From Rhizobium subbaraonis (GTDB lineage Bacteria; Pseudomonadota; Alphaproteobacteria; Rhizobiales; Rhizobiaceae), in the NCBI RefSeq assembly GCF_900220975.1, contig NZ_OBQD01000018.1, forward strand, positions 1 through 64,000: a stretch of 64,000 bases of DNA, in the 5' to 3' direction. Every line of letters starts with the position of its first letter. Within the stretch, counting starts at the first letter, position 1. This document shows positions 1 through 64,000 of this stretch, piece after piece. Position numbers and translations under genes: made by a program. The notes beneath the pieces are model-generated. The model made no database searches and had not been told where the DNA came from. It saw only the letters and a program-made list of their open reading frames with translations.

Positions 1-3000
1 GTGAAGGGCGATCTTGAGCCGATCGAGCTTTGCCAGAAGCTTGACCGCGCCTGCAACGGCAAGACGGCCGAGAACGGCGGCATCTACAAGACCGTATGCG
101 GCAACCCCGGACTGCCAGTCTACTACTTCACTGACGAAGATCTGATCATTTCCGAGCCGCAGACCTTCACGCCGTTCCCCGGCCTCGAAAAGACCTATAA
201 CGGCGCTCACGCCACCTATCCGGAACCGGATGAAGCGTGGTCCGCGAAGGACGCCCCGCCGCGGTATAGGAGCGACCTGGAAGCAGAAGACGACGGCCGC
301 CGCCTGATCGCCAATCTCACCTATGAGGCCGTGCCCTACAAGCGCCAGGTGCAGAGGCTCATGCGCGCGGCGATCGAGGCGAACCGACGCTTCCGCTCGC
401 ATCAAGGCGTCTTCACGCCGGCTGTGAAGCTCCTTGAGCCGCTGGACGTCATCGCATGGACCTCGGCCCGCAACGGCTACGACAACAAGCGCTTTCAGCT
501 TGGCGCTGTCGATGACCTGAACAACGTTAATCAGTCGGCCGCCTTCTCCGAACTTGACCCAACCGACTACGACTGGTCGAGCGACTACGAGCTTCCGACG
601 ACGACCGGGCCGCTCGGCAGGGTGAAGCCACAGCCGCGCGTGCTCGGAAGCTTCGGCGTCTTCCCCGCAACCGTGAAGGATGCACTTGGCGTCGATCGCC
701 GGCCCGCCATTCTTGCCGCGTGGCCCTACAATAATGACGACGTGGCAATCCGCGCGATCGCGTTTCAGGTTCGCGAGGCTGGAAAGACCGCCGTCATGTG
801 GCGGGGACGATCGGATCAACCGGAAGAGGGCGAAGCGCTGCTCGCGCCGTTCTCGCTTCTTCCGGATACCGACTATGAGGTGAAGGCCAAGTTCGTTGGC
901 GGCGGCAATACCGAACTGTTCGCCTGGTCGGCCTGGATGCCAGTCCGGACGCCCAACGTCCAGCTGACGGCCGCTGACATCCTCGACGGCGCCATCGTCG
1001 CGGCGAAGCTTGCCGACGCGGCCGTCGAAGCCAACAAGATCATGACCGGGGCTGTCACCGAGCTCAAGCTCGCCGATCGCGCCGTTTCCGATCTGAAGAT
1101 CAAGCTGGCCGCTATCAAAACCGAGTTGATCGAAAACCAGGCTGTCGTCGCGGCCGCTCTGGCCGACGTGGCAGTAACGCAGCAGAAGATTGCGACAAAC
1201 GCGGTAAGCCAGCTGAAGATCGCGGCTGATGCCGTGACGGAAGCGAAGGTTGCGGTAGACGCAATCACCCAAGGAAAGATCGCCAGCAATGCGGTCAATG
1301 AGCTGAAGCTCGCCGCCGCCGCCGTGACAGAGGCAAAGGTGGCCGTGGGCGCCATCACCCAGCTTAAGATCTCAACGGGCGCGGTGGGCAACGCGCAGCT
1401 CGCGGCTCTTGCCGTCGACGCCGCGAAACTGGCCACTAACGCGGTGACGACGACCAAGATCGCGGATGATGCGATTACAACGCCGAAGCTGGTCACCAAT
1501 GCTGTGGTAGCTGACAAAGTAGCTGCGGGTGCGATCACGGTTCAGAAGTTGCTTGTCGCCAATTTGGAGAACCCCTTTGCGGGCGCCGAGGTGGAAACGA
1601 CTTCCCCCTTTGTCAGCCTGTCTGCACGAGCCACATGGGCTACGATTTCGACCTCCCCCTCCGGCAAACCCACGGCCATGAGGATCAATGGCGCTGCGGC
1701 CGGGGCGAACACCGCCTTTAACTACCCGCCCAAATTGGCAGTCACTCCCGGTGAGGAGTACTATCTTGAGTTCTACGTGCGCAGGGACAGCGCATGGGAT
1801 GGCTCAAGCGGGAACAGCAAGCTTCGCATCGGTGACCAGAACAACTCTTTGCTGGCTGGTTACGCCTACGGGGCTACGGACCTTGCTTCGAATACCTGGG
1901 TGAAAAGAACCGCCGTGTTTACGGTGGCTAGCGGAGTGACCGAGCTCAACGTTACGCTGGTGGGGGATGCCACCGCAGGCAACGTTTGGCTCACGGACTT
2001 CGTTTGGCGAAAGATGGCATCCGCTGAGCTGATCGTTGACGGCGCCATCATTGCCAGCAAGGTAGCTGCGCTCGCGATTTCGGCGGCCAACATCCAGGCT
2101 GGCGCGATCACCGCGGGTAAGATTGCGGCCGATGCGGTCACGGCCACCAACATTGTGGCCGGCACGATTACCTCGACCGAGCTCGCTTCCAACTCCGTCG
2201 TTGCCGCGAAGATCGCGGCCGGGGCGATTGTCGCGGGCAAGATCGCCGCGGATGCCGTCACGGCGGCCAATGTCGTCGCCGGCACGCTGACGGCGGTCGA
2301 GCTTGCATCCAACTCGATCATCGCCGTCAAGATCGCAGCCAATGCCGTTACAACCGCCAAGATCGCGACCAACGCTGTAACCGCAAACGAGATTGCCGCT
2401 GGCACCATCACGGCGACGGAAATCGCCTCGAGCGCGATCACGACCGTCAAGCTAGCAGCCGAATCCATCACGGGCGCAAAGATCGCGGCCAACACAATCG
2501 GTGCGAACCACATTGCCGCGAACTCGATCACGGCGAAGCAGCTCGTCATCATGGACTGGGAAAACATTGTCCCGAACGGACAGTGGATTACCGGTGACAA
2601 TGCCGGGTGGGGCTCATATCCGAGTGGCTGGAACGTCGTCGGCGCCGGTGCCCGCCCACCGCAGCGCGGGGATTACATTCTTTCTACTCCGGGCGCCGCG
2701 GATGACCGTACCATGTCGACCTCCGGGCTAGATGTTCCGGTTCAGGGCGGCGAGCAGCTTAACGTTCAGTTCGATTGCGCCGGGTCCGGTTCGGGCGCGT
2801 CATGGGAATTCCGGGTGCGCTTGGTTTACTACGCGGCCGGCAGTTACCTGTCCGGCAGCACAGTAACGCTGTCGGGTACGTCCGTGAGCTGGCAACGTCA
2901 GAACGGCACCATGAGCGTGCCGGCCGCCGCGGACAGGATACAGCGCATCGAGATCACCAGGGCTGGAGGCGGCAGCAACAATGCGTTCATCACGAACGTG

Positions 3001-3567
3001 GTTGTTCGCCGCAAGAAGGGCGGCGAACTGATCGTTGATGGGGCGATCTCGGCTGACCACATCAGAGCCAACGCGATCGAGACGGACAAGATCATCCTCG
3101 GCGGCGTGACGACAACCAAGCTCGCTGCCAGTGCTGTCACCCTCGTGACGAGTGCCTTTGCCAGCGGATTGACCAACGATTTCGGGCCATCCGGATCGAG
3201 CACCGTGAACGTGGCGTCTGCGAGCATCAGTGTCGCAGACGCGGATGCCGTGGACATCACCGCAACGTTTACGATCCACAATTCGCAGACCACATCCGTC
3301 ACTTCGGCCGAGACCATCACGACGGTCGAGATCTTACGGGGCAGCACAGTCATCAACACGCGAACGATCGTCGACTCTTCTTATGTTTACGCCGGCGCCG
3401 GCTCCGCCCGCTCAGCGCTGAAGCCGACCGTGACCATTGCCTTCTCCGATACCGGATTCTCGGGTTCGGGAACGATCACCTACACGGTTCGATGCTCGTC
3501 AACCTATCCCGATGGCGCGGTGCGAGCCCGCGACAGGTACATCCGCCTGATGGCGACGAAGAGGTGA
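1..3567 (+). CDS. Phage tail tip / host-specificity fibre protein, 5'-truncated
   Basis: The frame is open from the first base, so the N-terminus almost certainly lies left of the window; the GTG at position 1 has no visible ribosome site. The visible 1188 residues are modular. Residues 1-320 are a globular region that reads like the C-terminal part of a siphovirus tail-tip (gpJ-like) protein. Two long stretches of about 10-residue repeats (AVT..KIA.. type, residues about 321-515 and 675-850) follow. Each is followed by a 140-170 residue beta-rich, carbohydrate-binding-like module containing Trp and Gly (about 520-670 and 852-1005). A short third repeat and a beta-rich C-terminus (about 1050-1188) end the protein. 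The repeats probably form an extended trimeric stalk carrying receptor-binding modules. Small tail-associated genes follow immediately. Tail-fibre identity is an inference from architecture and neighbours. Confidence 0.75.
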   Translation: MKGDLEPIELCQKLDRACNGKTAENGGIYKTVCGNPGLPVYYFTDEDLIISEPQTFTPFPGLEKTYNGAHATYPEPDEAWSAKDAPPRYRSDLEAEDDGRRLIANLTYEAVPYKRQVQRLMRAAIEANRRFRSHQGVFTPAVKLLEPLDVIAWTSARNGYDNKRFQLGAVDDLNNVNQSAAFSELDPTDYDWSSDYELPTTTGPLGRVKPQPRVLGSFGVFPATVKDALGVDRRPAILAAWPYNNDDVAIRAIAFQVREAGKTAVMWRGRSDQPEEGEALLAPFSLLPDTDYEVKAKFVGGGNTELFAWSAWMPVRTPNVQLTAADILDGAIVAAKLADAAVEANKIMTGAVTELKLADRAVSDLKIKLAAIKTELIENQAVVAAALADVAVTQQKIATNAVSQLKIAADAVTEAKVAVDAITQGKIASNAVNELKLAAAAVTEAKVAVGAITQLKISTGAVGNAQLAALAVDAAKLATNAVTTTKIADDAITTPKLVTNAVVADKVAAGAITVQKLLVANLENPFAGAEVETTSPFVSLSARATWATISTSPSGKPTAMRINGAAAGANTAFNYPPKLAVTPGEEYYLEFYVRRDSAWDGSSGNSKLRIGDQNNSLLAGYAYGATDLASNTWVKRTAVFTVASGVTELNVTLVGDATAGNVWLTDFVWRKMASAELIVDGAIIASKVAALAISAANIQAGAITAGKIAADAVTATNIVAGTITSTELASNSVVAAKIAAGAIVAGKIAADAVTAANVVAGTLTAVELASNSIIAVKIAANAVTTAKIATNAVTANEIAAGTITATEIASSAITTVKLAAESITGAKIAANTIGANHIAANSITAKQLVIMDWENIVPNGQWITGDNAGWGSYPSGWNVVGAGARPPQRGDYILSTPGAADDRTMSTSGLDVPVQGGEQLNVQFDCAGSGSGASWEFRVRLVYYAAGSYLSGSTVTLSGTSVSWQRQNGTMSVPAAADRIQRIEITRAGGGSNNAFITNVVVRRKKGGELIVDGAISADHIRANAIETDKIILGGVTTTKLAASAVTLVTSAFASGLTNDFGPSGSSTVNVASASISVADADAVDITATFTIHNSQTTSVTSAETITTVEILRGSTVINTRTIVDSSYVYAGAGSARSALKPTVTIAFSDTGFSGSGTITYTVRCSSTYPDGAVRARDRYIRLMATKR
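961..1545 (+). repeat. Decapeptide (30-nt) repeat block 1 inside the tail protein gene
   Basis: Degenerate 30-nt units encode about 19 copies of a ten-residue motif of the form AVTxxKIAxx. Copies differ in sequence but keep the period. Block 2 of the same gene has the same design. Confidence 0.75.
2026..2550 (+). repeat. Decapeptide (30-nt) repeat block 2 inside the tail protein gene
   Basis: About 17 degenerate 30-nt units encode the same AITxxKIAxx period as block 1. Both this block and the short third one (about 3022-3140) open with the same residues, ELIVDGAI, which suggests module duplication during fibre evolution. Confidence 0.75.
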
Positions 3568-3573
3568 TCCCGC

Positions 3574-3987
3574 ATGGGTGTTCGCTACGTGAAGTATAGG
3601 ACAGATACCGGCGAGATCATCGCCACCGGCACCTGCTCCAACCAGGAGCACTGCTTCTTGCAAATGGAGGACGCCGAGAATGAGCACATCTTGCTCGATG
3701 TCTCAGCCGACGATGCAACGCAATGGATCGACGACCAGGGCGAGCTTGCCGATCGTCCGGTGCTCGATCTACCTACAGCAACATCGATCGCAGCGGATGG
3801 CATCGCCGAGGTGGTCGGCGCGCTACCGGCCGGAACCGTGGTGCGCTTCAATGGTGCGGCAGCTACCACGGACGGCGCCGCCTTCGCCTTCACCACCGAT
3901 ATGCCGGGCACCTATGTGTTCGATTTCGAGCCGCCGTTTCCGTACATCCCGTGCACACTGACGGTCGAGGCCACCGATGCGATTTGA
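3574..3987 (+). CDS. Hypothetical phage tail-associated protein (137 aa)
   Basis: ATG lies 6 nt after the tail gene stop, with GAGGTGA (overlapping that stop) as a possible ribosome site. The protein is acidic, with an N-terminal half rich in short beta-like stretches and two Cys close together (positions 17 and 23). The C-terminal half resembles a small immunoglobulin-like/beta-sandwich module (VVRFNGAA...TYVFDFEPPFPY). It has no signal peptide or membrane segment. Position between the tail fibre and a DUF4376 gene suggests a tail accessory or fibre-associated role. No family was recognised with confidence. Confidence 0.7.
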   Translation: MGVRYVKYRTDTGEIIATGTCSNQEHCFLQMEDAENEHILLDVSADDATQWIDDQGELADRPVLDLPTATSIAADGIAEVVGALPAGTVVRFNGAAATTDGAAFAFTTDMPGTYVFDFEPPFPYIPCTLTVEATDAI

Positions 3988-4366
3988 CATTCGCGAGGAT
4001 CAGTCTGGCCGAGCTGATCGGGTCAACGCCGAGCGTGATCGGCGGATTGTGGCCGGCCTTGTCTTCGGCGGCATTCTCTACCAGACGCGCGACCAGGACA
4101 GGGAGAACATTGCCGGCGCCGGGGCGCTGGCTATCGCCGCCATCATGAACGGCGCACAGCCTGGCGACTATCGCTGGCATGGTGGCGATACCGACTTCAC
4201 CTGGATTGCCGCCGACAACAGCCTGCATGTGATGGACGCGCCGACCCTGATCGCCCTCGGCAATGCCGTGGTCAATCACAAGGCGGCGCTCATTCATGCG
4301 GCGCGCGTGATCAAGGACATGAACCCGATCCCGGCTGATTTCGCCAACGACACCTACTGGCCGTAG
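3977..4366 (+). CDS. DUF4376-like phage tail protein
   Basis: The start ATG overlaps the end of the preceding gene by 11 nt, so the two are likely translationally coupled. The 129-residue protein begins with a charged helix (INxERDRRI-like: VNAERDRRIVAGLVFGG), followed by YQTRDQDRENI and a WIAADN...LGNAVVNHKAALIHAARVI helix. This pattern is typical of DUF4376 proteins found next to tail fibres, often associated with fibre assembly. Family assignment is by recognition of this pattern, not by a search. Confidence 0.65.
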   Translation: MRFDIREDQSGRADRVNAERDRRIVAGLVFGGILYQTRDQDRENIAGAGALAIAAIMNGAQPGDYRWHGGDTDFTWIAADNSLHVMDAPTLIALGNAVVNHKAALIHAARVIKDMNPIPADFANDTYWP

Positions 4367-4391
4367 CCGACCGGGTGGCCGTGGCGCGTAA

Positions 4392-4502
4392 ACGCCTCAT
4401 GCGACGGGTCAACAGCCCCACTGGGGGAACGAACGCGACTACGGCACGAACGTCTTCGACCGGCAAGAGTTTGAGGAAATGGCGGAGGTTTTGAAGCAGT
4501 GA
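4392..4502 (+). pseudogene. Possible 3' remnant of a small phage gene
   Basis: From about 4419 to the TGA at 4500-4502 one frame reads as plausible protein (HWGNERDYGTNVFDRQEFEEM then AEVLKQ). The frame has no ATG or GTG before this segment and closes at a TAA upstream (4389-4391). The segment may therefore be the end of a gene whose beginning has been lost or frame-shifted. The next frame over is open from GTG 4381 but gives an Arg/Ser/Thr-rich peptide of low plausibility. The stop overlaps the start of the next small gene, as intact phage gene pairs do. Confidence 0.3.
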
Positions 4503-4648
4503 GAGGCACCTTCATCGTGCCCTTGAACGCCACTCAAGGCGTCTTCGAAACTTTCATGGGCCTCACGATCGAGGAGGTCCACTGTACGTATTCGGTGAGC
4601 GGGCGCGGTCAGAACAAGGCAGTAATGGAAGTGCTGATCTCACCTTAA
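4499..4648 (+). CDS. Small hypothetical phage protein (49 aa)
   Basis: GTG at 4499 overlaps the upstream TGA (GTGA arrangement). The purine-rich GGCGGAGG about 15 nt upstream may serve as ribosome site. The 49 residues (RGTFIVPLNATQGVFETFMG at the N-terminus, ending SGRGQNKAVMEVLISP) look like a small beta-rich domain with one Cys. This is the last tail-side gene before composition changes and the cargo-like region begins. No family recognised. Confidence 0.45.
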   Translation: MRGTFIVPLNATQGVFETFMGLTIEEVHCTYSVSGRGQNKAVMEVLISP

Positions 4649-4890
4649 TGCCGCAGTAACAGGAAAATTCCAGTCAAATTACGGCAACGGCGTAGTTTGC
4701 TGTAAGCTACCGCCTTTTTCGATGTCGCGACCACCTGCTCTTGCAAGTTTTGCGGGTAGCCAGTTAGCGTCAGTCGCATTTTCACGCTAATAGTGTGCGG
4801 ATCCTATGGCACCATACGTGTTGTTGTGGGGGCGTCGAACGTGCATCCGGAGTGCTTTTGAATTTGAATATTCATAATGGAGGGAATGAC

Positions 4891-6510
4891 ATGACATCAA
4901 CAGCAAGCAGGCTCGCTTTCCTAGCTCTACTCCTCGCGACAACCACTCTGTATGGCGGAAGCGTAGCCTCCGCCCAAACTGCTGAAGTCCCGCCGGCAAT
5001 CACTACACCGGAAAGGGTCGACACACGGATAGGCCCACTCGACTTCAAGGACGGCATGCCGAACGATGAGACCATCGCCAAAGTGTATGACAACCTGGCC
5101 TTCAGCCACGCATTCCAGGCGTTTGTGAACACCATGCAAGGAGTCAGCATACGCGCCCTTCACAAAGGCTTACTGAGCGCCGGCGTCAAGGATAACGAAG
5201 TTCTTGTCTTCTCCGAGCTGATGGATGCCAAGTCGCTTTTTCTGACGGCCAATGCGGACACCGTCTACTCCATGGGTATGCTCGATCTGACCAAGGGCCC
5301 TATGGTGCTGGAGGTGCCGCCAAAGGCGCTGGGTGCCATTGATGACTACTGGTTCCGCTGGGTCATCGACATCGGCCTGCCTGGTCCGGACCGGGGCGAG
5401 GGCGGAAAATATCTGATCCTGCCACCCGGCTATGACGGTCCGCTGCCGAGTGGCTTCAACATCGCCCATGCCCGGACCAACCTTGTAATATGGTTCGCTC
5501 GCTCGTTCCTGGAGAACAACGATCCGAAGCCCGTGGCCGAAACGATCAGAAAGTTCACCAAGGTCTATCCATACGAGGCAGGCGGAGTCGGCACTCCCAT
5601 CGCCAGCTTTCTGAGTGGCGAGGCTAAACTAGGGAAAATCACGCCACCGCCGCCGACCGTGTTCCACGAAGGAACCGGCAAGGTTATGAACACCATCCCG
5701 CCAAACGACTTCAGCTACTTTGAGATGCTCAACGAAGTTGTGCAGCAGGAGCCGGCAGAGTCGCTCGACCCCGAATTGATGGGCCCAATCGCCGCCATCG
5801 GCATTATTAAAGGCAAACCCTTTGCGCCTGATGAGCGGATGAAGAAGATCCTCACCGAAGCAGTTGCGCTTGCCAACGCCACCTCGCGCACTCTGTTTAT
5901 GGCTCCCCGTGATCCCAGCTTCTACTACTATCCCGGCTCGGGTTGGCAGAACATGCTGTTTGAGGTTGGCTACGAGTTTGAGACGCCGATTCCGCGTATT
6001 ACAGACGACGGCGTGGTCCCCTACCCTCCAACGGGCTATCGCGCTCTCGACGCGCGAACAAACTTTTTCTATGGCGTAACCGGGATCACGCCCGCGATGG
6101 CCATGCGGCTGCCCGGCATCGGTTCTACATACCTGTGGACGATGGTGGATGCAGATAAAAAGCCGTTCGACGGAGCAAAAACTTACAAGGTGACCCTACC
6201 GAAGGACATCCCACAGGCGAACTTCTGGTCCTTCACACTCTACGACAACATGACGCGCTCAATGCTCGACACGCCGCAGCGCTATCCTCGCGCAGGTAGC
6301 CAGAGCTTTCCTTCGCCTGCTGCGGAAGCGGACGCCGACGGCACGACCACGATCTACTTCGGTCCGACGCAACCTGCGAATGTCAAACGAGGCAACTGGA
6401 TCCAGACCATGCCCGGTAAAGGCTTTATCCCGTGCCTGCGGCTTTACAGCCCGCTTGAACCGTTCTTCACCAAGGAATGGCGACCAAGCGAGGTCGAACT
6501 CGTGAACTAG
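4891..6510 (+). CDS. DUF1254/DUF1214 domain protein, exported (539 aa)
   Basis: ATG 4891 is preceded by GGAGGG and opens a clear Sec signal peptide (LAFLALLLATTTLYGG, cleavage after SVASAQ). A start 96 nt further upstream in the same frame would bury the signal and is rejected. The mature part has an N-terminal DUF1254 domain (about 60-200, with NADTVYSMGMLDL and an ILPPGYDG segment) and a C-terminal DUF1214 domain (about 410-530, SFTLYDNMTRSMLD then RLYSPLEPF). The family is widespread and exported, but its function is not established. It lies between the phage tail genes and the tRNA, so it is likely cargo of the integrated element. A second, shorter DUF1254 protein is encoded at 22098-23543. 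Confidence 0.85.
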   Translation: MTSTASRLAFLALLLATTTLYGGSVASAQTAEVPPAITTPERVDTRIGPLDFKDGMPNDETIAKVYDNLAFSHAFQAFVNTMQGVSIRALHKGLLSAGVKDNEVLVFSELMDAKSLFLTANADTVYSMGMLDLTKGPMVLEVPPKALGAIDDYWFRWVIDIGLPGPDRGEGGKYLILPPGYDGPLPSGFNIAHARTNLVIWFARSFLENNDPKPVAETIRKFTKVYPYEAGGVGTPIASFLSGEAKLGKITPPPPTVFHEGTGKVMNTIPPNDFSYFEMLNEVVQQEPAESLDPELMGPIAAIGIIKGKPFAPDERMKKILTEAVALANATSRTLFMAPRDPSFYYYPGSGWQNMLFEVGYEFETPIPRITDDGVVPYPPTGYRALDARTNFFYGVTGITPAMAMRLPGIGSTYLWTMVDADKKPFDGAKTYKVTLPKDIPQANFWSFTLYDNMTRSMLDTPQRYPRAGSQSFPSPAAEADADGTTTIYFGPTQPANVKRGNWIQTMPGKGFIPCLRLYSPLEPFFTKEWRPSEVELVN

Positions 6511-6580
6511 TCCACGGGACACACGATAGCATCGCGGTCTAGCTATTGAACGTTATCCCCTGTTTCTGGCTCAAGTCTAT

Positions 6581-6605
6581 GGTCACTCCAGTACCTGGAG
6601 TGACC
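6581..6605. repeat. Perfect 11-bp inverted repeat, 3-nt spacer (operator-like)
   Basis: GGTCACTCCAG, TAC, CTGGAGTGACC. Both arms match perfectly. The size and tight spacing resemble operators of dimeric regulators such as the MerR family, but no MerR gene is in view. It lies 70 nt after the DUF1254 stop and 180 nt before the 89-aa gene. Confidence 0.5.
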
Positions 6606-6636
6606 CCCCATATGCGACGCGCTGGTGAGGCGACTT

Positions 6637-6650
6637 GTGGCCTAGGCCAC
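6637..6650. repeat. Perfect 14-nt palindrome
   Basis: GTGGCCTAGGCCAC, centred on an AvrII-type CCTAGG hexamer, 32 nt after the larger inverted repeat. It is in the same gene-free stretch upstream of the 89-aa gene. Role unknown. Confidence 0.4.
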
Positions 6651-6785
6651 CAGTGGCGAGACCACATGTCAATTTTGATAGACACGGTTACGCACTCGTA
6701 CGATGATGGGGTATCGGCTCCAACTGCATGGCAGGAACGACAGGGAGATGGCATCTCTCGCCTCACCTATTTGGAGGGAGTCTCA

Positions 6786-7055
6786 ATGTCCACATCCTTC
6801 GTCTACGATGCGGCTGGGTATCCAGTGTTTCCAGGTAGCAGCAAACACGACAAAGTGTTCGGTCCCGATGACCTTAACACTCTGCAATCCGTCTTTGATG
6901 CCTGCCTTCAGGAATGTGGCCTTACTCGCGAGAGTGAATTGGCCGAGGCCCTAGGCAGCGCCATCATCCGCCTCTACACACAGGGTCAGCGCGATCCTGA
7001 TTTAATCAAGACGATGCTTACGGGGGCGTTTAAACGGCGGCGGGGAAAACTTTAG
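6786..7055 (+). CDS. Hypothetical protein (89 aa)
   Basis: ATG 6786 follows a good ribosome site (GGAGGG, 6 nt spacing). The frame stays open 240 nt upstream, but that part reads poorly and has no ribosome site. The protein is soluble and mostly helical, with FGPDDLNTLQSVFDACLQEC, then LAEALGSAIIRLYTQGQRDP, and a basic C-terminus (FKRRRGKL). The pattern is like small rhizobial proteins of unknown function found singly on chromosomes and plasmids. It lies between the DUF1254 gene and the tRNA, inside the probable integrated element. Confidence 0.7.
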   Translation: MSTSFVYDAAGYPVFPGSSKHDKVFGPDDLNTLQSVFDACLQECGLTRESELAEALGSAIIRLYTQGQRDPDLIKTMLTGAFKRRRGKL

Positions 7056-7063
7056 GCATGCGT

Positions 7064-7117
7064 TTTTGACACTAGACCGGAATTTTAGAAGTTCCGCTTT
7101 TCGCTGTCAAAATTCCG
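7064..7117 (+). other. Two mutually exclusive hairpins sharing a 3' arm
   Basis: TTTTGACA (7064-7071) can pair with TGTCAAAA (7105-7112). CGGAATTTT (7078-7086) can pair with AAAATTCCG (7109-7117). The two 3' arms overlap, so only one stem forms at a time. It starts 8 nt after the 89-aa gene stop and could be its terminator or an attenuator-like switch. Confidence 0.4.
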
Positions 7118-7191
7118 AAAATCCGGGTCCGGCTACACGTGGCTAGCCGATTGGCTAACCCTCATATAATGCATTGATTTTAAAAGTAAAA

Positions 7192-7267
7192 TGGTGGGCC
7201 CGGAGGGACTCGAACCCCCAACCAAGCGGTTATGAGCCGCCGGCTCTAACCATTGAGCTACAGGCCC
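7192..7267 (-). tRNA. tRNA with CAU anticodon, Ile2-type (would be auto-called tRNA-Met)
   Basis: The complement reads GGGCCTG as the 5' acceptor strand and CGGGCCC-A-CCA at the 3' end, with CCA encoded. The D-arm is GCTC...GAGC, and the anticodon stem-loop is GGCGG-CTCATAA-CCGCT. The T-arm contains GGTTCGAGT. The length is 76 nt. The anticodon arm with its G-T closing pair and TTGG variable region resembles E. coli ileX far more than elongator or initiator tRNA-Met. The C34 would therefore be modified to lysidine to read AUA. The 3' end faces the prophage-like region, making it a likely attachment site. Confidence 0.9.
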
Positions 7268-7411
7268 ATGCCGGTGGCGGCATGCGGGGGTCAATGGCAG
7301 CCCCGGAGGTTCCGTCTAGACGAATTCTTTCCGGCCGACAAGCATCGCCGCAATGCTTACACAATGTCGCGGGAATAAACGACGTGAGGGACAACCAAGC
7401 GGAGATATTGA

Positions 7412-8158
7412 ATGTTTCGACCGAGACTGTCGCGCGCCGTCATGAGCGGCGTGATCGCCACCACCCTGGCCGCGGGCTTTTTCGTACCGGCCCACGCACA
7501 GGAAGCACGGCAGCGCGAGGCCGTCATCACCGTCACCGGCGAGGGCCGGTCCAACATTGCGCCCGACATGGCGCTTGTCGAGCTTGGCGTCGTCAAGGAC
7601 GGCAAGACGGCGCGTGAGGCGCTCGATGCCAACAATGCCGCCATGGCCGAGGTGATGAAGGCCCTGAAGGACGCCGGCATCGCCGAGCGCGACCTGCAGA
7701 CCTCGGGCTTCAGCATCAGTCCGCAATACCAGTTCCCCCAGGGCGACAACGGCGAGGCCAAGCCCCCCGTCCTCGTCGGCTTCCAGGTGTCCAACATGCT
7801 GTCGGTGCGCGTCCGCGACCTGTCCCGGCTTGGCCCGATCCTGGACCAGACCGTGACGCTCGGCATCAACCAGACCGGCGGCATCACCTTCACCAACGAC
7901 AAGCCGGACGAAGCCATCAGCGCGGCACGCAAGAGCGCGGTTGCCGATGCGATCGCGCGCGCAAAGGAACTGACGGCGGCTGCCGGCATCGGCCTGGGCA
8001 AGGTCCTCGAAATCTCCGAGACGTCCTACCGCCCGCAGCCCGTTCCGATGATGCGCGCGGCGATGGCGAAGGATTTCGCCGCCGAGGCCGTGCCGGTCGC
8101 CACCGGTGAAAGCAGCTATTCCGTCACCGTCAACATGACCTTCGCTCTGACGAACTGA
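7412..8158 (+). CDS. SIMPL (DUF541) domain protein, periplasmic (248 aa)
   Basis: ATG 7412 is preceded by GCGGAG at about 9 nt. A signal peptide occupies residues 1-30 (SGVIATTLAAGFFVPAHAQE). The mature protein is one SIMPL/DUF541 domain: ITVTGEGRSNIAPDMALVEL at the start, the LQTSGFSISPQY segment, and VTVNMTFALTN at the end. Members such as the BP26/OMP28 antigens of Brucella assemble in the periplasm or envelope, and some are linked to oxidative-stress tolerance. The gene stands alone right after the tRNA and is normal chromosome in style. Confidence 0.9.
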   Translation: MFRPRLSRAVMSGVIATTLAAGFFVPAHAQEARQREAVITVTGEGRSNIAPDMALVELGVVKDGKTAREALDANNAAMAEVMKALKDAGIAERDLQTSGFSISPQYQFPQGDNGEAKPPVLVGFQVSNMLSVRVRDLSRLGPILDQTVTLGINQTGGITFTNDKPDEAISAARKSAVADAIARAKELTAAAGIGLGKVLEISETSYRPQPVPMMRAAMAKDFAAEAVPVATGESSYSVTVNMTFALTN

Positions 8159-8187
8159 GCCGGACCGAAGCCGCCACAATACGGACA

Positions 8188-8227
8188 AGCCGGCCTTTCG
8201 GAGGCGAAGTGCCTCGGGAGGCCGGCT
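8188..8227 (+). terminator. Hairpin downstream of the SIMPL gene
   Basis: AGCCGGCCT and AGGCCGGCT form a 9-bp stem around a 22-nt loop that can fold further (GAGGC/GCCTC). It starts 30 nt after the stop. No T-run follows, so it may be a stabilising or Rho-assisted structure. Confidence 0.45.
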
Positions 8228-8825
8228 CAGGAGCCTGCGCGGACCGGAAGCGGCAGGCCTCTTTCCCGCAATCGCCCCCTTGCCGGGACAGGGCCGGCGA
8301 AGCTAGGGTATCCGTCTTGGTGAAGTGAGCGGTGACGCCCATGTCCGGCCGCGGCTGAGCGGCGTTCGCGAGGACGACGAGTTCTCGCACGATGGCTGTG
8401 ACAGCAACCTTCGCAGCCTTCCGGCCGCTTTCAACTGGTGGCATTTTTCTTGCGCCCGCGCTTGAACCGCACGGCGACAAGCGCCGCAAGCGTGCGAGGT
8501 GCCTGCCCGGCAGGAGTGCATCCGCCGCGGGTCAAGGCACGGCAGGTCAAGGCGCGGCGGGTCCACGTCCCTGATTGCCGAGGGAGTGATGCCAGCGAGC
8601 GAGGCTGTCTGGCCCTGAGCGAGCAAGCTGGGTCAGGCCAGATCGACGAGGAGCGCGAAGGCGGCGCTTGCCGTCGCCTTCGCGCATCTGGGGTCGAGAC
8701 GAGGATGCCGAGGCGGCGCGGAAGGCGCCGCCGTCACGGGCGTCTTGGCTGATATGTCAACGCCTCATGTCTTGCACACCGAAATACGGCCGCGGGGCCT
8801 TGCGTCCCTGGTCGCGGTGAACGCG
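8228..8825. other. Gene-free stretch of about 600 bp
   Basis: No convincing gene. The longest frame (8438-8752, +) gives an Arg-rich peptide with unnatural composition and no ribosome site. No T-run terminator, tRNA or obvious repeat was seen. Confidence 0.5.
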
Positions 8826-9179
8826 TCAGCGCCCCAGCGTCGGGCAGCGTGCGACGTTGGCGAAGGCGATCTGCGTGTAGCGGTGGTGGCGCCAGCCCTC
8901 GACGACGACGCGGCGATGGCTGACGTCGGCGATGCGCGGGCCGCGCACGCCGTAGCCGCGGGCCTTCTCCACAGCCAGCCAGGGCGCGCAGCGGCCGCGG
9001 CCGCGCCGGTCGCCCCAACGATGGTGACGCTCCGGCGCGCGCCCGTAGTAGCCGTCGCGATAGCCGACAGTCTCAATGCGAGCGTCGAAGCTTGCTGCGT
9101 GGGCGGCAGGGGCGAGCGATGTCAGGCCTGCAAGCGTCAGGGCAACGGCGGCAATGGAATTCTTGAGAAAGTCGGACAT
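8826..9179 (-). CDS. Hypothetical exported protein, His/Arg-rich (117 aa)
   Basis: The start ATG (9179) is followed by a classic signal peptide (LKNSIAAVALTLAGLTSLAPAAHAA). The mature part of about 90 residues is rich in Arg, Gly, Tyr and His (YRDGYYGRAPERHHRWGDRR) and ends in a more ordered segment (YTQIAFANVARC). It has two Cys, one near the centre and one near the end, so a disulfide is possible. Small exported proteins of this build are common in Rhizobiales and have no known function. Confidence 0.7.
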   Translation of the reverse strand: MSDFLKNSIAAVALTLAGLTSLAPAAHAASFDARIETVGYRDGYYGRAPERHHRWGDRRGRGRCAPWLAVEKARGYGVRGPRIADVSHRRVVVEGWRHHRYTQIAFANVARCPTLGR

Positions 9180-9649
9180 CGGTGTCTCCGTCGGATGCCG
9201 ACGACCGAGCGGTTCGGCCGGTCGCCGCGGGTTTCAATGGAGACACATTAGAAGGGTGAGGCTGAACGTCTCCGGAACCGCGCGTTCAGCCATCGTTCAG
9301 CCGCAAAACGCCCAAAGCGAAGCGGCACTTCGGCGCCGCAGTCGCGGCATTCTTCCACAGTCGTCGCGACGGGATAGACGCGGCGTGCGACCGACACGGC
9401 TTGCGACGCGCCCTCTCAGGCCGCCTTCCGCCGCAAACTCTTGCCGATTGCCGGCGAACCGCCTCCGGCGGGCGAAGGATGCCGGCCTTGCAATGTGGCT
9501 CTACGGCGATGGCACGACAAGGCGCGCGGCGTGACCGGCAGGTCACACCGCGCAACGATTGGACCAGCATTTTCGGGGGGCGATCGTCTTTAGGCCTCGC
9601 CCGCCCTGGAGCGACACTTCAGAAGCGGCCGATATTCCGCAGTGGTCGC
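9180..9649. other. Gene-free stretch of 470 bp
   Basis: This lies between two leftward genes. Open frames here are short, Arg-rich and mutually overlapping, with no ribosome sites. No repeat or strong hairpin was seen. It should carry the promoter of the leftward exported-protein gene. Confidence 0.5.
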
Positions 9650-10027
9650 TCAGCCCGCCATCTGCCGCATGCGTTCGCCCTCGTCCACCATGAGCGCCAT
9701 CCGCGCGATCCTGTGGCCGTCGAGTTCAAGAAGCAGGACCTTTTCGACCGAATAGGATTTGCCGGAAGCAACGCTGCCGCGCGCCGTCACCCGGATTGCC
9801 AGGGGCGAGCCGCCGTCCGCCACCATCACCACGGCATCGCCGTAGCTCTCGTCGAAGCTTGAGAAGTGTCGGGCAAGCCGCTCGCGCAGCGCCTCGCGCC
9901 CCATGTCGCCGCCTTCCCCGAACCCGGAGATCGCCACATCCTCGTCGGCAAGTGCTGCGATTGCGGCATAGTCGCGCGCATTCAGCGCCGTGACGAGTTC
10001 CTGGGCAACGGCGTTCGCATTCGCCAT
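9650..10027 (-). CDS. SnoaL-like / NTF2-fold protein (125 aa)
   Basis: ATG 10027 follows GGGAGGACTGC, a strong ribosome site. The protein fits the small NTF2-like fold in order: helix ANAVAQELVTALNARDYAAI, ALADEDVAISGF, GREALRERLARHF, then strands ending DGHRIARMALMVDEGERM. Members act as hydrolases, isomerases or binding domains, and no catalytic residues can be assigned here. There is no signal peptide. It lies 103 nt downstream of yjbQ on the same strand. Confidence 0.75.
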   Translation of the reverse strand: MANANAVAQELVTALNARDYAAIAALADEDVAISGFGEGGDMGREALRERLARHFSSFDESYGDAVVMVADGGSPLAIRVTARGSVASGKSYSVEKVLLLELDGHRIARMALMVDEGERMRQMAG

Positions 10028-10130
10028 GATGCAGTCCTCCCTTTTCTACGGCCGTCCATTGACGGACCTGATCCGGCTGGCCTCTGACAACGCGAACAGC
10101 GGCCGGCCGGTTCCACTTCGACGGCGGGCG

Positions 10131-10553
10131 TCAGCCACCAAGATGCAGCACGATCTCGCGCACGTGCGGCCGGTCGCGATGCTCGAAAAGATAAAGCCCC
10201 TGCCAGGTCCCGAGTACAAGCCTGCCCTCGCTGACCGGAATGCCGATCGAGACCTGGTTGAGCGCGGCCTTGATATGCGCCGGCATGTCGTCCGGCCCCT
10301 CCATGGTGTGGACGATCCAGCGCATGGACGGATCGTCCGACGGCGGCACGAGGCGGCGAAAGAAGGTGTCCAGGTCGCGGCGCACGTCCGGATCCGCATT
10401 CTCCTGGATCAGCAGCGAACACGAGGTGTGCCGGACAAACACCGTCAGCAACCCCTCGTCCCTCCGGTTCCGGCGCACAAAGGCTTCCGCCTCGGCGGTA
10501 TATTCGTAAAGCCCCTGTCCGCGAGTCTGAATGGAAATCCTGGTTTGCGGCAC
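10131..10553 (-). CDS. yjbQ: YjbQ/UPF0047 family protein (secondary thiamine-phosphate synthase type)
   Basis: GTG 10553 is chosen because AAGGAGG sits 7 nt upstream and the family normally starts here (PQTRISIQTRGQGLYEYT). The frame upstream reads as non-protein. The 140-aa protein matches the family length and carries its hallmarks: FVRHTSCSLLIQENADPDV, MRWIVHTMEGPDDMPAHIK, and GTWQGLYLFEHRDRPHVREI. Family members have weak thiamine-phosphate synthase activity in E. coli when overproduced; the physiological role is uncertain. It lies between DUF1428 and NTF2-like genes on the same strand. Confidence 0.9.
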   Translation of the reverse strand: MPQTRISIQTRGQGLYEYTAEAEAFVRRNRRDEGLLTVFVRHTSCSLLIQENADPDVRRDLDTFFRRLVPPSDDPSMRWIVHTMEGPDDMPAHIKAALNQVSIGIPVSEGRLVLGTWQGLYLFEHRDRPHVREIVLHLGG

Positions 10554-10615
10554 CCTGCCTCCTTGTCCGTCTATTGCCTGCCGGCGGCGCGCCTTGGCGC
10601 CCTCGCCTGTCCGCG

Positions 10616-10969
10616 TCATAGTTCCAGAAAGCTGTGAAACCCGCCATAGATCATGCGCTTGCCGTCGAAGATGTTCTTCCACTCCTCCTCTCTCAGGCGC
10701 GGGTCGTCCATCACCTTGCCGACGACTGCATCGCGGATCTCGCGCGATTCATAGGTGACCCAGGAAAAGACCACCACTTCGTCGTCCTTGGCGTGCACGG
10801 CGCGAGGAAACGACGTGAACTTGCCATAGGGAACGTCGTCGCCGACGCATTCGACATAGGAAAGCGCCCCGTGTTCCATCCAGACGGAACCGGCGATGAT
10901 CGCAAGCGCCTTGTAGTCGTCAAGCTTATGCTTGGGAACGGCAATCACATAACCATCGACATAGTGCAT
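10616..10969 (-). CDS. DUF1428 family protein (117 aa)
   Basis: ATG 10969 has GGAGG 6 nt upstream. The frame is open far upstream, antisense to the FecR gene, but that part is a shadow. The sequence MHYVDGYVIAVPKHKLDDYK, then ECVGDDVPYGKFTSFPRAV, KDDEVVVFSWVTYESREIRD and the Met-rich end DGKRMIYGGFHSFLEL match DUF1428, a dimeric alpha-beta barrel family (E. coli YbaA). Function is unknown. It is divergent from the FecR gene across a 198-bp intergenic region. Confidence 0.9.
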   Translation of the reverse strand: MHYVDGYVIAVPKHKLDDYKALAIIAGSVWMEHGALSYVECVGDDVPYGKFTSFPRAVHAKDDEVVVFSWVTYESREIRDAVVGKVMDDPRLREEEWKNIFDGKRMIYGGFHSFLEL

Positions 10970-11167
10970 GCAAACCTCCTCGCGCGTGAGATACGCGCTG
11001 AACTGCGGGATCGTTCCGCCTGAGCGGTTGGACAGACGCGTGATGATAAGCCCTAATCGGTCCCGATTTAAGGAGCGGCGCCGCGTACCACCTTTGCCGA
11101 ACGAGACAATTAGCAATACCTGATATATTGTTTGCGCTCGATTTCCAGATGCTTTCCGGAGGGCGGG

Positions 11168-12259
11168 ATGCACCACATGCGTCGCCAGGCGATCGCCTTG
11201 ACCGTTTCGGCGGCGCTTCTTGGTGCGGATTGGGCGCATGCGGTGGAAGTCGTGGGACAGGCCGCACTCATCCGCACGAGTGTCACCGGCAACGGCCAGG
11301 AGATGGTGGTGCGCGACCCCGTGCACCGCGACGAGCGCATCCGCACCTCGCGCTCGGGGCTTGGCCAGTTCGTCTTCCGGGACGGAACCAAGCTTGCCGT
11401 CGGCTGGGGCTCGTCCGTGGTAATCGACAAGTTCGTCTATGACGGCAGCAACTCGCTGAAAAAGCTCACCCTGAACGCCGCCAAGGGGACGTTCCGCTGG
11501 GTCAGCGGCAGCTCCAAGAGCACTGCCTACGAGATCGTGACGCCGGCCGGAACGATCGGCGTGCGCGGCACCGTCTTCGATTTTTACGTGGCGTCGGACG
11601 GGACGACGGCGATGGTGCTTCTCAACGGCGCGGCCTCCTTCTGCAGCCGCGGCGATTGCCGCCAACTGACGCGCCGCTGCGACAGCCTGGTCGCGACCCG
11701 CAGCGGCGGCATCAGTTCGCCACGACGGGTGAACCGCACCACGCTGCGCCAGCTTGGAAATGCGCGCGCCCTGCCGTTCCTCACCGGCGACCAAAAGCTT
11801 ACCGGCGGCATGCAAACCGGCGCATGCCGGCTCGAGGCAGCCCTGCAGCCGAAGGACGATCGCAAGCCGCCCAGAGTGCGGGAGCCGGCTCCCGCGCCGC
11901 CGCCGCCGCCAAGGAAGCGGGTGGAGCGGCCGAGCTGGGACCGCCCGGACAAGGAAACGACTTCGCGCGACAAGCCGGACTTCGACAGGCCGGGACGATC
12001 GAAGCCCGACCGCGACAAGGTGAGCTGGGACCGGCCTGACAGGGAACGACCACAGCGCGACGTCTCCGACCGGGACCAGCCCGGCCGGACCAAGCCGGAT
12101 CGAGACCGCCCGGACAGGGACCGGTCTGACAGGGAACAACCACAGCGCGACGTCTCTGACCGGGACCAGCCCGACCGGTCCAGGCCAGATCGAGACCGCC
12201 CAGACAGGGACCGGCCAGACCGCGAGCCGACGCCGCGCGACAGGCCGGATTTCGACTGA
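11168..12259 (+). CDS. FecR-domain exported protein with charged repetitive tail (363 aa)
   Basis: ATG 11168 is preceded by CCGGAGG and gives a signal peptide (QAIALTVSAALLGADWAHAV). Residues about 30-150 form a FecR-type domain (GNGQEMVVRDPVHRDERIRT, then GTKLAVGWGSSVVIDKFVYD, ending TPAGTIGVRGTVFDFYV). A Cys-containing linker follows (FCSRGDCRQLTRRCDS). The last 100 or so residues are a Pro/Arg/Asp-rich repeat (RPDRDRPDRD type) encoded partly by a 90-bp tandem repeat. No FecA or FecI partner is near, so it is not a canonical iron-signalling anti-sigma protein. It is convergent with a CHASE2 cyclase, a pairing that also occurs elsewhere in Alphaproteobacteria. Confidence 0.85.
   Translation: MHHMRRQAIALTVSAALLGADWAHAVEVVGQAALIRTSVTGNGQEMVVRDPVHRDERIRTSRSGLGQFVFRDGTKLAVGWGSSVVIDKFVYDGSNSLKKLTLNAAKGTFRWVSGSSKSTAYEIVTPAGTIGVRGTVFDFYVASDGTTAMVLLNGAASFCSRGDCRQLTRRCDSLVATRSGGISSPRRVNRTTLRQLGNARALPFLTGDQKLTGGMQTGACRLEAALQPKDDRKPPRVREPAPAPPPPPRKRVERPSWDRPDKETTSRDKPDFDRPGRSKPDRDKVSWDRPDRERPQRDVSDRDQPGRTKPDRDRPDRDRSDREQPQRDVSDRDQPDRSRPDRDRPDRDRPDREPTPRDRPDFD
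12038..12217 (+). repeat. Two-copy 90-bp tandem repeat in the FecR gene tail
   Basis: GACAGGGAACGACCACAGCG at 12038 recurs at 12128 with one change, and the similarity continues through both 90-bp units with a handful of mismatches. Each encodes 30 residues of the Asp/Arg/Pro tail, so copy-number change would keep the frame. Confidence 0.75.
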
Positions 12260-12370
12260 TGCAACCGGGCGGCAGACAAGCCATCTTCCAAAACCTGAAG
12301 ACGCGCGGCACAGGCGGGAAATTGCGAGTGGGATCGCTGGCGGCGTTGTGATATCGGCGTCCCGCGCCGG

Positions 12371-14542
12371 CTATTTCACACCCTCCTCCGCCCGCTGCCC
12401 TTCACCCTGCGCAAAGTGTTCGCTCCGGCGCACGATGCGGCGGTAGAACGCCGGCAGCGCCTCGTTGATCGCCGAGGACTGCTCACCCGCGGCATGTGCA
12501 AGCTTAGCCGCATCAGCGGCGCGGGCGGGCAGCGCCGCCAGGAGCTGATCATGGACGAAGCGCAGGTCGGCGAACGCACCGGTCGCAGCGACCGGCTCAT
12601 CGCCTGCCACCGCGAAGATGCGGGTACGCGACTGTCGTCCCTTCAGTGGCAGCGTGCCGGCTTCCAGCAGGGCCATCTCGCCCAGATGCGCAGCCGTGCT
12701 TTCGGAGACGAGGATGTCGAAGCCGACGTCTTTGCAGGCCGCTTCGATGCGAGCAGCGACGTTCACGGTGTCGCCCACGGCGGAATAGTTGAAGTGCGCC
12801 TCCGCGCCCATGTTGCCGACGCAGGCGAGCCCGGTGTGGATGCCGATACCGATGGCGACACTCTGGCCGGCCCCGAAGCCGAAGGCGTCATCGGCATTGA
12901 GGCTCGAAAGCGTCCGGCGCATCGCGAGTGCGGCGCGCACCGCCTTGCGCGCGTGATCGGGGACGTCCACGGGCGCATTCCAGAACGCCATGATGGAATC
13001 GCCGATGAATTTGTCGAGCATGCCGTCATGGGCGATCACCTCGCGGCTCAGTGCATCCAGCAGGATGTTGAGAAAGGCGACCACCTCCTTCGGCGAGCGC
13101 TTTTCGCTGATGCCTGTGAAATCGCGCACATCGACGAACATCAGGGTCAGTTCGCGCTCGTCGCCGCCGAGCCGCAACGCGTCGTGCGTGTGCTCGATCC
13201 GGTAGAGCAGCTCCGGGGAAAGATACTTGCCGAAGGCCCTCCGGACCTCACGCCGCTCGCGGTCGATGACCAGGATGCGAAAGGCGGTGGCGGAGAAATG
13301 GGTGATGGTGGCGCAGACGATCGGCGCCAGCGGATCGAACAGCAGGCCGGCATAGTGAAAGGCAAGCCAGGACGCGGCCAGCGCCACCGCGGTCACCGTC
13401 AGCCCGAAGACGAGCGCGATCGCCGGGCTGAGGAAGGTCGTAAGCACGACGATCAGCATGCCTGCCAGCGCAATCGAGACGATCTCCAGCCCGTCCGCCC
13501 AGTCCGGGCGCGACAGGAAGCGGCCCGACAGGATCTGCTCGACCGCCTGCGCATGGATCGACACGCCCGGCACGTGCTGGCCGAGCGCCGTCGTGCGTAT
13601 GTCCTGCAGGCCGGCCGCCGAGGCGCCGACGAAGACGATCGCCCCCTGCAGCGCCGACCGCAGCTCTTCCGGCAGCGGCGCGTCGGAAAGGACCTTTGCT
13701 GCCGAGACGTATCGTTCGGCGCGGTCGGGTGAAAAATAGAGCCAGAGCTCTCCTCTGGCCGTCACCGGCACGACGAACTCGCCCACCTTGATCTTGGTAA
13801 TCGTGTCCAGCTTGTCGGGCGCGTCGGCAAGGACGTAGGTGGAGGCTCCCTGCGCCACGCGCAGCGCCTCGAGCGTGAGGGTCGGGTAAAGCTGGGCACC
13901 GTCGCTGAGTAGCAGCGGAATGGTGCGTAGTACCGGCGAGGGATTGCCCGGATCGAGGCTGATGTGCCCGAGCCCCGTGGCGCCGGCTTCCAGTGCCGGA
14001 AGCAGCGGCGTTGCCGCCTTGATGGCGGGCGGCGCGCCGAAGGGCGGCTCGCCCGTGAACGCAAACCCCGCCTTCACCTGCGGCAGGAAACTGCCGTCGT
14101 TGGAAATGCCGAAACCAAGCACCACCGGCCGGCTCACAATGGCGTTCGCAAAAATCTGGTCGTTGTCGGGCAGGCGTCCGAGCACGTCGGCGGGCATTCC
14201 CTCCACCGCTTCCACGACGCTGCGCGGCGAAAGACGATCAGGCTCGGAAAAGAGGATGTCGAAGGCGATCGCCGCCACGCCCATGTCGCTCAGCCGATCG
14301 ACCAGCCGCGCCAGCCGGTCGCGCGGCCACGGCCACTGCCCCAGCACCTTCAGCGACGCCTCGTCGATATCGACGATCCGAACCGGCATCTGTTCGAACG
14401 GCCGCGGCGAAAGGCGCTGGTACTCGTCGAACACAGCCTCGCGTGCGAAGCGGAAGAAGAGTGGATCCTCGCTGCGCAGCAGCGTCAGCGCTGCGACGAT
14501 GGCAAGACCGAGGATGACGCCGACCTGTTGCGCACGTGTCAT
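12371..14542 (-). CDS. CHASE2-domain class III adenylate/guanylate cyclase (723 aa)
   Basis: A membrane-bound nucleotide cyclase. The N-terminal TM helix is VGVILGLAIVAALTLL. An extracytoplasmic CHASE2 sensor follows (about 40-330: IVDIDEASLKVLGQWPWPRD, AIAFDILFSEPD, VPGVSIHAQAVEQI). Hydrophobic helices occupy about 345-425, and the catalytic domain about 460-640. The catalytic part has LMFVDVRDFTGISEK, with the first metal Asp, then DKFIGDSIMAFWNAP with the second, and the GIHTGLACVGNMG and YSAVGDTVNVAARIE segments. The substrate-specifying residues were not assigned. It is convergent with the FecR gene (111 bp apart). Confidence 0.92.
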   Translation of the reverse strand: MTRAQQVGVILGLAIVAALTLLRSEDPLFFRFAREAVFDEYQRLSPRPFEQMPVRIVDIDEASLKVLGQWPWPRDRLARLVDRLSDMGVAAIAFDILFSEPDRLSPRSVVEAVEGMPADVLGRLPDNDQIFANAIVSRPVVLGFGISNDGSFLPQVKAGFAFTGEPPFGAPPAIKAATPLLPALEAGATGLGHISLDPGNPSPVLRTIPLLLSDGAQLYPTLTLEALRVAQGASTYVLADAPDKLDTITKIKVGEFVVPVTARGELWLYFSPDRAERYVSAAKVLSDAPLPEELRSALQGAIVFVGASAAGLQDIRTTALGQHVPGVSIHAQAVEQILSGRFLSRPDWADGLEIVSIALAGMLIVVLTTFLSPAIALVFGLTVTAVALAASWLAFHYAGLLFDPLAPIVCATITHFSATAFRILVIDRERREVRRAFGKYLSPELLYRIEHTHDALRLGGDERELTLMFVDVRDFTGISEKRSPKEVVAFLNILLDALSREVIAHDGMLDKFIGDSIMAFWNAPVDVPDHARKAVRAALAMRRTLSSLNADDAFGFGAGQSVAIGIGIHTGLACVGNMGAEAHFNYSAVGDTVNVAARIEAACKDVGFDILVSESTAAHLGEMALLEAGTLPLKGRQSRTRIFAVAGDEPVAATGAFADLRFVHDQLLAALPARAADAAKLAHAAGEQSSAINEALPAFYRRIVRRSEHFAQGEGQRAEEGVK

Positions 14543-14794
14543 GGCGCAGGTTCGATCCCTCCTTCCGCGTGATCAATCGGAAGCGCCCGAGCGTTTGTGC
14601 GTCAGCCGCACAGAAGGATGCTCCGGCACCACAAAGGCACTGCATTCCTCCCGTGCCAGACCCGTTACGGGAGGTTGCGGCGCGGTTCTTCCGGCAATCG
14701 GCACAGCCCGTTCGGAAAGGCCATCTCGGCTGTCGGCGGAGCAGCATACTATGCTTTGCAGGAAAGCGGCAGAGGCTGCCGCAATGGAGGAGCC

Positions 14795-15370
14795 CTACCA
14801 GGAGCTGCAATTGCGCAGTTGTTTGGAGTAGCGCGACGCCATCTTGGAGGCACGGTTTGCGCCCGCCTTCGCCGGCGCGCTCCAGTTACCCCTGGAGTAA
14901 CCGGCATGCCCCTCGTGGTAGGCGATGTAGAGGCGGTAGGTGTCGTTGAGCGGGATGCCGTTCTTGCGGTTGCTCTGGCTGTGATACCAGCCGATGAAGC
15001 GGATCGCATCGCCGAAGTCGTTGCGCTTGGCCATCCAGCGGCCGGTCTGCTTCTTGTAGCTGTCCCAGGTTCCGTTGAGCGCCTGCGAGTAGCCATACGC
15101 CGTCGAGACCCGCTTCCAGGGAATGAAGCCGAGTAGCTTGCGGCGGGGCGGCTTGGCGTTGTGCTTGAAACCGGATTCGGCGTAGATCGTCGCCATCAGC
15201 ACGGCGACAGGCACGCCGTATTCGCGCTCGACGCGTCGGGCGTCGCGCTCCCAGTTCTCGAACAGCCCGTCCCGCTGCTCGAAAACAGCGCAGGCATTGT
15301 CGGTATTGCGCGGAACGGTCCCGCAGGCAGCAAGCATCATCGTGAGGACGACGACAAAAACGCAACGCAT
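14795..15370 (-). CDS. SLT-type lytic transglycosylase lipoprotein (191 aa)
   Basis: ATG 15370 is chosen over the in-frame ATG five codons upstream because GAGAGA lies 8 nt before it and it gives a compact lipoprotein signal (VFVVVLTMMLAAC, lipid-attachment Cys at 16). The mature protein has the transglycosylase signature: catalytic Glu in LMATIYAESGFKHNA, YGYSQALNGTWDSYK, and DAIRFIGWYHSQS...YRLYIAYHEGHAGYSRG. It would cleave peptidoglycan glycan strands from the outer-membrane side. The gene appears monocistronic. Confidence 0.88.
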   Translation of the reverse strand: MRCVFVVVLTMMLAACGTVPRNTDNACAVFEQRDGLFENWERDARRVEREYGVPVAVLMATIYAESGFKHNAKPPRRKLLGFIPWKRVSTAYGYSQALNGTWDSYKKQTGRWMAKRNDFGDAIRFIGWYHSQSNRKNGIPLNDTYRLYIAYHEGHAGYSRGNWSAPAKAGANRASKMASRYSKQLRNCSSW

Positions 15371-15443
15371 CGATCGATCTCTCATTTCCGAGAGATTGAT
15401 AATTCGTAAAGCTTAAAGTTTCGTTTTTAGACGAATTGAACTT

Positions 15444-17102
15444 TCATTCCGCCGGCCTGTCCGCGCGGAACTTCTCCTTCAGCCGGCCGACCGCCTCCGG
15501 GCTCCACTGGCCCTCCAGGCCGAGTACGGCGATCCACGGATCGACATGGTGCTCGCCCGCATAGACGTGGCCATAGCCCATCGGCGTCGTCGTCGCCATC
15601 GCCATGTCCAGGCCGAGCTGCAGCAAGGTGACGAACGGATACCAGCGCAGTTCATCGGAGACGTCGGGCCCGCGCGGCCCCACCATCCATGCCGGCGGGC
15701 GGCGGTAGGCGCCTTCGTCGAAGAAGGTCACCGGGTCACTCGCATACTGCAGGTAGACGACGCGCATCGGCCCCCAGGGTGCCGTCGCCTCCCCCAGCGC
15801 GTCCTTCTGTGCGGTGAAGCGGACATACGAGCCGTCGCCGAAGCGCGGCAGCCACGCCGGCGTACCCTCGTTGCGCCCCGCGGTCAGCCGCCGCCAGATG
15901 CGGGATTCGAACGGAGGGCCGACCCAGAGCGCGCCCTGATAGGGATCGCCGATCACCTCGAACAGTTCCGTGGACTGCTCGGAGCTGAGTGCGCCGAGGC
16001 TGAGCCCGTAGAGGTAGAGTTTCGGCCGGGCGTCCCGCGGCAGTTTGTTCCAGTAGGCGTAAACCTCGCGGAACAGGGCCCGCGACGCGTCGGCCCCGTA
16101 GCTGGGCTCCACCAGCAGCGACAGCCAGCTCGACAGGTAGGAATACTGGATCGCCACGCTGGCGACGTCCCCGCCGGTCAGATACTCCAACGGCCCCATT
16201 GCTTCCGGATCGATCCAGCCCGTGCCCGTCGGCGTGATGATGACGAGATACTTGCGCGAAAAGCCGTCGGTGCGGATCAGTTCCTGCAGGGCCAGCTTCG
16301 CGCGCGCGTCGGCCGTCTGTGCGCCGTTCAGCCCGACGTAGACGCGCACCGGCTCCCGCGCAGGCTGCCCGGTGAAGGCGGCGATCGCGTCCGCAGCCGT
16401 GTCGCCGGAAACGAACTCGCGACCGCGCCGCCCGAGATCTGGCCAGGGCACGAGAGAGGCGGCGCTCCCCGTCCTGCGGGGATCGGTCGGTTGCGGCGTA
16501 TCCGGCTCCATCAGTTCGTCCAGCGCCCTAAGCGAGGAATCGACCGAATGCAGCGCGGCACGGAAGAGAACGCCCTCGACCGCGGTCCAGAACAGCACGA
16601 CGGCGATCAGGCCGCCCACCAGATTGGCGACCCGCCGCGGCGCAAAGCGCTGGATCATCCGGGAGAAGGAGCGCCAGGCGAAGATAAAGAGCCGCGCCAC
16701 AACGATGACGACGATGAAGGTGGCAACCGCGATAAGACCCACCTTGAAGGGATGCCCCGTCTCGACCGGCGGCAGTTCCATCAGCGTGCGGATCGAGTTC
16801 TGCCATTCCGCAGCTTGCCACAGGAACACGGCGACGACGATCGCGCATGCAAGAGCTGCCAGCAGCTTCACCCGGCGCCAGAAGCGCCCTGCCGGCATTG
16901 GCAGTTCCAGGTAGGACCACGTCGCGGCAAGCAGCACGCCCAGACCGTAGCCGATCGCGAAGCAGACGCCCGAAAGGACACCCTGTGTCACGAAAGTACG
17001 CGGCAAAAGGCTCGGCGTAAGCGACGCCGCAAAGAACAGCGCCCCGAGCAGGAGCCCCAGCACCGAGAGCGACGCCCAGAACTTGATCATCCGATGCGAC
17101 AT
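15444..17102 (-). CDS. Membrane alpha/beta-hydrolase, Abhydrolase_9 family (552 aa)
   Basis: ATG 17102 is preceded by GCGAGGGG; an in-frame ATG nine codons further upstream is less well placed. Residues 1-200 hold about five TM helices (FWASLSVLGLLLGALFFAAS, then AIVVAVFLWQAAEW and IAVATFIVVIVVARLFIFAW), the Abhydrolase_9_N part. The C-terminal part (about 250-550) is the hydrolase: RVYVGLNGAQTADARA, LVIITPTGTGWIDPEAM, and the nucleophile elbow YLYGLSLGALSSEQ with Ser in G-L-S-L-G. Substrate is unknown; the family is thought to act on lipid-like esters. It is divergent from the Liv-type binding protein gene. Confidence 0.88.
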   Translation of the reverse strand: MSHRMIKFWASLSVLGLLLGALFFAASLTPSLLPRTFVTQGVLSGVCFAIGYGLGVLLAATWSYLELPMPAGRFWRRVKLLAALACAIVVAVFLWQAAEWQNSIRTLMELPPVETGHPFKVGLIAVATFIVVIVVARLFIFAWRSFSRMIQRFAPRRVANLVGGLIAVVLFWTAVEGVLFRAALHSVDSSLRALDELMEPDTPQPTDPRRTGSAASLVPWPDLGRRGREFVSGDTAADAIAAFTGQPAREPVRVYVGLNGAQTADARAKLALQELIRTDGFSRKYLVIITPTGTGWIDPEAMGPLEYLTGGDVASVAIQYSYLSSWLSLLVEPSYGADASRALFREVYAYWNKLPRDARPKLYLYGLSLGALSSEQSTELFEVIGDPYQGALWVGPPFESRIWRRLTAGRNEGTPAWLPRFGDGSYVRFTAQKDALGEATAPWGPMRVVYLQYASDPVTFFDEGAYRRPPAWMVGPRGPDVSDELRWYPFVTLLQLGLDMAMATTTPMGYGHVYAGEHHVDPWIAVLGLEGQWSPEAVGRLKEKFRADRPAE

Positions 17103-17542
17103 GAAATCGACCCCTCGCTCGCCGCCCATGGCTCAGACACTGCCATTGCGGCTATGAACAGGCAATGCACGGTTGCGATCCAAGCCCATATTCTCCCCGA
17201 TGCATTTCCATATGCAGCCATGCAATTTCGAAGCACCGCTGCCGGATGTTCCACCTGCACATTGGACCCGCTCGCCGGCCGTTTCAATCGTCGCATGCAA
17301 GGTCATCTCGGCGTCATCACCGCGCGCGGCAAAAGCGCACGCATCCTGTATATTGCCTGGAAGCGCGCGTTATTTTGTTGCGCGCGACAGGCGAGTTTTC
17401 TAGTTAAGATGCCCAAATAAGTGTCACTTCGATCAAAAAGGTCGCAGCAACGCTTAGGCCCGCCGCCGCAGGAGCGATCGCTCCTTGCCAACGGCCAGCC
17501 AGCCGCCAGGATCCATCGCGGTCCATCCAAGGGAGATGAACT
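17103..17542. other. 440-bp divergent intergenic region
   Basis: It separates the leftward hydrolase and rightward livK-like gene and should hold both promoters. One sigma70-like candidate was found (17378-17406). The remainder shows no gene, tRNA or strong terminator. Confidence 0.5.
17378..17406 (+). promoter_or_regulatory. Candidate sigma70 promoter of the livK-like gene
   Basis: TTGCGC, 17-nt spacer, TAGTTA, about 137 nt before the start codon. The -10 element is only a partial match. Confidence 0.3.
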
Positions 17543-18649
17543 ATGAACCTCAAGTCTTTTACCGGCGCAACCTTTGCGGCATCGCTGCTGCTTTCGACGG
17601 CAGCCTATGCCGACATCACCATCGGCGTGATCGCACCGCTGACCGGCCCTGTCGCAGCCTATGGCGACCAGGTGAAGAAGGGTGCTGAAGCCGCGGTGGC
17701 GGAGATCAACAAGAACGGCGGCATTCTCGGGGAGCAGGTCGTCCTCAAGCTTGCCGACGATGCCGGCGAGCCCAAGCAGGGCGTGTCCGCCGCCAACCAG
17801 ATCGTCGGCGAGGGCATCCGCTTCGTCGTCGGCCCGGTCACCTCGGGCGTTGCCATTCCCGCATCCGATGTTCTCGCCGAGAACGGCGTGCTGATGGTGA
17901 CGCCGACGGCCACCGCACCCGACCTGACGGCGCGCGGCCTGCCCAACGTTCTGCGCACCTGCGGCCGCGACGACCAGCAGGCAACCGTCGCCTCCGACCA
18001 CGTCCTGAAGAACATGAAGGACAAGAAGATCGCGATCGTCCACGACAAGGGCGCCTACGGCAAGGGCCTTGCCGACGCGTTCAAGGCCGGCCTCAATGCG
18101 GGCGGCGTCACCGAGGTGCTGTACGAAAGCGTCACCCCGGGCGAAAAGGACTTCAGCGCACTGATCACCCGCCTCAAGGCGGACGGTGCCGAAGTGATCT
18201 ATTTCGGCGGCTATCACCCCGAAGCCGGCCTTCTTGCCCGTCAGTTGCAGGACATGTCGGTGAAGGCGACGATCGTCGGCGGTGACGGCCTTTCCAACAC
18301 CGAACTGTGGGCGATCGGTAACGAAGCCGTCGCCGGCACGCTCTTCACCAACGCGATCGACGCGCTGAACAACCCCGATTCCGCCAAGGCCGTCGAAGTG
18401 CTCAAGGCCGCAAACATTCCGCCGGAAGCCTTCACGCTGAACGCATATGCCGCCGTCGAAGTGATCAAGGCCGGCATCGAGAAGGCCGGCAGCGCCGAAG
18501 ACGCCATGGCCGTGGCCACCGCGCTGAAGGCGGGCGAGCCGGTCCAGACCGCGATCGGCAAGCTCACCTACGGCGAAAGCGGTGACCTCACCTCGCCGAG
18601 CTTCTCGCTGTTCAAGTGGGAAGACGGCAAGATCGTTGCCGCCGAGTAA
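17543..18649 (+). CDS. Branched-chain amino acid ABC transporter periplasmic binding protein (368 aa)
   Basis: GGGAGATG ribosome site 5-6 nt before ATG 17543. The signal peptide ends AAYADI. The mature protein is a type I periplasmic binding fold of the LivJ/LivK family: [20 protein letters not shown], then the [20 protein letters not shown] segment, [17 protein letters not shown], and [20 protein letters not shown]. It would capture Leu/Ile/Val or related amino acids for a Liv-type importer. No permease or ATPase gene adjoins, so it must serve a complex encoded elsewhere. A strong terminator follows. Confidence 0.92.
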
Positions 18650-18676
18650 CCCTGGGCGACCTTCTCAAACACTCGT

Positions 18677-18703
18677 GACGCCGGGCCCTGCCCGGCGTCT
18701 TTT
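18677..18703 (+). terminator. Rho-independent terminator of the livK-like gene
   Basis: GACGCCGGGC, loop CCT, GCCCGGCGTC, then TTTT: a perfect 10-bp stem, 28 nt after the stop codon. Confidence 0.9.
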
Positions 18704-18761
18704 CGTTTGGCCGCCCGAGACACAGGCGGCATTGCGCTTGTCCGCGCCGCCAGGGCGGGAC

Positions 18762-19052
18762 TTACAGCGTCGAGATCAGTTCGCGGTAGGCCTTCTCGGG
18801 GAAGGCCTTGAGCGTGCGGGTCCGCACATTGCCACCCTGCGCGAGCGTAAGGCCGAAGCGGGCCATTACCGCATCATCGGGCGCCTCGCAGACGGCAACC
18901 ATGTCATAGTCGCCCATTGTCAGGTAAAAATCCTTGAACGAACCGCCCATCTCGCCGATCACCTTCTTTGCGGCGTCGAGCCGTTTCGGCGAGTCCCGGA
19001 CGTTCTTGATGCCCTGCTCCGTCCAGTTGATGAGAACAATGTACGTGGTCAT
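18762..19052 (-). CDS. GYD domain protein (96 aa)
   Basis: ATG 19052 with GGGGAG upstream. The short alpha-beta protein begins MTTYIVLINWTEQGIKNVRD and carries FKDFYLTMGDYDMVAVCEAP, which contains the GDYD variant of the family's name motif, and ends RTLKAFPEKAYRELISTL. GYD proteins are ferredoxin-like dimers of unknown function. It is flanked by the livK-like gene (+, convergent) and the DUF930 gene. Confidence 0.88.
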   Translation of the reverse strand: MTTYIVLINWTEQGIKNVRDSPKRLDAAKKVIGEMGGSFKDFYLTMGDYDMVAVCEAPDDAVMARFGLTLAQGGNVRTRTLKAFPEKAYRELISTL

Positions 19053-19162
19053 GGCACAACTCCCCTGCGTACGTCCGCAGACGCCGCGGTCATGCCCTCA
19101 GCCCCATCTTGAATATACGCCCCGCCGGTCTCGCCAACAAGAAATCTCGCCCCGATCGCCGC

Positions 19163-20314
19163 CTATAACGACGGAAAGCCGCGCTTGCGCCATTCGCTTT
19201 TCGGCACCTCCGATCCGACGTCGAAGGCAAAGGCGACGACCCGCGTTCCCTCGTCATCCACCTCGCAGCGGAAGCTGAGGTTGTACCAGCGCGTGTTGGC
19301 GCGAAACGCCGCGCGAGTGACCTCGAGCACCGTCCCCTTCGACAACCGATAGGACGGCAGAAGCTCCGGATTGTAGGCCGGTGAGCCATGCCTGAGCTGG
19401 GCATAGAGTTCCGTGCTGCACAATCTTTCGATGCGCACGCTCCGCGGCAGGTCGCCGATCGCTGTCCTTGCGACCGGATCCTCGGCGGCATTCTCCGAAA
19501 AAAGCCGGTCCGCCTCTTGAAGCTTCCTCTCGGGCGCGTCGCTCGCCTCGGCCTTGTCAGCAGCCTCCTCCTCGGTCTTCGGCTGCTCGTCGGCCTTCGC
19601 CGCTTCCTCCTGCGCATTCCCTTCGGTCGGCTCGCCCTCGGCAAGGGCTGCGGGAAAACCGTCCGCACTGTCCGGCTCGCTCGGAGTCGGCACCGGCGAG
19701 GCGGCGGGCGCGTCTTCCGCCTGCTCTTCGGCTACGGGCGGTTCGGCCGGCGTCTGCTGCTCCGGCGGCTTGTCCGCCGTCTCCTCCTCCCGCGGCGGCG
19801 AGCCCCGGGTCAGGTCATCCGTTTCCACCTTCACACCGCTATCCTTGTCGCCATATTCAAGGACGGGTCTCAGGACCGGAATGGGCACGCCGTCGGCAAG
19901 CTCCTCGGCCGCCTGTTCTTCGCCCGGTTGCGGTTCTTCCGACATCTGCTCTTCGGGCGGCTTTTCCTCCGCAGCCGTTTCCTCCGGGGTCTTTTCCTCC
20001 GGCGGCGGCTCTGCGGGGGGCTCCTCCGCGGGTGGCGGTGGTGGCGGTGGTGGTGGTGGTGGCGGAGGCACCTCGGCCGCCTGTTCTTCCTGCTGCTCCT
20101 CTGGTGGAGGCGGCTCCTGCTGGGCCTCCTCCGGCGTTTCCTCTTCCGGAGGCGGGACCAGTTCGACGCTGACGCTCTCCTCCTCCGGCGGCGCCGCCTC
20201 GAAGGCCGGAAGATTGACGAACAGAAGGGCGGCGATGGCGACATGGAGCACGGCCGAGACGCCCACGCCCCATCCAAACCCCTTGCCACGCTTATCTGCC
20301 ACCCGCGGTTCCAT
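19163..20314 (-). CDS. TonB-like, acid/proline-rich DUF930 protein (383 aa)
   Basis: The N-terminus is short and basic, then a single TM helix (VGVSAVLHVAIAALLFVNLP). Residues about 35-270 are a long low-complexity stretch rich in Glu and Pro, including a run of 12 or so Pro. This is the kind of region TonB uses to span the periplasm. The C-terminal 100 residues form the DUF930 domain (RLCSTELYAQLRHGSPAYNP, then SKGTVLEVTRAAFRANTRWY and CEVDDEGTRVVAFAFDVG), found mainly in rhizobia. The protein is likely inner-membrane anchored with a periplasmic C-terminus. Function is unknown; it is not a true TonB since the C-terminal domain differs. No ExbB/ExbD genes are nearby. Confidence 0.88.
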   Translation of the reverse strand: MEPRVADKRGKGFGWGVGVSAVLHVAIAALLFVNLPAFEAAPPEEESVSVELVPPPEEETPEEAQQEPPPPEEQQEEQAAEVPPPPPPPPPPPPPAEEPPAEPPPEEKTPEETAAEEKPPEEQMSEEPQPGEEQAAEELADGVPIPVLRPVLEYGDKDSGVKVETDDLTRGSPPREEETADKPPEQQTPAEPPVAEEQAEDAPAASPVPTPSEPDSADGFPAALAEGEPTEGNAQEEAAKADEQPKTEEEAADKAEASDAPERKLQEADRLFSENAAEDPVARTAIGDLPRSVRIERLCSTELYAQLRHGSPAYNPELLPSYRLSKGTVLEVTRAAFRANTRWYNLSFRCEVDDEGTRVVAFAFDVGSEVPKSEWRKRGFPSL

Positions 20315-20463
20315 CCGTTACAACTGCTTTCACGACGACTGCCGGCCCGGGCGTTCCCGCTTGCGGCGAAGTTCAACTACAAATCCCGGCCAGTTTTGCC
20401 GACGACGGCGCCGCGCGTCAAATGACGCCGCCACGGATGCGACATTTATTTAGGGACGCCGGC

Positions 20464-21861
20464 CTAAAGGATCCAGTCGTCGTCGAGGGCATAGGCGCGC
20501 ACATAGTCGATCTTCATCTGTGCGCCGTCGTCGAAGTCCCCGGATGGCTGTCCGGCCGTGCCCCCCACGGCGAGGTTGACGACCATGTACATTGGATCGT
20601 GCATATCCGCCGGCGTCCTCGCCCGCGCGATCTCGACGTCGTCGAAATACCAGACCAGCTCGTCCCTCGTCCATAGCAGGCCGTAATTGTGAAAACCGTC
20701 GGTGGAAGGCATGTGCGTCGCAGTCGTCTCGCTCGTGCGCGAGCCGGTCTCCATGGAATGCACCGTCGTATGGATCGTCTGCGGCTCCTGGCCGCGCATC
20801 TCCACCACGTCCAGTTCCGGCGGCCATTTTCCATCCGCCGGCAGAAGCCAGAACGCCGGCCAGGCGCCGCGGTCGTCCGGCATGTCCGCGCGGATTTCGA
20901 AATAGCCGTAAGTCTGCTGGAACGAGGAATGGGTAGTGAGGATGCCGGAGGTATAGTCGTAGCCGCTGACCACCTGCTTCATGTCCTCTTGCGTCCGCAC
21001 AGCCGAGATCGTCAGGATCCCGTTCTGAACCGAAAATGGGTTGAGCGACCGCGTCGGCTCGTAGGCCGGGTTGACGTACCACTGCAGTTCACCGTTGGTG
21101 TGCAGCGTTCCGCCGCTCTCCGGCGCCCAGGGAAACTTGGCATCCCATGTTCCGCTTTTGCCGTTGTGGAGCCAGAGCGTGGAGAAATTGTCGAAGAAGC
21201 TGCGGGTCATGTGAGACTTGTCGATGGCGAGATCGAACTGGCCGGCGCTCAGTTGTTCGGCGGCCATGCCCGCAAGGACCAGCTTTTCTCCGCCGCCGAG
21301 GTCCAGATGCAGGTTGTCCCCCTTCTGCGTCAGGCGCGCCTGCACCTGCTCGAACGACGTGATGCCGTAGCCTTTCAGGCGGACGGTGTCGTCTCCGCCA
21401 AAATCGGCGATCAGTTTGTTGCCCGTCCCCTTCTCGATCAGGAAGATATCGGCTCCGCCACCGCCGATCAGCACGTCGTTGCCACGGCCACCGTAGAGCG
21501 TCTGCGCGCCGGGGCCGCCGGAAATGATGTTGTCCGCGCTGTTGCCGAACGCGTAGCGGCCGTCGCCGGTGACGGTCAGGTTTTCGAAGTTCGCCGGCAG
21601 CCTGTAGCTCATCCAGGTGGAGATCGTGTCGATCCCTTCGCCCGGTGCTTCTGAGACGATGCTCTCCGGCGAGTAGAGATAGTAGATGTCGTCGCCTGCC
21701 CCGCCTGCCATCGTGATTTCGACGCCGGCGCTGCCCCAGAGCGAATCGTTGCCGGCGGTTCCGTTCAGGATCGGCCCGGCGCCGACCGCGGAAAACCATG
21801 CGGTCGATGGCGCACTGTAGTAGAGCGGTTTTCCGAGGGCGTTGAGGACGCTTGAATTCAT
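20464..21861 (-). CDS. exsH: Secreted RTX + GH16 beta-glucanase, ExsH-like (465 aa)
   Basis: ATG 21861 is preceded by GGAGAG at 5 nt; upstream in-frame ATGs have poorer context. Residues about 33-165 are RTX-type calcium-binding repeats (ILNGTAGNDSLWGS, GGRGNDVLIGGGGADIF). Residues about 225-465 are a family 16 glycoside hydrolase with the catalytic ELDVVE motif (Glu349 nucleophile, Glu354 acid/base) and FEIRADMPDDRGAWPAFWLL. There is no Sec signal, consistent with export by a type I system (PrsDE in S. meliloti). The length and combination recall S. meliloti ExsH, which trims nascent succinoglycan; the substrate here is inferred. No exo genes lie in the window. Confidence 0.88.
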   Translation of the reverse strand: MNSSVLNALGKPLYYSAPSTAWFSAVGAGPILNGTAGNDSLWGSAGVEITMAGGAGDDIYYLYSPESIVSEAPGEGIDTISTWMSYRLPANFENLTVTGDGRYAFGNSADNIISGGPGAQTLYGGRGNDVLIGGGGADIFLIEKGTGNKLIADFGGDDTVRLKGYGITSFEQVQARLTQKGDNLHLDLGGGEKLVLAGMAAEQLSAGQFDLAIDKSHMTRSFFDNFSTLWLHNGKSGTWDAKFPWAPESGGTLHTNGELQWYVNPAYEPTRSLNPFSVQNGILTISAVRTQEDMKQVVSGYDYTSGILTTHSSFQQTYGYFEIRADMPDDRGAWPAFWLLPADGKWPPELDVVEMRGQEPQTIHTTVHSMETGSRTSETTATHMPSTDGFHNYGLLWTRDELVWYFDDVEIARARTPADMHDPMYMVVNLAVGGTAGQPSGDFDDGAQMKIDYVRAYALDDDWIL

Positions 21862-22097
21862 TGGGCTCTCCATTTCCAGGCAAAGCCCCAGCACCATCAG
21901 CCTAGCAGCGCAGGGTTGCGCCCCCAAGTGCTGCGCCGCAACAAATGTACGTTATCGCACATAAAGAATTAACGTGGCACACGAAAAATCCGGTCTCCGG
22001 GGTGACTTCCCACGCCTTGCCCGCAACCGGACGCACGCGCCGAACGAGCGGGGCGCGAGCCAGAAGCCGCGCCCCGGCATATGCACGATACCGCGTC

Positions 22098-23543
22098 TTA
22101 AGCCTTGCGCGCCGGCGGAATCACCCAGGAGCCGTCGATGATCGACGGCGGGCTGTCGTCCGGCCAGTAGAGCCGCATCATCAGGATGAACTTGCCCTTC
22201 GGAGCCGGCAGCCAGTTGCTTTCCTTGTCCGGCCCCGGTGAAGCATTCTGAATGTAGATGTGGGTCGAACCGTCCGGATCAACCTTCAGGTCCTGCCGCG
22301 CGCTGATCGAATAGCGGTTGATCGGGTTTTCGACAAAGAAATACTTTTCGTTGTACATGGTGATCGACCAGAAGCCCCGCACCGGCGGCAACTGCCCCTT
22401 GGGAAAGGTCAGCACATAGTTTTCCGCCCCGTCATAGGCGCGGCCGAACAACCCGTCCTTCATCCGCACGGATGTCGGATAGACCGCGTCCTGCGGCCGG
22501 TTCGCGCCGAGCCCGATCGCGGTGATCAGCGCACGTTGCAGATATTCGGTGCCGTAGACGCCCGTCTTTGTGGTAAAGCCCCAGCCGTTGACGTTTCTGA
22601 TGTCGCCGTCGGAAAACTTGAAGTGCAGCATGATCCGCCCGAAAGCGATCTCGGGAATGCGCCTGACGAAGCGGGTATCAAGCTTGCTCTTGTCGAAGTC
22701 CTTGCCCGGAACGATGCCGATCTGCGCCATTTTCTCGACCATCTCGGCATCCGCTTCCGTCGGCGGATTGGTCTTCATAAGTTCGCTCAAAAGCGTGAAA
22801 TACTCGACCGCGTCCATCCGGTTGACCTGCTCGCGCACCGCAGTCTTCATGTCGATGCCGGGATCGACCTCGCCCGCCGGCGGCGTCCAGGGCTTGCCGT
22901 GGGCGCTGAGCGGATAGAGCTGGCATTCGTCCTGGATCGCATGCACCTTCTTGTAGTCCTCCGGCGTGCCCGTGCAGTAGATGCGCCCGAGGATCCAAAC
23001 GAGGCTCGTCGGTGACTTGTACTCGGTGATGCCGTCAGGCAGCTTGCCCTCCCAGCCGGGACCGGTGATCGCATAGGTCTGCGCCCCCTGCCCGGTCGTG
23101 CGCGAACCCGGCACCTGAAACACCGTCGTCCATCCGTCGAGCATGGGAAACAGGTAATAGCGGTCTTTCATGTCGGGGATCGAAAGCACCCACGGCTCCT
23201 TGCCGACGTCGACGAAGCCCGTCGTATAGAGCGTGTCGGCGTTGGGTGCTGTGACATCGGTGAAAGACGCATCCGGATATTCGCGCAGCTTGATCAGGTG
23301 CCCCATCGGCCCCTTGCTGCCCTCCGGCTTGGCGACATTGGTGACGACGCGGCGCGTCATTTCCATGGTCACCAGCGGATAGCCATAGATATAGGCCTCG
23401 ACGGCCGTCCAGAAGTCGCCCTCACCCTCGAAGGGATCGACGATTGGCAGGTCGACCGCGCGCGCAGGCTTGAGCCCCGACATCGCGCCGGCAGCAACAA
23501 CACCAAGACCGCCGAAAGAGACGGCACGACGAGAAATCCGCAT
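22098..23543 (-). CDS. DUF1254/DUF1214 protein with twin-arginine-like signal (481 aa)
   Basis: ATG 23543 has GGAGGATTTC directly upstream. The N-terminus MRISRRAVSFGGLGVVAAGA is a short signal containing SRRAVSF, resembling a Tat motif, ending AVDLP. The DUF1254 domain (about 45-190) has NADTLYTTGFVDVGKEPWVL and YYLFPMLDGWTTVFQVPGSR. The DUF1214 domain (about 360-475) has FWSITMYNEKYFFVENPINR and LMMRLYWPDDSPPSI. It is clearly related to the 4891-6510 protein but diverged, and has a different export signal. Function is not established. Confidence 0.87.
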   Translation of the reverse strand: MRISRRAVSFGGLGVVAAGAMSGLKPARAVDLPIVDPFEGEGDFWTAVEAYIYGYPLVTMEMTRRVVTNVAKPEGSKGPMGHLIKLREYPDASFTDVTAPNADTLYTTGFVDVGKEPWVLSIPDMKDRYYLFPMLDGWTTVFQVPGSRTTGQGAQTYAITGPGWEGKLPDGITEYKSPTSLVWILGRIYCTGTPEDYKKVHAIQDECQLYPLSAHGKPWTPPAGEVDPGIDMKTAVREQVNRMDAVEYFTLLSELMKTNPPTEADAEMVEKMAQIGIVPGKDFDKSKLDTRFVRRIPEIAFGRIMLHFKFSDGDIRNVNGWGFTTKTGVYGTEYLQRALITAIGLGANRPQDAVYPTSVRMKDGLFGRAYDGAENYVLTFPKGQLPPVRGFWSITMYNEKYFFVENPINRYSISARQDLKVDPDGSTHIYIQNASPGPDKESNWLPAPKGKFILMMRLYWPDDSPPSIIDGSWVIPPARKA

Positions 23544-23848
23544 GAAATCCTCCTTCTGAAACGTCGCAGGCCCGACGCCGCAGCCCGCGCACTTCCGCGA
23601 ACAGTGCATTCCCCAACACTCATTGCGCGTACAGGCGTGATCCTATCACGGCGGCCATCAGACCGGAGGCGCAGAAAACTGTCGATTGAAGGAGTAGACC
23701 TACTCCGTTCGGCGTATGGCATGGCACGCCGCGTCACCCGCATCTCGGGCAGAAATGCAGAAGGCCGGGCGTGTCAGCCCGGCCTTCTGAAATCACGTGA
23801 ACCCGATCCCCGCGCTCTGTTGTCGGGGCGCGAGGGTAGTGGCAGTGT
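23544..23848. other. 305-bp intergenic region between rpoD and the DUF1254 gene
   Basis: It contains the strong hairpin at 23758-23789 on the rpoD side and the leader of the leftward DUF1254 gene. Nothing else could be supported. Confidence 0.5.
23758..23789 (-). terminator. Terminator hairpin downstream of rpoD
   Basis: CAGAAGGCCGGGC and GCCCGGCCTTCTG form a perfect 13-bp stem with a 6-nt loop, 59 nt beyond the rpoD stop. Only a weak T-rich stretch (GCATTTCT) follows. Confidence 0.75.
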
Positions 23849-25897
<2,049 letters not shown>

Positions 25898-26302
25898 TTA
25901 GTCTTCGCTTTCCTGGGGTATCCAGTTTCAGTGCCGTCCGGGACCGTGCAAGCGCCCGCCCGAAGCTCCGGCGCCGTGCCAATTCGTTTCAGTGACCTAA
26001 CGGAATGAAACTTAAATCCTGATTAACCACGCCTCGCCGTCGAAGGCCGAGGACATACTGCCTGTGCAGCATGATTGACATGACTTCCCGATCCGCCGTA
26101 TCCATCTCGCCTTTGCCAGAAATGGTGATTCCCAGATTTTTCGGCTCCGTCAAGCTTTTCCGCCAAAAAACCCCGAAAACCCTTTGATTCGGGTCTTCAA
26201 CGTCAGGCGCGGCGGTTGCGGGTGTTGGTCAACATGTAGGCATGGTCGCGCAAAAGACAAGGGGTTGCGCGTGTTCCTGATTCGCCCCACCCTCGCTGCG
26301 CC
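25898..26302. other. 405-bp region upstream of rpoD
   Basis: It separates tdh (stop at 26303) and rpoD (start at 25897), both leftward, so it holds the rpoD promoter(s) and any tdh terminator. A TTGACA at about 26076 faces the wrong way for rpoD. No gene was seen; an sRNA could not be excluded. Confidence 0.5.
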
Positions 26303-27337
26303 TCACCAGTCCATCACCACCTTGCCGGAATTGCCGGAGCGCATCGCCTCGAAACCGTCCCGGAACTGGTCGATCCCGATGCGGTGTGTGATGATCGGCG
26401 ACAGGTCCAGCCCGCCCTGAACGAAGGCGATCATCTTGTACCAGGTCTCGAACATCTCGCGCCCGTAGATCCCCTTCAGCGTCAGCATCTTGAAGATCAC
26501 CTTGTTCCAGTCGATGCCGAAGCCGTCGGGCGCGATCCCGAGGATTGCGATCTTGCCACCGTTGTTCATCGCATCGATCATCGAGCGGAAGGCCGGCGGC
26601 GCGCCCGACATCTCAAGCCCCACGTCGAACCCCTCGGTCATGCCGATTGCGGCCATCACCTCGGCCAGGTCCTCCTTCGAGGCGTCCACCACGTGCTCGA
26701 TGCCGACCTTGCGGGCAAGCTCCAGCCGCAACGGGTTGATGTCGGTGATGACGACCTTGCGGGCGCCGGCGCGCCTGGCCACCATCGCCCCCATGATGCC
26801 GATCGGCCCCGCACCGGTGACGAGCACGTCTTCGCCCACGAGATCGAAGGACAGCGCGGTGTGCACCGCGTTGCCGAAGGGATCGAAGATCGCCGCCACC
26901 TCGTCGGGCACTTCCGGCGGGATCGGCACGACATTGTGCTCGGGAATGCAGACGAACTCGCCGAACGATCCCGGCCGGTTGACGCCGACGCCCTTGGTGT
27001 AGTGGCAGAGGTGCCCCCGTCCGGCGCGGCAGTTGCGGCATTTCCCACAGACGATGTGGCCCTCGCCCGAGACCCGTTCGCCGACGTGATACTTCGTCAC
27101 CGCCGAGCCGACCTCGGCGATCTCCCCGACGAACTCGTGGCCGACCACCATCGGCACGGGAATCGTCTTTTGTGCCCAGTGGTCCCAGTTCCAGATGTGC
27201 ACGTCCGTGCCGCAGATCGCCGACTTCTTCACCCGGATCAGCACGTCGCTCTGGCCGACCTCCGGCACCGGCACGTTTTCCATCCACAGCCCGACCTCCG
27301 GCTTGGATTTGACCAGCGCGCGCATCATGTTGGTCAT
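26303..27337 (-). CDS. tdh: L-threonine 3-dehydrogenase (344 aa)
   Basis: ATG 27337 follows GAGGAGAAG; the upstream open frame crosses a RIME repeat and is not coding. A zinc-dependent medium-chain dehydrogenase: catalytic-zinc Cys and His in [16 protein letters not shown] and [10 protein letters not shown], four-Cys structural zinc lobe [15 protein letters not shown], and NAD-binding [10 protein letters not shown]. It oxidises L-threonine to 2-amino-3-ketobutyrate, which Kbl then cleaves with CoA to glycine and acetyl-CoA. It lies 185 bp downstream of kbl on the same strand, as in other rhizobia, with a palindromic repeat in the gap that may stabilise or separate the messages. Confidence 0.97.
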
Positions 27338-27366
27338 GGCCTTCTCCTCATGTCCGCCTCCACAGA

Positions 27367-27496
27367 GCCCCTCATCCGCCTGCGGGCACCTTCTCCCCGC
27401 AAGCGGGCGAAGGGCGACCACGTTTTACCCCACTCCGACGTCCACGCATGGCACGTCCCCTCTACCCGCCTGCGGGGAAAGGGTTAGGGCGAGGGC
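27367..27496. repeat. RIME-type rhizobial intergenic palindromic element
   Basis: This 130-bp element has two palindromic halves: CCCTCATCCGCCTGCGGGCA with CCCCGCAAGCGGGCGAAGGG, then CTACCCGCCTGCGGGGAAAG with GGTTAGGGCGAGGG. Sequence style, size and intergenic position match the RIME elements of Rhizobiaceae, which are dispersed non-coding repeats. Confidence 0.8.
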
Positions 27497-27522
27497 AACG
27501 TGACAATTGCCCGCTTGCCCCC

Positions 27523-28710
27523 TCAGATCACGCCAAGTTGCCGCCCGACGTCCGCAAACACCGCAATCGCCTTCTCGACATCGGCTCGCGAATGCGCCGC
27601 CGACATCTGCGTGCGGATGCGGGCCTGCCCCTTGGGCACGACGGGGAAGGAGAAGCCGATCACGTAGACGCCCTCCTCCAGCATCCGCGCCGCCATCTCC
27701 TGGGCGAGCGCCGCATCCCCCAGCATCACCGGGATGATCGGATGCCCCTCACCCGCCAGCGTGAAGCCGAGCTTCGTCATCTCGGAGCGAAACAGTGTGG
27801 CATTGTCGGAGAGGCGCTTGCGCAGGGCGTCACCGTTCTCGATCAGGTCGAACACTTTGAGCGAGGCGGCCGCGATCACCGGGGCCAGCGTGTTGGAGAA
27901 GAGATAGGGCCGCGAGCGCTGGCGCAGCCAGTCGACCACCTCGGCTTTGGCGGACGTATATCCCCCCGATGCGCCGCCCAGCGCCTTGCCGAGCGTGCCG
28001 GTGATGATGTCGATCCGCCCCTCGACGCCGCAGTGCTCGGCGGAACCGCGGCCGTGCCGGCCGACGAAGCCGACCGCATGGCTGTCGTCGACCATCACCA
28101 TCGCGCCGTACTTTTCGGCCAGGTCGCAGACGCCCTGAAGATTGGCGATGATGCCGTCCATGGAAAACACGCCGTCGGTGGCGATCAGCTTGAAACGGCT
28201 GCCCTCGGCCTTCTTCAACTCCTCTTCCAGTGCCGCCATGTCGTTGTTGGCGTAGCGGAAGCGCCTGGCCTTGGAGAGCCGCACGCCGTCGATGATCGAG
28301 GCATGGTTGAGCGCATCCGAGATGATCGCGTCCTCTTCGGAAAGCAGCGTCTCGAACAGACCGCCATTGGCGTCGAAGCAGGACGAATAGAGGATCGTGT
28401 CCTCCATGCCGAGGAAGGCCGAGATCCTTGCCTCCAGTTGCTTGTGCTCCTCCTGGGTGCCGCAGATGAAGCGCACCGAAGCCATGCCGTAGCCGTAGCG
28501 GTCGAGCGCCTGCTTGGCGGCTTCCGCCAGTTCCTCGTTATCGGCAAGTCCCAGATAGTTGTTGGCGCAGAAGTTCAGCACGCGCCCGCCGGACGCCACC
28601 TCGATCGTGCCGGCCTGCTTGGAGGTGATGACGCGCTCCGACTTGTAGAGGCCGGCGGCCTTGAGGCTTTCGAGTTCGGTGCGCAGGTGGGAAAGGAATG
28701 TCGAGCTCAT
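27523..28710 (-). CDS. kbl: 2-amino-3-ketobutyrate CoA ligase / glycine C-acetyltransferase (395 aa)
   Basis: ATG 28710 is preceded by AAGGG; the family starts here ([20 protein letters not shown]). A PLP-dependent alpha-oxoamine synthase: [13 protein letters not shown] near the N-terminus, substrate/PLP region [27 protein letters not shown], and the Schiff-base Lys in [15 protein letters not shown]. It converts 2-amino-3-ketobutyrate plus CoA into glycine and acetyl-CoA. It is the upstream partner of tdh, so the pair forms the threonine-to-glycine route. Confidence 0.97.
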
Positions 28711-28840
28711 GGGAAACCCTTGCAGGTAGGAAGCGAAACCCGGTCGGCGAAAGATGTACCACGGATGGCCCACATCTGTCCCGGCGGCGAGGTGGCGGCT
28801 TGGCGCCGGAGCGCGGCGTTATTCTCGCCAAGGCCCGCCG

Positions 28841-29290
28841 TCAGCGGGCCGCAAACTCGGCCACGAGCCCTTCATAGGCCTCGAAGGGCGGAAAGCGCTC
28901 GAAACTGTGCACCGCCGGCGTCTCGGCCCAGGCGAGCTTCTCGCTCGTATAGGTCTCGATGAACGGCGTGAACCAGTGTATGTCCTCCAGCATCGTCGGC
29001 CGCAGGTTGACGAAGAAATCGATCCCGTTCGGTCGCGTGAACATCCAGGTCATGCAGTCCGGACAGAAATGATGGCCGGCTTCGGCGTTCGCGCCGGCGA
29101 CCACCGGCTCGCCCTCCGTCACGGCAAATCCCTCGGTCGGAATGGCGGCGCTGAGCGAATAGGCGCTGCCCGACATCCGCTGGCAGCCGGTGCAATGGCA
29201 GGCCATGGTCAGCAAAGGGGGTGCCGTTACCTTCAGCTTCACGCGCCCGCAACGGCAGGCACCGTGCCAAGGCAGTTTCCAGTCCGTCAT
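28841..29290 (-). CDS. GFA family zinc protein (149 aa)
   Basis: The start (29290) has GGAGAG upstream. Zinc-ligand Cys motifs of the GFA/CENP-V fold are present: HGACRCGRVKLKV, MACHCTGCQRMSGSAYSL and HHFCPDCMTWMF. The family was named from glutathione-dependent formaldehyde-activating enzyme, but most members have no proven activity. It lies 45 bp downstream of recQ on the same strand and may be co-transcribed; no glutathione or formaldehyde genes are near. Confidence 0.9.
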   Translation of the reverse strand: MTDWKLPWHGACRCGRVKLKVTAPPLLTMACHCTGCQRMSGSAYSLSAAIPTEGFAVTEGEPVVAGANAEAGHHFCPDCMTWMFTRPNGIDFFVNLRPTMLEDIHWFTPFIETYTSEKLAWAETPAVHSFERFPPFEAYEGLVAEFAAR

Positions 29291-29335
29291 CTGCTCTCCT
29301 CCCTTGTTGCCCGACGCCCGCTCCGCCAGGCCTCC

Positions 29336-31210
29336 TCATTCGAGTTCGGCGTAGTCCTCGATCACGGCGAGGAACGCCTTGCCGAACCGCTCGCGCTTGC
29401 TCTGTCCAATGCCGGGAATATCCAGCAACTCGTCCCAGTCCTGCGGCCGTTCCTTCGCAAGCGCGATCAGGGTCGCGTCGGGAAAGACCACATAGGGCGG
29501 AACGTCCAGGTCCTTGGCGATCGACAGCCGCTCGGCGCGCAGCTTTTCGAACAGTTCGCGATCGGAGCCAGCAAGGTCGGCGCGCTCGCGCGCGGCGGCC
29601 GACTTCTGGCCCTTCTCAGCCCTGCCCGACATCGGGCGATCCTTGCGGAAGCGCACCTCGCGTTCACGGCGGAAGACGGCGCGGGATTCCGGCTCGAGCT
29701 TCATCGCGCCGAAGGCCGCATGATCAATGCGGATAAGGCCGGCGGCGAGAAGCTGCCGGAACACCGACTGCCAGGTGCGGCCGGGAAGGTCCTTGCCCGC
29801 CCCGAAGACCGGCATGTCGACATGGCCGAAACGCTCGGTCTTCTCGTTGACGGTGCCGAGAAGCACGTCGATGACGTGACCGGACCCGAACCGTTCGCCG
29901 GTGCGGTAGACGGCAGCAAGCGCCTTGATCGCCGCCTCCGTCCCGTCCCAGGTCTCGACGGGATTGCGGCAGGTGTCGCAGTTACCGCAGCCGCCGGGAT
30001 GCGCCTCGCCGAAATGGGCGAGGATCGCCTGTCGCCGGCAGGAAGCGGTCTCGCAGATCGCAAGCAGCGCGTTCAGCTTCGCCCGTTCGACGCGCTTGAC
30101 CTCCTCGGCGGCCTCCCCCTCGTCGATCATGCGCCGGCGCTGCAACACGTCGGCCATGCCATAGGCCATCCACACCTCGGAAGGCTGGCCGTCACGCCCG
30201 GCGCGGCCCGTCTCCTGGTAATAGGCCTCGACGGAACCGGGCAGGTCGAGATGGGCGACATAGCGTACGTCCGGCTTGTCGATCCCCATGCCGAAGGCGA
30301 CGGTGGCGACGAGGCAGAGGTTTTCTTCCTTCAGGAAGGCGTCCTGATTGGCGTCGCGCACGGCCCTGTCGAGGCCCGCGTGATAGGGCAGCGCCCGGAT
30401 CCCCTGCCCGTCCAGCCACTCGGCCGTATCCTCCACCTTGGCCCGCGACAGGCAGTAGACGATGCCGCTCGCGCCTCTATGGCGCGACAAAAAGCGCAGA
30501 AGCTGCTGGCGCGGCTGGTCGCGCTCGACGATATCGTAGGAGATGTTCGGCCGGTCGAACGACGTGGTGAACACCCGCGCCTGGCCCAGCGACAGCCGCT
30601 CGATGATGTCGTCGCGCGTATGCGGGTCGGCCGTTGCCGTCAGCGCGATCCGCGGCACGCCAGGATAGCGCTCCGCCAGCCGATCGAGCGTGCGATACTC
30701 CGGGCGGAAATCGTGCCCCCACTGCGAGACGCAGTGCGCCTCGTCGATCGCAAAAAGCGCGATCCGCGCATTGCCGATCAGTTCGGCAAAGCCGTCCGTC
30801 ACGATACGCTCGGGGGTGACGTAAAGAAGATCGAGCTCGCCCGCGCGGACCGCGCGCATGACGGCCACGGCCTCCTCGCGCGACAGCGAGGAATTGAGTG
30901 CGGCGGCGCGAACGCCGAGCTGCTTCAGCGCCTCCACCTGGTCGCGCATCAACGCGATCAATGGCGACACGACGATGCCGACACCCTCCCGGCAGAGCGC
31001 CGGAATCTGGAAGCACAGCGACTTTCCCGCACCGGTGGGAAAGAGCACGACCGCGTCGCCGCCATCCGTCACGTGCTCGACCACCGCCTGCTGCTTGCCG
31101 CGAAAGGCATCGTAGCCGTATACGCGCTTGAGAACGTCCAGGGGACGTCGTGCGTTATCGAACAGCCGGTCGGTGGAGAAGGGCGGGTCCTGTCGTTCTG
31201 GATGCGGCAT
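29336..31210 (-). CDS. recQ: ATP-dependent DNA helicase RecQ (624 aa)
   Basis: ATG 31210 is preceded by AGAGG at about 6 nt; an in-frame ATG 13 codons upstream is an alternative. Superfamily 2 helicase motifs in order: [12 protein letters not shown], Walker [18 protein letters not shown], Walker [34 protein letters not shown], and [20 protein letters not shown]. The RecQ zinc cluster follows ([21 protein letters not shown]), then the winged-helix domain and a C-terminal HRDC domain (about 540-620, containing [16 protein letters not shown]). It unwinds DNA in recombination and fork repair. It lies downstream of dnaG on the same strand. Confidence 0.97.
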
Positions 31211-31395
31211 CGGGCCTCTTTCAGGGAATCGTCCGCGCATCATGGACACCCGGCCCCAAGATGCAAGCCGCAGCCATCTTATGCGGGGTCCTCTGCAGCT
31301 GATAGCGATGCGTCATATCTTGCGGGCAAGAGCTTGAAACGACTCTGCTTTGCCGAAACGTTCACGCAGAACGTGAACGGCGGCGAAAGCTTGCC

Positions 31396-33402
31396 CTACC
31401 CCTTGGCCGGCCCCTTCACCCGGCCGGACATGACGCCGAAGCCGTCGATGATCGCTTCCTGGTTCTCCAGCCGCTTGGTTTCCATCTGCACCTCCTGCAG
31501 CGCACGGGTGATCTGGTAGGCGCGCTCGCCGTCGCCCTCCTCGGTCGCCTCGGCGAGTTCCCGCTCCAGCTCGCGCCGCTGCCACAGAAGCGCACGGGTG
31601 CGCTTGTGCAGCGCAAGCGCCTGCAGGAATGCCTCACGGGCATCGGCGGGTGCTGCCTCCTGCGTCGCGATCCAGAGGCGGGAATTCCGGATCTGCTGGT
31701 CGAGCATCTTCAGCATCGGCTCGAACCCGGCCGCTTCCAGCTCCTCCACCAGCCGTTCCCGCGACAGCCGCTCTCCCATGCCGGCGGCGATGCCGAGCAC
31801 GGCGGACCAGAAGCGCTGCAGGTCGCGGTTGTCGAACTCGATGGCGGAGACCTCGTCATACTCCTCGAAGAGAAGCTGCGGCTGGTTGACGATCGTCAGC
31901 GCCAGCACGCTCTCGCGCAGTGCCGGCAGCGCCTGTGCCCCGCGCACCAGCGTCGATTGCGCCAACCGGTCGGAGATCGTCGCCGGCGTTGACGACTGGC
32001 TGCCGGCAACGGCGTTGCGGCCGCCCTCCTGCCGCCGCCCCTGTCGCGCGCCGAAGCTGCGCCGCTCGCCGCCCTGCCGGCCCGCCGGCTGGAAGAAGGC
32101 GTTGAGGCGATCGCGCACGTCCTGCTGGTAGTGGCGGCGCACGTTCTCGTCGGCGATAACGGACACGAGTTGTCGCAGCCGCGCTTCCAGTTCCGCCCGG
32201 CTCTCCGGCGTGTCGTAGCTGCCGCCGCCGACTTCGCGCGACCAGATCATCTCCGCGAGCGGCTTTGCGCCGGCAAGCACCTTGTCGAAGGGCGCGCGCC
32301 CCTCGTGGCGCACGAGGTCGTCCGGATCCTTGCCGTCGGGCAGAAGCGCGAAACGGACGGTACGACCGGGCTTGATGTGCGGCAGTGCCAGCTCGGCGGC
32401 GCGGTTTGCAGCACGGATGCCGGCCCCGTCGCCGTCGAAGCACAGCACCGGCTGGGGCGTCATCTTCCACAGAAGCTCGAGCTGGTTCTCCGTCAGCGCG
32501 GTGCCGAGGGGGGCGACCGCGTTCTCGATGCCTGCCTGGTGCAGCGCGATCACATCCATATAGCCTTCGACGGCGATCACCGTCGCATTTGCGCCGTCGT
32601 CGCCTGCCGCACCACGTCCTCCGCCCTGCGCGGACTTGCGCGCGCGGGAGAAATTGTAGAGCACGTTGCCCTTGTGGAAGAGTTCGGTCTCGTTGGAGTT
32701 GAGGTACTTCGCCGGCGCATCCGCCGACATCGCGCGTCCGCCGAAGGCGATCACCTTCTCGCGCGCCGACAGGATCGGAAACATGATGCGGTCGCGAAAG
32801 CGATCATAGGAGACCGGTATTTCCGGCCCGTGCACCACGAGCCCGCAGGCCTCGATCTGCTCCTTGGGAACGCCCTTTCCCGCCAGGTGCTCCTTCAGCA
32901 CGTTGCGCCCCTCCGGAGCATAGCCGAGCCGGAACGTCTCGATCGTGCGGCCGGTGAGCCCGCGGTCGCGCAGATAGGCGCGCGCACGCGCCCCGGCTGC
33001 CGATTGCAGCTGGTCCTGGAAGAAGGTCGTCGCGAGTTCCATCACGTCGAGAAGCGAGGTGCGCTCCTTCTCCCGCCGCTCCGCCTGGGCGTCGGGCTGC
33101 GGCATCGCCATCCCGGCCATGTCGGCAAGCTGCTGCACGGCCTCCGGGAAACTCAGCCCCTCCAGTTCGCTCAGGAAACGAAAATGGTCGCCGGAAACGC
33201 CGCAACCGAAGCAGTGATAGCGCCCCTTGCGATCCTCGCAGTGAAAGCTCGGCGACTTCTCGCCATGGAACGGGCAGCAGGCCCAGTAGTCGCCGCGCGA
33301 GACGTTCGTCTTCTTCTTGTCCCAGGTGACGCGTCGCCCCACCACGGCCGATATCGGCACGCGATCGCGAATTTCGTCGAGGAAAGAAGGGGAAAAGCGC
33401 AT
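31396..33402 (-). CDS. dnaG: DNA primase DnaG (668 aa)
   Basis: Starts MRFSPSFLDEIRDRVPIS. The N-terminal CHC2 zinc-binding domain is intact (ACCPFHGEKSPSFHC, then YHCFGCGVSGDHFRF). A Toprim catalytic core follows at about 260-345, with VIAVEGYMDVIALHQAGIEN and VLCFDGDGAGIRAANRAAEL carrying the metal-binding Glu and Asp residues. A Gln/Gly/Arg-rich linker at about 435-460 leads to a C-terminal helicase-interaction domain (about 480-660). The enzyme makes RNA primers for replication. In rhizobia dnaG is near rpoD; here recQ, GFA and kbl-tdh lie between. Confidence 0.98.
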   Translation of the reverse strand: MRFSPSFLDEIRDRVPISAVVGRRVTWDKKKTNVSRGDYWACCPFHGEKSPSFHCEDRKGRYHCFGCGVSGDHFRFLSELEGLSFPEAVQQLADMAGMAMPQPDAQAERREKERTSLLDVMELATTFFQDQLQSAAGARARAYLRDRGLTGRTIETFRLGYAPEGRNVLKEHLAGKGVPKEQIEACGLVVHGPEIPVSYDRFRDRIMFPILSAREKVIAFGGRAMSADAPAKYLNSNETELFHKGNVLYNFSRARKSAQGGGRGAAGDDGANATVIAVEGYMDVIALHQAGIENAVAPLGTALTENQLELLWKMTPQPVLCFDGDGAGIRAANRAAELALPHIKPGRTVRFALLPDGKDPDDLVRHEGRAPFDKVLAGAKPLAEMIWSREVGGGSYDTPESRAELEARLRQLVSVIADENVRRHYQQDVRDRLNAFFQPAGRQGGERRSFGARQGRRQEGGRNAVAGSQSSTPATISDRLAQSTLVRGAQALPALRESVLALTIVNQPQLLFEEYDEVSAIEFDNRDLQRFWSAVLGIAAGMGERLSRERLVEELEAAGFEPMLKMLDQQIRNSRLWIATQEAAPADAREAFLQALALHKRTRALLWQRRELERELAEATEEGDGERAYQITRALQEVQMETKRLENQEAIIDGFGVMSGRVKGPAKG

Positions 33403-33673
33403 CTTGAAACGTCGTCTCCGTCGCCTTCAATCAGGCGAGCCCGCCACTATAGCGATGGCGGCAGGCAGGTACCATCATCGGCAGCCATTAAAGAGGATAC
33501 GAGGCGCATTCAACAGGGGACAAGTCTGCGGAGCGCCCCGGCGCTTCGGACAGGTCCGGAAAATCCCCCTCCCGGGCGGCTGCACATACACGATAATTTG
33601 AATTAAGTTCGAAATTGACAGTCAAGAGCCACCTTTGCCAAGGAGAACGATAATTCGCTGTCGGGACAATGAC

Positions 33674-34540
33674 ATGTCGATCGATTCCGCCTCGCTCCTC
33701 GCCGACCCCCACTTCTTCTTCTCCTTCCGGCACGGCGCGCGCGTGCTTCTGGCGATCTACGACGAGAACCCGGCGCTCGGCGGGCTCTTCTCCTCCCAGC
33801 AGCGCTGGCTGATGAGCCATGCCGCCTTTGCGCTCGCCTGCTCGCACGATCCAGAAGAGCCCGCAAGCGGCCTGTACGCCGCGCGCTTCATCAGCGTGGT
33901 GCAGGAGCACGCGGTTGCCAGCAAGAACACCGCGGCGGATTTCATTCAGGAACTGCTGGAGCACGGGTTCATCCATGTCGCCCCCGGCCAGGAGGACCGC
34001 CGACGCAAGCCCTTGATCCCGAGCGACCTTCCCAGCCAGGCGATGTCGCAATGGCTGGAACTCCATCTGGGCTGCCTCGACAGCTTCGACGGCGGCAGGC
34101 GCGCGGAAACCTACGCGGCCGATCCATCGCTGCTCTCCCGGCTGCAGCCGTGCATCGCCCAGCGCATTCTCACCGACAACGCGGTCCGCTACCAGGGTCC
34201 GACCTTCAACCTGTTCACCTGGGCAAACTTCGGCGGCCTGCTCATGGATCTCTTGATCGGCGCGGTCGATCCCGGCGAGCACGGCGCGGGCCTTCAGGCC
34301 GAGCGGATCGCCGCCGGCACCCTTTCCATCAACGAGGTTGCACGCCGGTTCTCGATCTCCCGCACCCATGTCATGCGCCTTTTCAACAAGGCGGCGGAAG
34401 CCGGCGATATCGGCTGGAGCGGCAGGCGCGGCGAAAGCGCGGTCTGGATATCGCACCGGCTCCTGCAGGACTACAGCCGATACCAGGCGGCCAAGCATGC
34501 GCTGGTCGACGCGGCGTTTGCAGAAGTGACGGGCGGCTAA
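33674..34540 (+). CDS. Probable HTH regulator of unrecognised family (288 aa)
   Basis: ATG 33674 was chosen over one 13 codons upstream, which would add an unnatural basic leader. Residues 1-110 are helical (LADPHFFFSFRHGARVLLAI, SSQQRWLMSHAAFALACSHD). The C-terminal part has a helix-turn-helix resembling AraC/Crp-type or transposase-type DNA-binding segments (TLSINEVARRFSISRTHVMR, about 218-250). It is followed by a possible wing (GRRGESAVWISHRLL). No ligand domain was recognised. It is divergent from dnaG and convergent with gatB/yqeY. Confidence 0.7.
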   Translation: MSIDSASLLADPHFFFSFRHGARVLLAIYDENPALGGLFSSQQRWLMSHAAFALACSHDPEEPASGLYAARFISVVQEHAVASKNTAADFIQELLEHGFIHVAPGQEDRRRKPLIPSDLPSQAMSQWLELHLGCLDSFDGGRRAETYAADPSLLSRLQPCIAQRILTDNAVRYQGPTFNLFTWANFGGLLMDLLIGAVDPGEHGAGLQAERIAAGTLSINEVARRFSISRTHVMRLFNKAAEAGDIGWSGRRGESAVWISHRLLQDYSRYQAAKHALVDAAFAEVTGG

Positions 34541-34590
34541 AACAATGCCGGCAACGCGCCAGGTGAAGGCCGGCAGGCACAGACGAACAA

Positions 34591-34612
34591 CGCCGCGAGC
34601 AGGCTCGCGGCG
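34591..34612. terminator. Hairpin between convergent genes
   Basis: CGCCGCGAGC, AG, GCTCGCGGCG: a perfect 10-bp stem between the convergent regulator and yqeY genes. On the minus strand it is followed by TTGTTCG, so it may serve mainly the leftward gene. Confidence 0.65.
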
Positions 34613-34643
34613 TCCGATTCCTCTGTCACAATACAGACAGCGC

Positions 34644-35093
34644 CTACTTCAGCAGATCCTTCACGACGCCGGACGCCTTGGCGAAATCCATCTGTCCGGG
34701 ATAGCGCTCCTTCAGGGCGTTCATGCACTTGCCCATGTCGCGCACCCCCTGCGCGCCGGTGTCACGCACGACGTCGGCACAAAGCGACCTGACCTTGTCC
34801 TCCGACAGCTGCGCCGGCAGGAAGCCGTTGATCACTGTGATTTCCTCGCGCTCGTGCGCGGCAAGCTCGGGACGTCCGTTCTCTTCGTAGATCCGCGCCG
34901 ATTCCTCGCGCTGCTTGATCATCTTCGCCAGGATCTGGCGGATACCGTCGTCATCGACGGGATCCTTGCCGGCTCCACGGTTGGCGATGTCGCGATCCTT
35001 GATCGCGGCCTGGATCAACCGCACCGTCGAGGTACGGCGCGTATCCTTTTTCTTCAGCGAATCCTTGAGGCATTCTGCGAGTTGCTCGCGCAT
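34644..35093 (-). CDS. GatB/YqeY domain protein (149 aa)
   Basis: Starts MREQLAECLKDSLKKKDTRR and continues TSTVRLIQAAIKDRDIANRG, then the RESARIYEENGRPELAAHER region, and ends MGKCMNALKERYPGQMDFAK plus ASGVVKDLLK. It is thus an almost entirely helical YqeY protein of the usual length, related to the tail domain of the GatB amidotransferase subunit. It may act in tRNA-dependent amidation or tRNA binding; the stand-alone role is unproven. It is divergent from carA, a neighbour in many Alphaproteobacteria. Confidence 0.93.
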   Translation of the reverse strand: MREQLAECLKDSLKKKDTRRTSTVRLIQAAIKDRDIANRGAGKDPVDDDGIRQILAKMIKQREESARIYEENGRPELAAHEREEITVINGFLPAQLSEDKVRSLCADVVRDTGAQGVRDMGKCMNALKERYPGQMDFAKASGVVKDLLK

Positions 35094-35265
35094 TGTCCTT
35101 ACTCCGACGGACCCAATCGCCGCCGGCCGGGGCGGATCGGATTACGTCCATGTTTTGCGTTTCTTCGTGCGCTCTCATAGACCGGTACGGCCGTCGCAAT
35201 CAAATCGATTGCTTAACACCTTGATTTTGCCGGACTATAAATCCGGCCAATCCACAGCGTTCCGG

Positions 35266-35294
35266 TTGACCCGGCCATGTGCTTTGTCTATTTT
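35266..35294 (+). promoter_or_regulatory. Candidate sigma70 promoter of carA
   Basis: TTGACC, 17-nt spacer, TATTTT, about 135 nt before the carA start. The predicted leader is roughly 125 nt. The rest of the 334-bp yqeY-carA intergenic region shows a short hairpin (GCCGGA...TCCGGC, 35229-35247) and no gene. Confidence 0.5.
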
Positions 35295-35427
35295 CCGGCA
35301 CCTGCACGAAATTTGCATGTGGTGGCTTGCCGCGGAACCTCCGCGCGCCCACGTTTGCGACATTAAATGGCGGCTGACCCATCGCCTTTCAAGGCGAACG
35401 GCAAGGCGCGCCGGAAAAGGGATGACC

Positions 35428-36636
35428 ATGACCTCGACTGCCCCCTGGACCACCGAAAAGCCGACTGCGCTGCTCGTTCTCGCCGATGGCACCGTGATCG
35501 AAGGCAAGGGCATCGGTGCAACCGGAAAGGTTCAGGCCGAGGTCTGCTTCAACACGGCGCTGACCGGCTACGAGGAAATCCTCACCGACCCCTCCTACCT
35601 CGGCCAGATCGTCACTTTCACCTTCCCCCACATCGGCAATGTCGGCACCAACGACGAAGACATCGAAGACCTGACCCCCGCCGCCCGCCACGGTGCTGTC
35701 GGCGTGATCTTCAAGGCCGATATCACCGACCCGTCGAACTACCGCGCCGCCAAGCACCTGGACCAGTGGCTGAAGGCGCGCGGCATCATCGGACTGTGCG
35801 GCATCGACACCCGCGCGCTCACCGCCTGGATCCGCGAACACGGCGCACCGAATGCCGTCATCGCCCATGACCCTGCCGGCGTCTTCGACATCGAGACGCT
35901 GAAAGCCGAAGCAAAGGCCTGGAGCGGGCTCGAAGGCCTCGACCTCGCCAAGGTCGCCTCGTCCGGTCAGTCCTCGCGCTGGAGCCAGGAACCGTGGGTC
36001 TGGAACGAAGGGTTCGAGGAACTCGCCGAGAGCGAGGCGAAGTACCATATCGTTGCGCTGGACTTCGGCGTGAAGCGCAACATCCTTCGCCTCTTCGCAG
36101 GCCTCGGCTGCAAGGTCACCGTGATGCCGGCGACCTCCAGCACCGAAGAAGTGCTGGCCCAGCAGCCGGACGGCATCTTCCTGTCGAACGGCCCCGGCGA
36201 TCCGGCGGCAACCGGCGAGTACGCGGTCCCGGTTATCCAGGACCTGATCAAGACCGGCATCCCGCTGTTCGGCATCTGCCTCGGCCACCAGATGCTTGGC
36301 CTCGCCGTCGGCGCCAGGACCGAAAAGATGCACCAGGGCCACCATGGCGCCAACCATCCGGTCAAGGACCACACCACCGGCAAGGTGGAGATCGTGTCGA
36401 TGAACCACGGCTTCGCCGTCTCCTCCGAAAGCCTGCCCGAAGGCGTCGAGGAAACGCACGTCTCGTTGTTCGACGGCTCCAACTGCGGCCTGCGTCTTGT
36501 CGGCAGGCCGGTCTTCTCGGTCCAGCATCACCCCGAGGCCTCACCCGGCCCGCAGGACAGCCACTACCTCTTCCGCCGCTTCATCAACCTGGTGCGCGAG
36601 AAGAAGGGCGAAGAGGCGATCCCCGAGCGGGCATAA
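35428..36636 (+). CDS. carA: Carbamoyl-phosphate synthase small (glutaminase) subunit (402 aa)
   Basis: ATG 35428 is preferred to ATG 35422 because GGAAAAGG is 7 nt before it; the open frame extends further upstream without protein-like sequence. The N-terminal CPSase domain includes GYEEILTDPSYLGQIVTFTF and GIDTRALTAWIREHG. The C-terminal class I glutaminase has the nucleophile Cys in FGICLGHQMLGLAVGA and the His-x-Glu of VQHHPEASPGPQD. It supplies ammonia to CarB for carbamoyl phosphate, feeding arginine and pyrimidine synthesis. It is separated from carB by about 11 kb. A terminator follows 22 nt after the stop. Confidence 0.98.
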   Translation: MTSTAPWTTEKPTALLVLADGTVIEGKGIGATGKVQAEVCFNTALTGYEEILTDPSYLGQIVTFTFPHIGNVGTNDEDIEDLTPAARHGAVGVIFKADITDPSNYRAAKHLDQWLKARGIIGLCGIDTRALTAWIREHGAPNAVIAHDPAGVFDIETLKAEAKAWSGLEGLDLAKVASSGQSSRWSQEPWVWNEGFEELAESEAKYHIVALDFGVKRNILRLFAGLGCKVTVMPATSSTEEVLAQQPDGIFLSNGPGDPAATGEYAVPVIQDLIKTGIPLFGICLGHQMLGLAVGARTEKMHQGHHGANHPVKDHTTGKVEIVSMNHGFAVSSESLPEGVEETHVSLFDGSNCGLRLVGRPVFSVQHHPEASPGPQDSHYLFRRFINLVREKKGEEAIPERA

Positions 36637-36658
36637 GCCTGCAGCGGAAAGGAACTAC

Positions 36659-36693
36659 AAAGGCCTGGACGCAGATCGCGTTCCGGGCCTTTT
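36659..36693 (+). terminator. Rho-independent terminator after carA
   Basis: AAAGGCC...GGCCTTTT with additional inner pairing (GGA/TCC), 22 nt beyond the carA stop. The A-run and T-run would also let it act on the convergent MATE gene. Confidence 0.8.
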
Positions 36694-36735
36694 CCGTCTG
36701 CTCCTCCACCTCGAAAGCTAACGCTGCGGCCTGGC

Positions 36736-38121
36736 TCACGACGCCGCGGACTGCCCTTCCCGCCGCAGCAGCACGTAGTAGCGCCAGCACAGCATCACGG
36801 CCGCGGCCGCAAGGCCGCCGAGGAAGCCGAACCACACGCCGATCCCGCCGAACCCGAGCGGGAAGGCAAAAAGTAAGGCGCATCCAAACCCGATCGGCCA
36901 GTAGGCGATCATCGCCAGCACCATCGGCACGCGCGTATCCTTCAGGCCACGCAGGAGGCCCGCCGCAATCGCCTGCAGTCCGTCGACCAGCTGGAAGATG
37001 CCAGCGATGATGACGAGCGGCCCGGCATAGGCCAGCACGGCCGCAGCCTCGCTGGAATGACGGTCGAGGAAGATGCCGGCAAGCTGCACGGGCGCGATCG
37101 CAAAAAGCGCGGTGCCGGTGATGGCAATGGCCGTGGCGACGACGAGGACCGCAATCGAGGCACGCACCACGCCTAAATGATCGTTGCGCCCGTGCGCCAC
37201 GCCCACCCGCACGGTCGCGGCCTGCGCCAGCCCGTAGGGAAACATGAAGGCGATGGACGCAAGCTGCAGGGCGATCCCGTGGGCGGCGAGCTCGATCGTT
37301 CCGATGGCCCCCATCAGCAGGGAGGCCACCGTGAAGAGGCTCACTTCCGCGATGACGGTGAGGCTGATCGGCAGCCCCAGATGCAGCACCTCGACGAAGG
37401 CCTGCCAGTCCGGGCGCCAGAAACGCACGAACAGCTCGTATCGGCGCAGTTCCGGCCGGCTCTGCACATAGGCGACCATCAAGATGAAGGACAGGAGGTT
37501 CACCCCAGCTGAGACATAGGCCGCCCCCTTCATGCCGAGGGCCGGCAGGCCGAAGTGACCAAGCACCAGCGCATAGGCGAAGATGGCGTTGACGACCAGG
37601 ATGACGAGCGTGATCGTCATGATGATGCCCGCTTTGCCATGCGCACTGACAAGGCCGCGCAGTGTCATGAACAGAAGCGCCGGCGGCATGCCCCAGTGGG
37701 CGATCGCCAGGTACTCGTGCGCAAGTGCGGCCACCTCCGGCTTCTGGTCGGCAAAGAGAAGGATGTCCCCGGCATAGGAAAAGAGCGGGAAGGTGATGAT
37801 CGAATAGAGCAGCACCACCCACATCCCCATGCGCACGGAGCGGCGGACGGAGACGACGTCGCCGCGCCCGTAGGCCTGCGCGACCATCGGAATGACGGCG
37901 GTGGCGAAGCCGGAGCCAAAAATGAAGAAGGTGAAGAAGAACTGGCCGGCGAGTACGATCGCCGCCAGATGGGTCGCCCCCAGCCGGCCGAGAATGACCA
38001 CATCCGTCGTATGGATGCCGAGTTGGGCGAGCTGCGCCCCGATCAGCGGAATGCCGAGCGCCAGCGTCGCCCGGAAATGTGAACCCCAGCTGTTTTCTTC
38101 GCGTCTTACGGTCATGTGCAT
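36736..38121 (-). CDS. MATE family multidrug/Na+ efflux transporter (461 aa)
   Basis: ATG 38121 has GGCGG about 6 nt upstream; the long open extension beyond it is shadow. Twelve TM helices are expected. MATE hallmarks include LGIPLIGAQLAQLGIHTTDV in TM1, the AAIVLAGQFFFTFFIFGSGF segment, and a repeat of the same layout in the second half (LGLPISLTVIAEVSLFTVAS). It probably exports cationic drugs or metabolites with Na+ or H+. The gene is convergent with carA and has no adjacent regulator of its own, although a LysR gene lies beyond on the same strand. Confidence 0.93.
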   Translation of the reverse strand: MHMTVRREENSWGSHFRATLALGIPLIGAQLAQLGIHTTDVVILGRLGATHLAAIVLAGQFFFTFFIFGSGFATAVIPMVAQAYGRGDVVSVRRSVRMGMWVVLLYSIITFPLFSYAGDILLFADQKPEVAALAHEYLAIAHWGMPPALLFMTLRGLVSAHGKAGIIMTITLVILVVNAIFAYALVLGHFGLPALGMKGAAYVSAGVNLLSFILMVAYVQSRPELRRYELFVRFWRPDWQAFVEVLHLGLPISLTVIAEVSLFTVASLLMGAIGTIELAAHGIALQLASIAFMFPYGLAQAATVRVGVAHGRNDHLGVVRASIAVLVVATAIAITGTALFAIAPVQLAGIFLDRHSSEAAAVLAYAGPLVIIAGIFQLVDGLQAIAAGLLRGLKDTRVPMVLAMIAYWPIGFGCALLFAFPLGFGGIGVWFGFLGGLAAAAVMLCWRYYVLLRREGQSAAS

Positions 38122-38284
38122 CGAACGTCCGCCTTTCGGCTGCTTCGGACCACAACGCGCAGCTGCAATCAATCGAATAGAATTGATGCATCCAACAAAA
38201 TTGCGAATTTGGCGCCAAACGAGACGATTTTGCCGAGATTTCGCGCCGAGATCGTCGGAAAGCGACGCAATACGGCTCAAGACT

Positions 38285-39190
38285 TCACTCGGTACCGCGC
38301 CGCTCGCTCTTGATGAAATCGACGAAAGCCCTGAGCGGTGCCGGCATGTGCCGGCGTCCGGCATAATAGAGGAACGGCCCGGAAAATTCCGGCGACCAGT
38401 CTTCCAGTATCCGAACAAGCGCACCGGAACCCAGCGCGGGAGCCAGCGCCTCCTCGAACGTGTGCACGATGCCGAGGCCGGCGATGGCAGCCGCAAGCTC
38501 CATGTCGAGCGCGTTGGCGACGAGCGGCCCGGACGGGCTGATCGTCACCGACTGGCCTTCGCGCTCGAACTCCCACGGCAGCGCGTGGCCGCTGGTGAAG
38601 CAGTGGCGGATACATTCGTGCGCAAGCAGTTCCTCCGGGTGCGACGGGATGCCGCTCCCCTCGAGATAGACCGGCGAAGCGGCCGTGACGTAGCGCTGGC
38701 GGCGCGGGCCGATCGCAATCGCGATCATGTCGCGCTCCAGCCGCTCGTCATAGCGGATGCCGGCGTCGTAGCCGGCCGCAAGAACGTCGATGAAGCTGTC
38801 TTCCGCCACGATTTCGAGCGTGATTTTCGGATAGGCCTTGAGAAAGCGCGTGGCGATGCCCGGCAACACGGCGCGGGCGACGATCGTCGGCACGTTCAGG
38901 CGAACGGTGCCGGCGGGGCTGTCGCGCGAGCTTTCCAGTTGGTCGAGTGCGGTCGAAATCTCGCCGAGCGCGGGAGCAAGGCGCTCCATCAGCCGCAAGC
39001 CGGCATCGGTCGGCGTAACGCTGCGGGTCGTCCGGTTGAGAAGGCGCAACCCGAGCCGCTCTTCCAGGCGCCGCAGCGCTGCGCTCAGCGCCGACGGGGA
39101 AACGCCGCGCCGGCGCGCGGCAGCACGAAAGCTGCGTTCCCGCGCGACGGCCACGAAGGCATCGAGTTCACCCAGCGGCAGATCGTCCAT
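38285..39190 (-). CDS. LysR family regulator, divergent from an aldo/keto reductase (301 aa)
   Basis: N-terminal winged HTH (FVAVARERSFRAAARRRGVS, then SALSAALRRLEERLGLRLLN). A LysR substrate-binding domain follows from about residue 92 (GTVRLNVPTIVARAVLPGIA). It is divergently transcribed from the aldo/keto reductase, the usual layout for control of a neighbour. In the 100-bp gap TTGTGC (39190-39195) and GCACAA (39235-39240) form an inverted pair, a possible binding site, though the spacing is longer than a simple LysR box. Confidence 0.93.
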   Translation of the reverse strand: MDDLPLGELDAFVAVARERSFRAAARRRGVSPSALSAALRRLEERLGLRLLNRTTRSVTPTDAGLRLMERLAPALGEISTALDQLESSRDSPAGTVRLNVPTIVARAVLPGIATRFLKAYPKITLEIVAEDSFIDVLAAGYDAGIRYDERLERDMIAIAIGPRRQRYVTAASPVYLEGSGIPSHPEELLAHECIRHCFTSGHALPWEFEREGQSVTISPSGPLVANALDMELAAAIAGLGIVHTFEEALAPALGSGALVRILEDWSPEFSGPFLYYAGRRHMPAPLRAFVDFIKSERRGTE

Positions 39191-39290
39191 TGTGCAAAAT
39201 TCCGTACAAGCTGTTTAGCAAAGACCGGATTATCGCACAAAGCCATCCGCAGTAGAACCGATAGCGACGACGAAGCAAAGGAGAAACACC

Positions 39291-40292
39291 ATGAAGACCT
39301 ATCGTCTCGGCAAGACAGGACCCGAAGTATCCGCTCTCGGACTGGGCTGCATGGGCATGTCCGGCATGTACGGGCCGGCCGATCGCGCCGAAAGCATCGC
39401 CACGATCCATGCGGCCCTCGATGCAGGGATCACGCTTCTGGATACCGGCGATTTCTATGGAATGGGCCACAACGAGATGCTCATAGGCGAGGCGCTGAAG
39501 GGCCGCGCCCGCGATCGGGCGATCATCAGCGTCAAGTTCGGCGCCCTGCGCGACCCGGCGGGCAACTGGAACGGCTACGATTCCCGCCCGGCCGCGATCC
39601 GCAACTTCGTCGCTTATTCGCTGCAACGGCTCGGCGTCGATCATATCGACATCTACCGCCCTTCCCGCCTCGACCCGAACGTACCGATCGAGGACACGAT
39701 CGGCACCATTGCCGACCTCGTGAAGCAGGGCTACGTGCGCCACATCGGCCTGTCCGAAGTTGGCGCCGAGACGATCCGCCGCGCCGCCGCAGTGCATCCG
39801 ATCTCGGACCTGCAGATGGAGTATTCGCTGATCTCGCGCGGCATCGAGGACGAGATCCTGCCCACCTGCCGCGCGCTCGGCATAGGCATCACGGCCTATG
39901 GCGTGCTCTCCCGCGGCCTGATCAGCGGTCACTGGCAGAAGGACACCGCCACCGCGAAGAGCGATTTCCGGACGTTCAGCCCGCGCTTCCAGGAAGGCAA
40001 CGTCGAGCGCAACCTGGAACTCGTCGAGGCGCTGCGTTCGATCGCTGGCAACACCTCCGCAACGGTGGCCCAGGTCGCGATCGCCTGGGTGGCAGCGCAG
40101 GGCCAGGACATTGTCCCCCTCGTCGGCGCAAGGCGGAGGGACCGCCTCGAGGAAGCCCTCGGCGCACTAGCGCTCACGCTGTCGAAAGACGACCTCGTCG
40201 CGATCGAAGAAGCCGTTCCGAAAGGCTCGGCCGCCGGCGCCCGCTATCCCGAGGCGCAACTGGCGCACATGGACAGCGAGAAGAACCGCTGA
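39291..40292 (+). CDS. Aldo/keto reductase (333 aa)
   Basis: AAAGGAG lies 7 nt before ATG 39291. TIM-barrel AKR features: LGCMGMSGMYGPADRAESIA, the catalytic-type Asp and Tyr in LLDTGDFYGMGHNEMLIGEA, Lys in ISVKFGALRDPAG, and the cofactor end (LVGARRRDRLEEALGAL). Where most AKRs have the catalytic His (LHRPDP), this one has YRPSRLDPN, so the His is absent. Such a variant subgroup is my recollection of rhizobial homologues. It probably reduces aldehydes with NADPH. Likely controlled by the divergent LysR protein. Confidence 0.92.
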   Translation: MKTYRLGKTGPEVSALGLGCMGMSGMYGPADRAESIATIHAALDAGITLLDTGDFYGMGHNEMLIGEALKGRARDRAIISVKFGALRDPAGNWNGYDSRPAAIRNFVAYSLQRLGVDHIDIYRPSRLDPNVPIEDTIGTIADLVKQGYVRHIGLSEVGAETIRRAAAVHPISDLQMEYSLISRGIEDEILPTCRALGIGITAYGVLSRGLISGHWQKDTATAKSDFRTFSPRFQEGNVERNLELVEALRSIAGNTSATVAQVAIAWVAAQGQDIVPLVGARRRDRLEEALGALALTLSKDDLVAIEEAVPKGSAAGARYPEAQLAHMDSEKNR

Positions 40293-40364
40293 AGCAAACC
40301 GACTATCCAAGCGAAACGGTGATCCCCGGGGCGGGGGTCGCCGCAAGGCCGACGCATCCTTTCG

Positions 40365-42101
40365 TCAAGCCGCGGCGCGTCCCGTTTCTTGACCGCCCCG
40401 CCCGCCGGCGGCGTAGTCCGACTTCACGGACGATCCGTCTTCGCGCTGGACGGCGCGGCGGTTCAGCTTGAACAAGCTGACCAGTTGCGCAAGGGCGTCG
40501 GCGCCCTGCGCCAGCGTGCTGCTGATGGCCGTCGTCCGGGCGCTCATGGCAGCGTTCTGCTGCGTCATCTGGTCGAGCCGGTTGACGGCCTTGCTGATGT
40601 CGTTGAGACCTGTCGTCTGTTCGTCGGCAGCCTTGGCGATGTTGTCGACATTGCCGTCGATATCCTTCACCAGCACGTCGATTTGCTTCAGTGCCTCGCC
40701 GGTCTTGCCGACCAGTCTCACGCCTTCCAGAACGCCCGCACCCGAGTTGTTGATCAGCGTCTTGATTTCCTTTGCAGCGTTTGCGGAGCGTTGGGCAAGC
40801 TCGCGCACTTCCTGAGCGACAACGGCAAATCCCTTGCCCGCATCGCCTGCACGTGCCGCCTCCACACCTGCGTTGAGCGCCAGGAGATTCGTCTGGAATG
40901 CGATCTCGTCGATGACGCCGATGATCTGGCTGATCTCGCGCGAGGCAGTCTCGATGCGCTGCATGGCATCGACCGTCTGCTGGACGACCTCCGTCGATGC
41001 GGCTGTCGATGCCCGCGCCCTCTGGACGAGCTGGCGCGTCTCCTTCGTGTTCTCTGTCGACGAGTGGACAGTCCGGGTGATCTCGCCGAGAGCCACGGAA
41101 GTCTCCTCGAGGGCCGCTGCCTGCTCGCGGGAGCGCTCAGCCAGAAGCTCGGAGGCCTCGCGGACTTCCCGGCTGCTTCTGCTGAGGTCTCCTGTCTGGC
41201 CCAGCACGTTGACCAGCGTCTTTTGAAACTCGCCGATCGACTTGTTGAAATCCCTTCGCAGCCTTTCGAATTCGCCGACGAACGGCTGGTCCAGCGTGAT
41301 GCGGATATTGCATTGAGAAAGCCGTTCCAGCGCCGCGCCGAGCTCTTCTACCGCATGCATCCGTTCTGTCACGTCGAGCGCGAACTTGACGACTTTGCAC
41401 ACCCTTCCCTTCTCGTCGATGATCGGATTGTAGGATGCCTGGATGAAGACGCGCCTACCGCCCTTTGCGAGCCTCATGAACTGCCCGGTGGAAAACCGCC
41501 CCGCCCGAAGCTCTTCCCAGAATTCGCGATATTCCCGCGAAAGTGCATATCCCTCCTCGCAGAACATCGAGTGATGCTGACCGACGATTTCCTCCGCGTC
41601 GTAGCCGAGCGCTGCCAGGAAGTTCTCGTTGGCCCGAAGAATCCTTCCATCGGGACTGAATTCGATCATGGCTTGCGCCCGCGAAAGCGCTTCCAGCTTG
41701 CCTTCGTCCTCGACGCTCTTGCGCTTGATCGCGGTTATGTCCGTGGCGATCTTGACCACCTTGTAGGGCTTGCCGCGGCGGAAGACGGGATTGTACGAAG
41801 CCTCGATCCAGATCTCCTGGCCGTTCTTCGCCCGGCGCTGGTACTGGCACTGGTCATATTCGCCGCGCGCCAGCTTTGCCCAGAACGCCCTGTATTCAGG
41901 CGAAGCGGCTTCGTCCGCAAGCACGAACATGCTGTGGTGACGGCCGACGATCTCGGACCGCTGATAGCCCAATGCCCTACAGAAATTGTCATTCGCCGTC
42001 AGGATGTTGCCCGCCAGATCGAACTCGATGATGGCCTGCGACCGGCTCAGGGCCTCAAGCACGGCTAAGGCATCCAGGCCGAAATTCGGAAAGCGAGACA
42101 T
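40365..42101 (-). CDS. Soluble methyl-accepting chemotaxis protein with two PAS domains (578 aa)
   Basis: ATG 42101 is the start consistent with the PAS fold; the 20 codons before it read poorly. PAS1 occupies about 10-125 (AIIEFDLAGNILTANDNFCR, ALGYQRSEIVGRHHSMFV) and PAS2 about 130-250 with near-identical layout (AMIEFSPDGRILRANENFLA). The MCP signalling domain spans about 310-550 and has the hairpin tip EIAFQTNLLALNAGVEAARA. There is no TM helix or HAMP, so it should be cytoplasmic, like McpY of S. meliloti. PAS domains might bind flavin or heme to sense redox or oxygen; ligand is unknown. Confidence 0.92.
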   Translation of the reverse strand: MSRFPNFGLDALAVLEALSRSQAIIEFDLAGNILTANDNFCRALGYQRSEIVGRHHSMFVLADEAASPEYRAFWAKLARGEYDQCQYQRRAKNGQEIWIEASYNPVFRRGKPYKVVKIATDITAIKRKSVEDEGKLEALSRAQAMIEFSPDGRILRANENFLAALGYDAEEIVGQHHSMFCEEGYALSREYREFWEELRAGRFSTGQFMRLAKGGRRVFIQASYNPIIDEKGRVCKVVKFALDVTERMHAVEELGAALERLSQCNIRITLDQPFVGEFERLRRDFNKSIGEFQKTLVNVLGQTGDLSRSSREVREASELLAERSREQAAALEETSVALGEITRTVHSSTENTKETRQLVQRARASTAASTEVVQQTVDAMQRIETASREISQIIGVIDEIAFQTNLLALNAGVEAARAGDAGKGFAVVAQEVRELAQRSANAAKEIKTLINNSGAGVLEGVRLVGKTGEALKQIDVLVKDIDGNVDNIAKAADEQTTGLNDISKAVNRLDQMTQQNAAMSARTTAISSTLAQGADALAQLVSLFKLNRRAVQREDGSSVKSDYAAGGRGGQETGRAAA

Positions 42102-42287
42102 TTTCTTTGGACTCCCACGATAACGAGCGTCTCGGTCGGGGCACCTTCGAGGAAGAGGCATGGCCGCGCGCTGCAGACAAACTAGTGGGACACCGTTAAT
42201 TAGCGATTAAGTATATCCTTCAATCCCCTATGTCGGGTTGAGCGGCATTGGCGGGGGCGGTACGGCTGGCCCCCACGCTCACCGCAA

Positions 42288-43217
42288 TCAGGGATTGGCG
42301 ACGCGGAAAGTGTCGCAGTCCTGGACGCGGCCGCTGTCGAAGCCGCGCTTGAACCAGCGCATGCGCTGTTCGGCCGTGCCGTGGTTGAAGCTTTCCGGCA
42401 CGACATAGCCCTGCATGCGTTTCTGGATAGTGTCGTCGCCGATCTGCACGGCGGCGTTCAGCGCCTCCTGCAGATCGCCGGTCTCCAGCAGCCCCTTCTG
42501 CTCGGTATACTTGCCCCAGATGCCGGCATAGCAATCGGCCTGCAGCTCGACGCGGATCGACATCTGGTTGGCCTCGGCTTCGCTCATGCTCTGCCGGGCG
42601 CGGTTGAACTGCGGCAGGACGCCGGTCAGGTTCTGGACGTGATGGCCGACCTCGTGGGCGACGACGTAGGCCTGGGCGAAATCACCGGCCGCATCGAAGC
42701 GGTTGGCCAGTTCGTCGAAGAAGCTCATGTCCAGATAGACCTTGCGGTCGCCGGGGCAGTAGAACGGTCCGGAAGCCGCCGAAGCGAAGCCGCAGGCGGA
42801 CTGGATGCTGCCGGAAAACAGCACGAGCTTCGGCTCCTGATAGTTTTCGCCGCTGGCTTGGAAGATGCCGTTCCAGACGTCCTCGGTCTCGGCAAGGACC
42901 GTCGCCATGAACTGCTTGGTCTCCTCCTGGGCCGGCGAGTTGGAGCGCGTGGCGCTTTCGGTCTGTTCGAAGCCCGGCAGGTTCGCCTGGCCGCCGCCCT
43001 GACCCAGCACCTGCAGCAGGTCGATCCCCATCATCTTGAGGACGAAATAGATCACGACGAGGAAGATGATCGTGCCGATGCTCAGGCCGCCGCCGGCCCG
43101 GCGCGGCCCGCCGCCCATCGGAATACGGAAGCCGCCGCCACGGCCGAAGCCGCCCGGCCCGCCCGCACCGCGCTGATCCTCGACGTTGCTGGACTGACGG
43201 CGTCCCTTCCACTCCAT
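42288..43217 (-). CDS. YpfJ-type neutral zinc metallopeptidase (309 aa)
   Basis: A Gly/Arg-rich N-terminus (1-45), one TM helix (about 46-64, IGTIIFLVVIYFVLKMMGID), then the peptidase domain. The zinc motif HEVGH is at 188-192 (AYVVAHEVGHHVQNLTGV). Other family marks are CGFASAASGPFYCPGDRKVY, and the C-terminal DTIQKRMQGYVVPESFNHGT with AEQRMRWFKRGFDSG. It is of usual length and probably acts at the inner membrane facing the periplasm. Substrate unknown. It stands alone on the minus strand. Confidence 0.93.
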   Translation of the reverse strand: MEWKGRRQSSNVEDQRGAGGPGGFGRGGGFRIPMGGGPRRAGGGLSIGTIIFLVVIYFVLKMMGIDLLQVLGQGGGQANLPGFEQTESATRSNSPAQEETKQFMATVLAETEDVWNGIFQASGENYQEPKLVLFSGSIQSACGFASAASGPFYCPGDRKVYLDMSFFDELANRFDAAGDFAQAYVVAHEVGHHVQNLTGVLPQFNRARQSMSEAEANQMSIRVELQADCYAGIWGKYTEQKGLLETGDLQEALNAAVQIGDDTIQKRMQGYVVPESFNHGTAEQRMRWFKRGFDSGRVQDCDTFRVANP

Positions 43218-43391
43218 GACCGTTCCCTCGGTTGCGCGAGCAAAACTGCTGATCGGCGGTTTCGTTCCTTTGGCTTAGTTATAGAGCGGAGAAGCCGCGT
43301 TGCAATCGGATTGAACGACGTCATCGGCGATGTCCGTACCACGGTTCATCACCGCCGCAATCTCGAGAATGGTCGTCAGCCTTCGCCGCTC

Positions 43392-44036
43392 TCACCATCG
43401 CAGGCATAACCGTCCAAGCAACGCGCCGAGACTTGCCAGAATGGCAATGGCAAGCGGGTACCAGACGGCAACGAAGAGCGGGGAATCGTCAGGGCAATGG
43501 GCGGCATAGAAGGTTGCGGCGATCCCGCCCGCCAGAAGCCCCGTCACCGCGCCTGCCGCAGTCGCGTTGACAGGCGCGCCGTGCCGCATGGCGAGGAGCA
43601 ACACGACAAGGGGAATGCCCCCGATGAGGGGAACAAAGGTCAGGCACACGGTGCTGTTGGTCCCGACCAGCCGGGCAGTCCAGTTGGTCGACGGCACTGC
43701 GACCAACTCCAGCAGCACGGAGAAGGCTAGCAGAAAGGGCGCCACCAGCATGCCGGAAAGCGCCGCCCGCAAGTCTCCGCCCGGCCGCGAGACCGCGACG
43801 GCGAGCCTGTAAGCGGCAACGGCCAGCGCGATCGTGAAGACGAATTTAAACACGAAGCGCACTGTGGAAAGCGCCTCCTGGGCATCAGGGCGCGGCCCGA
43901 GCAGCACGAAAAACACGCCCGCGGCCACGAGCACCGCGGCTGCGACCGCTGCTATCCAGGCACGCCCCAACGGCAAGCCTGGACGCCGCGTATCGGCGGC
44001 AAGCGCCTTGATGAGTTCGTTCGTCTCCATTCTCAT
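43392..44036 (-). CDS. nrsF: NrsF/DUF1109 anti-sigma membrane protein (214 aa)
   Basis: Start ATG overlaps the sigF stop by 4 nt (ATGA), so the pair is translationally coupled. A short cytoplasmic N-terminus (ELIKALAADTRRPGLPLGRA) precedes six TM helices. The fold and size match the NrsF (DUF1109) family. In Caulobacter NrsF holds SigF at the membrane and releases it in response to metal stress through periplasmic-side Cys residues. Here Cys occur at TNSTVCLTF, AAHCPDDS and LGRLCLRW; which ones matter was not determined. Confidence 0.9.
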   Translation of the reverse strand: MRMETNELIKALAADTRRPGLPLGRAWIAAVAAAVLVAAGVFFVLLGPRPDAQEALSTVRFVFKFVFTIALAVAAYRLAVAVSRPGGDLRAALSGMLVAPFLLAFSVLLELVAVPSTNWTARLVGTNSTVCLTFVPLIGGIPLVVLLLAMRHGAPVNATAAGAVTGLLAGGIAATFYAAHCPDDSPLFVAVWYPLAIAILASLGALLGRLCLRW

Positions 44037-44566
44037 GTCCTTCCGAACCGCTTGGCGATCGCCGCCAGCCCACGGTGCAGCGCGACCCGCACAGCCGTCT
44101 CCTTCATCCCAAGGTCCCGCGCCGTCTCCTGGATCGAACTCCCCTCGATCGAGACCGCCGTCACCACCGATCGCTGACCGGGCGTCAACACCTCCAGCGC
44201 CCGGTCGATCTCCCAGCCCTGCGGTACCTCGACCTGCATGGCCTCGATCTCCTCCAGGGCCGGACTGTCGGCGAGCGGCAGACGGCCGTGGCGGCGAATG
44301 GCATCGATCAGCTTGTGGTTGGCTATGGCGAAGATCCAGGGTCTGACCGGTTCGCCACTACGCCAGGTGTGCCGTTTCAGGTGAATGGCAAGCAAAGTTT
44401 CCTGAACGACATCTTCCACGTCGAGGGTTCCATGCCTGACTTTCCGCCTGAGCCACGTCCGCAACAGCTTCGCCACCGCATCGAGAAACGCGACATAGGC
44501 GCGCTCATCGCCCTCGATCGCCGCGATCAGCATCTGCTCCAGAATGCGCTCCTCCCCTTTCTCCAA
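44033..44566 (-). CDS. sigF: ECF RNA polymerase sigma factor, SigF type (177 aa)
   Basis: The start is TTG 44566, with AGGAG 7 nt upstream; no ATG is better placed. Region 2 (about 35-95) is RKVRHGTLDVEDVVQETLLA and AWIFAIANHKLIDAI-like (RPWIFAIANHKLIDAIRRHG). Region 4 (about 120-175) is LEVLTPGQRSVVTAVSIEGS and ETARDLGMKETAVRVALHRG. A GTAACG-N16-CGAA promoter precedes it, suggesting autoregulation. Coupled to nrsF and divergent from the buf operon, it probably drives that operon under metal stress, as SigF does in Caulobacter. Confidence 0.92.
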   Translation of the reverse strand: MEKGEERILEQMLIAAIEGDERAYVAFLDAVAKLLRTWLRRKVRHGTLDVEDVVQETLLAIHLKRHTWRSGEPVRPWIFAIANHKLIDAIRRHGRLPLADSPALEEIEAMQVEVPQGWEIDRALEVLTPGQRSVVTAVSIEGSSIQETARDLGMKETAVRVALHRGLAAIAKRFGRT

Positions 44567-44583
44567 GCTGCTTCTCCTGTCTG

Positions 44584-44609
44584 TTCGTCCGGGAGGTTCG
44601 TTTCGTTAC
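44584..44609 (-). promoter_or_regulatory. ECF-type promoter of sigF-nrsF
   Basis: On the minus strand GTAACG (44609-44604), 16-nt spacer, CGAA (44587-44584). It matches the promoter type known for SigF in Caulobacter. The -10 is only about 18 nt from the TTG start, so the leader is very short. Confidence 0.6.
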
Positions 44610-44673
44610 AGGTCGCGCACGATATTTGCCCTTGGCCGTCCCCGGCAATCACGAAGTCGTGTTCACCGGCAGT

Positions 44674-44698
44674 GTAACGCAAGCCGGCCCCGAACGAA
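44674..44698 (+). promoter_or_regulatory. ECF-type promoter of the buf operon
   Basis: GTAACG (44674-44679), 15-nt spacer, CGAA (44695-44698), 55 nt before bufA1. It has the same hexamers as the divergent sigF promoter, with a spacer one nucleotide shorter. Confidence 0.6.
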
Positions 44699-44753
44699 AA
44701 AGCCGATGTGCGTCATGTGGCGCATCGAAGCAAAACGCTCTGGAGACTGAGAC

Positions 44754-45077
44754 ATGACAACACGTTCAGCAGTAAGCGCCGCGGTTCTGGCAGGCGCCGT
44801 CGCATCGGCACTTTCCTCCCTGGCACTCGCCGGCCCCCTGACGGAAGCCGACGTCAAGGCCGCTATGGATGGCGGCAAGGAGAAGTGCTTCGGCGTCGCG
44901 ATGAAGGGGCAGAACGATTGCGCCGCTGGCCCCGGCACGACCTGCCAGGGCACCTCGACCGTCGATTATCAGGGCAATGCCTGGAAGTTCGTGGACGGCG
45001 GAACCTGCGCGACAATGCAACTGCCTGATGGCCGCAAGGGCTCGATGGAGCCGCTCGACCGCGACATTCCGGCCTGA
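44754..45077 (+). CDS. bufA1: Bufferin-type precursor peptide BufA1 (DUF2282, 107 aa)
   Basis: ATG 44754, with CTGGAGACTGAGAC upstream. A signal peptide ([19 protein letters not shown], cleaved near 27) leads to an 80-residue mature part with exactly four Cys (45, 56, 64 and 85). They lie in [25 protein letters not shown] and GGTCATM. This layout is the DUF2282/BufA1 family: exported RiPP precursors whose Cys are converted by the MNIO enzyme BufB and which then sequester copper. First gene of the operon and downstream of an ECF promoter. The modification chemistry is inferred from the family. Confidence 0.9.
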
Positions 45078-45108
45078 TCCAAGCGCATTGAAAGCGGAGG
45101 GAATGATG

Positions 45109-46023
45109 ATGAGACCGAACGTCATTGCGGCCGGGCATCGCGCCCTTCGCTTTCCCCGCCACTGTATCGGCGGCATGGCGGGAACGAGCTTCAAGCACGA
45201 GCATCTGCCCGCAATCCTTGAGGAGGGCGTCCGGCGTGGTTTCTTCGAGGTCCATGCGGAAAACTACATGGGAGAAGGCGGCCCACCGCATCGCGCCCTG
45301 ACCCGCATCCGCCAGGATTATCCCGTCTCCATCCATGGCGTATGCATGTCGATCGGCGGCCCGCAGCCCCTGGACAAGCAGCACCTCGCGCGCTTCAAGA
45401 CGCTGATCGAACGCTACGAACCGGCGCTCGTTTCCGAGCACCTCGCCTGGTCCACGCACGAAACCACCTATTTCAACGACCTGCTGCCGCTGCCCTACAA
45501 CGCAGCCACGATGCAGCACGTGGCCGATCACATCGACGAGGTGCAGGAGACGATCGGCCGGCAGATCCTGCTGGAAAACCCTTCCAGCTATCTGACCTTC
45601 ACCGAATCGACGATGACCGAGACCGCATTCATCCGGGAGCTGGCGAGACGGACCGGCTGCGGCCTGCTGCTCGACGTCAACAATGTCTTCGTCTCGGCCA
45701 CCAACCTCGGGACGTCGGCGCTCGGCTACCTCGCAGACTACCCGCTCGAATTCGTCCGGGAGATCCATCTCGCCGGGCACGCGGTCCAGAGCGACGAGAA
45801 CGGCGAGCCCCTGCTGATCGACAGCCACGACGGCCCGGTCTGCGATGCGGTCTGGGCGCTGTACGAAACGGTTTTGGCCAGGACCGGACCGATCGCCACA
45901 CTCGTCGAATGGGACAGCGCCATACCGGACTGGCCAACGCTGACGCAGGAGGCCGCCGCCGCGCAGGCGATCCTGGACCGCACTGTCTCTTCCGACCGGA
46001 GGATACGCCGTGCGGCCGTCTAA
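45109..46023 (+). CDS. bufB: MNIO-family (DUF692) maturation enzyme BufB (304 aa)
   Basis: Three consecutive in-frame ATGs (45103, 45106, 45109) follow GGAGGG; the third has the best 7-8 nt spacing. A TIM-barrel of the multinuclear non-heme iron oxygenase family: [81 protein letters not shown] and LVEWDSAIP. The His, Glu, Asp and Asn residues are the likely iron ligands. It lies 31 nt after bufA1 and overlaps bufC by 14 nt. Its expected substrate is the BufA1 peptide. Confidence 0.92.
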
Positions 46024-46825
46024 CCTGAAGATCTCCGTGGACAGCGAGGCTGCACCCTATGCCGCGGATTTTGCCGGGCGCCTGCTCGATCCCGAAAGGC
46101 CTGCCCCGCCGGGCGTCACCGCCCCGGCCGGCAGTGCGGCGGCGCGGCGGTTCGGCATCTATCGCAACAACGTCACCGTCAGCCTGATCGAGGCGCTGGC
46201 GGCCGTCTTTCCGGCAACCCTGCGGATCACCGGGCCGGAATTCTTCCGGGCGATGGCCCGCTTTCACATCCGCGCAACGCCGCCGACCTCCCCGTTGCTC
46301 TTCGAGTACGGCCGCGACTTCCCGGCCTTCATCGAGCAGTACCCGCACGCCCGATCCATGCCATGGCTTGCCGATGTCGCGCGGATAGAGCGCGCCTGGC
46401 TGGATGCTTATCACGCCGCCGACGAGGCCGTTCTTGCCCCGGAATCGCTGGCCTGCGCCGCGCCGGAGGCGCTGGCGACGAGCCGTTTTGTCGCGCATCC
46501 GGCAACCCGCCTTCTCGCCTCGGATTATCCGGCATTCAGCATCTTTTCAGCCAACCGCGGGGACGCACCGGTCGGGCGGATTGAGACCAAGGAACCGGAA
46601 TGGACGCTTCTGACCCGTCCGCACCTCGGCGTCGAGGTTCGCAAGGTTTCGCCCGACGCGGCGAAGATGATCGCAAGCCTGATGGACGGCGTTCCGCTCG
46701 GGCGCGCGGCCGACGACACACTGGCCGCCTTTCCGAGTTTTGACCTGTCAGCCGCGATCGCCGGCTTCATCGAGGCCGGCGCCTTCCGCGGCTTCTCAGC
46801 CTACGGAGCACACGATGAAACATGA
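46010..46825 (+). CDS. bufC: BufC/DUF2063 partner of the MNIO enzyme (271 aa)
   Basis: GTG 46010 is preceded by GGAGG and overlaps bufB by 14 nt. The N-terminal half is the DUF2063 domain ([60 protein letters not shown]). A second domain from about 150 is alpha-beta ([20 protein letters not shown]). DUF2063 proteins pair with DUF692 enzymes and are thought to bind the precursor and present it to the enzyme. Its stop overlaps the doxX start by 11 nt. Confidence 0.9.
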
Positions 46826-47330
46826 ACCGACGCCGACGCAATCATCACCCGCGGGCCTCTCGGGAACCTTTGGACGGGCCTATGCGGGCATCGCCCATCT
46901 CGCCCCGCCGTCACTGGCACAGTTCGCCCTCCGGCTCGCGCTGGCGGTGCCCTTCTGGCGCTCCGGCATCAACAAATGGGACGGCTTCCTGCAACTGAAT
47001 GACGTGGCGATCCTGCTTTTTTCGACCGAGTTCCGCTTGCACCTGCCAGGGGGGCCGTACCCCTACCCGTTTCCCGCGACCGTCGCCTTCGCATCCGGCA
47101 TGGCGGAAATCGTCCTACCGGTTCTGCTGGTTCTTGGCCTTGCCTCCCGCGCGGCGGCACTCGCACTGTTGGCCATGACCCTCGTCATACAGCTGACCGT
47201 GCCGGATGGATGGCCGGTCCATGTGACATGGGCTGCGATGGCGCTCGCAATCATGGCGTGGGGGCCCGGCCGCTGGTCGATCGACCAGTTCGCCGGGATC
47301 GACCGTCTCGCATGTCGGCATTCGCCTTGA
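46815..47330 (+). CDS. DoxX family inner-membrane protein (171 aa)
   Basis: ATG 46815 overlaps bufC by 11 nt, and GGAG lies 7 nt upstream. The protein has four TM helices typical of DoxX: LAQFALRLALAVPFWRSGIN, FASGMAEIVLPVLLVLGLAS, ALLAMTLVIQLTVPDGWPVH and ITWAAMALAIMAW-like. DoxX proteins occur as the last gene of many bufferin-type operons, probably with an electron-transfer or membrane role. No quinone-binding motif could be assigned. It is the fourth and last gene of the operon. Confidence 0.9.
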   Translation: MKHEPTPTQSSPAGLSGTFGRAYAGIAHLAPPSLAQFALRLALAVPFWRSGINKWDGFLQLNDVAILLFSTEFRLHLPGGPYPYPFPATVAFASGMAEIVLPVLLVLGLASRAAALALLAMTLVIQLTVPDGWPVHVTWAAMALAIMAWGPGRWSIDQFAGIDRLACRHSP

Positions 47331-47453
47331 ATCGCGCCGGTTTCACACCCGGAAAGCGACGAGCGCCGGGCCGGGGAGCAAAAGCGGTGCGGCGGTGTGA
47401 CGCCGGCGCGCCGTTGTCTCTCAGGATTTCTGTTTAATCAGCCATTTTCGGGG

Positions 47454-47482
47454 TTTCGCTTGGCCCGGCATTTGCCTATAAG
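47454..47482 (+). promoter_or_regulatory. Candidate promoter of carB
   Basis: TTTCGC, 17-nt spacer, TATAAG, giving a leader of about 90 nt. The -10 is good and the -35 is weak. The 249-bp doxX-carB gap shows nothing else. Confidence 0.4.
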
Positions 47483-47579
47483 CCGCTTCTAGCCTTTTAA
47501 GACCATGCCTTCAGCGCCCCGGCCGGTGAACCTCCCACCCTGGCCGGTTTTTCGCGCAGGCAAGAAAACGGATAGAGCC

Positions 47580-51065
<3,486 letters not shown>

Positions 51066-51116
51066 CAGCGATATGGACGGGCGCTTTCGGCGCCTTTCCC
51101 CTAAATGATGCCGAAC

Positions 51117-51148
51117 CGCTCGCGGCCGAAAGGTCGCGAGCGTTTTTT
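51117..51148 (+). terminator. Rho-independent terminator after carB
   Basis: CGCTCGCG (51117-51124), loop, CGCGAGCG (51135-51142), then six T: an 8-bp stem with further inner GC pairing, 52 nt beyond the carB stop. Confidence 0.92.
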
Positions 51149-51261
51149 CTCGACAGCCACCGATTAGTTTGCCGGCAAGACCCTTAAGCGGCCGCTCCTC
51201 CGCCTTTCAGGCTCGGAGTCGCCCTTCGGATGATGCCGCAAGGATGCCGGCAAGCCATCTC

Positions 51262-51894
51262 TCAGGCCGACCTGAGGCCTTCAAGGTCACCGTTTTCGAG
51301 GAATGCCAGGTGTGCTTCGATTTTGTCCAGCGGCCAATCCCACCAGGCAATGTCGAGAAGCTCATCGATGATCTCGGCAGGATAGCGCATCCGAATGATG
51401 GCGGCAGGGTTTCCTCCGACAACTGCGTAGGGCGGGACGTCGCGGGTAACGACCGATCTTGCGGCGACGATCGCACCCGAGCCGATTTGCACCCCCGGCA
51501 TGATCGCGGCGTCATGACCAATCCATACGTCATTGCCGACCACCGTGTCCTTCACCGGCAGGTCCTTGTAGCCGAAGGTCTCCTGCTTGAAGATCCGGAA
51601 CGGATAGGTGGTGAAGCCCTTCATCGGATGATTGGCTGAACTTGTGATGAAGTAGCTTCCCCGGGCAATCTGCACAAATTTTCCGATGACCAGCCGCTCA
51701 CGGACGCCATGCCCCAGATAGGGCGCGAGTATTCTTGCGGTGTCATCGGGCTCTCCTGAGTGCGTGTAATAGCTGTATTCGCCGATTTCCATTCGCGGAT
51801 GATCAACAACGTTTTTCAGGTAGACCGTATCGCCATACAGCGTGCCGTCCGGGAGCGTGATTGGATGGGTTGCTTCAGCGTTTAGGATAGGCAT
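51262..51894 (-). CDS. CatB-type xenobiotic/O-acetyltransferase, copy 1 (210 aa)
   Basis: ATG 51894 has AAGGTGA at about 5 nt; an in-frame ATG 5 codons upstream is less likely. A left-handed beta-helix hexapeptide acetyltransferase: [19 protein letters not shown], then [20 protein letters not shown] with the acceptor-site region, [20 protein letters not shown], and a C-terminal helix. This is the CatB/Vat (xenobiotic acetyltransferase) group, which acetylates chloramphenicol, streptogramin-like or sugar hydroxyls. Substrate unknown. A copy of equal length with about 85% identity by eye is encoded at 53864-54496, across an MFS gene. Confidence 0.92.
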
Positions 51895-52200
51895 GAAGAT
51901 CACCTTCAAAATGATACAAGCGAGATTATGCGCCCGAGGCTATTCGTCTGGAGCGGTCGCATCCATTGCGTCGCTCAAATGTGTCCGTGAATATTTTGAA
52001 TGAGCATGGCTACGGCAAGCGGAAGATGCTGCCGTATCAAAATGCGAATGCATGACTTTGGCTCTTGCGGCCAGGCCAGGCAAAAGCCAAAACTCCCCGT
52101 CCGGCAAGGGCGACGCGCCTCGCACGCTTCTTTTGCCATGCGGCCGCTTGCCAAATCCCGGCAGCGGCTAAGATCGCCTTCAGGGGCACGGAGAAACTGC
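51895..52200. other. 306-bp divergent region between acetyltransferase copy 1 and the MFS gene
   Basis: It should hold both promoters. A short stretch (GTGAATATTTTGAATGAGCA at about 51990) resembles ATGAATAGTTTGAATGGCAA upstream of copy 2 (about 54593), so the duplicated segment extends into the promoter region. No gene or terminator was seen. Confidence 0.5.
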
Positions 52201-53769
52201 ATGGAGTCGACACCGAAAGACGCGGGTCACTGCCTCGCCGGCCGGCGGGAATGGGTCGGCCTCGGCGTGCTGTCGATCGCCTGCCTGATCTATTCGATGG
52301 ATCTCTCCATCCTGTTCCTCGCCACGCCTGCGATAGTCGCCGACCTCGATCCGTCCGCATCGCAACTGCTCTGGATCAACGACATCTACGGCTTCATGGT
52401 CGCGGGCTTCCTGGTCACCATGGGGACACTGGGAGACCGGATCGGCCGCCGGCGTGTGCTCCTGATCGGCGCCTTCGCCTTCGGGGTGGCCTCGGCACTT
52501 GCGGCCTTCTCCTCCACCGCGCAGCAGCTCATCGTGTCGCGCGCGCTGCTCGGCATCGCCGGTGCCACGATAGCGCCCTCGACCCTGTCGCTGATCGTCA
52601 ACCTTTTCAAGAACGAAGCCGAGCGCAACCGCGCCATCGGCGTCTGGGGAACGGCGTTTTCGCTGGGCGGCCTCATCGGTCCGCTGCTGGGCGGCTTCCT
52701 GCTTCAGCATTTCCATTGGGGGGCGGTGTTTCTCATCAATATCCCCGTGATGCTGGTCCTGCTGCTCGTCGCGCCGCGGCTTCTGCCGGAATACAAGAGC
52801 CCCGACGGCGCCCGCCTTGACTTGGCGAGCGTGCTGCTGTCGCTCGCAACCGTTCTGCCGATAATCTACGGGCTGAAGCATATGGCAGCCGACGGTTTCG
52901 AATTCCGGCACCTGCTGCCGATCGCAGCCGGGATCTTTGTCGGGTGGCTGTTCATCCGCCGCCAGCAGACCCTGTCCCATCCGCTGATCGACCTGAAACT
53001 CTTCCGCATCCCGGCCTTCACCGCCTCGCTGCTGGTCAACCTCGCCGGCATGTTCTTCGTCTTCGGCGTCTTTCTCTACCAGAACCTGTTTCTGCAGTTC
53101 GTGCTCGGTCTCTCCCCGCTGGAAGCCGCACTCTGGTCCGTGCCGTCGTCGATCGTCTTCACGGTGATGTCGCTGCAGGCATACCGCTTTACCAATCGCT
53201 TCGGGCCGGTCAGGACCGTCCTTCTGGGGCTGGTCGTCAATGCGGTGGGGACGCTTACGATGGCGGTCGCCGCCTGGTTCGAGAACATCTACGGCGTGCT
53301 CGGCTCGACGATGATCATCGCCGTCGGCTTCGTGCCCGTCGTGTTGACGACCACGGGGCTGATCGTCGGCACCGCCCCGCCGGAGCGATCCGGCTCGGCC
53401 TCCGCGATCTCGGAGACCAGCGCCGAATTCGGCGGCGCCCTCGGCGTTGCCCTGCTCGGAAGCTTCGGCACGCTGATCTACCGTTGGCTGATGGACGGCG
53501 TGGATGTCGCAGGCCTCGATCCCGTCCAGATGGCGGCGGTGAAGACAACGATCGGCGGTGCAGTCGAGACAGCAAGGACGCTGGGCGTCGACGTGCTCGG
53601 GCAAGCTGCCGTGCCCGCCTGGCTGGAGGCAGCACGCCAGTCCTTCTCCAACGGCTTTGCCTTGAGCTGCCTGCTGGCCTCCGCCACCCTGCTCGCCCTC
53701 GCCGCGGTTGCACGCGAGATCTACGCCCGCGCGCATATCGACGAGAAGGCCATTGCCGCGGCGCATTGA
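52201..53769 (+). CDS. MFS efflux transporter, DHA2/14-TMS type (522 aa)
   Basis: ATG 52201 has CGGAG 8 nt upstream. The first helices carry the DHA2 signature (IYSMDLSILFLATPAIVADL with the D-L-S-I motif), and motif A is MGTLGDRIGRRRVLLIGAFA. Motif C-type AFSLGGLIGPLLGGFLLQHF is in TM5. About 14 TM helices fit the length, as in SmvA/QacA exporters of quaternary ammonium compounds. The gene is flanked by two inward-facing duplicate acetyltransferases, which suggests a resistance or detoxification cassette, but substrate and linkage are inferred. Confidence 0.93.
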   Translation: MESTPKDAGHCLAGRREWVGLGVLSIACLIYSMDLSILFLATPAIVADLDPSASQLLWINDIYGFMVAGFLVTMGTLGDRIGRRRVLLIGAFAFGVASALAAFSSTAQQLIVSRALLGIAGATIAPSTLSLIVNLFKNEAERNRAIGVWGTAFSLGGLIGPLLGGFLLQHFHWGAVFLINIPVMLVLLLVAPRLLPEYKSPDGARLDLASVLLSLATVLPIIYGLKHMAADGFEFRHLLPIAAGIFVGWLFIRRQQTLSHPLIDLKLFRIPAFTASLLVNLAGMFFVFGVFLYQNLFLQFVLGLSPLEAALWSVPSSIVFTVMSLQAYRFTNRFGPVRTVLLGLVVNAVGTLTMAVAAWFENIYGVLGSTMIIAVGFVPVVLTTTGLIVGTAPPERSGSASAISETSAEFGGALGVALLGSFGTLIYRWLMDGVDVAGLDPVQMAAVKTTIGGAVETARTLGVDVLGQAAVPAWLEAARQSFSNGFALSCLLASATLLALAAVAREIYARAHIDEKAIAAAH

Positions 53770-53863
53770 CGGATGGTGAGGGCCGATGCCGCGAGGGGCG
53801 GTTCTTGGCCCCGAAGCTGCCATTGGGACGATCTCGCGAGAAACCGATTGGCTAGATCAGTTC

Positions 53864-54496
53864 TCAAACTCTCTTGAGAGCAGCAAGGTCGCCGGTTTCA
53901 AGGAAGGCCAAGTTCGCCTCGATTTTTTCAACGGGCCAATCCCACCAGGCAATATGGAGAAGCTCGCTAATTATCTCGGTGGGATAGCGCATGCGAATGA
54001 TCGTGGCCGGGTTTCCACCAACAACGGCATAAGGTGGAACGTTGCGAGCAACCACCGAGGCAGCAGCGACGATCGCGCCTGAGCCGATTTGCACACCCGG
54101 CATGATTGCTGCGTTATGGCCGATCCATACATCGTGCCCGACCACCGTATCTCTCACTGGCAGGTCTTTGTAGCCGAAGGTCTCGGGTTTGAAGATGCGG
54201 AATGGATAGGTTGTGAAGCCCGTCATCGGATGATTGGCTGAACTTGTGATGAAATAACTTCCTCGAGCGATCTGGACAAATTTTCCGATTACCAGCCGCT
54301 CGCGAACGCCATGACCCAGATAGGGCGCGAGTATTTCGGCAGTCTCCTCTGGTTTTCCAGAGTGAGTGAAATAGCTGTATTCGCCGATCTCCATGCGCGG
54401 ATGACTGACAACGTTCTTCAGGTAGACAGTGTCGCGATATAGGGTTCCGTCTGGAAGAGTGATTGGGTGAGTTGCATTCGCGTCAAGAAAAGGCAT
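53864..54496 (-). CDS. CatB-type acetyltransferase, copy 2 (210 aa)
   Basis: Start [20 protein letters not shown] after Met. Motifs are the same as in copy 1 ([60 protein letters not shown]), with about 30 substitutions over 210 residues by eye. His is conserved at the expected catalytic position in both (SSANHPM). Divergence is scattered, so this is not a very recent duplication. It is transcribed towards the MFS gene, 94 bp beyond its stop. Confidence 0.92.
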   Translation of the reverse strand: MPFLDANATHPITLPDGTLYRDTVYLKNVVSHPRMEIGEYSYFTHSGKPEETAEILAPYLGHGVRERLVIGKFVQIARGSYFITSSANHPMTGFTTYPFRIFKPETFGYKDLPVRDTVVGHDVWIGHNAAIMPGVQIGSGAIVAAASVVARNVPPYAVVGGNPATIIRMRYPTEIISELLHIAWWDWPVEKIEANLAFLETGDLAALKRV

Positions 54497-54709
54497 TAAG
54501 AATACCGTTCAAAAAATAGCCAGCGCAGTTGGTCGACCGATCCTAGTTCCCACGGGAGAGGGAATACATCGCACAACCAAAATGCTCTCATGAATAGTTT
54601 GAATGGCAATGTTGATTGACGCTTTCAGGTCGCATACCCAAGGAGTTCAACCCGCCAGACGTCCCCGGCAGCCGGCCGCAGGTAATTCTCCTATAATCGA
54701 GACTTCATA

Positions 54710-54955
54710 TTACTCCCTGATCTCGATTCCGGCTTCATGCGCCGCGGCGATGAACGCAAATCTGGCTTCCTCGGCCGTCTTCTTGCCTTTCATCGCCGCC
54801 TCGATGACCAGCAGGGCCCGGTCGAGCGCCTCGCCCTCTTCAAGCGGCCAATCCTCTATGAGCGCCCACGAGGCCTGCTGAATGTTGGTTATGGTCGTGA
54901 ACTTGCCCGGCGCTTCCAGCGCCAGGGTCACACTCTTGTTCCAGTTATTGCTCAC
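54710..54955 (-). CDS. DUF982 domain protein (81 aa)
   Basis: GTG 54955 with GGAG about 9 nt upstream; the 18 codons before it read poorly. The sequence SNNWNKSVTLALEAPGKFTT, INIQQASWALIEDWP-like (ITNIQQASWALIEDWPLEEG), KGKKTAEEARFAFIAAAHEA matches DUF982. These are short proteins common in multiple copies in rhizobia, of unknown function. It lies 117 bp downstream of the UdgX gene on the same strand. Confidence 0.85.
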   Translation of the reverse strand: MSNNWNKSVTLALEAPGKFTTITNIQQASWALIEDWPLEEGEALDRALLVIEAAMKGKKTAEEARFAFIAAAHEAGIEIRE

Positions 54956-55072
54956 GGATTGGTCTCCAGGATACGATCTGGCGAGCTCATAGCATCGATC
55001 GACGCGCATGATGAGAGGGTATCGGGAACAGCTGCTGGCCGGGCGATCGGCACAATACCGAGGGGGCTGTCG

Positions 55073-56539
55073 TCATATCGCCGCAGCCAGCCTGCCGACC
55101 TCTCCCATGTCGCGATGGAAGCGCTCCACCTCCTCCGCCCTCTTCCCCTCATCCGGAATGCGCAACAGGTAGGACGGGTGCACGGTGACGAACAGCATCC
55201 GCCCGCCCTTCATCGCGATCGGCTCGCCGCGGATGTCGGCGAGCTTGTGTCGGGTCTCCGTCAGGGCGGACAGTGCCGTCGCACCCATCGCCACCACCAG
55301 CTTTGGCTGTACCAGCTCGATCTCGCGCGACAGCCAGAACCGGCAGTGCTGCACCTCGCCGGTGTTCGGGCGCTGATGGATGCGGCGCTTGCCGCGCAGT
55401 TCGTATTTGAAATGCTTCACCGCATTGGTGAGGTAGAGGCCCGCCCGGTCGATCCCCGCAGCCGCAAGTGCCGCGTCGAACACCTTGCCCGCTGGGCCGA
55501 CGAAGGGGCGGCCGGCAAGGTCCTCCATGTCGCCCGGCTGTTCGCCGACGATCATCACCGCCGCGTCCTGCGGTCCTTCGCCAAAGACGGTTTGCGTCGC
55601 GGGCGCATGCAGCGGGCAGCGCGTACAGGCCATCGCCTCAGCGTTGAGCGCGGCGAGTGTTCCGGCTGGAGCAGCCGCCTGCCCGGGCGCCCGCGCGGCC
55701 GCCTCGCGGATACGGTGATGATAGGGCTGCGGCTCGGTCGCAGCCTTCCGTGCCATCTCCAGCATCCTGGCTTCGGCATTCGCGATCATGCCCGGTATCA
55801 GGGCCGCCTCCGGCAGGTTGCGCCAGTATTTCTTCGGCATCTCCGCCTGCATCGCCTTCACCTTCAGGCGCGCCGGATTGAAGATGCTGGCATAGTAGGT
55901 GCGCCAGAGCTCGTCGGCATCGTCGGCAAGGTCGGGCTTGACGCGGGGCACGGCATCGAGCTGAAGCAGATCTCCGTCCCAGGACGCCGCCCCCTTCGGC
56001 GTGGCAATCAGCCAGTCCATGTCGGTAAAGCGGCGCTGGAAGAACGGCGCCACGCGTGCGACGATGTGGTGGTCCGGCTCGAACCATGCCGCAAAGCGGC
56101 GCCGCCCGCCGGGCGACGATGCCCCTGGCACCTCCTTGAAGCGCACGAAGGCAATCATCTTGTGCGCATCGCGGCGCACGCTCTTGGCCATCAGCTGTGC
56201 GCGTGCGACCTCCGCGTCGGAGGCAAGCTCCAGCAGACGCCGATCTGCCTGCAGCCGCCACAACAGCCGGTACAACACTGCGTAGCGCGCCGGGTCGGAA
56301 TGGCAGATCACAGCCTGCGCCAGTTCGATGAAGCCTTTCGGAACGGTCGGCTGCAAAACTCCGGCCGCAGGCCCGGGTGGGCTTATCGCCCCGTCCACTC
56401 CGTCGAAGTCGAAACCGTTCTCCCCCTGCCGGTCGCGCCATTCGACCTGTCCCGGCGCCACGCCGCTTGCCAGAAGTCCGCGCGCTGCCTCGCGCCATTC
56501 GTCGAAATCACCGCAGCCGTCGAGCACGACCCTGCGCAT
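55073..56539 (-). CDS. udgX: DUF4130-UdgX fusion: uracil-DNA crosslinking glycosylase (488 aa)
   Basis: ATG 56539 overlaps the stop of the radical-SAM gene by 1 nt (TGATG), so translation is coupled. Residues 1-265 are the DUF4130/TIGR03915 domain (GFIELAQAVICHSDPARYAV, DEWLRTYYASIFNPARL-like). Residues about 290-488 are UdgX: Cys305/Cys308 start the Fe-S cluster (MACTRCPLHAPATQTVFGEG), active-site GEQPGDMEDL, and KRRIHQ at 384-389. The His (388) of this motif is the residue that becomes covalently linked to the uracil site in mycobacterial UdgX. This fusion is typical of Rhizobiales. Role: uracil sensing/repair together with the partner enzyme. Confidence 0.95.
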   Translation of the reverse strand: MRRVVLDGCGDFDEWREAARGLLASGVAPGQVEWRDRQGENGFDFDGVDGAISPPGPAAGVLQPTVPKGFIELAQAVICHSDPARYAVLYRLLWRLQADRRLLELASDAEVARAQLMAKSVRRDAHKMIAFVRFKEVPGASSPGGRRRFAAWFEPDHHIVARVAPFFQRRFTDMDWLIATPKGAASWDGDLLQLDAVPRVKPDLADDADELWRTYYASIFNPARLKVKAMQAEMPKKYWRNLPEAALIPGMIANAEARMLEMARKAATEPQPYHHRIREAAARAPGQAAAPAGTLAALNAEAMACTRCPLHAPATQTVFGEGPQDAAVMIVGEQPGDMEDLAGRPFVGPAGKVFDAALAAAGIDRAGLYLTNAVKHFKYELRGKRRIHQRPNTGEVQHCRFWLSREIELVQPKLVVAMGATALSALTETRHKLADIRGEPIAMKGGRMLFVTVHPSYLLRIPDEGKRAEEVERFHRDMGEVGRLAAAI

Positions 56540-57783
56540 CAGAGCAGCGTCAGCTGCTGCGGCTTGGGCGCAAACATGGCCTCGAGGTCCGGCCGCTCGA
56601 TGAGCCGCCGCGGCGTCCACCCCTCGGCGGTGATGAAGGCCTGGACCTTGCGGATGGAAACGCCAAGCCGGGCGAGGTCGTCCAGCCGCAACCGCCGCAG
56701 ACGGCGCACGGACAGAATGGATTTCACCGTCTTCGTGCCGAGGCCGGGCACGCGCAGCAGCCTTTCCCGCTCGGCACGATTGACGTCGACGGGGAACTCG
56801 GCGCGGTTGCCGAGCGCCCAGGCCAGCTTCGGGTCCAGATCAAGGTCGAGCATGCCGTCCGGCCGACTGGCCGTGATCTCCCCTATGCCGAAGCCGTAGA
56901 AGCGGTAGAGCCAGTCGGCCTGATAGAGCCGATGCTCGCGCATCAGGGGCGGCTTGACCAGCGGCAGGCTCTTTGAACTGTCGGGGATCGGGCTGAAGGC
57001 GGAATAGTAGACGCGCTTCAGGCCATAGCTCGCGTACAGCCGGCCGCTGGCCGAAAGGATGGTCGCGTCGCTGGCTCCGTCTGCGCCCACGATCATCTGC
57101 GTGCTCTGCCCGGCCGGCACGAAGCGCCGGCGCCGCTTCGTCACCAATGTCGGCTCGGCCGCTTCCTCGATCTTCAGCCGCAGATCGCCCATCGCCCGGC
57201 GGATGCCCTCCGGCCGTTTCTCCGGCGCCAGTCGGGCAATTCCTGTGTCCGTCGGCAGCTCGATGTTCAGCGAGAGCCTGTCCGCATGCAGCCCCGCCTC
57301 CTCGATCAGTTGCGGCGAAGCCTCTGGAATGGTCTTCAGATGGATGTAGCCGCGAAAATTGTGCGTCACGCGCAGGTCGCGGGCGATGCGCACCATCTGT
57401 TCCATCGTGTGATCGGACGAGCGGATGATGCCGGAGGATAGAAACAGCCCCTCGATGTAGTTGCGCCGGTAGAACTCCAGCGTCAGCCACACCACCTCCT
57501 CCGGCGTGAACCGGGCACGCTCGACATTGCTGGACGAGCGGTTGATGCAATAGGCGCAGTCGTAGATGCAGAAATTCGTCAGCAGGATCTTCAAGAGCGA
57601 GATGCAGCGGCCGTCGGGCGCATAGGCGTGGCAGATGCCAGATCCCTCCGTCGAGCCAAGCCCGCCGCTGGCGGCGGAATCGCGCCTGACCGTGCCGCTG
57701 GAAGCGCAAGAGGCATCGTATTTCGCCGCATCGGAAAGAATGGCCAAACGTTCGCGAAGGGTCTTTCTCATTCCAATGTTCAC
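56539..57783 (-). CDS. Putative DNA modification/repair radical SAM protein (TIGR03916, 414 aa)
   Basis: ATG 57783; a second in-frame ATG 4 codons on is possible. The radical-SAM cluster CX3CX2C is at 72, 76 and 79 (LLTNFCIYDCAYCINRSSSN). The core barrel follows to about 300 (SSGIIRSSDHTMEQMVRIAR). A C-terminal helix-hairpin-helix follows (LLRVPGLGTKTVKSILSVRR, about 350-370), which suggests DNA binding. It is paired with UdgX by a 1-nt overlap; the pair is conserved but the reaction is not known. Divergent from greA. Confidence 0.93.
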   Translation of the reverse strand: MNIGMRKTLRERLAILSDAAKYDASCASSGTVRRDSAASGGLGSTEGSGICHAYAPDGRCISLLKILLTNFCIYDCAYCINRSSSNVERARFTPEEVVWLTLEFYRRNYIEGLFLSSGIIRSSDHTMEQMVRIARDLRVTHNFRGYIHLKTIPEASPQLIEEAGLHADRLSLNIELPTDTGIARLAPEKRPEGIRRAMGDLRLKIEEAAEPTLVTKRRRRFVPAGQSTQMIVGADGASDATILSASGRLYASYGLKRVYYSAFSPIPDSSKSLPLVKPPLMREHRLYQADWLYRFYGFGIGEITASRPDGMLDLDLDPKLAWALGNRAEFPVDVNRAERERLLRVPGLGTKTVKSILSVRRLRRLRLDDLARLGVSIRKVQAFITAEGWTPRRLIERPDLEAMFAPKPQQLTLL

Positions 57784-58016
57784 TATATGTTCCGAAATGC
57801 TGTGTCAAGATTTGTCGTTTGCGCCCTCGTTTTCTCCCGCAGGAGACGCCGAAGATCCGGCACACAACTTGCGTGGTGCGAATTGTCTGGCAATCGCTCA
57901 TGACGATCTGCTATAACCACCGAAGTTAGATCTGAACATGGTTCCGAAGTTTTCCTTCGGGACCTGTTTTGTTTTGTGTCTGCCACAAGGCGGACACGGC
58001 GAAAGGACAAAGGAAA

Positions 58017-58493
58017 ATGGTCGAAAAGGTACCGATGACTCAGGGCGGTTTCGTCAAGCTGCAGGAAGAACTGCGCTGGCGCCAGCAGGAGGAGCGCCCG
58101 CGAATCATCGAGGCAATTTCCGAAGCGCGCGCCCATGGCGACCTTTCGGAGAATGCCGAATACCATGCCGCCAAGGAAGCGCAGAGCCACAACGAGGGCC
58201 GGATCACCGAGCTCGAGGACCTGGTGGCGCGCGCCGAGGTGATCGACCTCTCCAAGATGTCCGGCGACACGGTCAAGTTCGGCGCCAAGGTGAAGCTTGT
58301 CGACGAGGACACCGAGGAAGAGAAGGTCTACCAGATCGTCGGCGACCAGGAAGCCGACGTGAAGGCCGGCCGAATCTCGATCTCGTCCCCGATCGCGCGT
58401 GCGCTGATCGGCAAGGAAGTCGGCGAATCGATCGAGGTCAACGCGCCCGGCGGCTCCAAGGCCTACGAGATCCTCTCGATCAGCTGGGGCTGA
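58017..58493 (+). CDS. greA: Transcription elongation factor GreA (158 aa)
   Basis: ATG 58017 is preceded by AAAGGAAA. N-terminal coiled coil (about 8-75) with the acidic tip [20 protein letters not shown], which reaches into the polymerase secondary channel to stimulate cleavage of backtracked RNA. The C-terminal FKBP-like domain is [20 protein letters not shown] and ends [16 protein letters not shown] (57912-57917) upstream may be the -10 of its promoter. It lies 10 nt before lpsB on the same strand, the arrangement found in S. meliloti. Confidence 0.98.
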
Positions 58494-58503
58494 TGCCGTC
58501 AGC

Positions 58504-59580
58504 ATGACAGGCAGGCTGCCAGACAACGAAGGCGGCGTCGACATTGCCGATGTCGACGCCATCGCGCCCAATTTCAAGCGCCGCCTTTCCGGCGTCACCT
58601 CTACGATCATCCAGCTGGTGCCGATGCAGCGCGCGCTCGGCCAGCGCGTCGCCACGCTCGGTCCCGGTCTGCCGCGCGACCTGCCGCACATCCGTTTCCG
58701 CGACCTGGTTTCGCTCTGGCGCCTTCCTGCCGGCCGCAGCCATCGCGTCTGGCATGCGCGCCGCAACACCGAAATGCTGCCGGGCATCCTGCTGCGCGAC
58801 GTGCTGCGCATGCCGCTGAAGCTTCTCTTCACCTCTGCCGCCCAGCGCCGCCACAGCCGCTATACGAAGTTCCTGATTGGCCGCATGGACGCGGTGATCG
58901 CAACCAACAGCCGCTCCGGCTCCTATCTCGAGGTACCGCACACCGTCATCCAGCACGGCGTCGATCTGGAGCGCTTTCATCCGCCGCAGGGTGCCGGAGA
59001 CACGATCGAGGCTGCGGGGCTTCCGGGGAAATATCTGGTCGGCTGCTTCGGCCGTGTGCGGCACCAGAAGGGCACCGACCTGTTCGTTCGCGCGATGATC
59101 GAGCTCTTGCCGCTCCATCCGGAATGGACGGCCGTCATTTCCGGCCGCATCACCCCGGAACACAAGGGTTTTGCCGACGACCTGAAGGCGCAGATCGCCG
59201 CCGCCGGCCTGTCGGCCCGCATCGTCTTTCTCGGCGAGGTCGACGACATCAAGCCCTGGTACCGGCGATTGACGCTCTACGTGGCGCCCTCCCGCAACGA
59301 AGGCTTCGGCCTCACCCCCCTCGAGGCCATGGCCTCCCAGACGGCCGTCGTCACCTCCGATGCCGGCGCCTATGCGGAAATGACCATCGAAGGGGTGACC
59401 GGCGCGGTGGTCCCGGCAGGCGACGGCGCCGCCATGACGAACGCGATCGGCCGCTACATGGCCGCCCCGGATGCGACGCTTGCAGCGGGGCGCAGGGCGC
59501 TGGACCACGTGCGCGCCAACTTTGCCCTCGAAAAGGAAGCCCGCGCCATCGGGGAAGTCTACCGGCAGCTGCTGTCCTGA
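58504..59580 (+). CDS. lpsB: LPS core glycosyltransferase LpsB, GT4 family (358 aa)
   Basis: Starts 10 nt after greA. GT4/GT-B glycosyltransferase: GVTSTIIQLVPMQRALGQRV near the start; donor-binding domain with YLVGCFGRVRHQKGTDLFVR and the EX7E-type RNEGFGLTPLEAMASQTAVV. In S. meliloti the gene after greA is lpsB, a mannosyltransferase of the LPS core needed for normal symbiosis and resistance to host peptides. Assignment rests on the sequence style plus this synteny. It converges with the next gene. Confidence 0.88.
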   Translation: MTGRLPDNEGGVDIADVDAIAPNFKRRLSGVTSTIIQLVPMQRALGQRVATLGPGLPRDLPHIRFRDLVSLWRLPAGRSHRVWHARRNTEMLPGILLRDVLRMPLKLLFTSAAQRRHSRYTKFLIGRMDAVIATNSRSGSYLEVPHTVIQHGVDLERFHPPQGAGDTIEAAGLPGKYLVGCFGRVRHQKGTDLFVRAMIELLPLHPEWTAVISGRITPEHKGFADDLKAQIAAAGLSARIVFLGEVDDIKPWYRRLTLYVAPSRNEGFGLTPLEAMASQTAVVTSDAGAYAEMTIEGVTGAVVPAGDGAAMTNAIGRYMAAPDATLAAGRRALDHVRANFALEKEARAIGEVYRQLLS

Positions 59581-59590
59581 GGGGCTGCGG

Positions 59591-60493
59591 TCAGACGCCG
59601 GTTCGTACCAGCCGGTCGTCATAGGCGATTGCGATGTCGGCCAGCGCCGAGACGGGCGAGAAATTCGAAAACCCGATGCCCTGCTCTTCGGCCACGGCCT
59701 TCGCCAGAGCGATGTGCCCGAGAATGCGGCCTTCGGCATCGGCCACGCCGGAAAATGCCGATGTGCCCCTCTCTTCGTAGAAACGCGGCTGCCTGGCGTT
59801 GCGGATATCGATGCCGACGAAGCCGATCATCATCGGGCGCAACGCCACGGCGAACTGCAGCACTGATACGGCCACCGATCCGCCCTGGAACACGCCGCGA
59901 TCGGGCGCAAGCGAAAAGCCGTACTCGCCGGTCGGGTCCAGCCGCACGAAATCCAGCCCGCTGATCTGTGCGGCCGTGCGGCGCGGCAGACCGTAGGGCT
60001 TGCGAATGTCGTTGATCAGCACCACACGCTTGTCGGCGAGCCAGCCGCGATCGTGCTCGCAGATCGCGCGCAGGACGGCGACCGAGAACAGGCAGGCCTG
60101 GCCGGCCGCGATCTTCTCCCGCATCAGCTCGAAATGCCGGTAGACGAAGCGCTCGTCCTCAACGGCAACGGCGAGCGGCGCGGCGACCGGGCCGCCGGCG
60201 AGATGAATGGCGCCGTTCAGGAGGATCGCACCGCCCGGATCGAGGCGGGAGAGGTCGCCGTCGGCGACGGACGGCCCCGAGCCGACGATATGGATCCACG
60301 CACGCGAACCATCGAGAAGAATGTCCGTCCCCTCCAGCCCGACCACCGGCTGGCCGCGATAGTTAACCACCCGCTTGCCGTCGATCGAAAGGCCCGGGAA
60401 CCAGTCCTGCGCATGGGCGAGGTTCCGGCCGAGAAAAAGCCGGGCGCCGAGCTTGATCAGCGAGCGGGAGAGCGGGCGGTCGGTACGCGCCAT
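59591..60493 (-). CDS. Probable LPS core-related protein in the lpsC position (300 aa)
   Basis: ATG 60493 lies 4 nt after the lrp stop, so the two form an operon. The protein has IHIVGSGPSVADGDLSRLDP, a DUF115-like nucleotide-binding motif, then GGAILLNGAIHLA and APLAVAVEDERFVYRHFELM. It continues with VVLINDIRKPYGLPRRTAAQ and MIGFVGIDIRNARQPRFYEE. It has no TM segment or signal peptide. In S. meliloti lrp is followed by lpsC, lpsD and lpsE; here only this gene lies between lrp and lpsB. It may be LpsC or a functional substitute, possibly a sugar or Kdo transferase; this is inference. Confidence 0.7.
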   Translation of the reverse strand: MARTDRPLSRSLIKLGARLFLGRNLAHAQDWFPGLSIDGKRVVNYRGQPVVGLEGTDILLDGSRAWIHIVGSGPSVADGDLSRLDPGGAILLNGAIHLAGGPVAAPLAVAVEDERFVYRHFELMREKIAAGQACLFSVAVLRAICEHDRGWLADKRVVLINDIRKPYGLPRRTAAQISGLDFVRLDPTGEYGFSLAPDRGVFQGGSVAVSVLQFAVALRPMMIGFVGIDIRNARQPRFYEERGTSAFSGVADAEGRILGHIALAKAVAEEQGIGFSNFSPVSALADIAIAYDDRLVRTGV

Positions 60494-60497
60494 CGCC

Positions 60498-60965
60498 TCA
60501 GATCTCCACCAGCCCGAGCTTCTTGACCTGGCGGATGGTCAGCATGGTGCGAACGGTGTCGACATGTTCGTTTGCAGTCAGCACCTCGATCACGAAGTCC
60601 TGGAACCGGGTCAGGTTCTCGGCCACGCAATGCAGCAGGAAGTCGCTGTCGCCGGAAACCATCCATGCCTGGCGGACCAGCGGCCATTCGGCGGTGGCCG
60701 CGGCAAACGCCTTCAGATTTGCCTCCGACTGGTGCTTGAGCCCGACCATGCAGAAGGCCACCAGGTCGAAGCCGAGCGCCGGCGCGTTCAGCATCGCATG
60801 ATAGCCCTCGATGATGCCTGCCTCCTCCAGCTTGCGGACCCGCCGCAGGCAGGGCGGCGCGGAAATTCCGGCCTTGGCGGCCAGCTCCACATTGGTCATG
60901 CGGCCGTCGGCCTGAAGCTCCTTGAGTATCTTGATGTCGATTGCATCGAGTTCGGCGCGAAACAC
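60498..60965 (-). CDS. lrp: Lrp/AsnC family regulator (155 aa)
   Basis: GTG 60965 is chosen: GGGAAGATC lies upstream and the Lrp fold begins at once (AELDAIDIKILKELQADGRM). An HTH spans 15-60 (TNVELAAKAGISAPPCLRRV). The RAM domain follows (FDLVAFCMVGLKHQSEANLK, DFLLHCVAENLTRFQDFVIE) and ends with VKKLGLVEI. In S. meliloti this gene heads an lrp-lps operon controlled by LsrB. Here it is divergent from trxB over 231 bp and upstream of the LPS-related gene with a 4-nt gap. Confidence 0.93.
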   Translation of the reverse strand: MFRAELDAIDIKILKELQADGRMTNVELAAKAGISAPPCLRRVRKLEEAGIIEGYHAMLNAPALGFDLVAFCMVGLKHQSEANLKAFAAATAEWPLVRQAWMVSGDSDFLLHCVAENLTRFQDFVIEVLTANEHVDTVRTMLTIRQVKKLGLVEI

Positions 60966-61196
60966 GGCTGATCTTCCCTGATTTTGTTTGGCAGGCGCAT
61001 TACCAGAAACGGCGCGCTGACGTAAGATAATTGCGAGCTTAAGAACAAAAATGTCACGCCGGACGCCAAGTCTGTTGGCAATTGGTTCCGCGCCCTTGAA
61101 TCTTGGGCCCCCGCACTCATAAATGAACGACAAAATTCTTCGGTCGCCCCGCATCATTGTTTGATGGCCGGGCGCGCAATGCCAGGGAGTGCAGCC

Positions 61197-62171
61197 ATGT
61201 CTGCCCGTCACGTCAAAGTCCTGATCATCGGCTCCGGCCCGGCCGGCTACACGGCCGCCATCTACACGGCGCGCGCCATGCTGGAACCGGTCCTGATCGC
61301 CGGCATGGAACAGGGCGGCCAGCTCATGATCACCACCGACGTGGAGAACTATCCGGGCTACGCCGAGCCCGTTCAGGGACCCTGGATGATGGAGCAGATG
61401 CTCAAGCAGGCCCAGCACGTCGGCGCGGAGATCGTCAACGATCTCGTCACCGCCGTCGATCTGGACGTGCGCCCCTTCCGCGTCCACACCGACAGCGGCA
61501 AGGTCTGGACGGCCGATGCCCTGATCATCGCGACCGGCGCCAAGGCCAAGTGGCTCGGCATCGAAACCGAGCACAAGTTCCAGGGCTTCGGCGTTTCGGC
61601 CTGCGCCACCTGCGACGGCTTCTTCTATCGCAACAAGGATGTGATCGTCGTCGGCGGCGGCAATTCGGCCGTCGAGGAAGCGCTCTACCTGTCGAACCTG
61701 GCCAAGACCGTCACGGTCGTCCACCGCCGCGATGCCTTCCGCTCCGAAAAGATCCTGCAGGAGCGCCTGTTCGCCAAGGATAACGTAAAGGTGATCTGGG
61801 ATCACGAGGTGATCGAGTATCTCGGCAGCGAGGCCAAGCCGCCGATGCCGGCTTCCGTCAACGGCGTCCGGCTGAAGAATACCAAGACCGGCGTTGTCAC
61901 CGACATGCAGACCGACGGCGTATTCGTGGCAATCGGCCATGCGCCCGCGGTAGAACTTTTTGTCGGCAAGCTGAAGCAGAAGCCGAACGGCTATCTGTGG
62001 ACCGCCGCCGATTCGACAGCGACCGACGTGCCCGGCGTCTTTGCCGCGGGCGACGTCACCGACGACATCTATCGCCAGGCCGTGACCGCGGCCGGCATGG
62101 GCTGCATGGCCGCGCTCGAGACGGAAAGGTATCTCGCCGGTCATATGCCTGTCGCAATTGCGGCCGAGTAG
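61197..62171 (+). CDS. trxB: Thioredoxin-disulfide reductase (324 aa)
   Basis: ATG 61197 with GGGAG 8 nt upstream. FAD-binding GSGPAGYTAAIYTARAMLEP, the redox-active CATC at 136-139 (GVSACATCDGFFYR), NADPH-binding VVGGGNSAVEEALYL, and FVAIGHAPAVELF near the end. It transfers electrons from NADPH to thioredoxin in the cytosol. It lies 116 bp before lsrB in the same direction; LsrB being a redox-responsive regulator, the two fit one theme. Confidence 0.97.
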   Translation: MSARHVKVLIIGSGPAGYTAAIYTARAMLEPVLIAGMEQGGQLMITTDVENYPGYAEPVQGPWMMEQMLKQAQHVGAEIVNDLVTAVDLDVRPFRVHTDSGKVWTADALIIATGAKAKWLGIETEHKFQGFGVSACATCDGFFYRNKDVIVVGGGNSAVEEALYLSNLAKTVTVVHRRDAFRSEKILQERLFAKDNVKVIWDHEVIEYLGSEAKPPMPASVNGVRLKNTKTGVVTDMQTDGVFVAIGHAPAVELFVGKLKQKPNGYLWTAADSTATDVPGVFAAGDVTDDIYRQAVTAAGMGCMAALETERYLAGHMPVAIAAE

Positions 62172-62287
62172 AAGCCGCCAATAACGCGAGGCGGGCCTCG
62201 TCCCGCACACGCGGGAGTGGGAACAGATTAATCAGCAACGGGCGGGAAACGGTCGGCGTTCCCCGCCTTGAAGATATGGGGGACGTA

Positions 62288-63184
62288 ATGGCGCTCGACT
62301 GGGACAAGCTGCGGATATTTCATGCCGCAGCCGAGGCCGGTTCGTTCACACACGCAGCGGACAAGCTTCACCTGTCGCAATCCGCCATCAGCCGCCAGGT
62401 CAGCGCGCTGGAGCAGGATGTCGGCATCAAACTGTTCCATCGGCATGCCCGCGGGCTGATCCTGACAGAGCAGGGCGAAATCCTCTATCGCACCGCCCAC
62501 GACGTGCTGATGAAGCTGGAGAGCGTCCGGGTCCAGCTGACCGAGACGACGGAAAAGCCGAGCGGCAAGCTGCGCATCACCACGACCGTCGGCCTCGGCC
62601 AGGGCTGGCTGACGGACAAGGTGCAGGAATTCCTGGCTCTCTATCCGGACATGCAGGTCCAGCTGATCCTCGACAACGAGGAACTGGACGTCAACATGCG
62701 CCACGCCGACTGCGCCATCCGCCTGCGCGAGCCGCAGCAGTCCGACCTGATCCAGCGCAAGCTGTTCACCGTGCACATGCACGTCTATGCAGCGCCGTCC
62801 TATATCAACCGATATGGCGAGCCACAGTCGATCGACGACCTCGACCACCACAAGATCATCACCTTCGGCGAACCGGCGCCGAACTACCTGCTCGACGTCA
62901 ACTGGCTGCAGATCGCCGGGCGCGATTCGGACAACCCGCGCCCCTCCGTGCTGCAGATCAACAGCCTGACCTCGATCAAGCGGGCCTGCCTGCTCGGCAT
63001 CGGCATCGCCATGCTGCCGGATTACATCGTCGGCCGCGATCCGGGCCTGCTGCAACTGGTGACGAACGCCGACATCCCGTCCTTCGACACCTACTTCTGC
63101 TACCCGCACGAGATGAAGAACGCCGCAAAGCTCAAGGTTTTCCGCGACTTCATCGTGTCGAAAGCGCGCAACTGGAACTTCTGA
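62288..63184 (+). CDS. lsrB: LysR family regulator LsrB (298 aa)
   Basis: ATG 62288 is 6 nt after GGGGGAC. A start 4 codons upstream (62276) is possible and would bring the three Cys (142, 234 and 271 here) to 146, 238 and 275, the numbers I recall for S. meliloti LsrB. N-terminal HTH: FHAAAEAGSFTHAADKLHLS, QSAISRQVSALEQDVGIKLF. The ligand domain runs from about 93 (GKLRITTTVGLGQGWLTDKV). LsrB senses oxidants through Cys and controls lrp-lps and antioxidant genes in S. meliloti. Position next to trxB and the AbcR-like sRNAs supports the name. Confidence 0.88.
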   Translation: MALDWDKLRIFHAAAEAGSFTHAADKLHLSQSAISRQVSALEQDVGIKLFHRHARGLILTEQGEILYRTAHDVLMKLESVRVQLTETTEKPSGKLRITTTVGLGQGWLTDKVQEFLALYPDMQVQLILDNEELDVNMRHADCAIRLREPQQSDLIQRKLFTVHMHVYAAPSYINRYGEPQSIDDLDHHKIITFGEPAPNYLLDVNWLQIAGRDSDNPRPSVLQINSLTSIKRACLLGIGIAMLPDYIVGRDPGLLQLVTNADIPSFDTYFCYPHEMKNAAKLKVFRDFIVSKARNWNF

Positions 63185-63497
63185 CGGTCGAAGCCGCGGC
63201 ACCGGCCACGTTGGTTAGCAGGCGCCCGGTCGCTTCATGCTTCGGGGTGCATGCGCTTGGCTCGGCAAAAAGAAGCGCCGCGGACGCCTTTTCCTTGCGC
63301 GGGCGCGACCCTCCCCGCGCGAGGATGATAAAACAGCCCTGTGCAATCGGCCCGCTCGCAATAAAATCGATTAAATCCATCGATTCCGAAGCGATTTCGT
63401 CGGGCGCGCAGCTTTAAAGGCAGACCTGCACTCAGGACATGGCTGACATGCACATTAAATGATTGCCCGCTGCCCAAAAAACCAGCATACAGCGCGC
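63185..63497. other. 313-bp region between lsrB and the first sRNA
   Basis: No gene or strong terminator was seen. The AT-rich part (63350-63420) has repeated ATCGATT/ATCGAT motifs. The last 35 nt hold the promoter of the first sRNA. Confidence 0.5.
63463..63491 (+). promoter_or_regulatory. Promoter of the first AbcR-like sRNA
   Basis: TTGCCC, 17-nt spacer, CATACA. The start would fall near 63498, giving a transcript of about 119 nt to the T-run. Confidence 0.6.
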
Positions 63498-63616
63498 AGC
63501 TGATGCATTTGCGGTGGTTTTCCTCCCAGTGCCACCCGCAGCAGCTGTTCCCCTCTGGAGGTTTTTACCTTCAAAACTATAAAGGGCCCAAGTTTATCTT
63601 GCGGCCCTCTTTTTTT
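63498..63616 (+). ncRNA. abcR: AbcR-type trans-acting small RNA, copy 1
   Basis: It runs from the predicted start to a terminator: AGGGCC (63583-63588), loop, GGCCCT (63603-63608), then a 7-T run ending at 63616. It shares with copy 2 CCTCCCAGTGCC (63522-63533) and an identical 19-nt core CTGTTCCCCTCTGGAGGTT (63545-63563). The CU-rich TTCCCCTCT resembles the anti-Shine-Dalgarno seed used by rhizobial AbcR sRNAs to silence ABC-transporter mRNAs through Hfq. AbcR1 and AbcR2 lie in this interval (lsrB to an ArsR gene) in S. meliloti. Which copy corresponds to which cannot be decided here. Confidence 0.82.
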
Positions 63617-63680
63617 GCCCTGAATCGTGCGCTTTGCAAATTTTTTCCCCATGCCGCCGATGTGTCGACAATTCGTTCCC

Positions 63681-63709
63681 TTGAAACAATGTCGCGATTG
63701 CCCCATATC
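63681..63709 (+). promoter_or_regulatory. Promoter of the second AbcR-like sRNA
   Basis: TTGAAA, 17-nt spacer, CATATC, predicting a start near 63716. It has the same geometry as the promoter of copy 1. Confidence 0.6.
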
Positions 63710-63715
63710 GGTCCT

Positions 63716-63832
63716 AGTCGATGCGATTGGCGGTTTTTTTCCTCCCAGTGCCGCTGCATCGGCTGTTCCCCTCTGGAGGTTCAAACCTTCACACCTACAG
63801 GGCCCAGGCTTTCGCTTGAGGCCTTTTTTTTT
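63716..63832 (+). ncRNA. abcR: AbcR-type trans-acting small RNA, copy 2
   Basis: About 117 nt. It shares CCTCCCAGTGCC (63741-63752) and the 19-nt core (63763-63781) with copy 1, while the rest of the sequence and loops differ. The terminator is GGGCC (63800-63804)...GGCC followed by nine T (63824-63832). Independent promoters and terminators indicate two separately regulated RNAs, as known for AbcR1 and AbcR2. Confidence 0.82.
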
Positions 63833-63881
63833 GCCTTGCGAAATCTTTTCCGGCTTCCCTTGAATATCGAAAATCCACGAT

Positions 63882-63906
63882 CGATATATCGGTAAATCGC
63901 GATTTA
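63882..63906. promoter_or_regulatory. Two adjacent palindromes upstream of the ArsR gene
   Basis: CGATATATCG (63882-63891) and TAAATCGCGATTTA (63893-63906) are perfect palindromes separated by one nucleotide, immediately upstream of the ribosome site. Candidate operators for the dimeric ArsR protein (autoregulation). Confidence 0.5.
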
Positions 63907-63922
63907 GCGAAATGAGGCAAGC

Positions 63923-64000
63923 ATGGAAGCCGAGGAAATCTTCAAAGCATTGGCCCATCCGGTCCGGGTGGAGATCCTCAACTGGCTGCGCGAACCGGAA
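63923..64000 (+). CDS. ArsR/SmtB family regulator, 3'-truncated by the window
   Basis: ATG 63923 follows GAGGC. The visible 26 residues begin MEAEEIFKALAHPVRVEILN and continue with WLREPE, the characteristic first helices of an ArsR/SmtB-type winged HTH. The gene continues beyond the window. In S. meliloti the gene in this position next to the AbcR sRNAs also encodes an ArsR-family protein. Metal or other ligand cannot be predicted. Confidence 0.85.
   Translation, partial: MEAEEIFKALAHPVRVEILNWLREPE

Follow-up and report, generated by a model that had tools for sequence, protein, structure and literature searches.

The window, a stretch of 64,000 nt from Rhizobium subbaraonis (contig NZ_OBQD01000018.1, positions 1 to 64,000), carries between positions 43392 and 47330 six genes with intact reading frames, in which nrsF and sigF on the minus strand diverge from bufA, bufB, bufC and doxX on the plus strand (Table 1). 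A Pfam profile search placed all six proteins above the gathering cut-offs, which bears out the gene set, and the divergent pair of an ECF sigma factor and its anti-sigma factor, proposed in a first-pass annotation of this DNA. The overlaps of 14 nt (bufB/bufC) and 11 nt (bufC/doxX) given there were found exactly, and sigF and nrsF overlap by 4 nt; its limits of 44033 to 47330 left out nrsF. Read by eye, a GGAG stretch lies upstream of the starts of bufA, bufB, bufC (GGAGG before the GTG codon), doxX and sigF, and the nrsF start is preceded by GGAAGGA only. The genome contains a single DUF2282 gene and a single MNIO gene.

Table 1. Genes and promoter boxes of the sigF-bufferin divergon (bits, with cut-offs in brackets)
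Feature	Position	Strand	Product or sequence	Evidence
nrsF (DUF1109)	43392..44036	-	membrane anti-sigma factor, 214 aa	Pfam NrsF, 181.8 (26.8)
sigF	44033..44566	-	ECF sigma factor, 177 aa, TTG start	Sigma70_r2, r4_2
SigF-type promoter of sigF-nrsF	44584..44610	-	TGTAAC-N17-CGAA (= GTAACG-N16-CGAA)	motif
SigF-type promoter of buf operon	44673..44698	+	TGTAAC-N16-CGAA (= GTAACG-N15-CGAA)	motif
bufA	44754..45077	+	bufferin-1 precursor, 107 aa	Pfam DUF2282, 81.2 (22.4)
bufB	45103..46023	+	MNIO-family bufferin maturase, 306 aa	NCBIfam MNIO_BufB, 382.4 (310)
bufC	46010..46825	+	DUF2063 partner (PME type 1), 271 aa, GTG start	Pfam DUF2063, 85.4 (27.2)
doxX	46815..47330	+	DoxX-family membrane protein, 171 aa	Pfam DoxX, 56.3 (23.6)

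BufA has one hydrophobic segment (residues 7-25 in a hydropathy scan), judged to be a signal peptide from hydropathy and by eye rather than with a dedicated predictor, and exactly four Cys (C45, C56, C64 and C85), as the first reading had held. These are present in 114, 112, 112 and 113 of 114 relatives, respectively, and exactly four Cys are found in 100 of the 114, with starts picked by a simple rule. No NCBIfam equivalog reached its cut-off with BufA (the best, BufA2, gave 20.3 bits against 60), and a fold search with its low-confidence AlphaFold2 model (pLDDT 70.3) returned no significant match. BufB also matches Pfam MbnB_TglH_ChrH (MNIO, formerly DUF692; 350.2 bits, cut-off 25) and, among solved structures, PDB 3bww (E 4.4e-37); its residues N193, D240 and H242, conserved at 99% across 114 sequences, appear through 3bww to correspond to N175, D242 and H244 of HvfB as published, allowing for a presumed one-residue offset. 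BufC, searched as a single sequence against solved structures, gave no match at E ≤1. A DUF2282 precursor with an N-terminal signal peptide (by hydropathy) and four conserved Cys, an MNIO-family maturase with its iron-site residues (by sequence) and a DUF2063 partner protein (PME type 1) are the marks of a Buf1 cluster, and all are present here.

SigF scored 50.3 bits for sigma region 4_2 (cut-off 25.7), 44.2 for region 2 (cut-off 24) and 198.2 for NCBIfam PRK12512.1 (cut-off 198). NrsF stayed under the equivalog cut-off of NCBIfam AntiSigF_NrsF (106.5 bits against 300), as did BufC and DoxX under those of HvfC and HvfX, respectively. NrsF shares with Caulobacter NrsF both its length and, at C131 and C181, the residue numbers of the two regulatory Cys described there (PMC3511200); among 48 aligned relatives, 46 carry C131 and 45 carry C181. 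A SigF-NrsF (ECF16) module is recognised by an ECF sigma gene followed by an NrsF/DUF1109 gene with two conserved Cys, and by GTAAC...CGAA at both the sigma operon and its target operon, and both features are found here when compared with the published promoters (PMC6180224, PMC3511200). SigF would thus be of the Caulobacter SigF/Sinorhizobium meliloti RpoE7 type, an ECF16 label based on the layout common with published RpoE7 rather than on an ECF classifier. S. meliloti RpoE1/RpoE4, which mediate a sulphite response, were rejected as the rhizobial counterpart, as they belong to ECF26 and have another anti-sigma type and other promoters; the counterpart is RpoE7 (ECF16). A second NrsF-like protein is encoded in the genome, with no sigma gene evident beside it, so that anti-sigma pairing might be less simple.

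Promoter boxes and conservation of the layout

The gap between sigF and bufA measures 187 nt and holds two of the eight matches to TGTAAC-N16-17-CGAA in the genome, an arrangement expected by chance with a probability of about 1e-7 (Poisson estimate); the buf-side box lies 55 nt ahead of the bufA ATG. Genome-wide the motif is not enriched, its eight matches comparing with 15 of the reversed control pattern, nor is GTAACS-N15-17-CGAA (50 against 78), and deriving a genome-wide regulon from it was rejected as uninformative, since the reversed control patterns give more matches than the true ones. Each of the six TGTAAC-N16-17-CGAA sites beyond the divergon has an ORF of >60 codons starting ≤200 nt away, and all six lie within an ORF of ≥100 codons on one strand, as the sigF box itself lies inside an opposite-strand ORF of ≥100 codons.

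Conservation was followed in 116 distinct loci of relatives, drawn from the 80 best of 133 stretches by BufB similarity and from DUF2282 hits in 61 genomes, of which all 40 hit places outside the window's genome were taken and four duplicates dropped. This sample is biased to complete operons and close relatives, its members are not independent of one another, and contig ends truncate a few of them. Because gene order was taken from stop-to-stop frames, odd orders at L062, L149 and L135 arise artificially where frames overlap, and the layout counts are minimum values: the exact six-gene layout is found in at least 37 of the 116 loci, and doxX directly follows bufC in at least 103.

For footprinting, 43 loci with sigF/nrsF upstream and divergent were taken; the remaining 73 comprise L140 (where a very long bufA open frame displaces the scanned region), four loci with the sigma pair downstream of doxX, L082 being excluded from the set for this position of its pair, and 68 without a detected pair. 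A GTAAC-N16/17-CGAA box is present in the sigF direction at 31 of the 43 loci, in the buf direction at 32, in at least one direction at 39 and in both at 24 (the loci with neither are L056, L084, L107 and L135), against none of the 43 for the reversed control pattern, which was matched at one of the 73 remaining loci. Where the sigma pair lies downstream of doxX the box precedes buf in 4/4 loci, and where no pair was detected in 5 of 68. In the three closest relatives (BufB identity 86-88%), the exact pattern finds both boxes at L054, the sigF-side box only at L055 and none at L056. The GTAACG...CGAA sequences ascribed at first reading to both divergent promoters are present and kept in relatives.

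Related divergons and a model for the operon

The closest described parallel is in Caulobacter, where sigF-nrsF and CC3254-CC3257 (divergon CC3252-CC3257) have the same gene content and order, doxX included (PMC3511200, PMC8224329), and likewise GTAAC...CGAA promoters (PMC3511200). Under copper, the orthologous Caulobacter genes are reported to rise by 1.4 to 6.3 log2 units, those of NrsF and DoxX included, which for swarmer cells grown in rich medium reach significance only without a fold-change cut-off, and a sigF::Tn5 mutant is copper-sensitive (PMC8224329). Copper binding and protection have been published for this organism (PMC8224329, PMC12452194). The Caulobacter regulon includes a YedY/MsrP gene; a similar MsrP/sulphite-oxidase link was rejected for the window's genome, whose two Oxidored_molyb loci have no box within 1.5 kb flanks.

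In S. meliloti, the divergon rpoE7-ecfR7/SMb20530-SMb20527, located on pSymB according to its SMb tags, resembles that of the window and was described in 2018 with DUF692 and DUF2063 named, CC3254-CC3257 called orthologous to SMb20530-SMb20527 and the rpoE7 and SMb20530 promoters both listed in a table of mapped promoters (PMC6180224). The view that the system is little studied in rhizobia is thus only partly true. By eye, these promoters read TGTAAC-N17-CGAA and TGTAAC-N16-CGAA, the two spacings of the window, although there the buf operon has the longer spacing and the sigma gene the shorter one, opposite to the arrangement here (PMC6180224). The S. meliloti promoter fusions were not induced by H2O2, CdCl2 or K2CrO4, and copper does not appear among the inducers listed in that account (PMC6180224). 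The lack of response to these three compounds suggests that the inducer may differ between lineages.

Cupriavidus is a betaproteobacterium. In the gigPABT-rpoQ-rsqA divergon of Cupriavidus metallidurans, as in the window, an ECF sigma gene and a putative anti-sigma gene diverge from an operon, of whose products GigP has a signal peptide and four Cys, GigA binds metal, GigB belongs to DUF2063 and GigT resembles DoxX; the divergon is induced by copper and gold and lies on a chromid (PMC10304878). GigA and GigB were given other roles in that paper, which predates the published bufferin chemistry, and the gig operons have since been counted as bufferin clusters (PMC12452194). The Haemophilus hvfABCX operon (captophorin/oxazolin) also combines a signal-peptide precursor, an MNIO, an RRE-containing partner and a DoxX-like protein, HvfX, and yields copper-binding 5-thiooxazoles, although its precursor has EGKCG repeats instead of a DUF2282 domain and the accounts available mention no sigma/anti-sigma pair, unlike the window (PMC13419390, PMC12668002).

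The same divergon is thus already described in Caulobacter, Cupriavidus and S. meliloti, and the system is not new. The proposal of a SigF-NrsF-controlled bufferin-1 operon is backed by published work on Caulobacter as well as by the protein families, the gene layout and the promoter footprints, and the locus is very probably the orthologue, in a member of the Rhizobiaceae, of the Caulobacter SigF-NrsF/bufferin-1 divergon. By analogy with published relatives, the operon would carry out thiooxazole chemistry and copper buffering, its product being most likely a small exported peptide that takes up excess copper.

In the model that follows, copper as signal and ligand, the Cys modification, the disulphide and the sequence of steps are all borrowed from those relatives. 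NrsF, a multi-span membrane protein, would restrain SigF until C131 and C181 respond to a stress in the periplasm, copper being the likeliest and other thiol-reactive metals or oxidants perhaps acting too. The freed SigF would drive transcription of bufABC-doxX as well as of its own operon, using the paired GTAAC/CGAA promoters. Together with its partner BufC, the iron enzyme BufB would oxidise C56 and C64 of the precursor to 5-thiooxazoles before Sec export, and in the periplasm a C45-C85 disulphide would form and the peptide would bind copper, with DoxX as a putative inner-membrane accessory. In published Buf1, modification is confined to the two central Cys, a disulphide links the outer pair, and both Cu(I) and Cu(II) are bound (PMC12452194).

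DoxX and alternative readings

Of the core genes in this widespread operon for copper defence, doxX is the only one still to be explained; the first-pass annotation also called its role open, and papers of 2025-2026 term it uncharacterised or merely speculate. Its AlphaFold2 model (mean pLDDT 93.5) has four helices of 18-21 residues and a shorter one at 15-29, fewer segments (two) exceeding the threshold in a hydropathy scan. The protein is most likely an inner-membrane, redox-linked accessory, any account of its action being speculative. That it takes part in maturation or copper handling rather than being an independent stress gene, for example by taking electrons from the outer Cys pair or from bound Cu(I) and transferring them to quinone, is a minor possibility, to which several observations point: its position directly after bufC in most loci, seven residues (E98, G108, R112, W139, G150, G152 and D157) conserved at 100% (rounded) in 104 sequences, and a match of all 49 aligned DoxX proteins at E ≤1 (best 1.7e-6) to DoxD, the small subunit of thiosulphate:quinone oxidoreductase, although that of the window's own protein is weak (E 0.0033, 17.8 bits, below the cut-off of 22.7). 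In a Foldseek search with the model, at least 12 of the 50 matches listed were vitamin K-dependent carboxylase chains, which would fit the same reading but are not significant (TM by query 0.35-0.52, E 2.7-8.4), and a like idea has been published for GigT (PMC10304878). Against it, the alignment has no Cys at ≥85% conservation, and a thiooxazole on another precursor is reported to have been reconstituted without a DoxX protein. Nor is there a solved relative by sequence (no match at E ≤1 for the single sequence; three hits at E 0.97-1.3, none credible, for the profile at E ≤10) or a significant fold match among those listed, where no target other than the carboxylase exceeds 0.36 TM by query.

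The helical model, the absent conserved Cys, the weak likeness to DoxD and the non-significant carboxylase fold give together a faint quinone lead. In its specific form, in which DoxX of bufferin operons works in the membrane as a quinone-dependent oxidoreductase, oxidises the outer Cys pair of the exported peptide or peptide-bound Cu(I) and delivers electrons to the respiratory chain, the idea is quite unlikely; R40, S50, K54, E98, R112, W139 and D157 would then form the quinone and substrate site, and the operon would link the buffering of copper with its oxidation. One form of the idea has already been published for GigT (PMC10304878).

It is unlikely that the same peptide chemistry serves mainly a signal and ligand other than copper, such as gold, silver, cadmium, chromate or oxidants. 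The Caulobacter SigF genes respond to dichromate (PMC3511200), restated as chromate and cadmium in PMC8224329, gig responds to gold as well as copper (PMC10304878) and MerC fusions hint at other metals (PMC12452194), but the Caulobacter sigF mutant is sensitive to copper and reported as unchanged for chromate and cadmium (PMC8224329), the S. meliloti fusions stayed uninduced with Cd, CrO4 and H2O2 (PMC6180224) and bufferin-1 binds copper in both oxidation states (PMC12452194). That the operon has degenerated or stays silent in this strain, or that BufA works unmodified, is highly improbable: taken by itself, the promoter motif is no rarity in this genome, but the six frames are intact, the iron-site and Cys positions conserved, GGAG present at five of six starts and both promoter boxes intact.

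The window adds, for the Rhizobiaceae, an example of the SigF-bufferin divergon in single copy. In Caulobacter, SigF controls a second operon annotated with DUF2282, DUF692 and DUF2063 genes, CC2907-CC2905 (PMC3511200), whereas only one gene each for DUF2282 and MNIO was found in the genome analysed here. This makes it useful for genetic work, since a phenotype should not be hidden by a paralogue.

The bufferin divergon and its conserved residues

The locus is a compact divergon of six genes spanning 43392-47330, in which sigF and nrsF (coding for an ECF sigma/anti-sigma pair and overlapping by 4 nt) diverge from bufA-bufB-bufC-doxX, which code for a bufferin-1 precursor, its MNIO maturase, a DUF2063 partner and a DoxX protein. 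The first-pass annotation had placed the operon at 44033-47330, locating its genes accurately and leaving out nrsF, and the overlaps of 14 and 11 nt that it gave for bufB/bufC and bufC/doxX are exact. All six proteins lie above the cut-offs of their Pfam families.

Genes and SigF-type boxes of the divergon
Feature	Coordinates	Strand	Start, match or position
nrsF	43392-44036	minus	Pfam NrsF
sigF	44033-44566	minus	TTG start; Pfam sigma-70 regions 2 and 4
Box before sigF	44610-44584	minus	TGTAAC-N17-CGAA; 17 nt upstream of sigF
Box before bufA	44673-44698	plus	TGTAAC-N16-CGAA; 55 nt upstream of bufA
bufA	44754-45077	plus	Pfam DUF2282
bufB	45103-46023	plus	Pfam MbnB_TglH_ChrH
bufC	46010-46825	plus	GTG start; Pfam DUF2063
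doxX	46815-47330	plus	Pfam DoxX

Among the NCBIfam equivalogs, BufB exceeds the MNIO_BufB cut-off (382.4 vs 310) and SigF barely exceeds that of PRK12512.1 (198.2 vs 198), while BufA, BufC, DoxX and NrsF fall below the cut-offs of their nearest models. For BufA this is not peculiar to the window, because in a scan of 50 precursors, including this one, BufA2 was matched by 26 (E 1.6e-6 at best); one matched an unrelated repeat model and no further NCBIfam model was matched. Nothing unusual flanks the divergon: the minus strand encodes a putative neutral zinc metallopeptidase (42288-43217) and a PAS-containing chemotaxis protein (40365-42161), and the plus strand the carbamoyl-phosphate synthase large chain (47583-51065).

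BufA has a single hydrophobic stretch (residues 7-25) followed by Cys 45, 56, 64 and 85, kept in 114, 112, 112 and 113 of 114 relatives, respectively, 100 of which contain exactly four cysteines. In BufB, N193, D240 and H242 are 99% conserved (n=114) and would correspond to N175, D242 and H244 of HvfB, as judged from an alignment to PDB 3bww that assumes a one-residue offset between HvfB and 3bww; these residues are essential in HvfB (PMC13419390). NrsF has Cys131 and Cys181, kept in 46 and 45 of 48 relatives, respectively, and shares its length of 214 aa with Caulobacter NrsF, whose two regulatory cysteines likewise lie at 131 and 181 (PMC3511200). The genome also encodes a second, divergent NrsF-like protein (225 aa, 52.8 bits) at G000:C43:64742-65338 (L184:3701-4378), which by eye lacks the second regulatory cysteine and has no evident sigma gene beside it; a DUF305 protein is encoded nearby (L184:2381-2953). 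With a GTAAC-N17-CGAA box about 100 nt upstream, it might be an orphan anti-sigma factor controlled by SigF, but such boxes are common by chance.

Opposed SigF-type boxes

A lone box says little, since the pattern by itself is not enriched in the genome: TGTAAC-N16-17-CGAA occurs 8 times against 15 for a control in which the pattern is reversed, and another form of it 50 against 78. Two opposed boxes inside one 187-nt gap would, in contrast, hardly arise by chance, a simple Poisson calculation giving a probability of about 1e-7. In 43 census loci sigF, nrsF or both lie upstream in divergent orientation, both genes being detected in 41. Among these 43, the box precedes buf in 32, sigF in 31, both in 24 and at least one of them in 39, and the reversed control was found in none of these loci and in 1 of the remaining 73; the search pattern itself set the spacer length to 16 or 17 nt. 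Those 73 comprise four loci with the sigma pair 3' of doxX, all with a box before buf, one that was not assessable (L140), and 68 without a detected sigma pair, of which five (L066, L068, L072, L145 and L154) have a box before buf and may have their sigma factor elsewhere in the genome. Counting against conservation of the promoters, the exact pattern is patchy in the three nearest relatives, where it is found at both positions in one, on the sigF side alone in another, and at neither in the third. Outside the census, the window boxes resemble the Caulobacter motif GTAACC-N16-CGAA (PMC3511200), and the same form is seen for SMb20530 and rpoE7 in a table of mapped S. meliloti promoters (PMC6180224).

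Probable copper buffering and the DoxX protein

Caulobacter CC3252-CC3257 has a gene order identical to that of the window locus, DoxX included (PMC3511200); copper raises the expression of its genes under each of the four conditions examined, and a mutant carrying sigF::Tn5 is sensitive to copper (PMC8224329). A survey of MNIO enzymes describes bufferin clusters that pair MNIO genes with DUF2282, DUF2063, DoxX, sigma factor and NrsF genes, and reports that bufferins bind copper, their central cysteines being modified and the outer pair forming a disulphide (PMC12452194). The window locus is therefore read as an orthologous copper-buffering system, in which copper would be both signal and ligand, and BufA would acquire thiooxazoles and be exported by Sec after modification. 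One published result argues against the Caulobacter response being simply repeated elsewhere: fusions to rpoE7 and SMb20530 of S. meliloti do not respond to H2O2, CdCl2 or K2CrO4, and copper is absent from the inducers listed in the passage concerned (PMC6180224). The families, layout and published Caulobacter orthologue bear out the initial naming of the locus as a SigF-NrsF bufferin operon; the remark that the system is little studied in rhizobia holds only in part, the locus being an orthologue of a system already described, also in rhizobia. Its interest lies chiefly in the unanswered question of DoxX and in the single-copy genetics of the strain, whose genome has one DUF2282 match, one MNIO match and two NrsF matches.

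In the confident AlphaFold2 model of DoxX (pLDDT 93.5), a helix at the N-terminus is shorter than the other four, which span 18-21 residues each; a simple hydropathy scan gave just two segments above threshold. Conservation among 104 relatives is 96% or higher at twelve residues (R40, S50, K54, G57, E98, P102, G108, R112, W139, G150, G152 and D157), and no cysteine reaches 85%. DoxD is matched weakly by all 49 aligned DoxX proteins (best 1.7e-6; window protein 0.0033, below cut-off) and MauE by 31 of the 49 at E up to 1. Foldseek retrieved no significant solved fold with the model, and sequence searches of solved structures gave no credible relative. Vitamin K-dependent carboxylase, which uses hydroquinone, accounts for 12 chains among the best 50 of 58 Foldseek matches, at non-significant E values of 2.7-8.4 (TM by query 0.35-0.52); the other targets among these 50 reach at most 0.36. 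The DoxD and carboxylase matches hint at quinone chemistry, as leads and not as evidence. Quinone-linked Cu(I) oxidation has been proposed for GigT and GigP (PMC10304878); protection from other stresses (PMC12452194) and a possible part in copper binding (PMC12668002) have also been suggested, and HvfX is termed uncharacterised (PMC13419390). In a literature search that covered few subscription journals, no experiment was found that assigns a role to a DoxX encoded with bufferins.

Layout among relatives

The census collected 120 loci (80 named, 40 unnamed), 116 of them distinct, by similarity to the window proteins, and the sample is skewed to complete operons; its layout counts are minimum values, since in a few loci the apparent gene order is scrambled where stop-to-stop frames overlap. 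At least 105 of the 116 have bufA-bufB-bufC in a row and at least 103 have doxX directly after bufC; the exact layout of the window locus is found in at least 37, A-B-C-doxX without a detected sigma pair in 53, and sigF-nrsF downstream on the same strand in 3. Of 61 genomes, a set that contains the window's own, 36 have a DUF2282 match. Among named organisms, the nearest BufB proteins are at 88% identity in 'Rhizobiales bacterium AFS054471' and 'Rhizobium sp. GN54' and at 86% in Mycoplana azooxidifex; those of Ensifer/Sinorhizobium come next (72-79%), and then others. The bufB of the Mycoplana locus was also retrieved from a genome of the same genus (G004), which suggests a Mycoplana-like member of the Rhizobiaceae as host.

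Several individual loci deserve mention. A genome of the same genus (G004) has two DUF2282 loci, L135 and L160, the former with an nrsF match upstream, no detected sigF, no exact promoter box and an odd gene order that is an artefact of overlapping frames. In L084, L086 and L103, two DUF2282-like matches, possibly tandem precursors, precede a single bufB. L103, which also has three separate bufC matches, comes from CP059262.1, titled Exiguobacterium profundum (MAG); its BufB is 59% identical to that of the window, and the species name is probably wrong. In the betaproteobacterium Burkholderia paludis (L082), where sigF/nrsF matches lie 3' of doxX and buf is preceded by a box, bufB is 62% identical to the window gene, above many alphaproteobacterial ones, and acquisition of this operon by horizontal transfer is possible.
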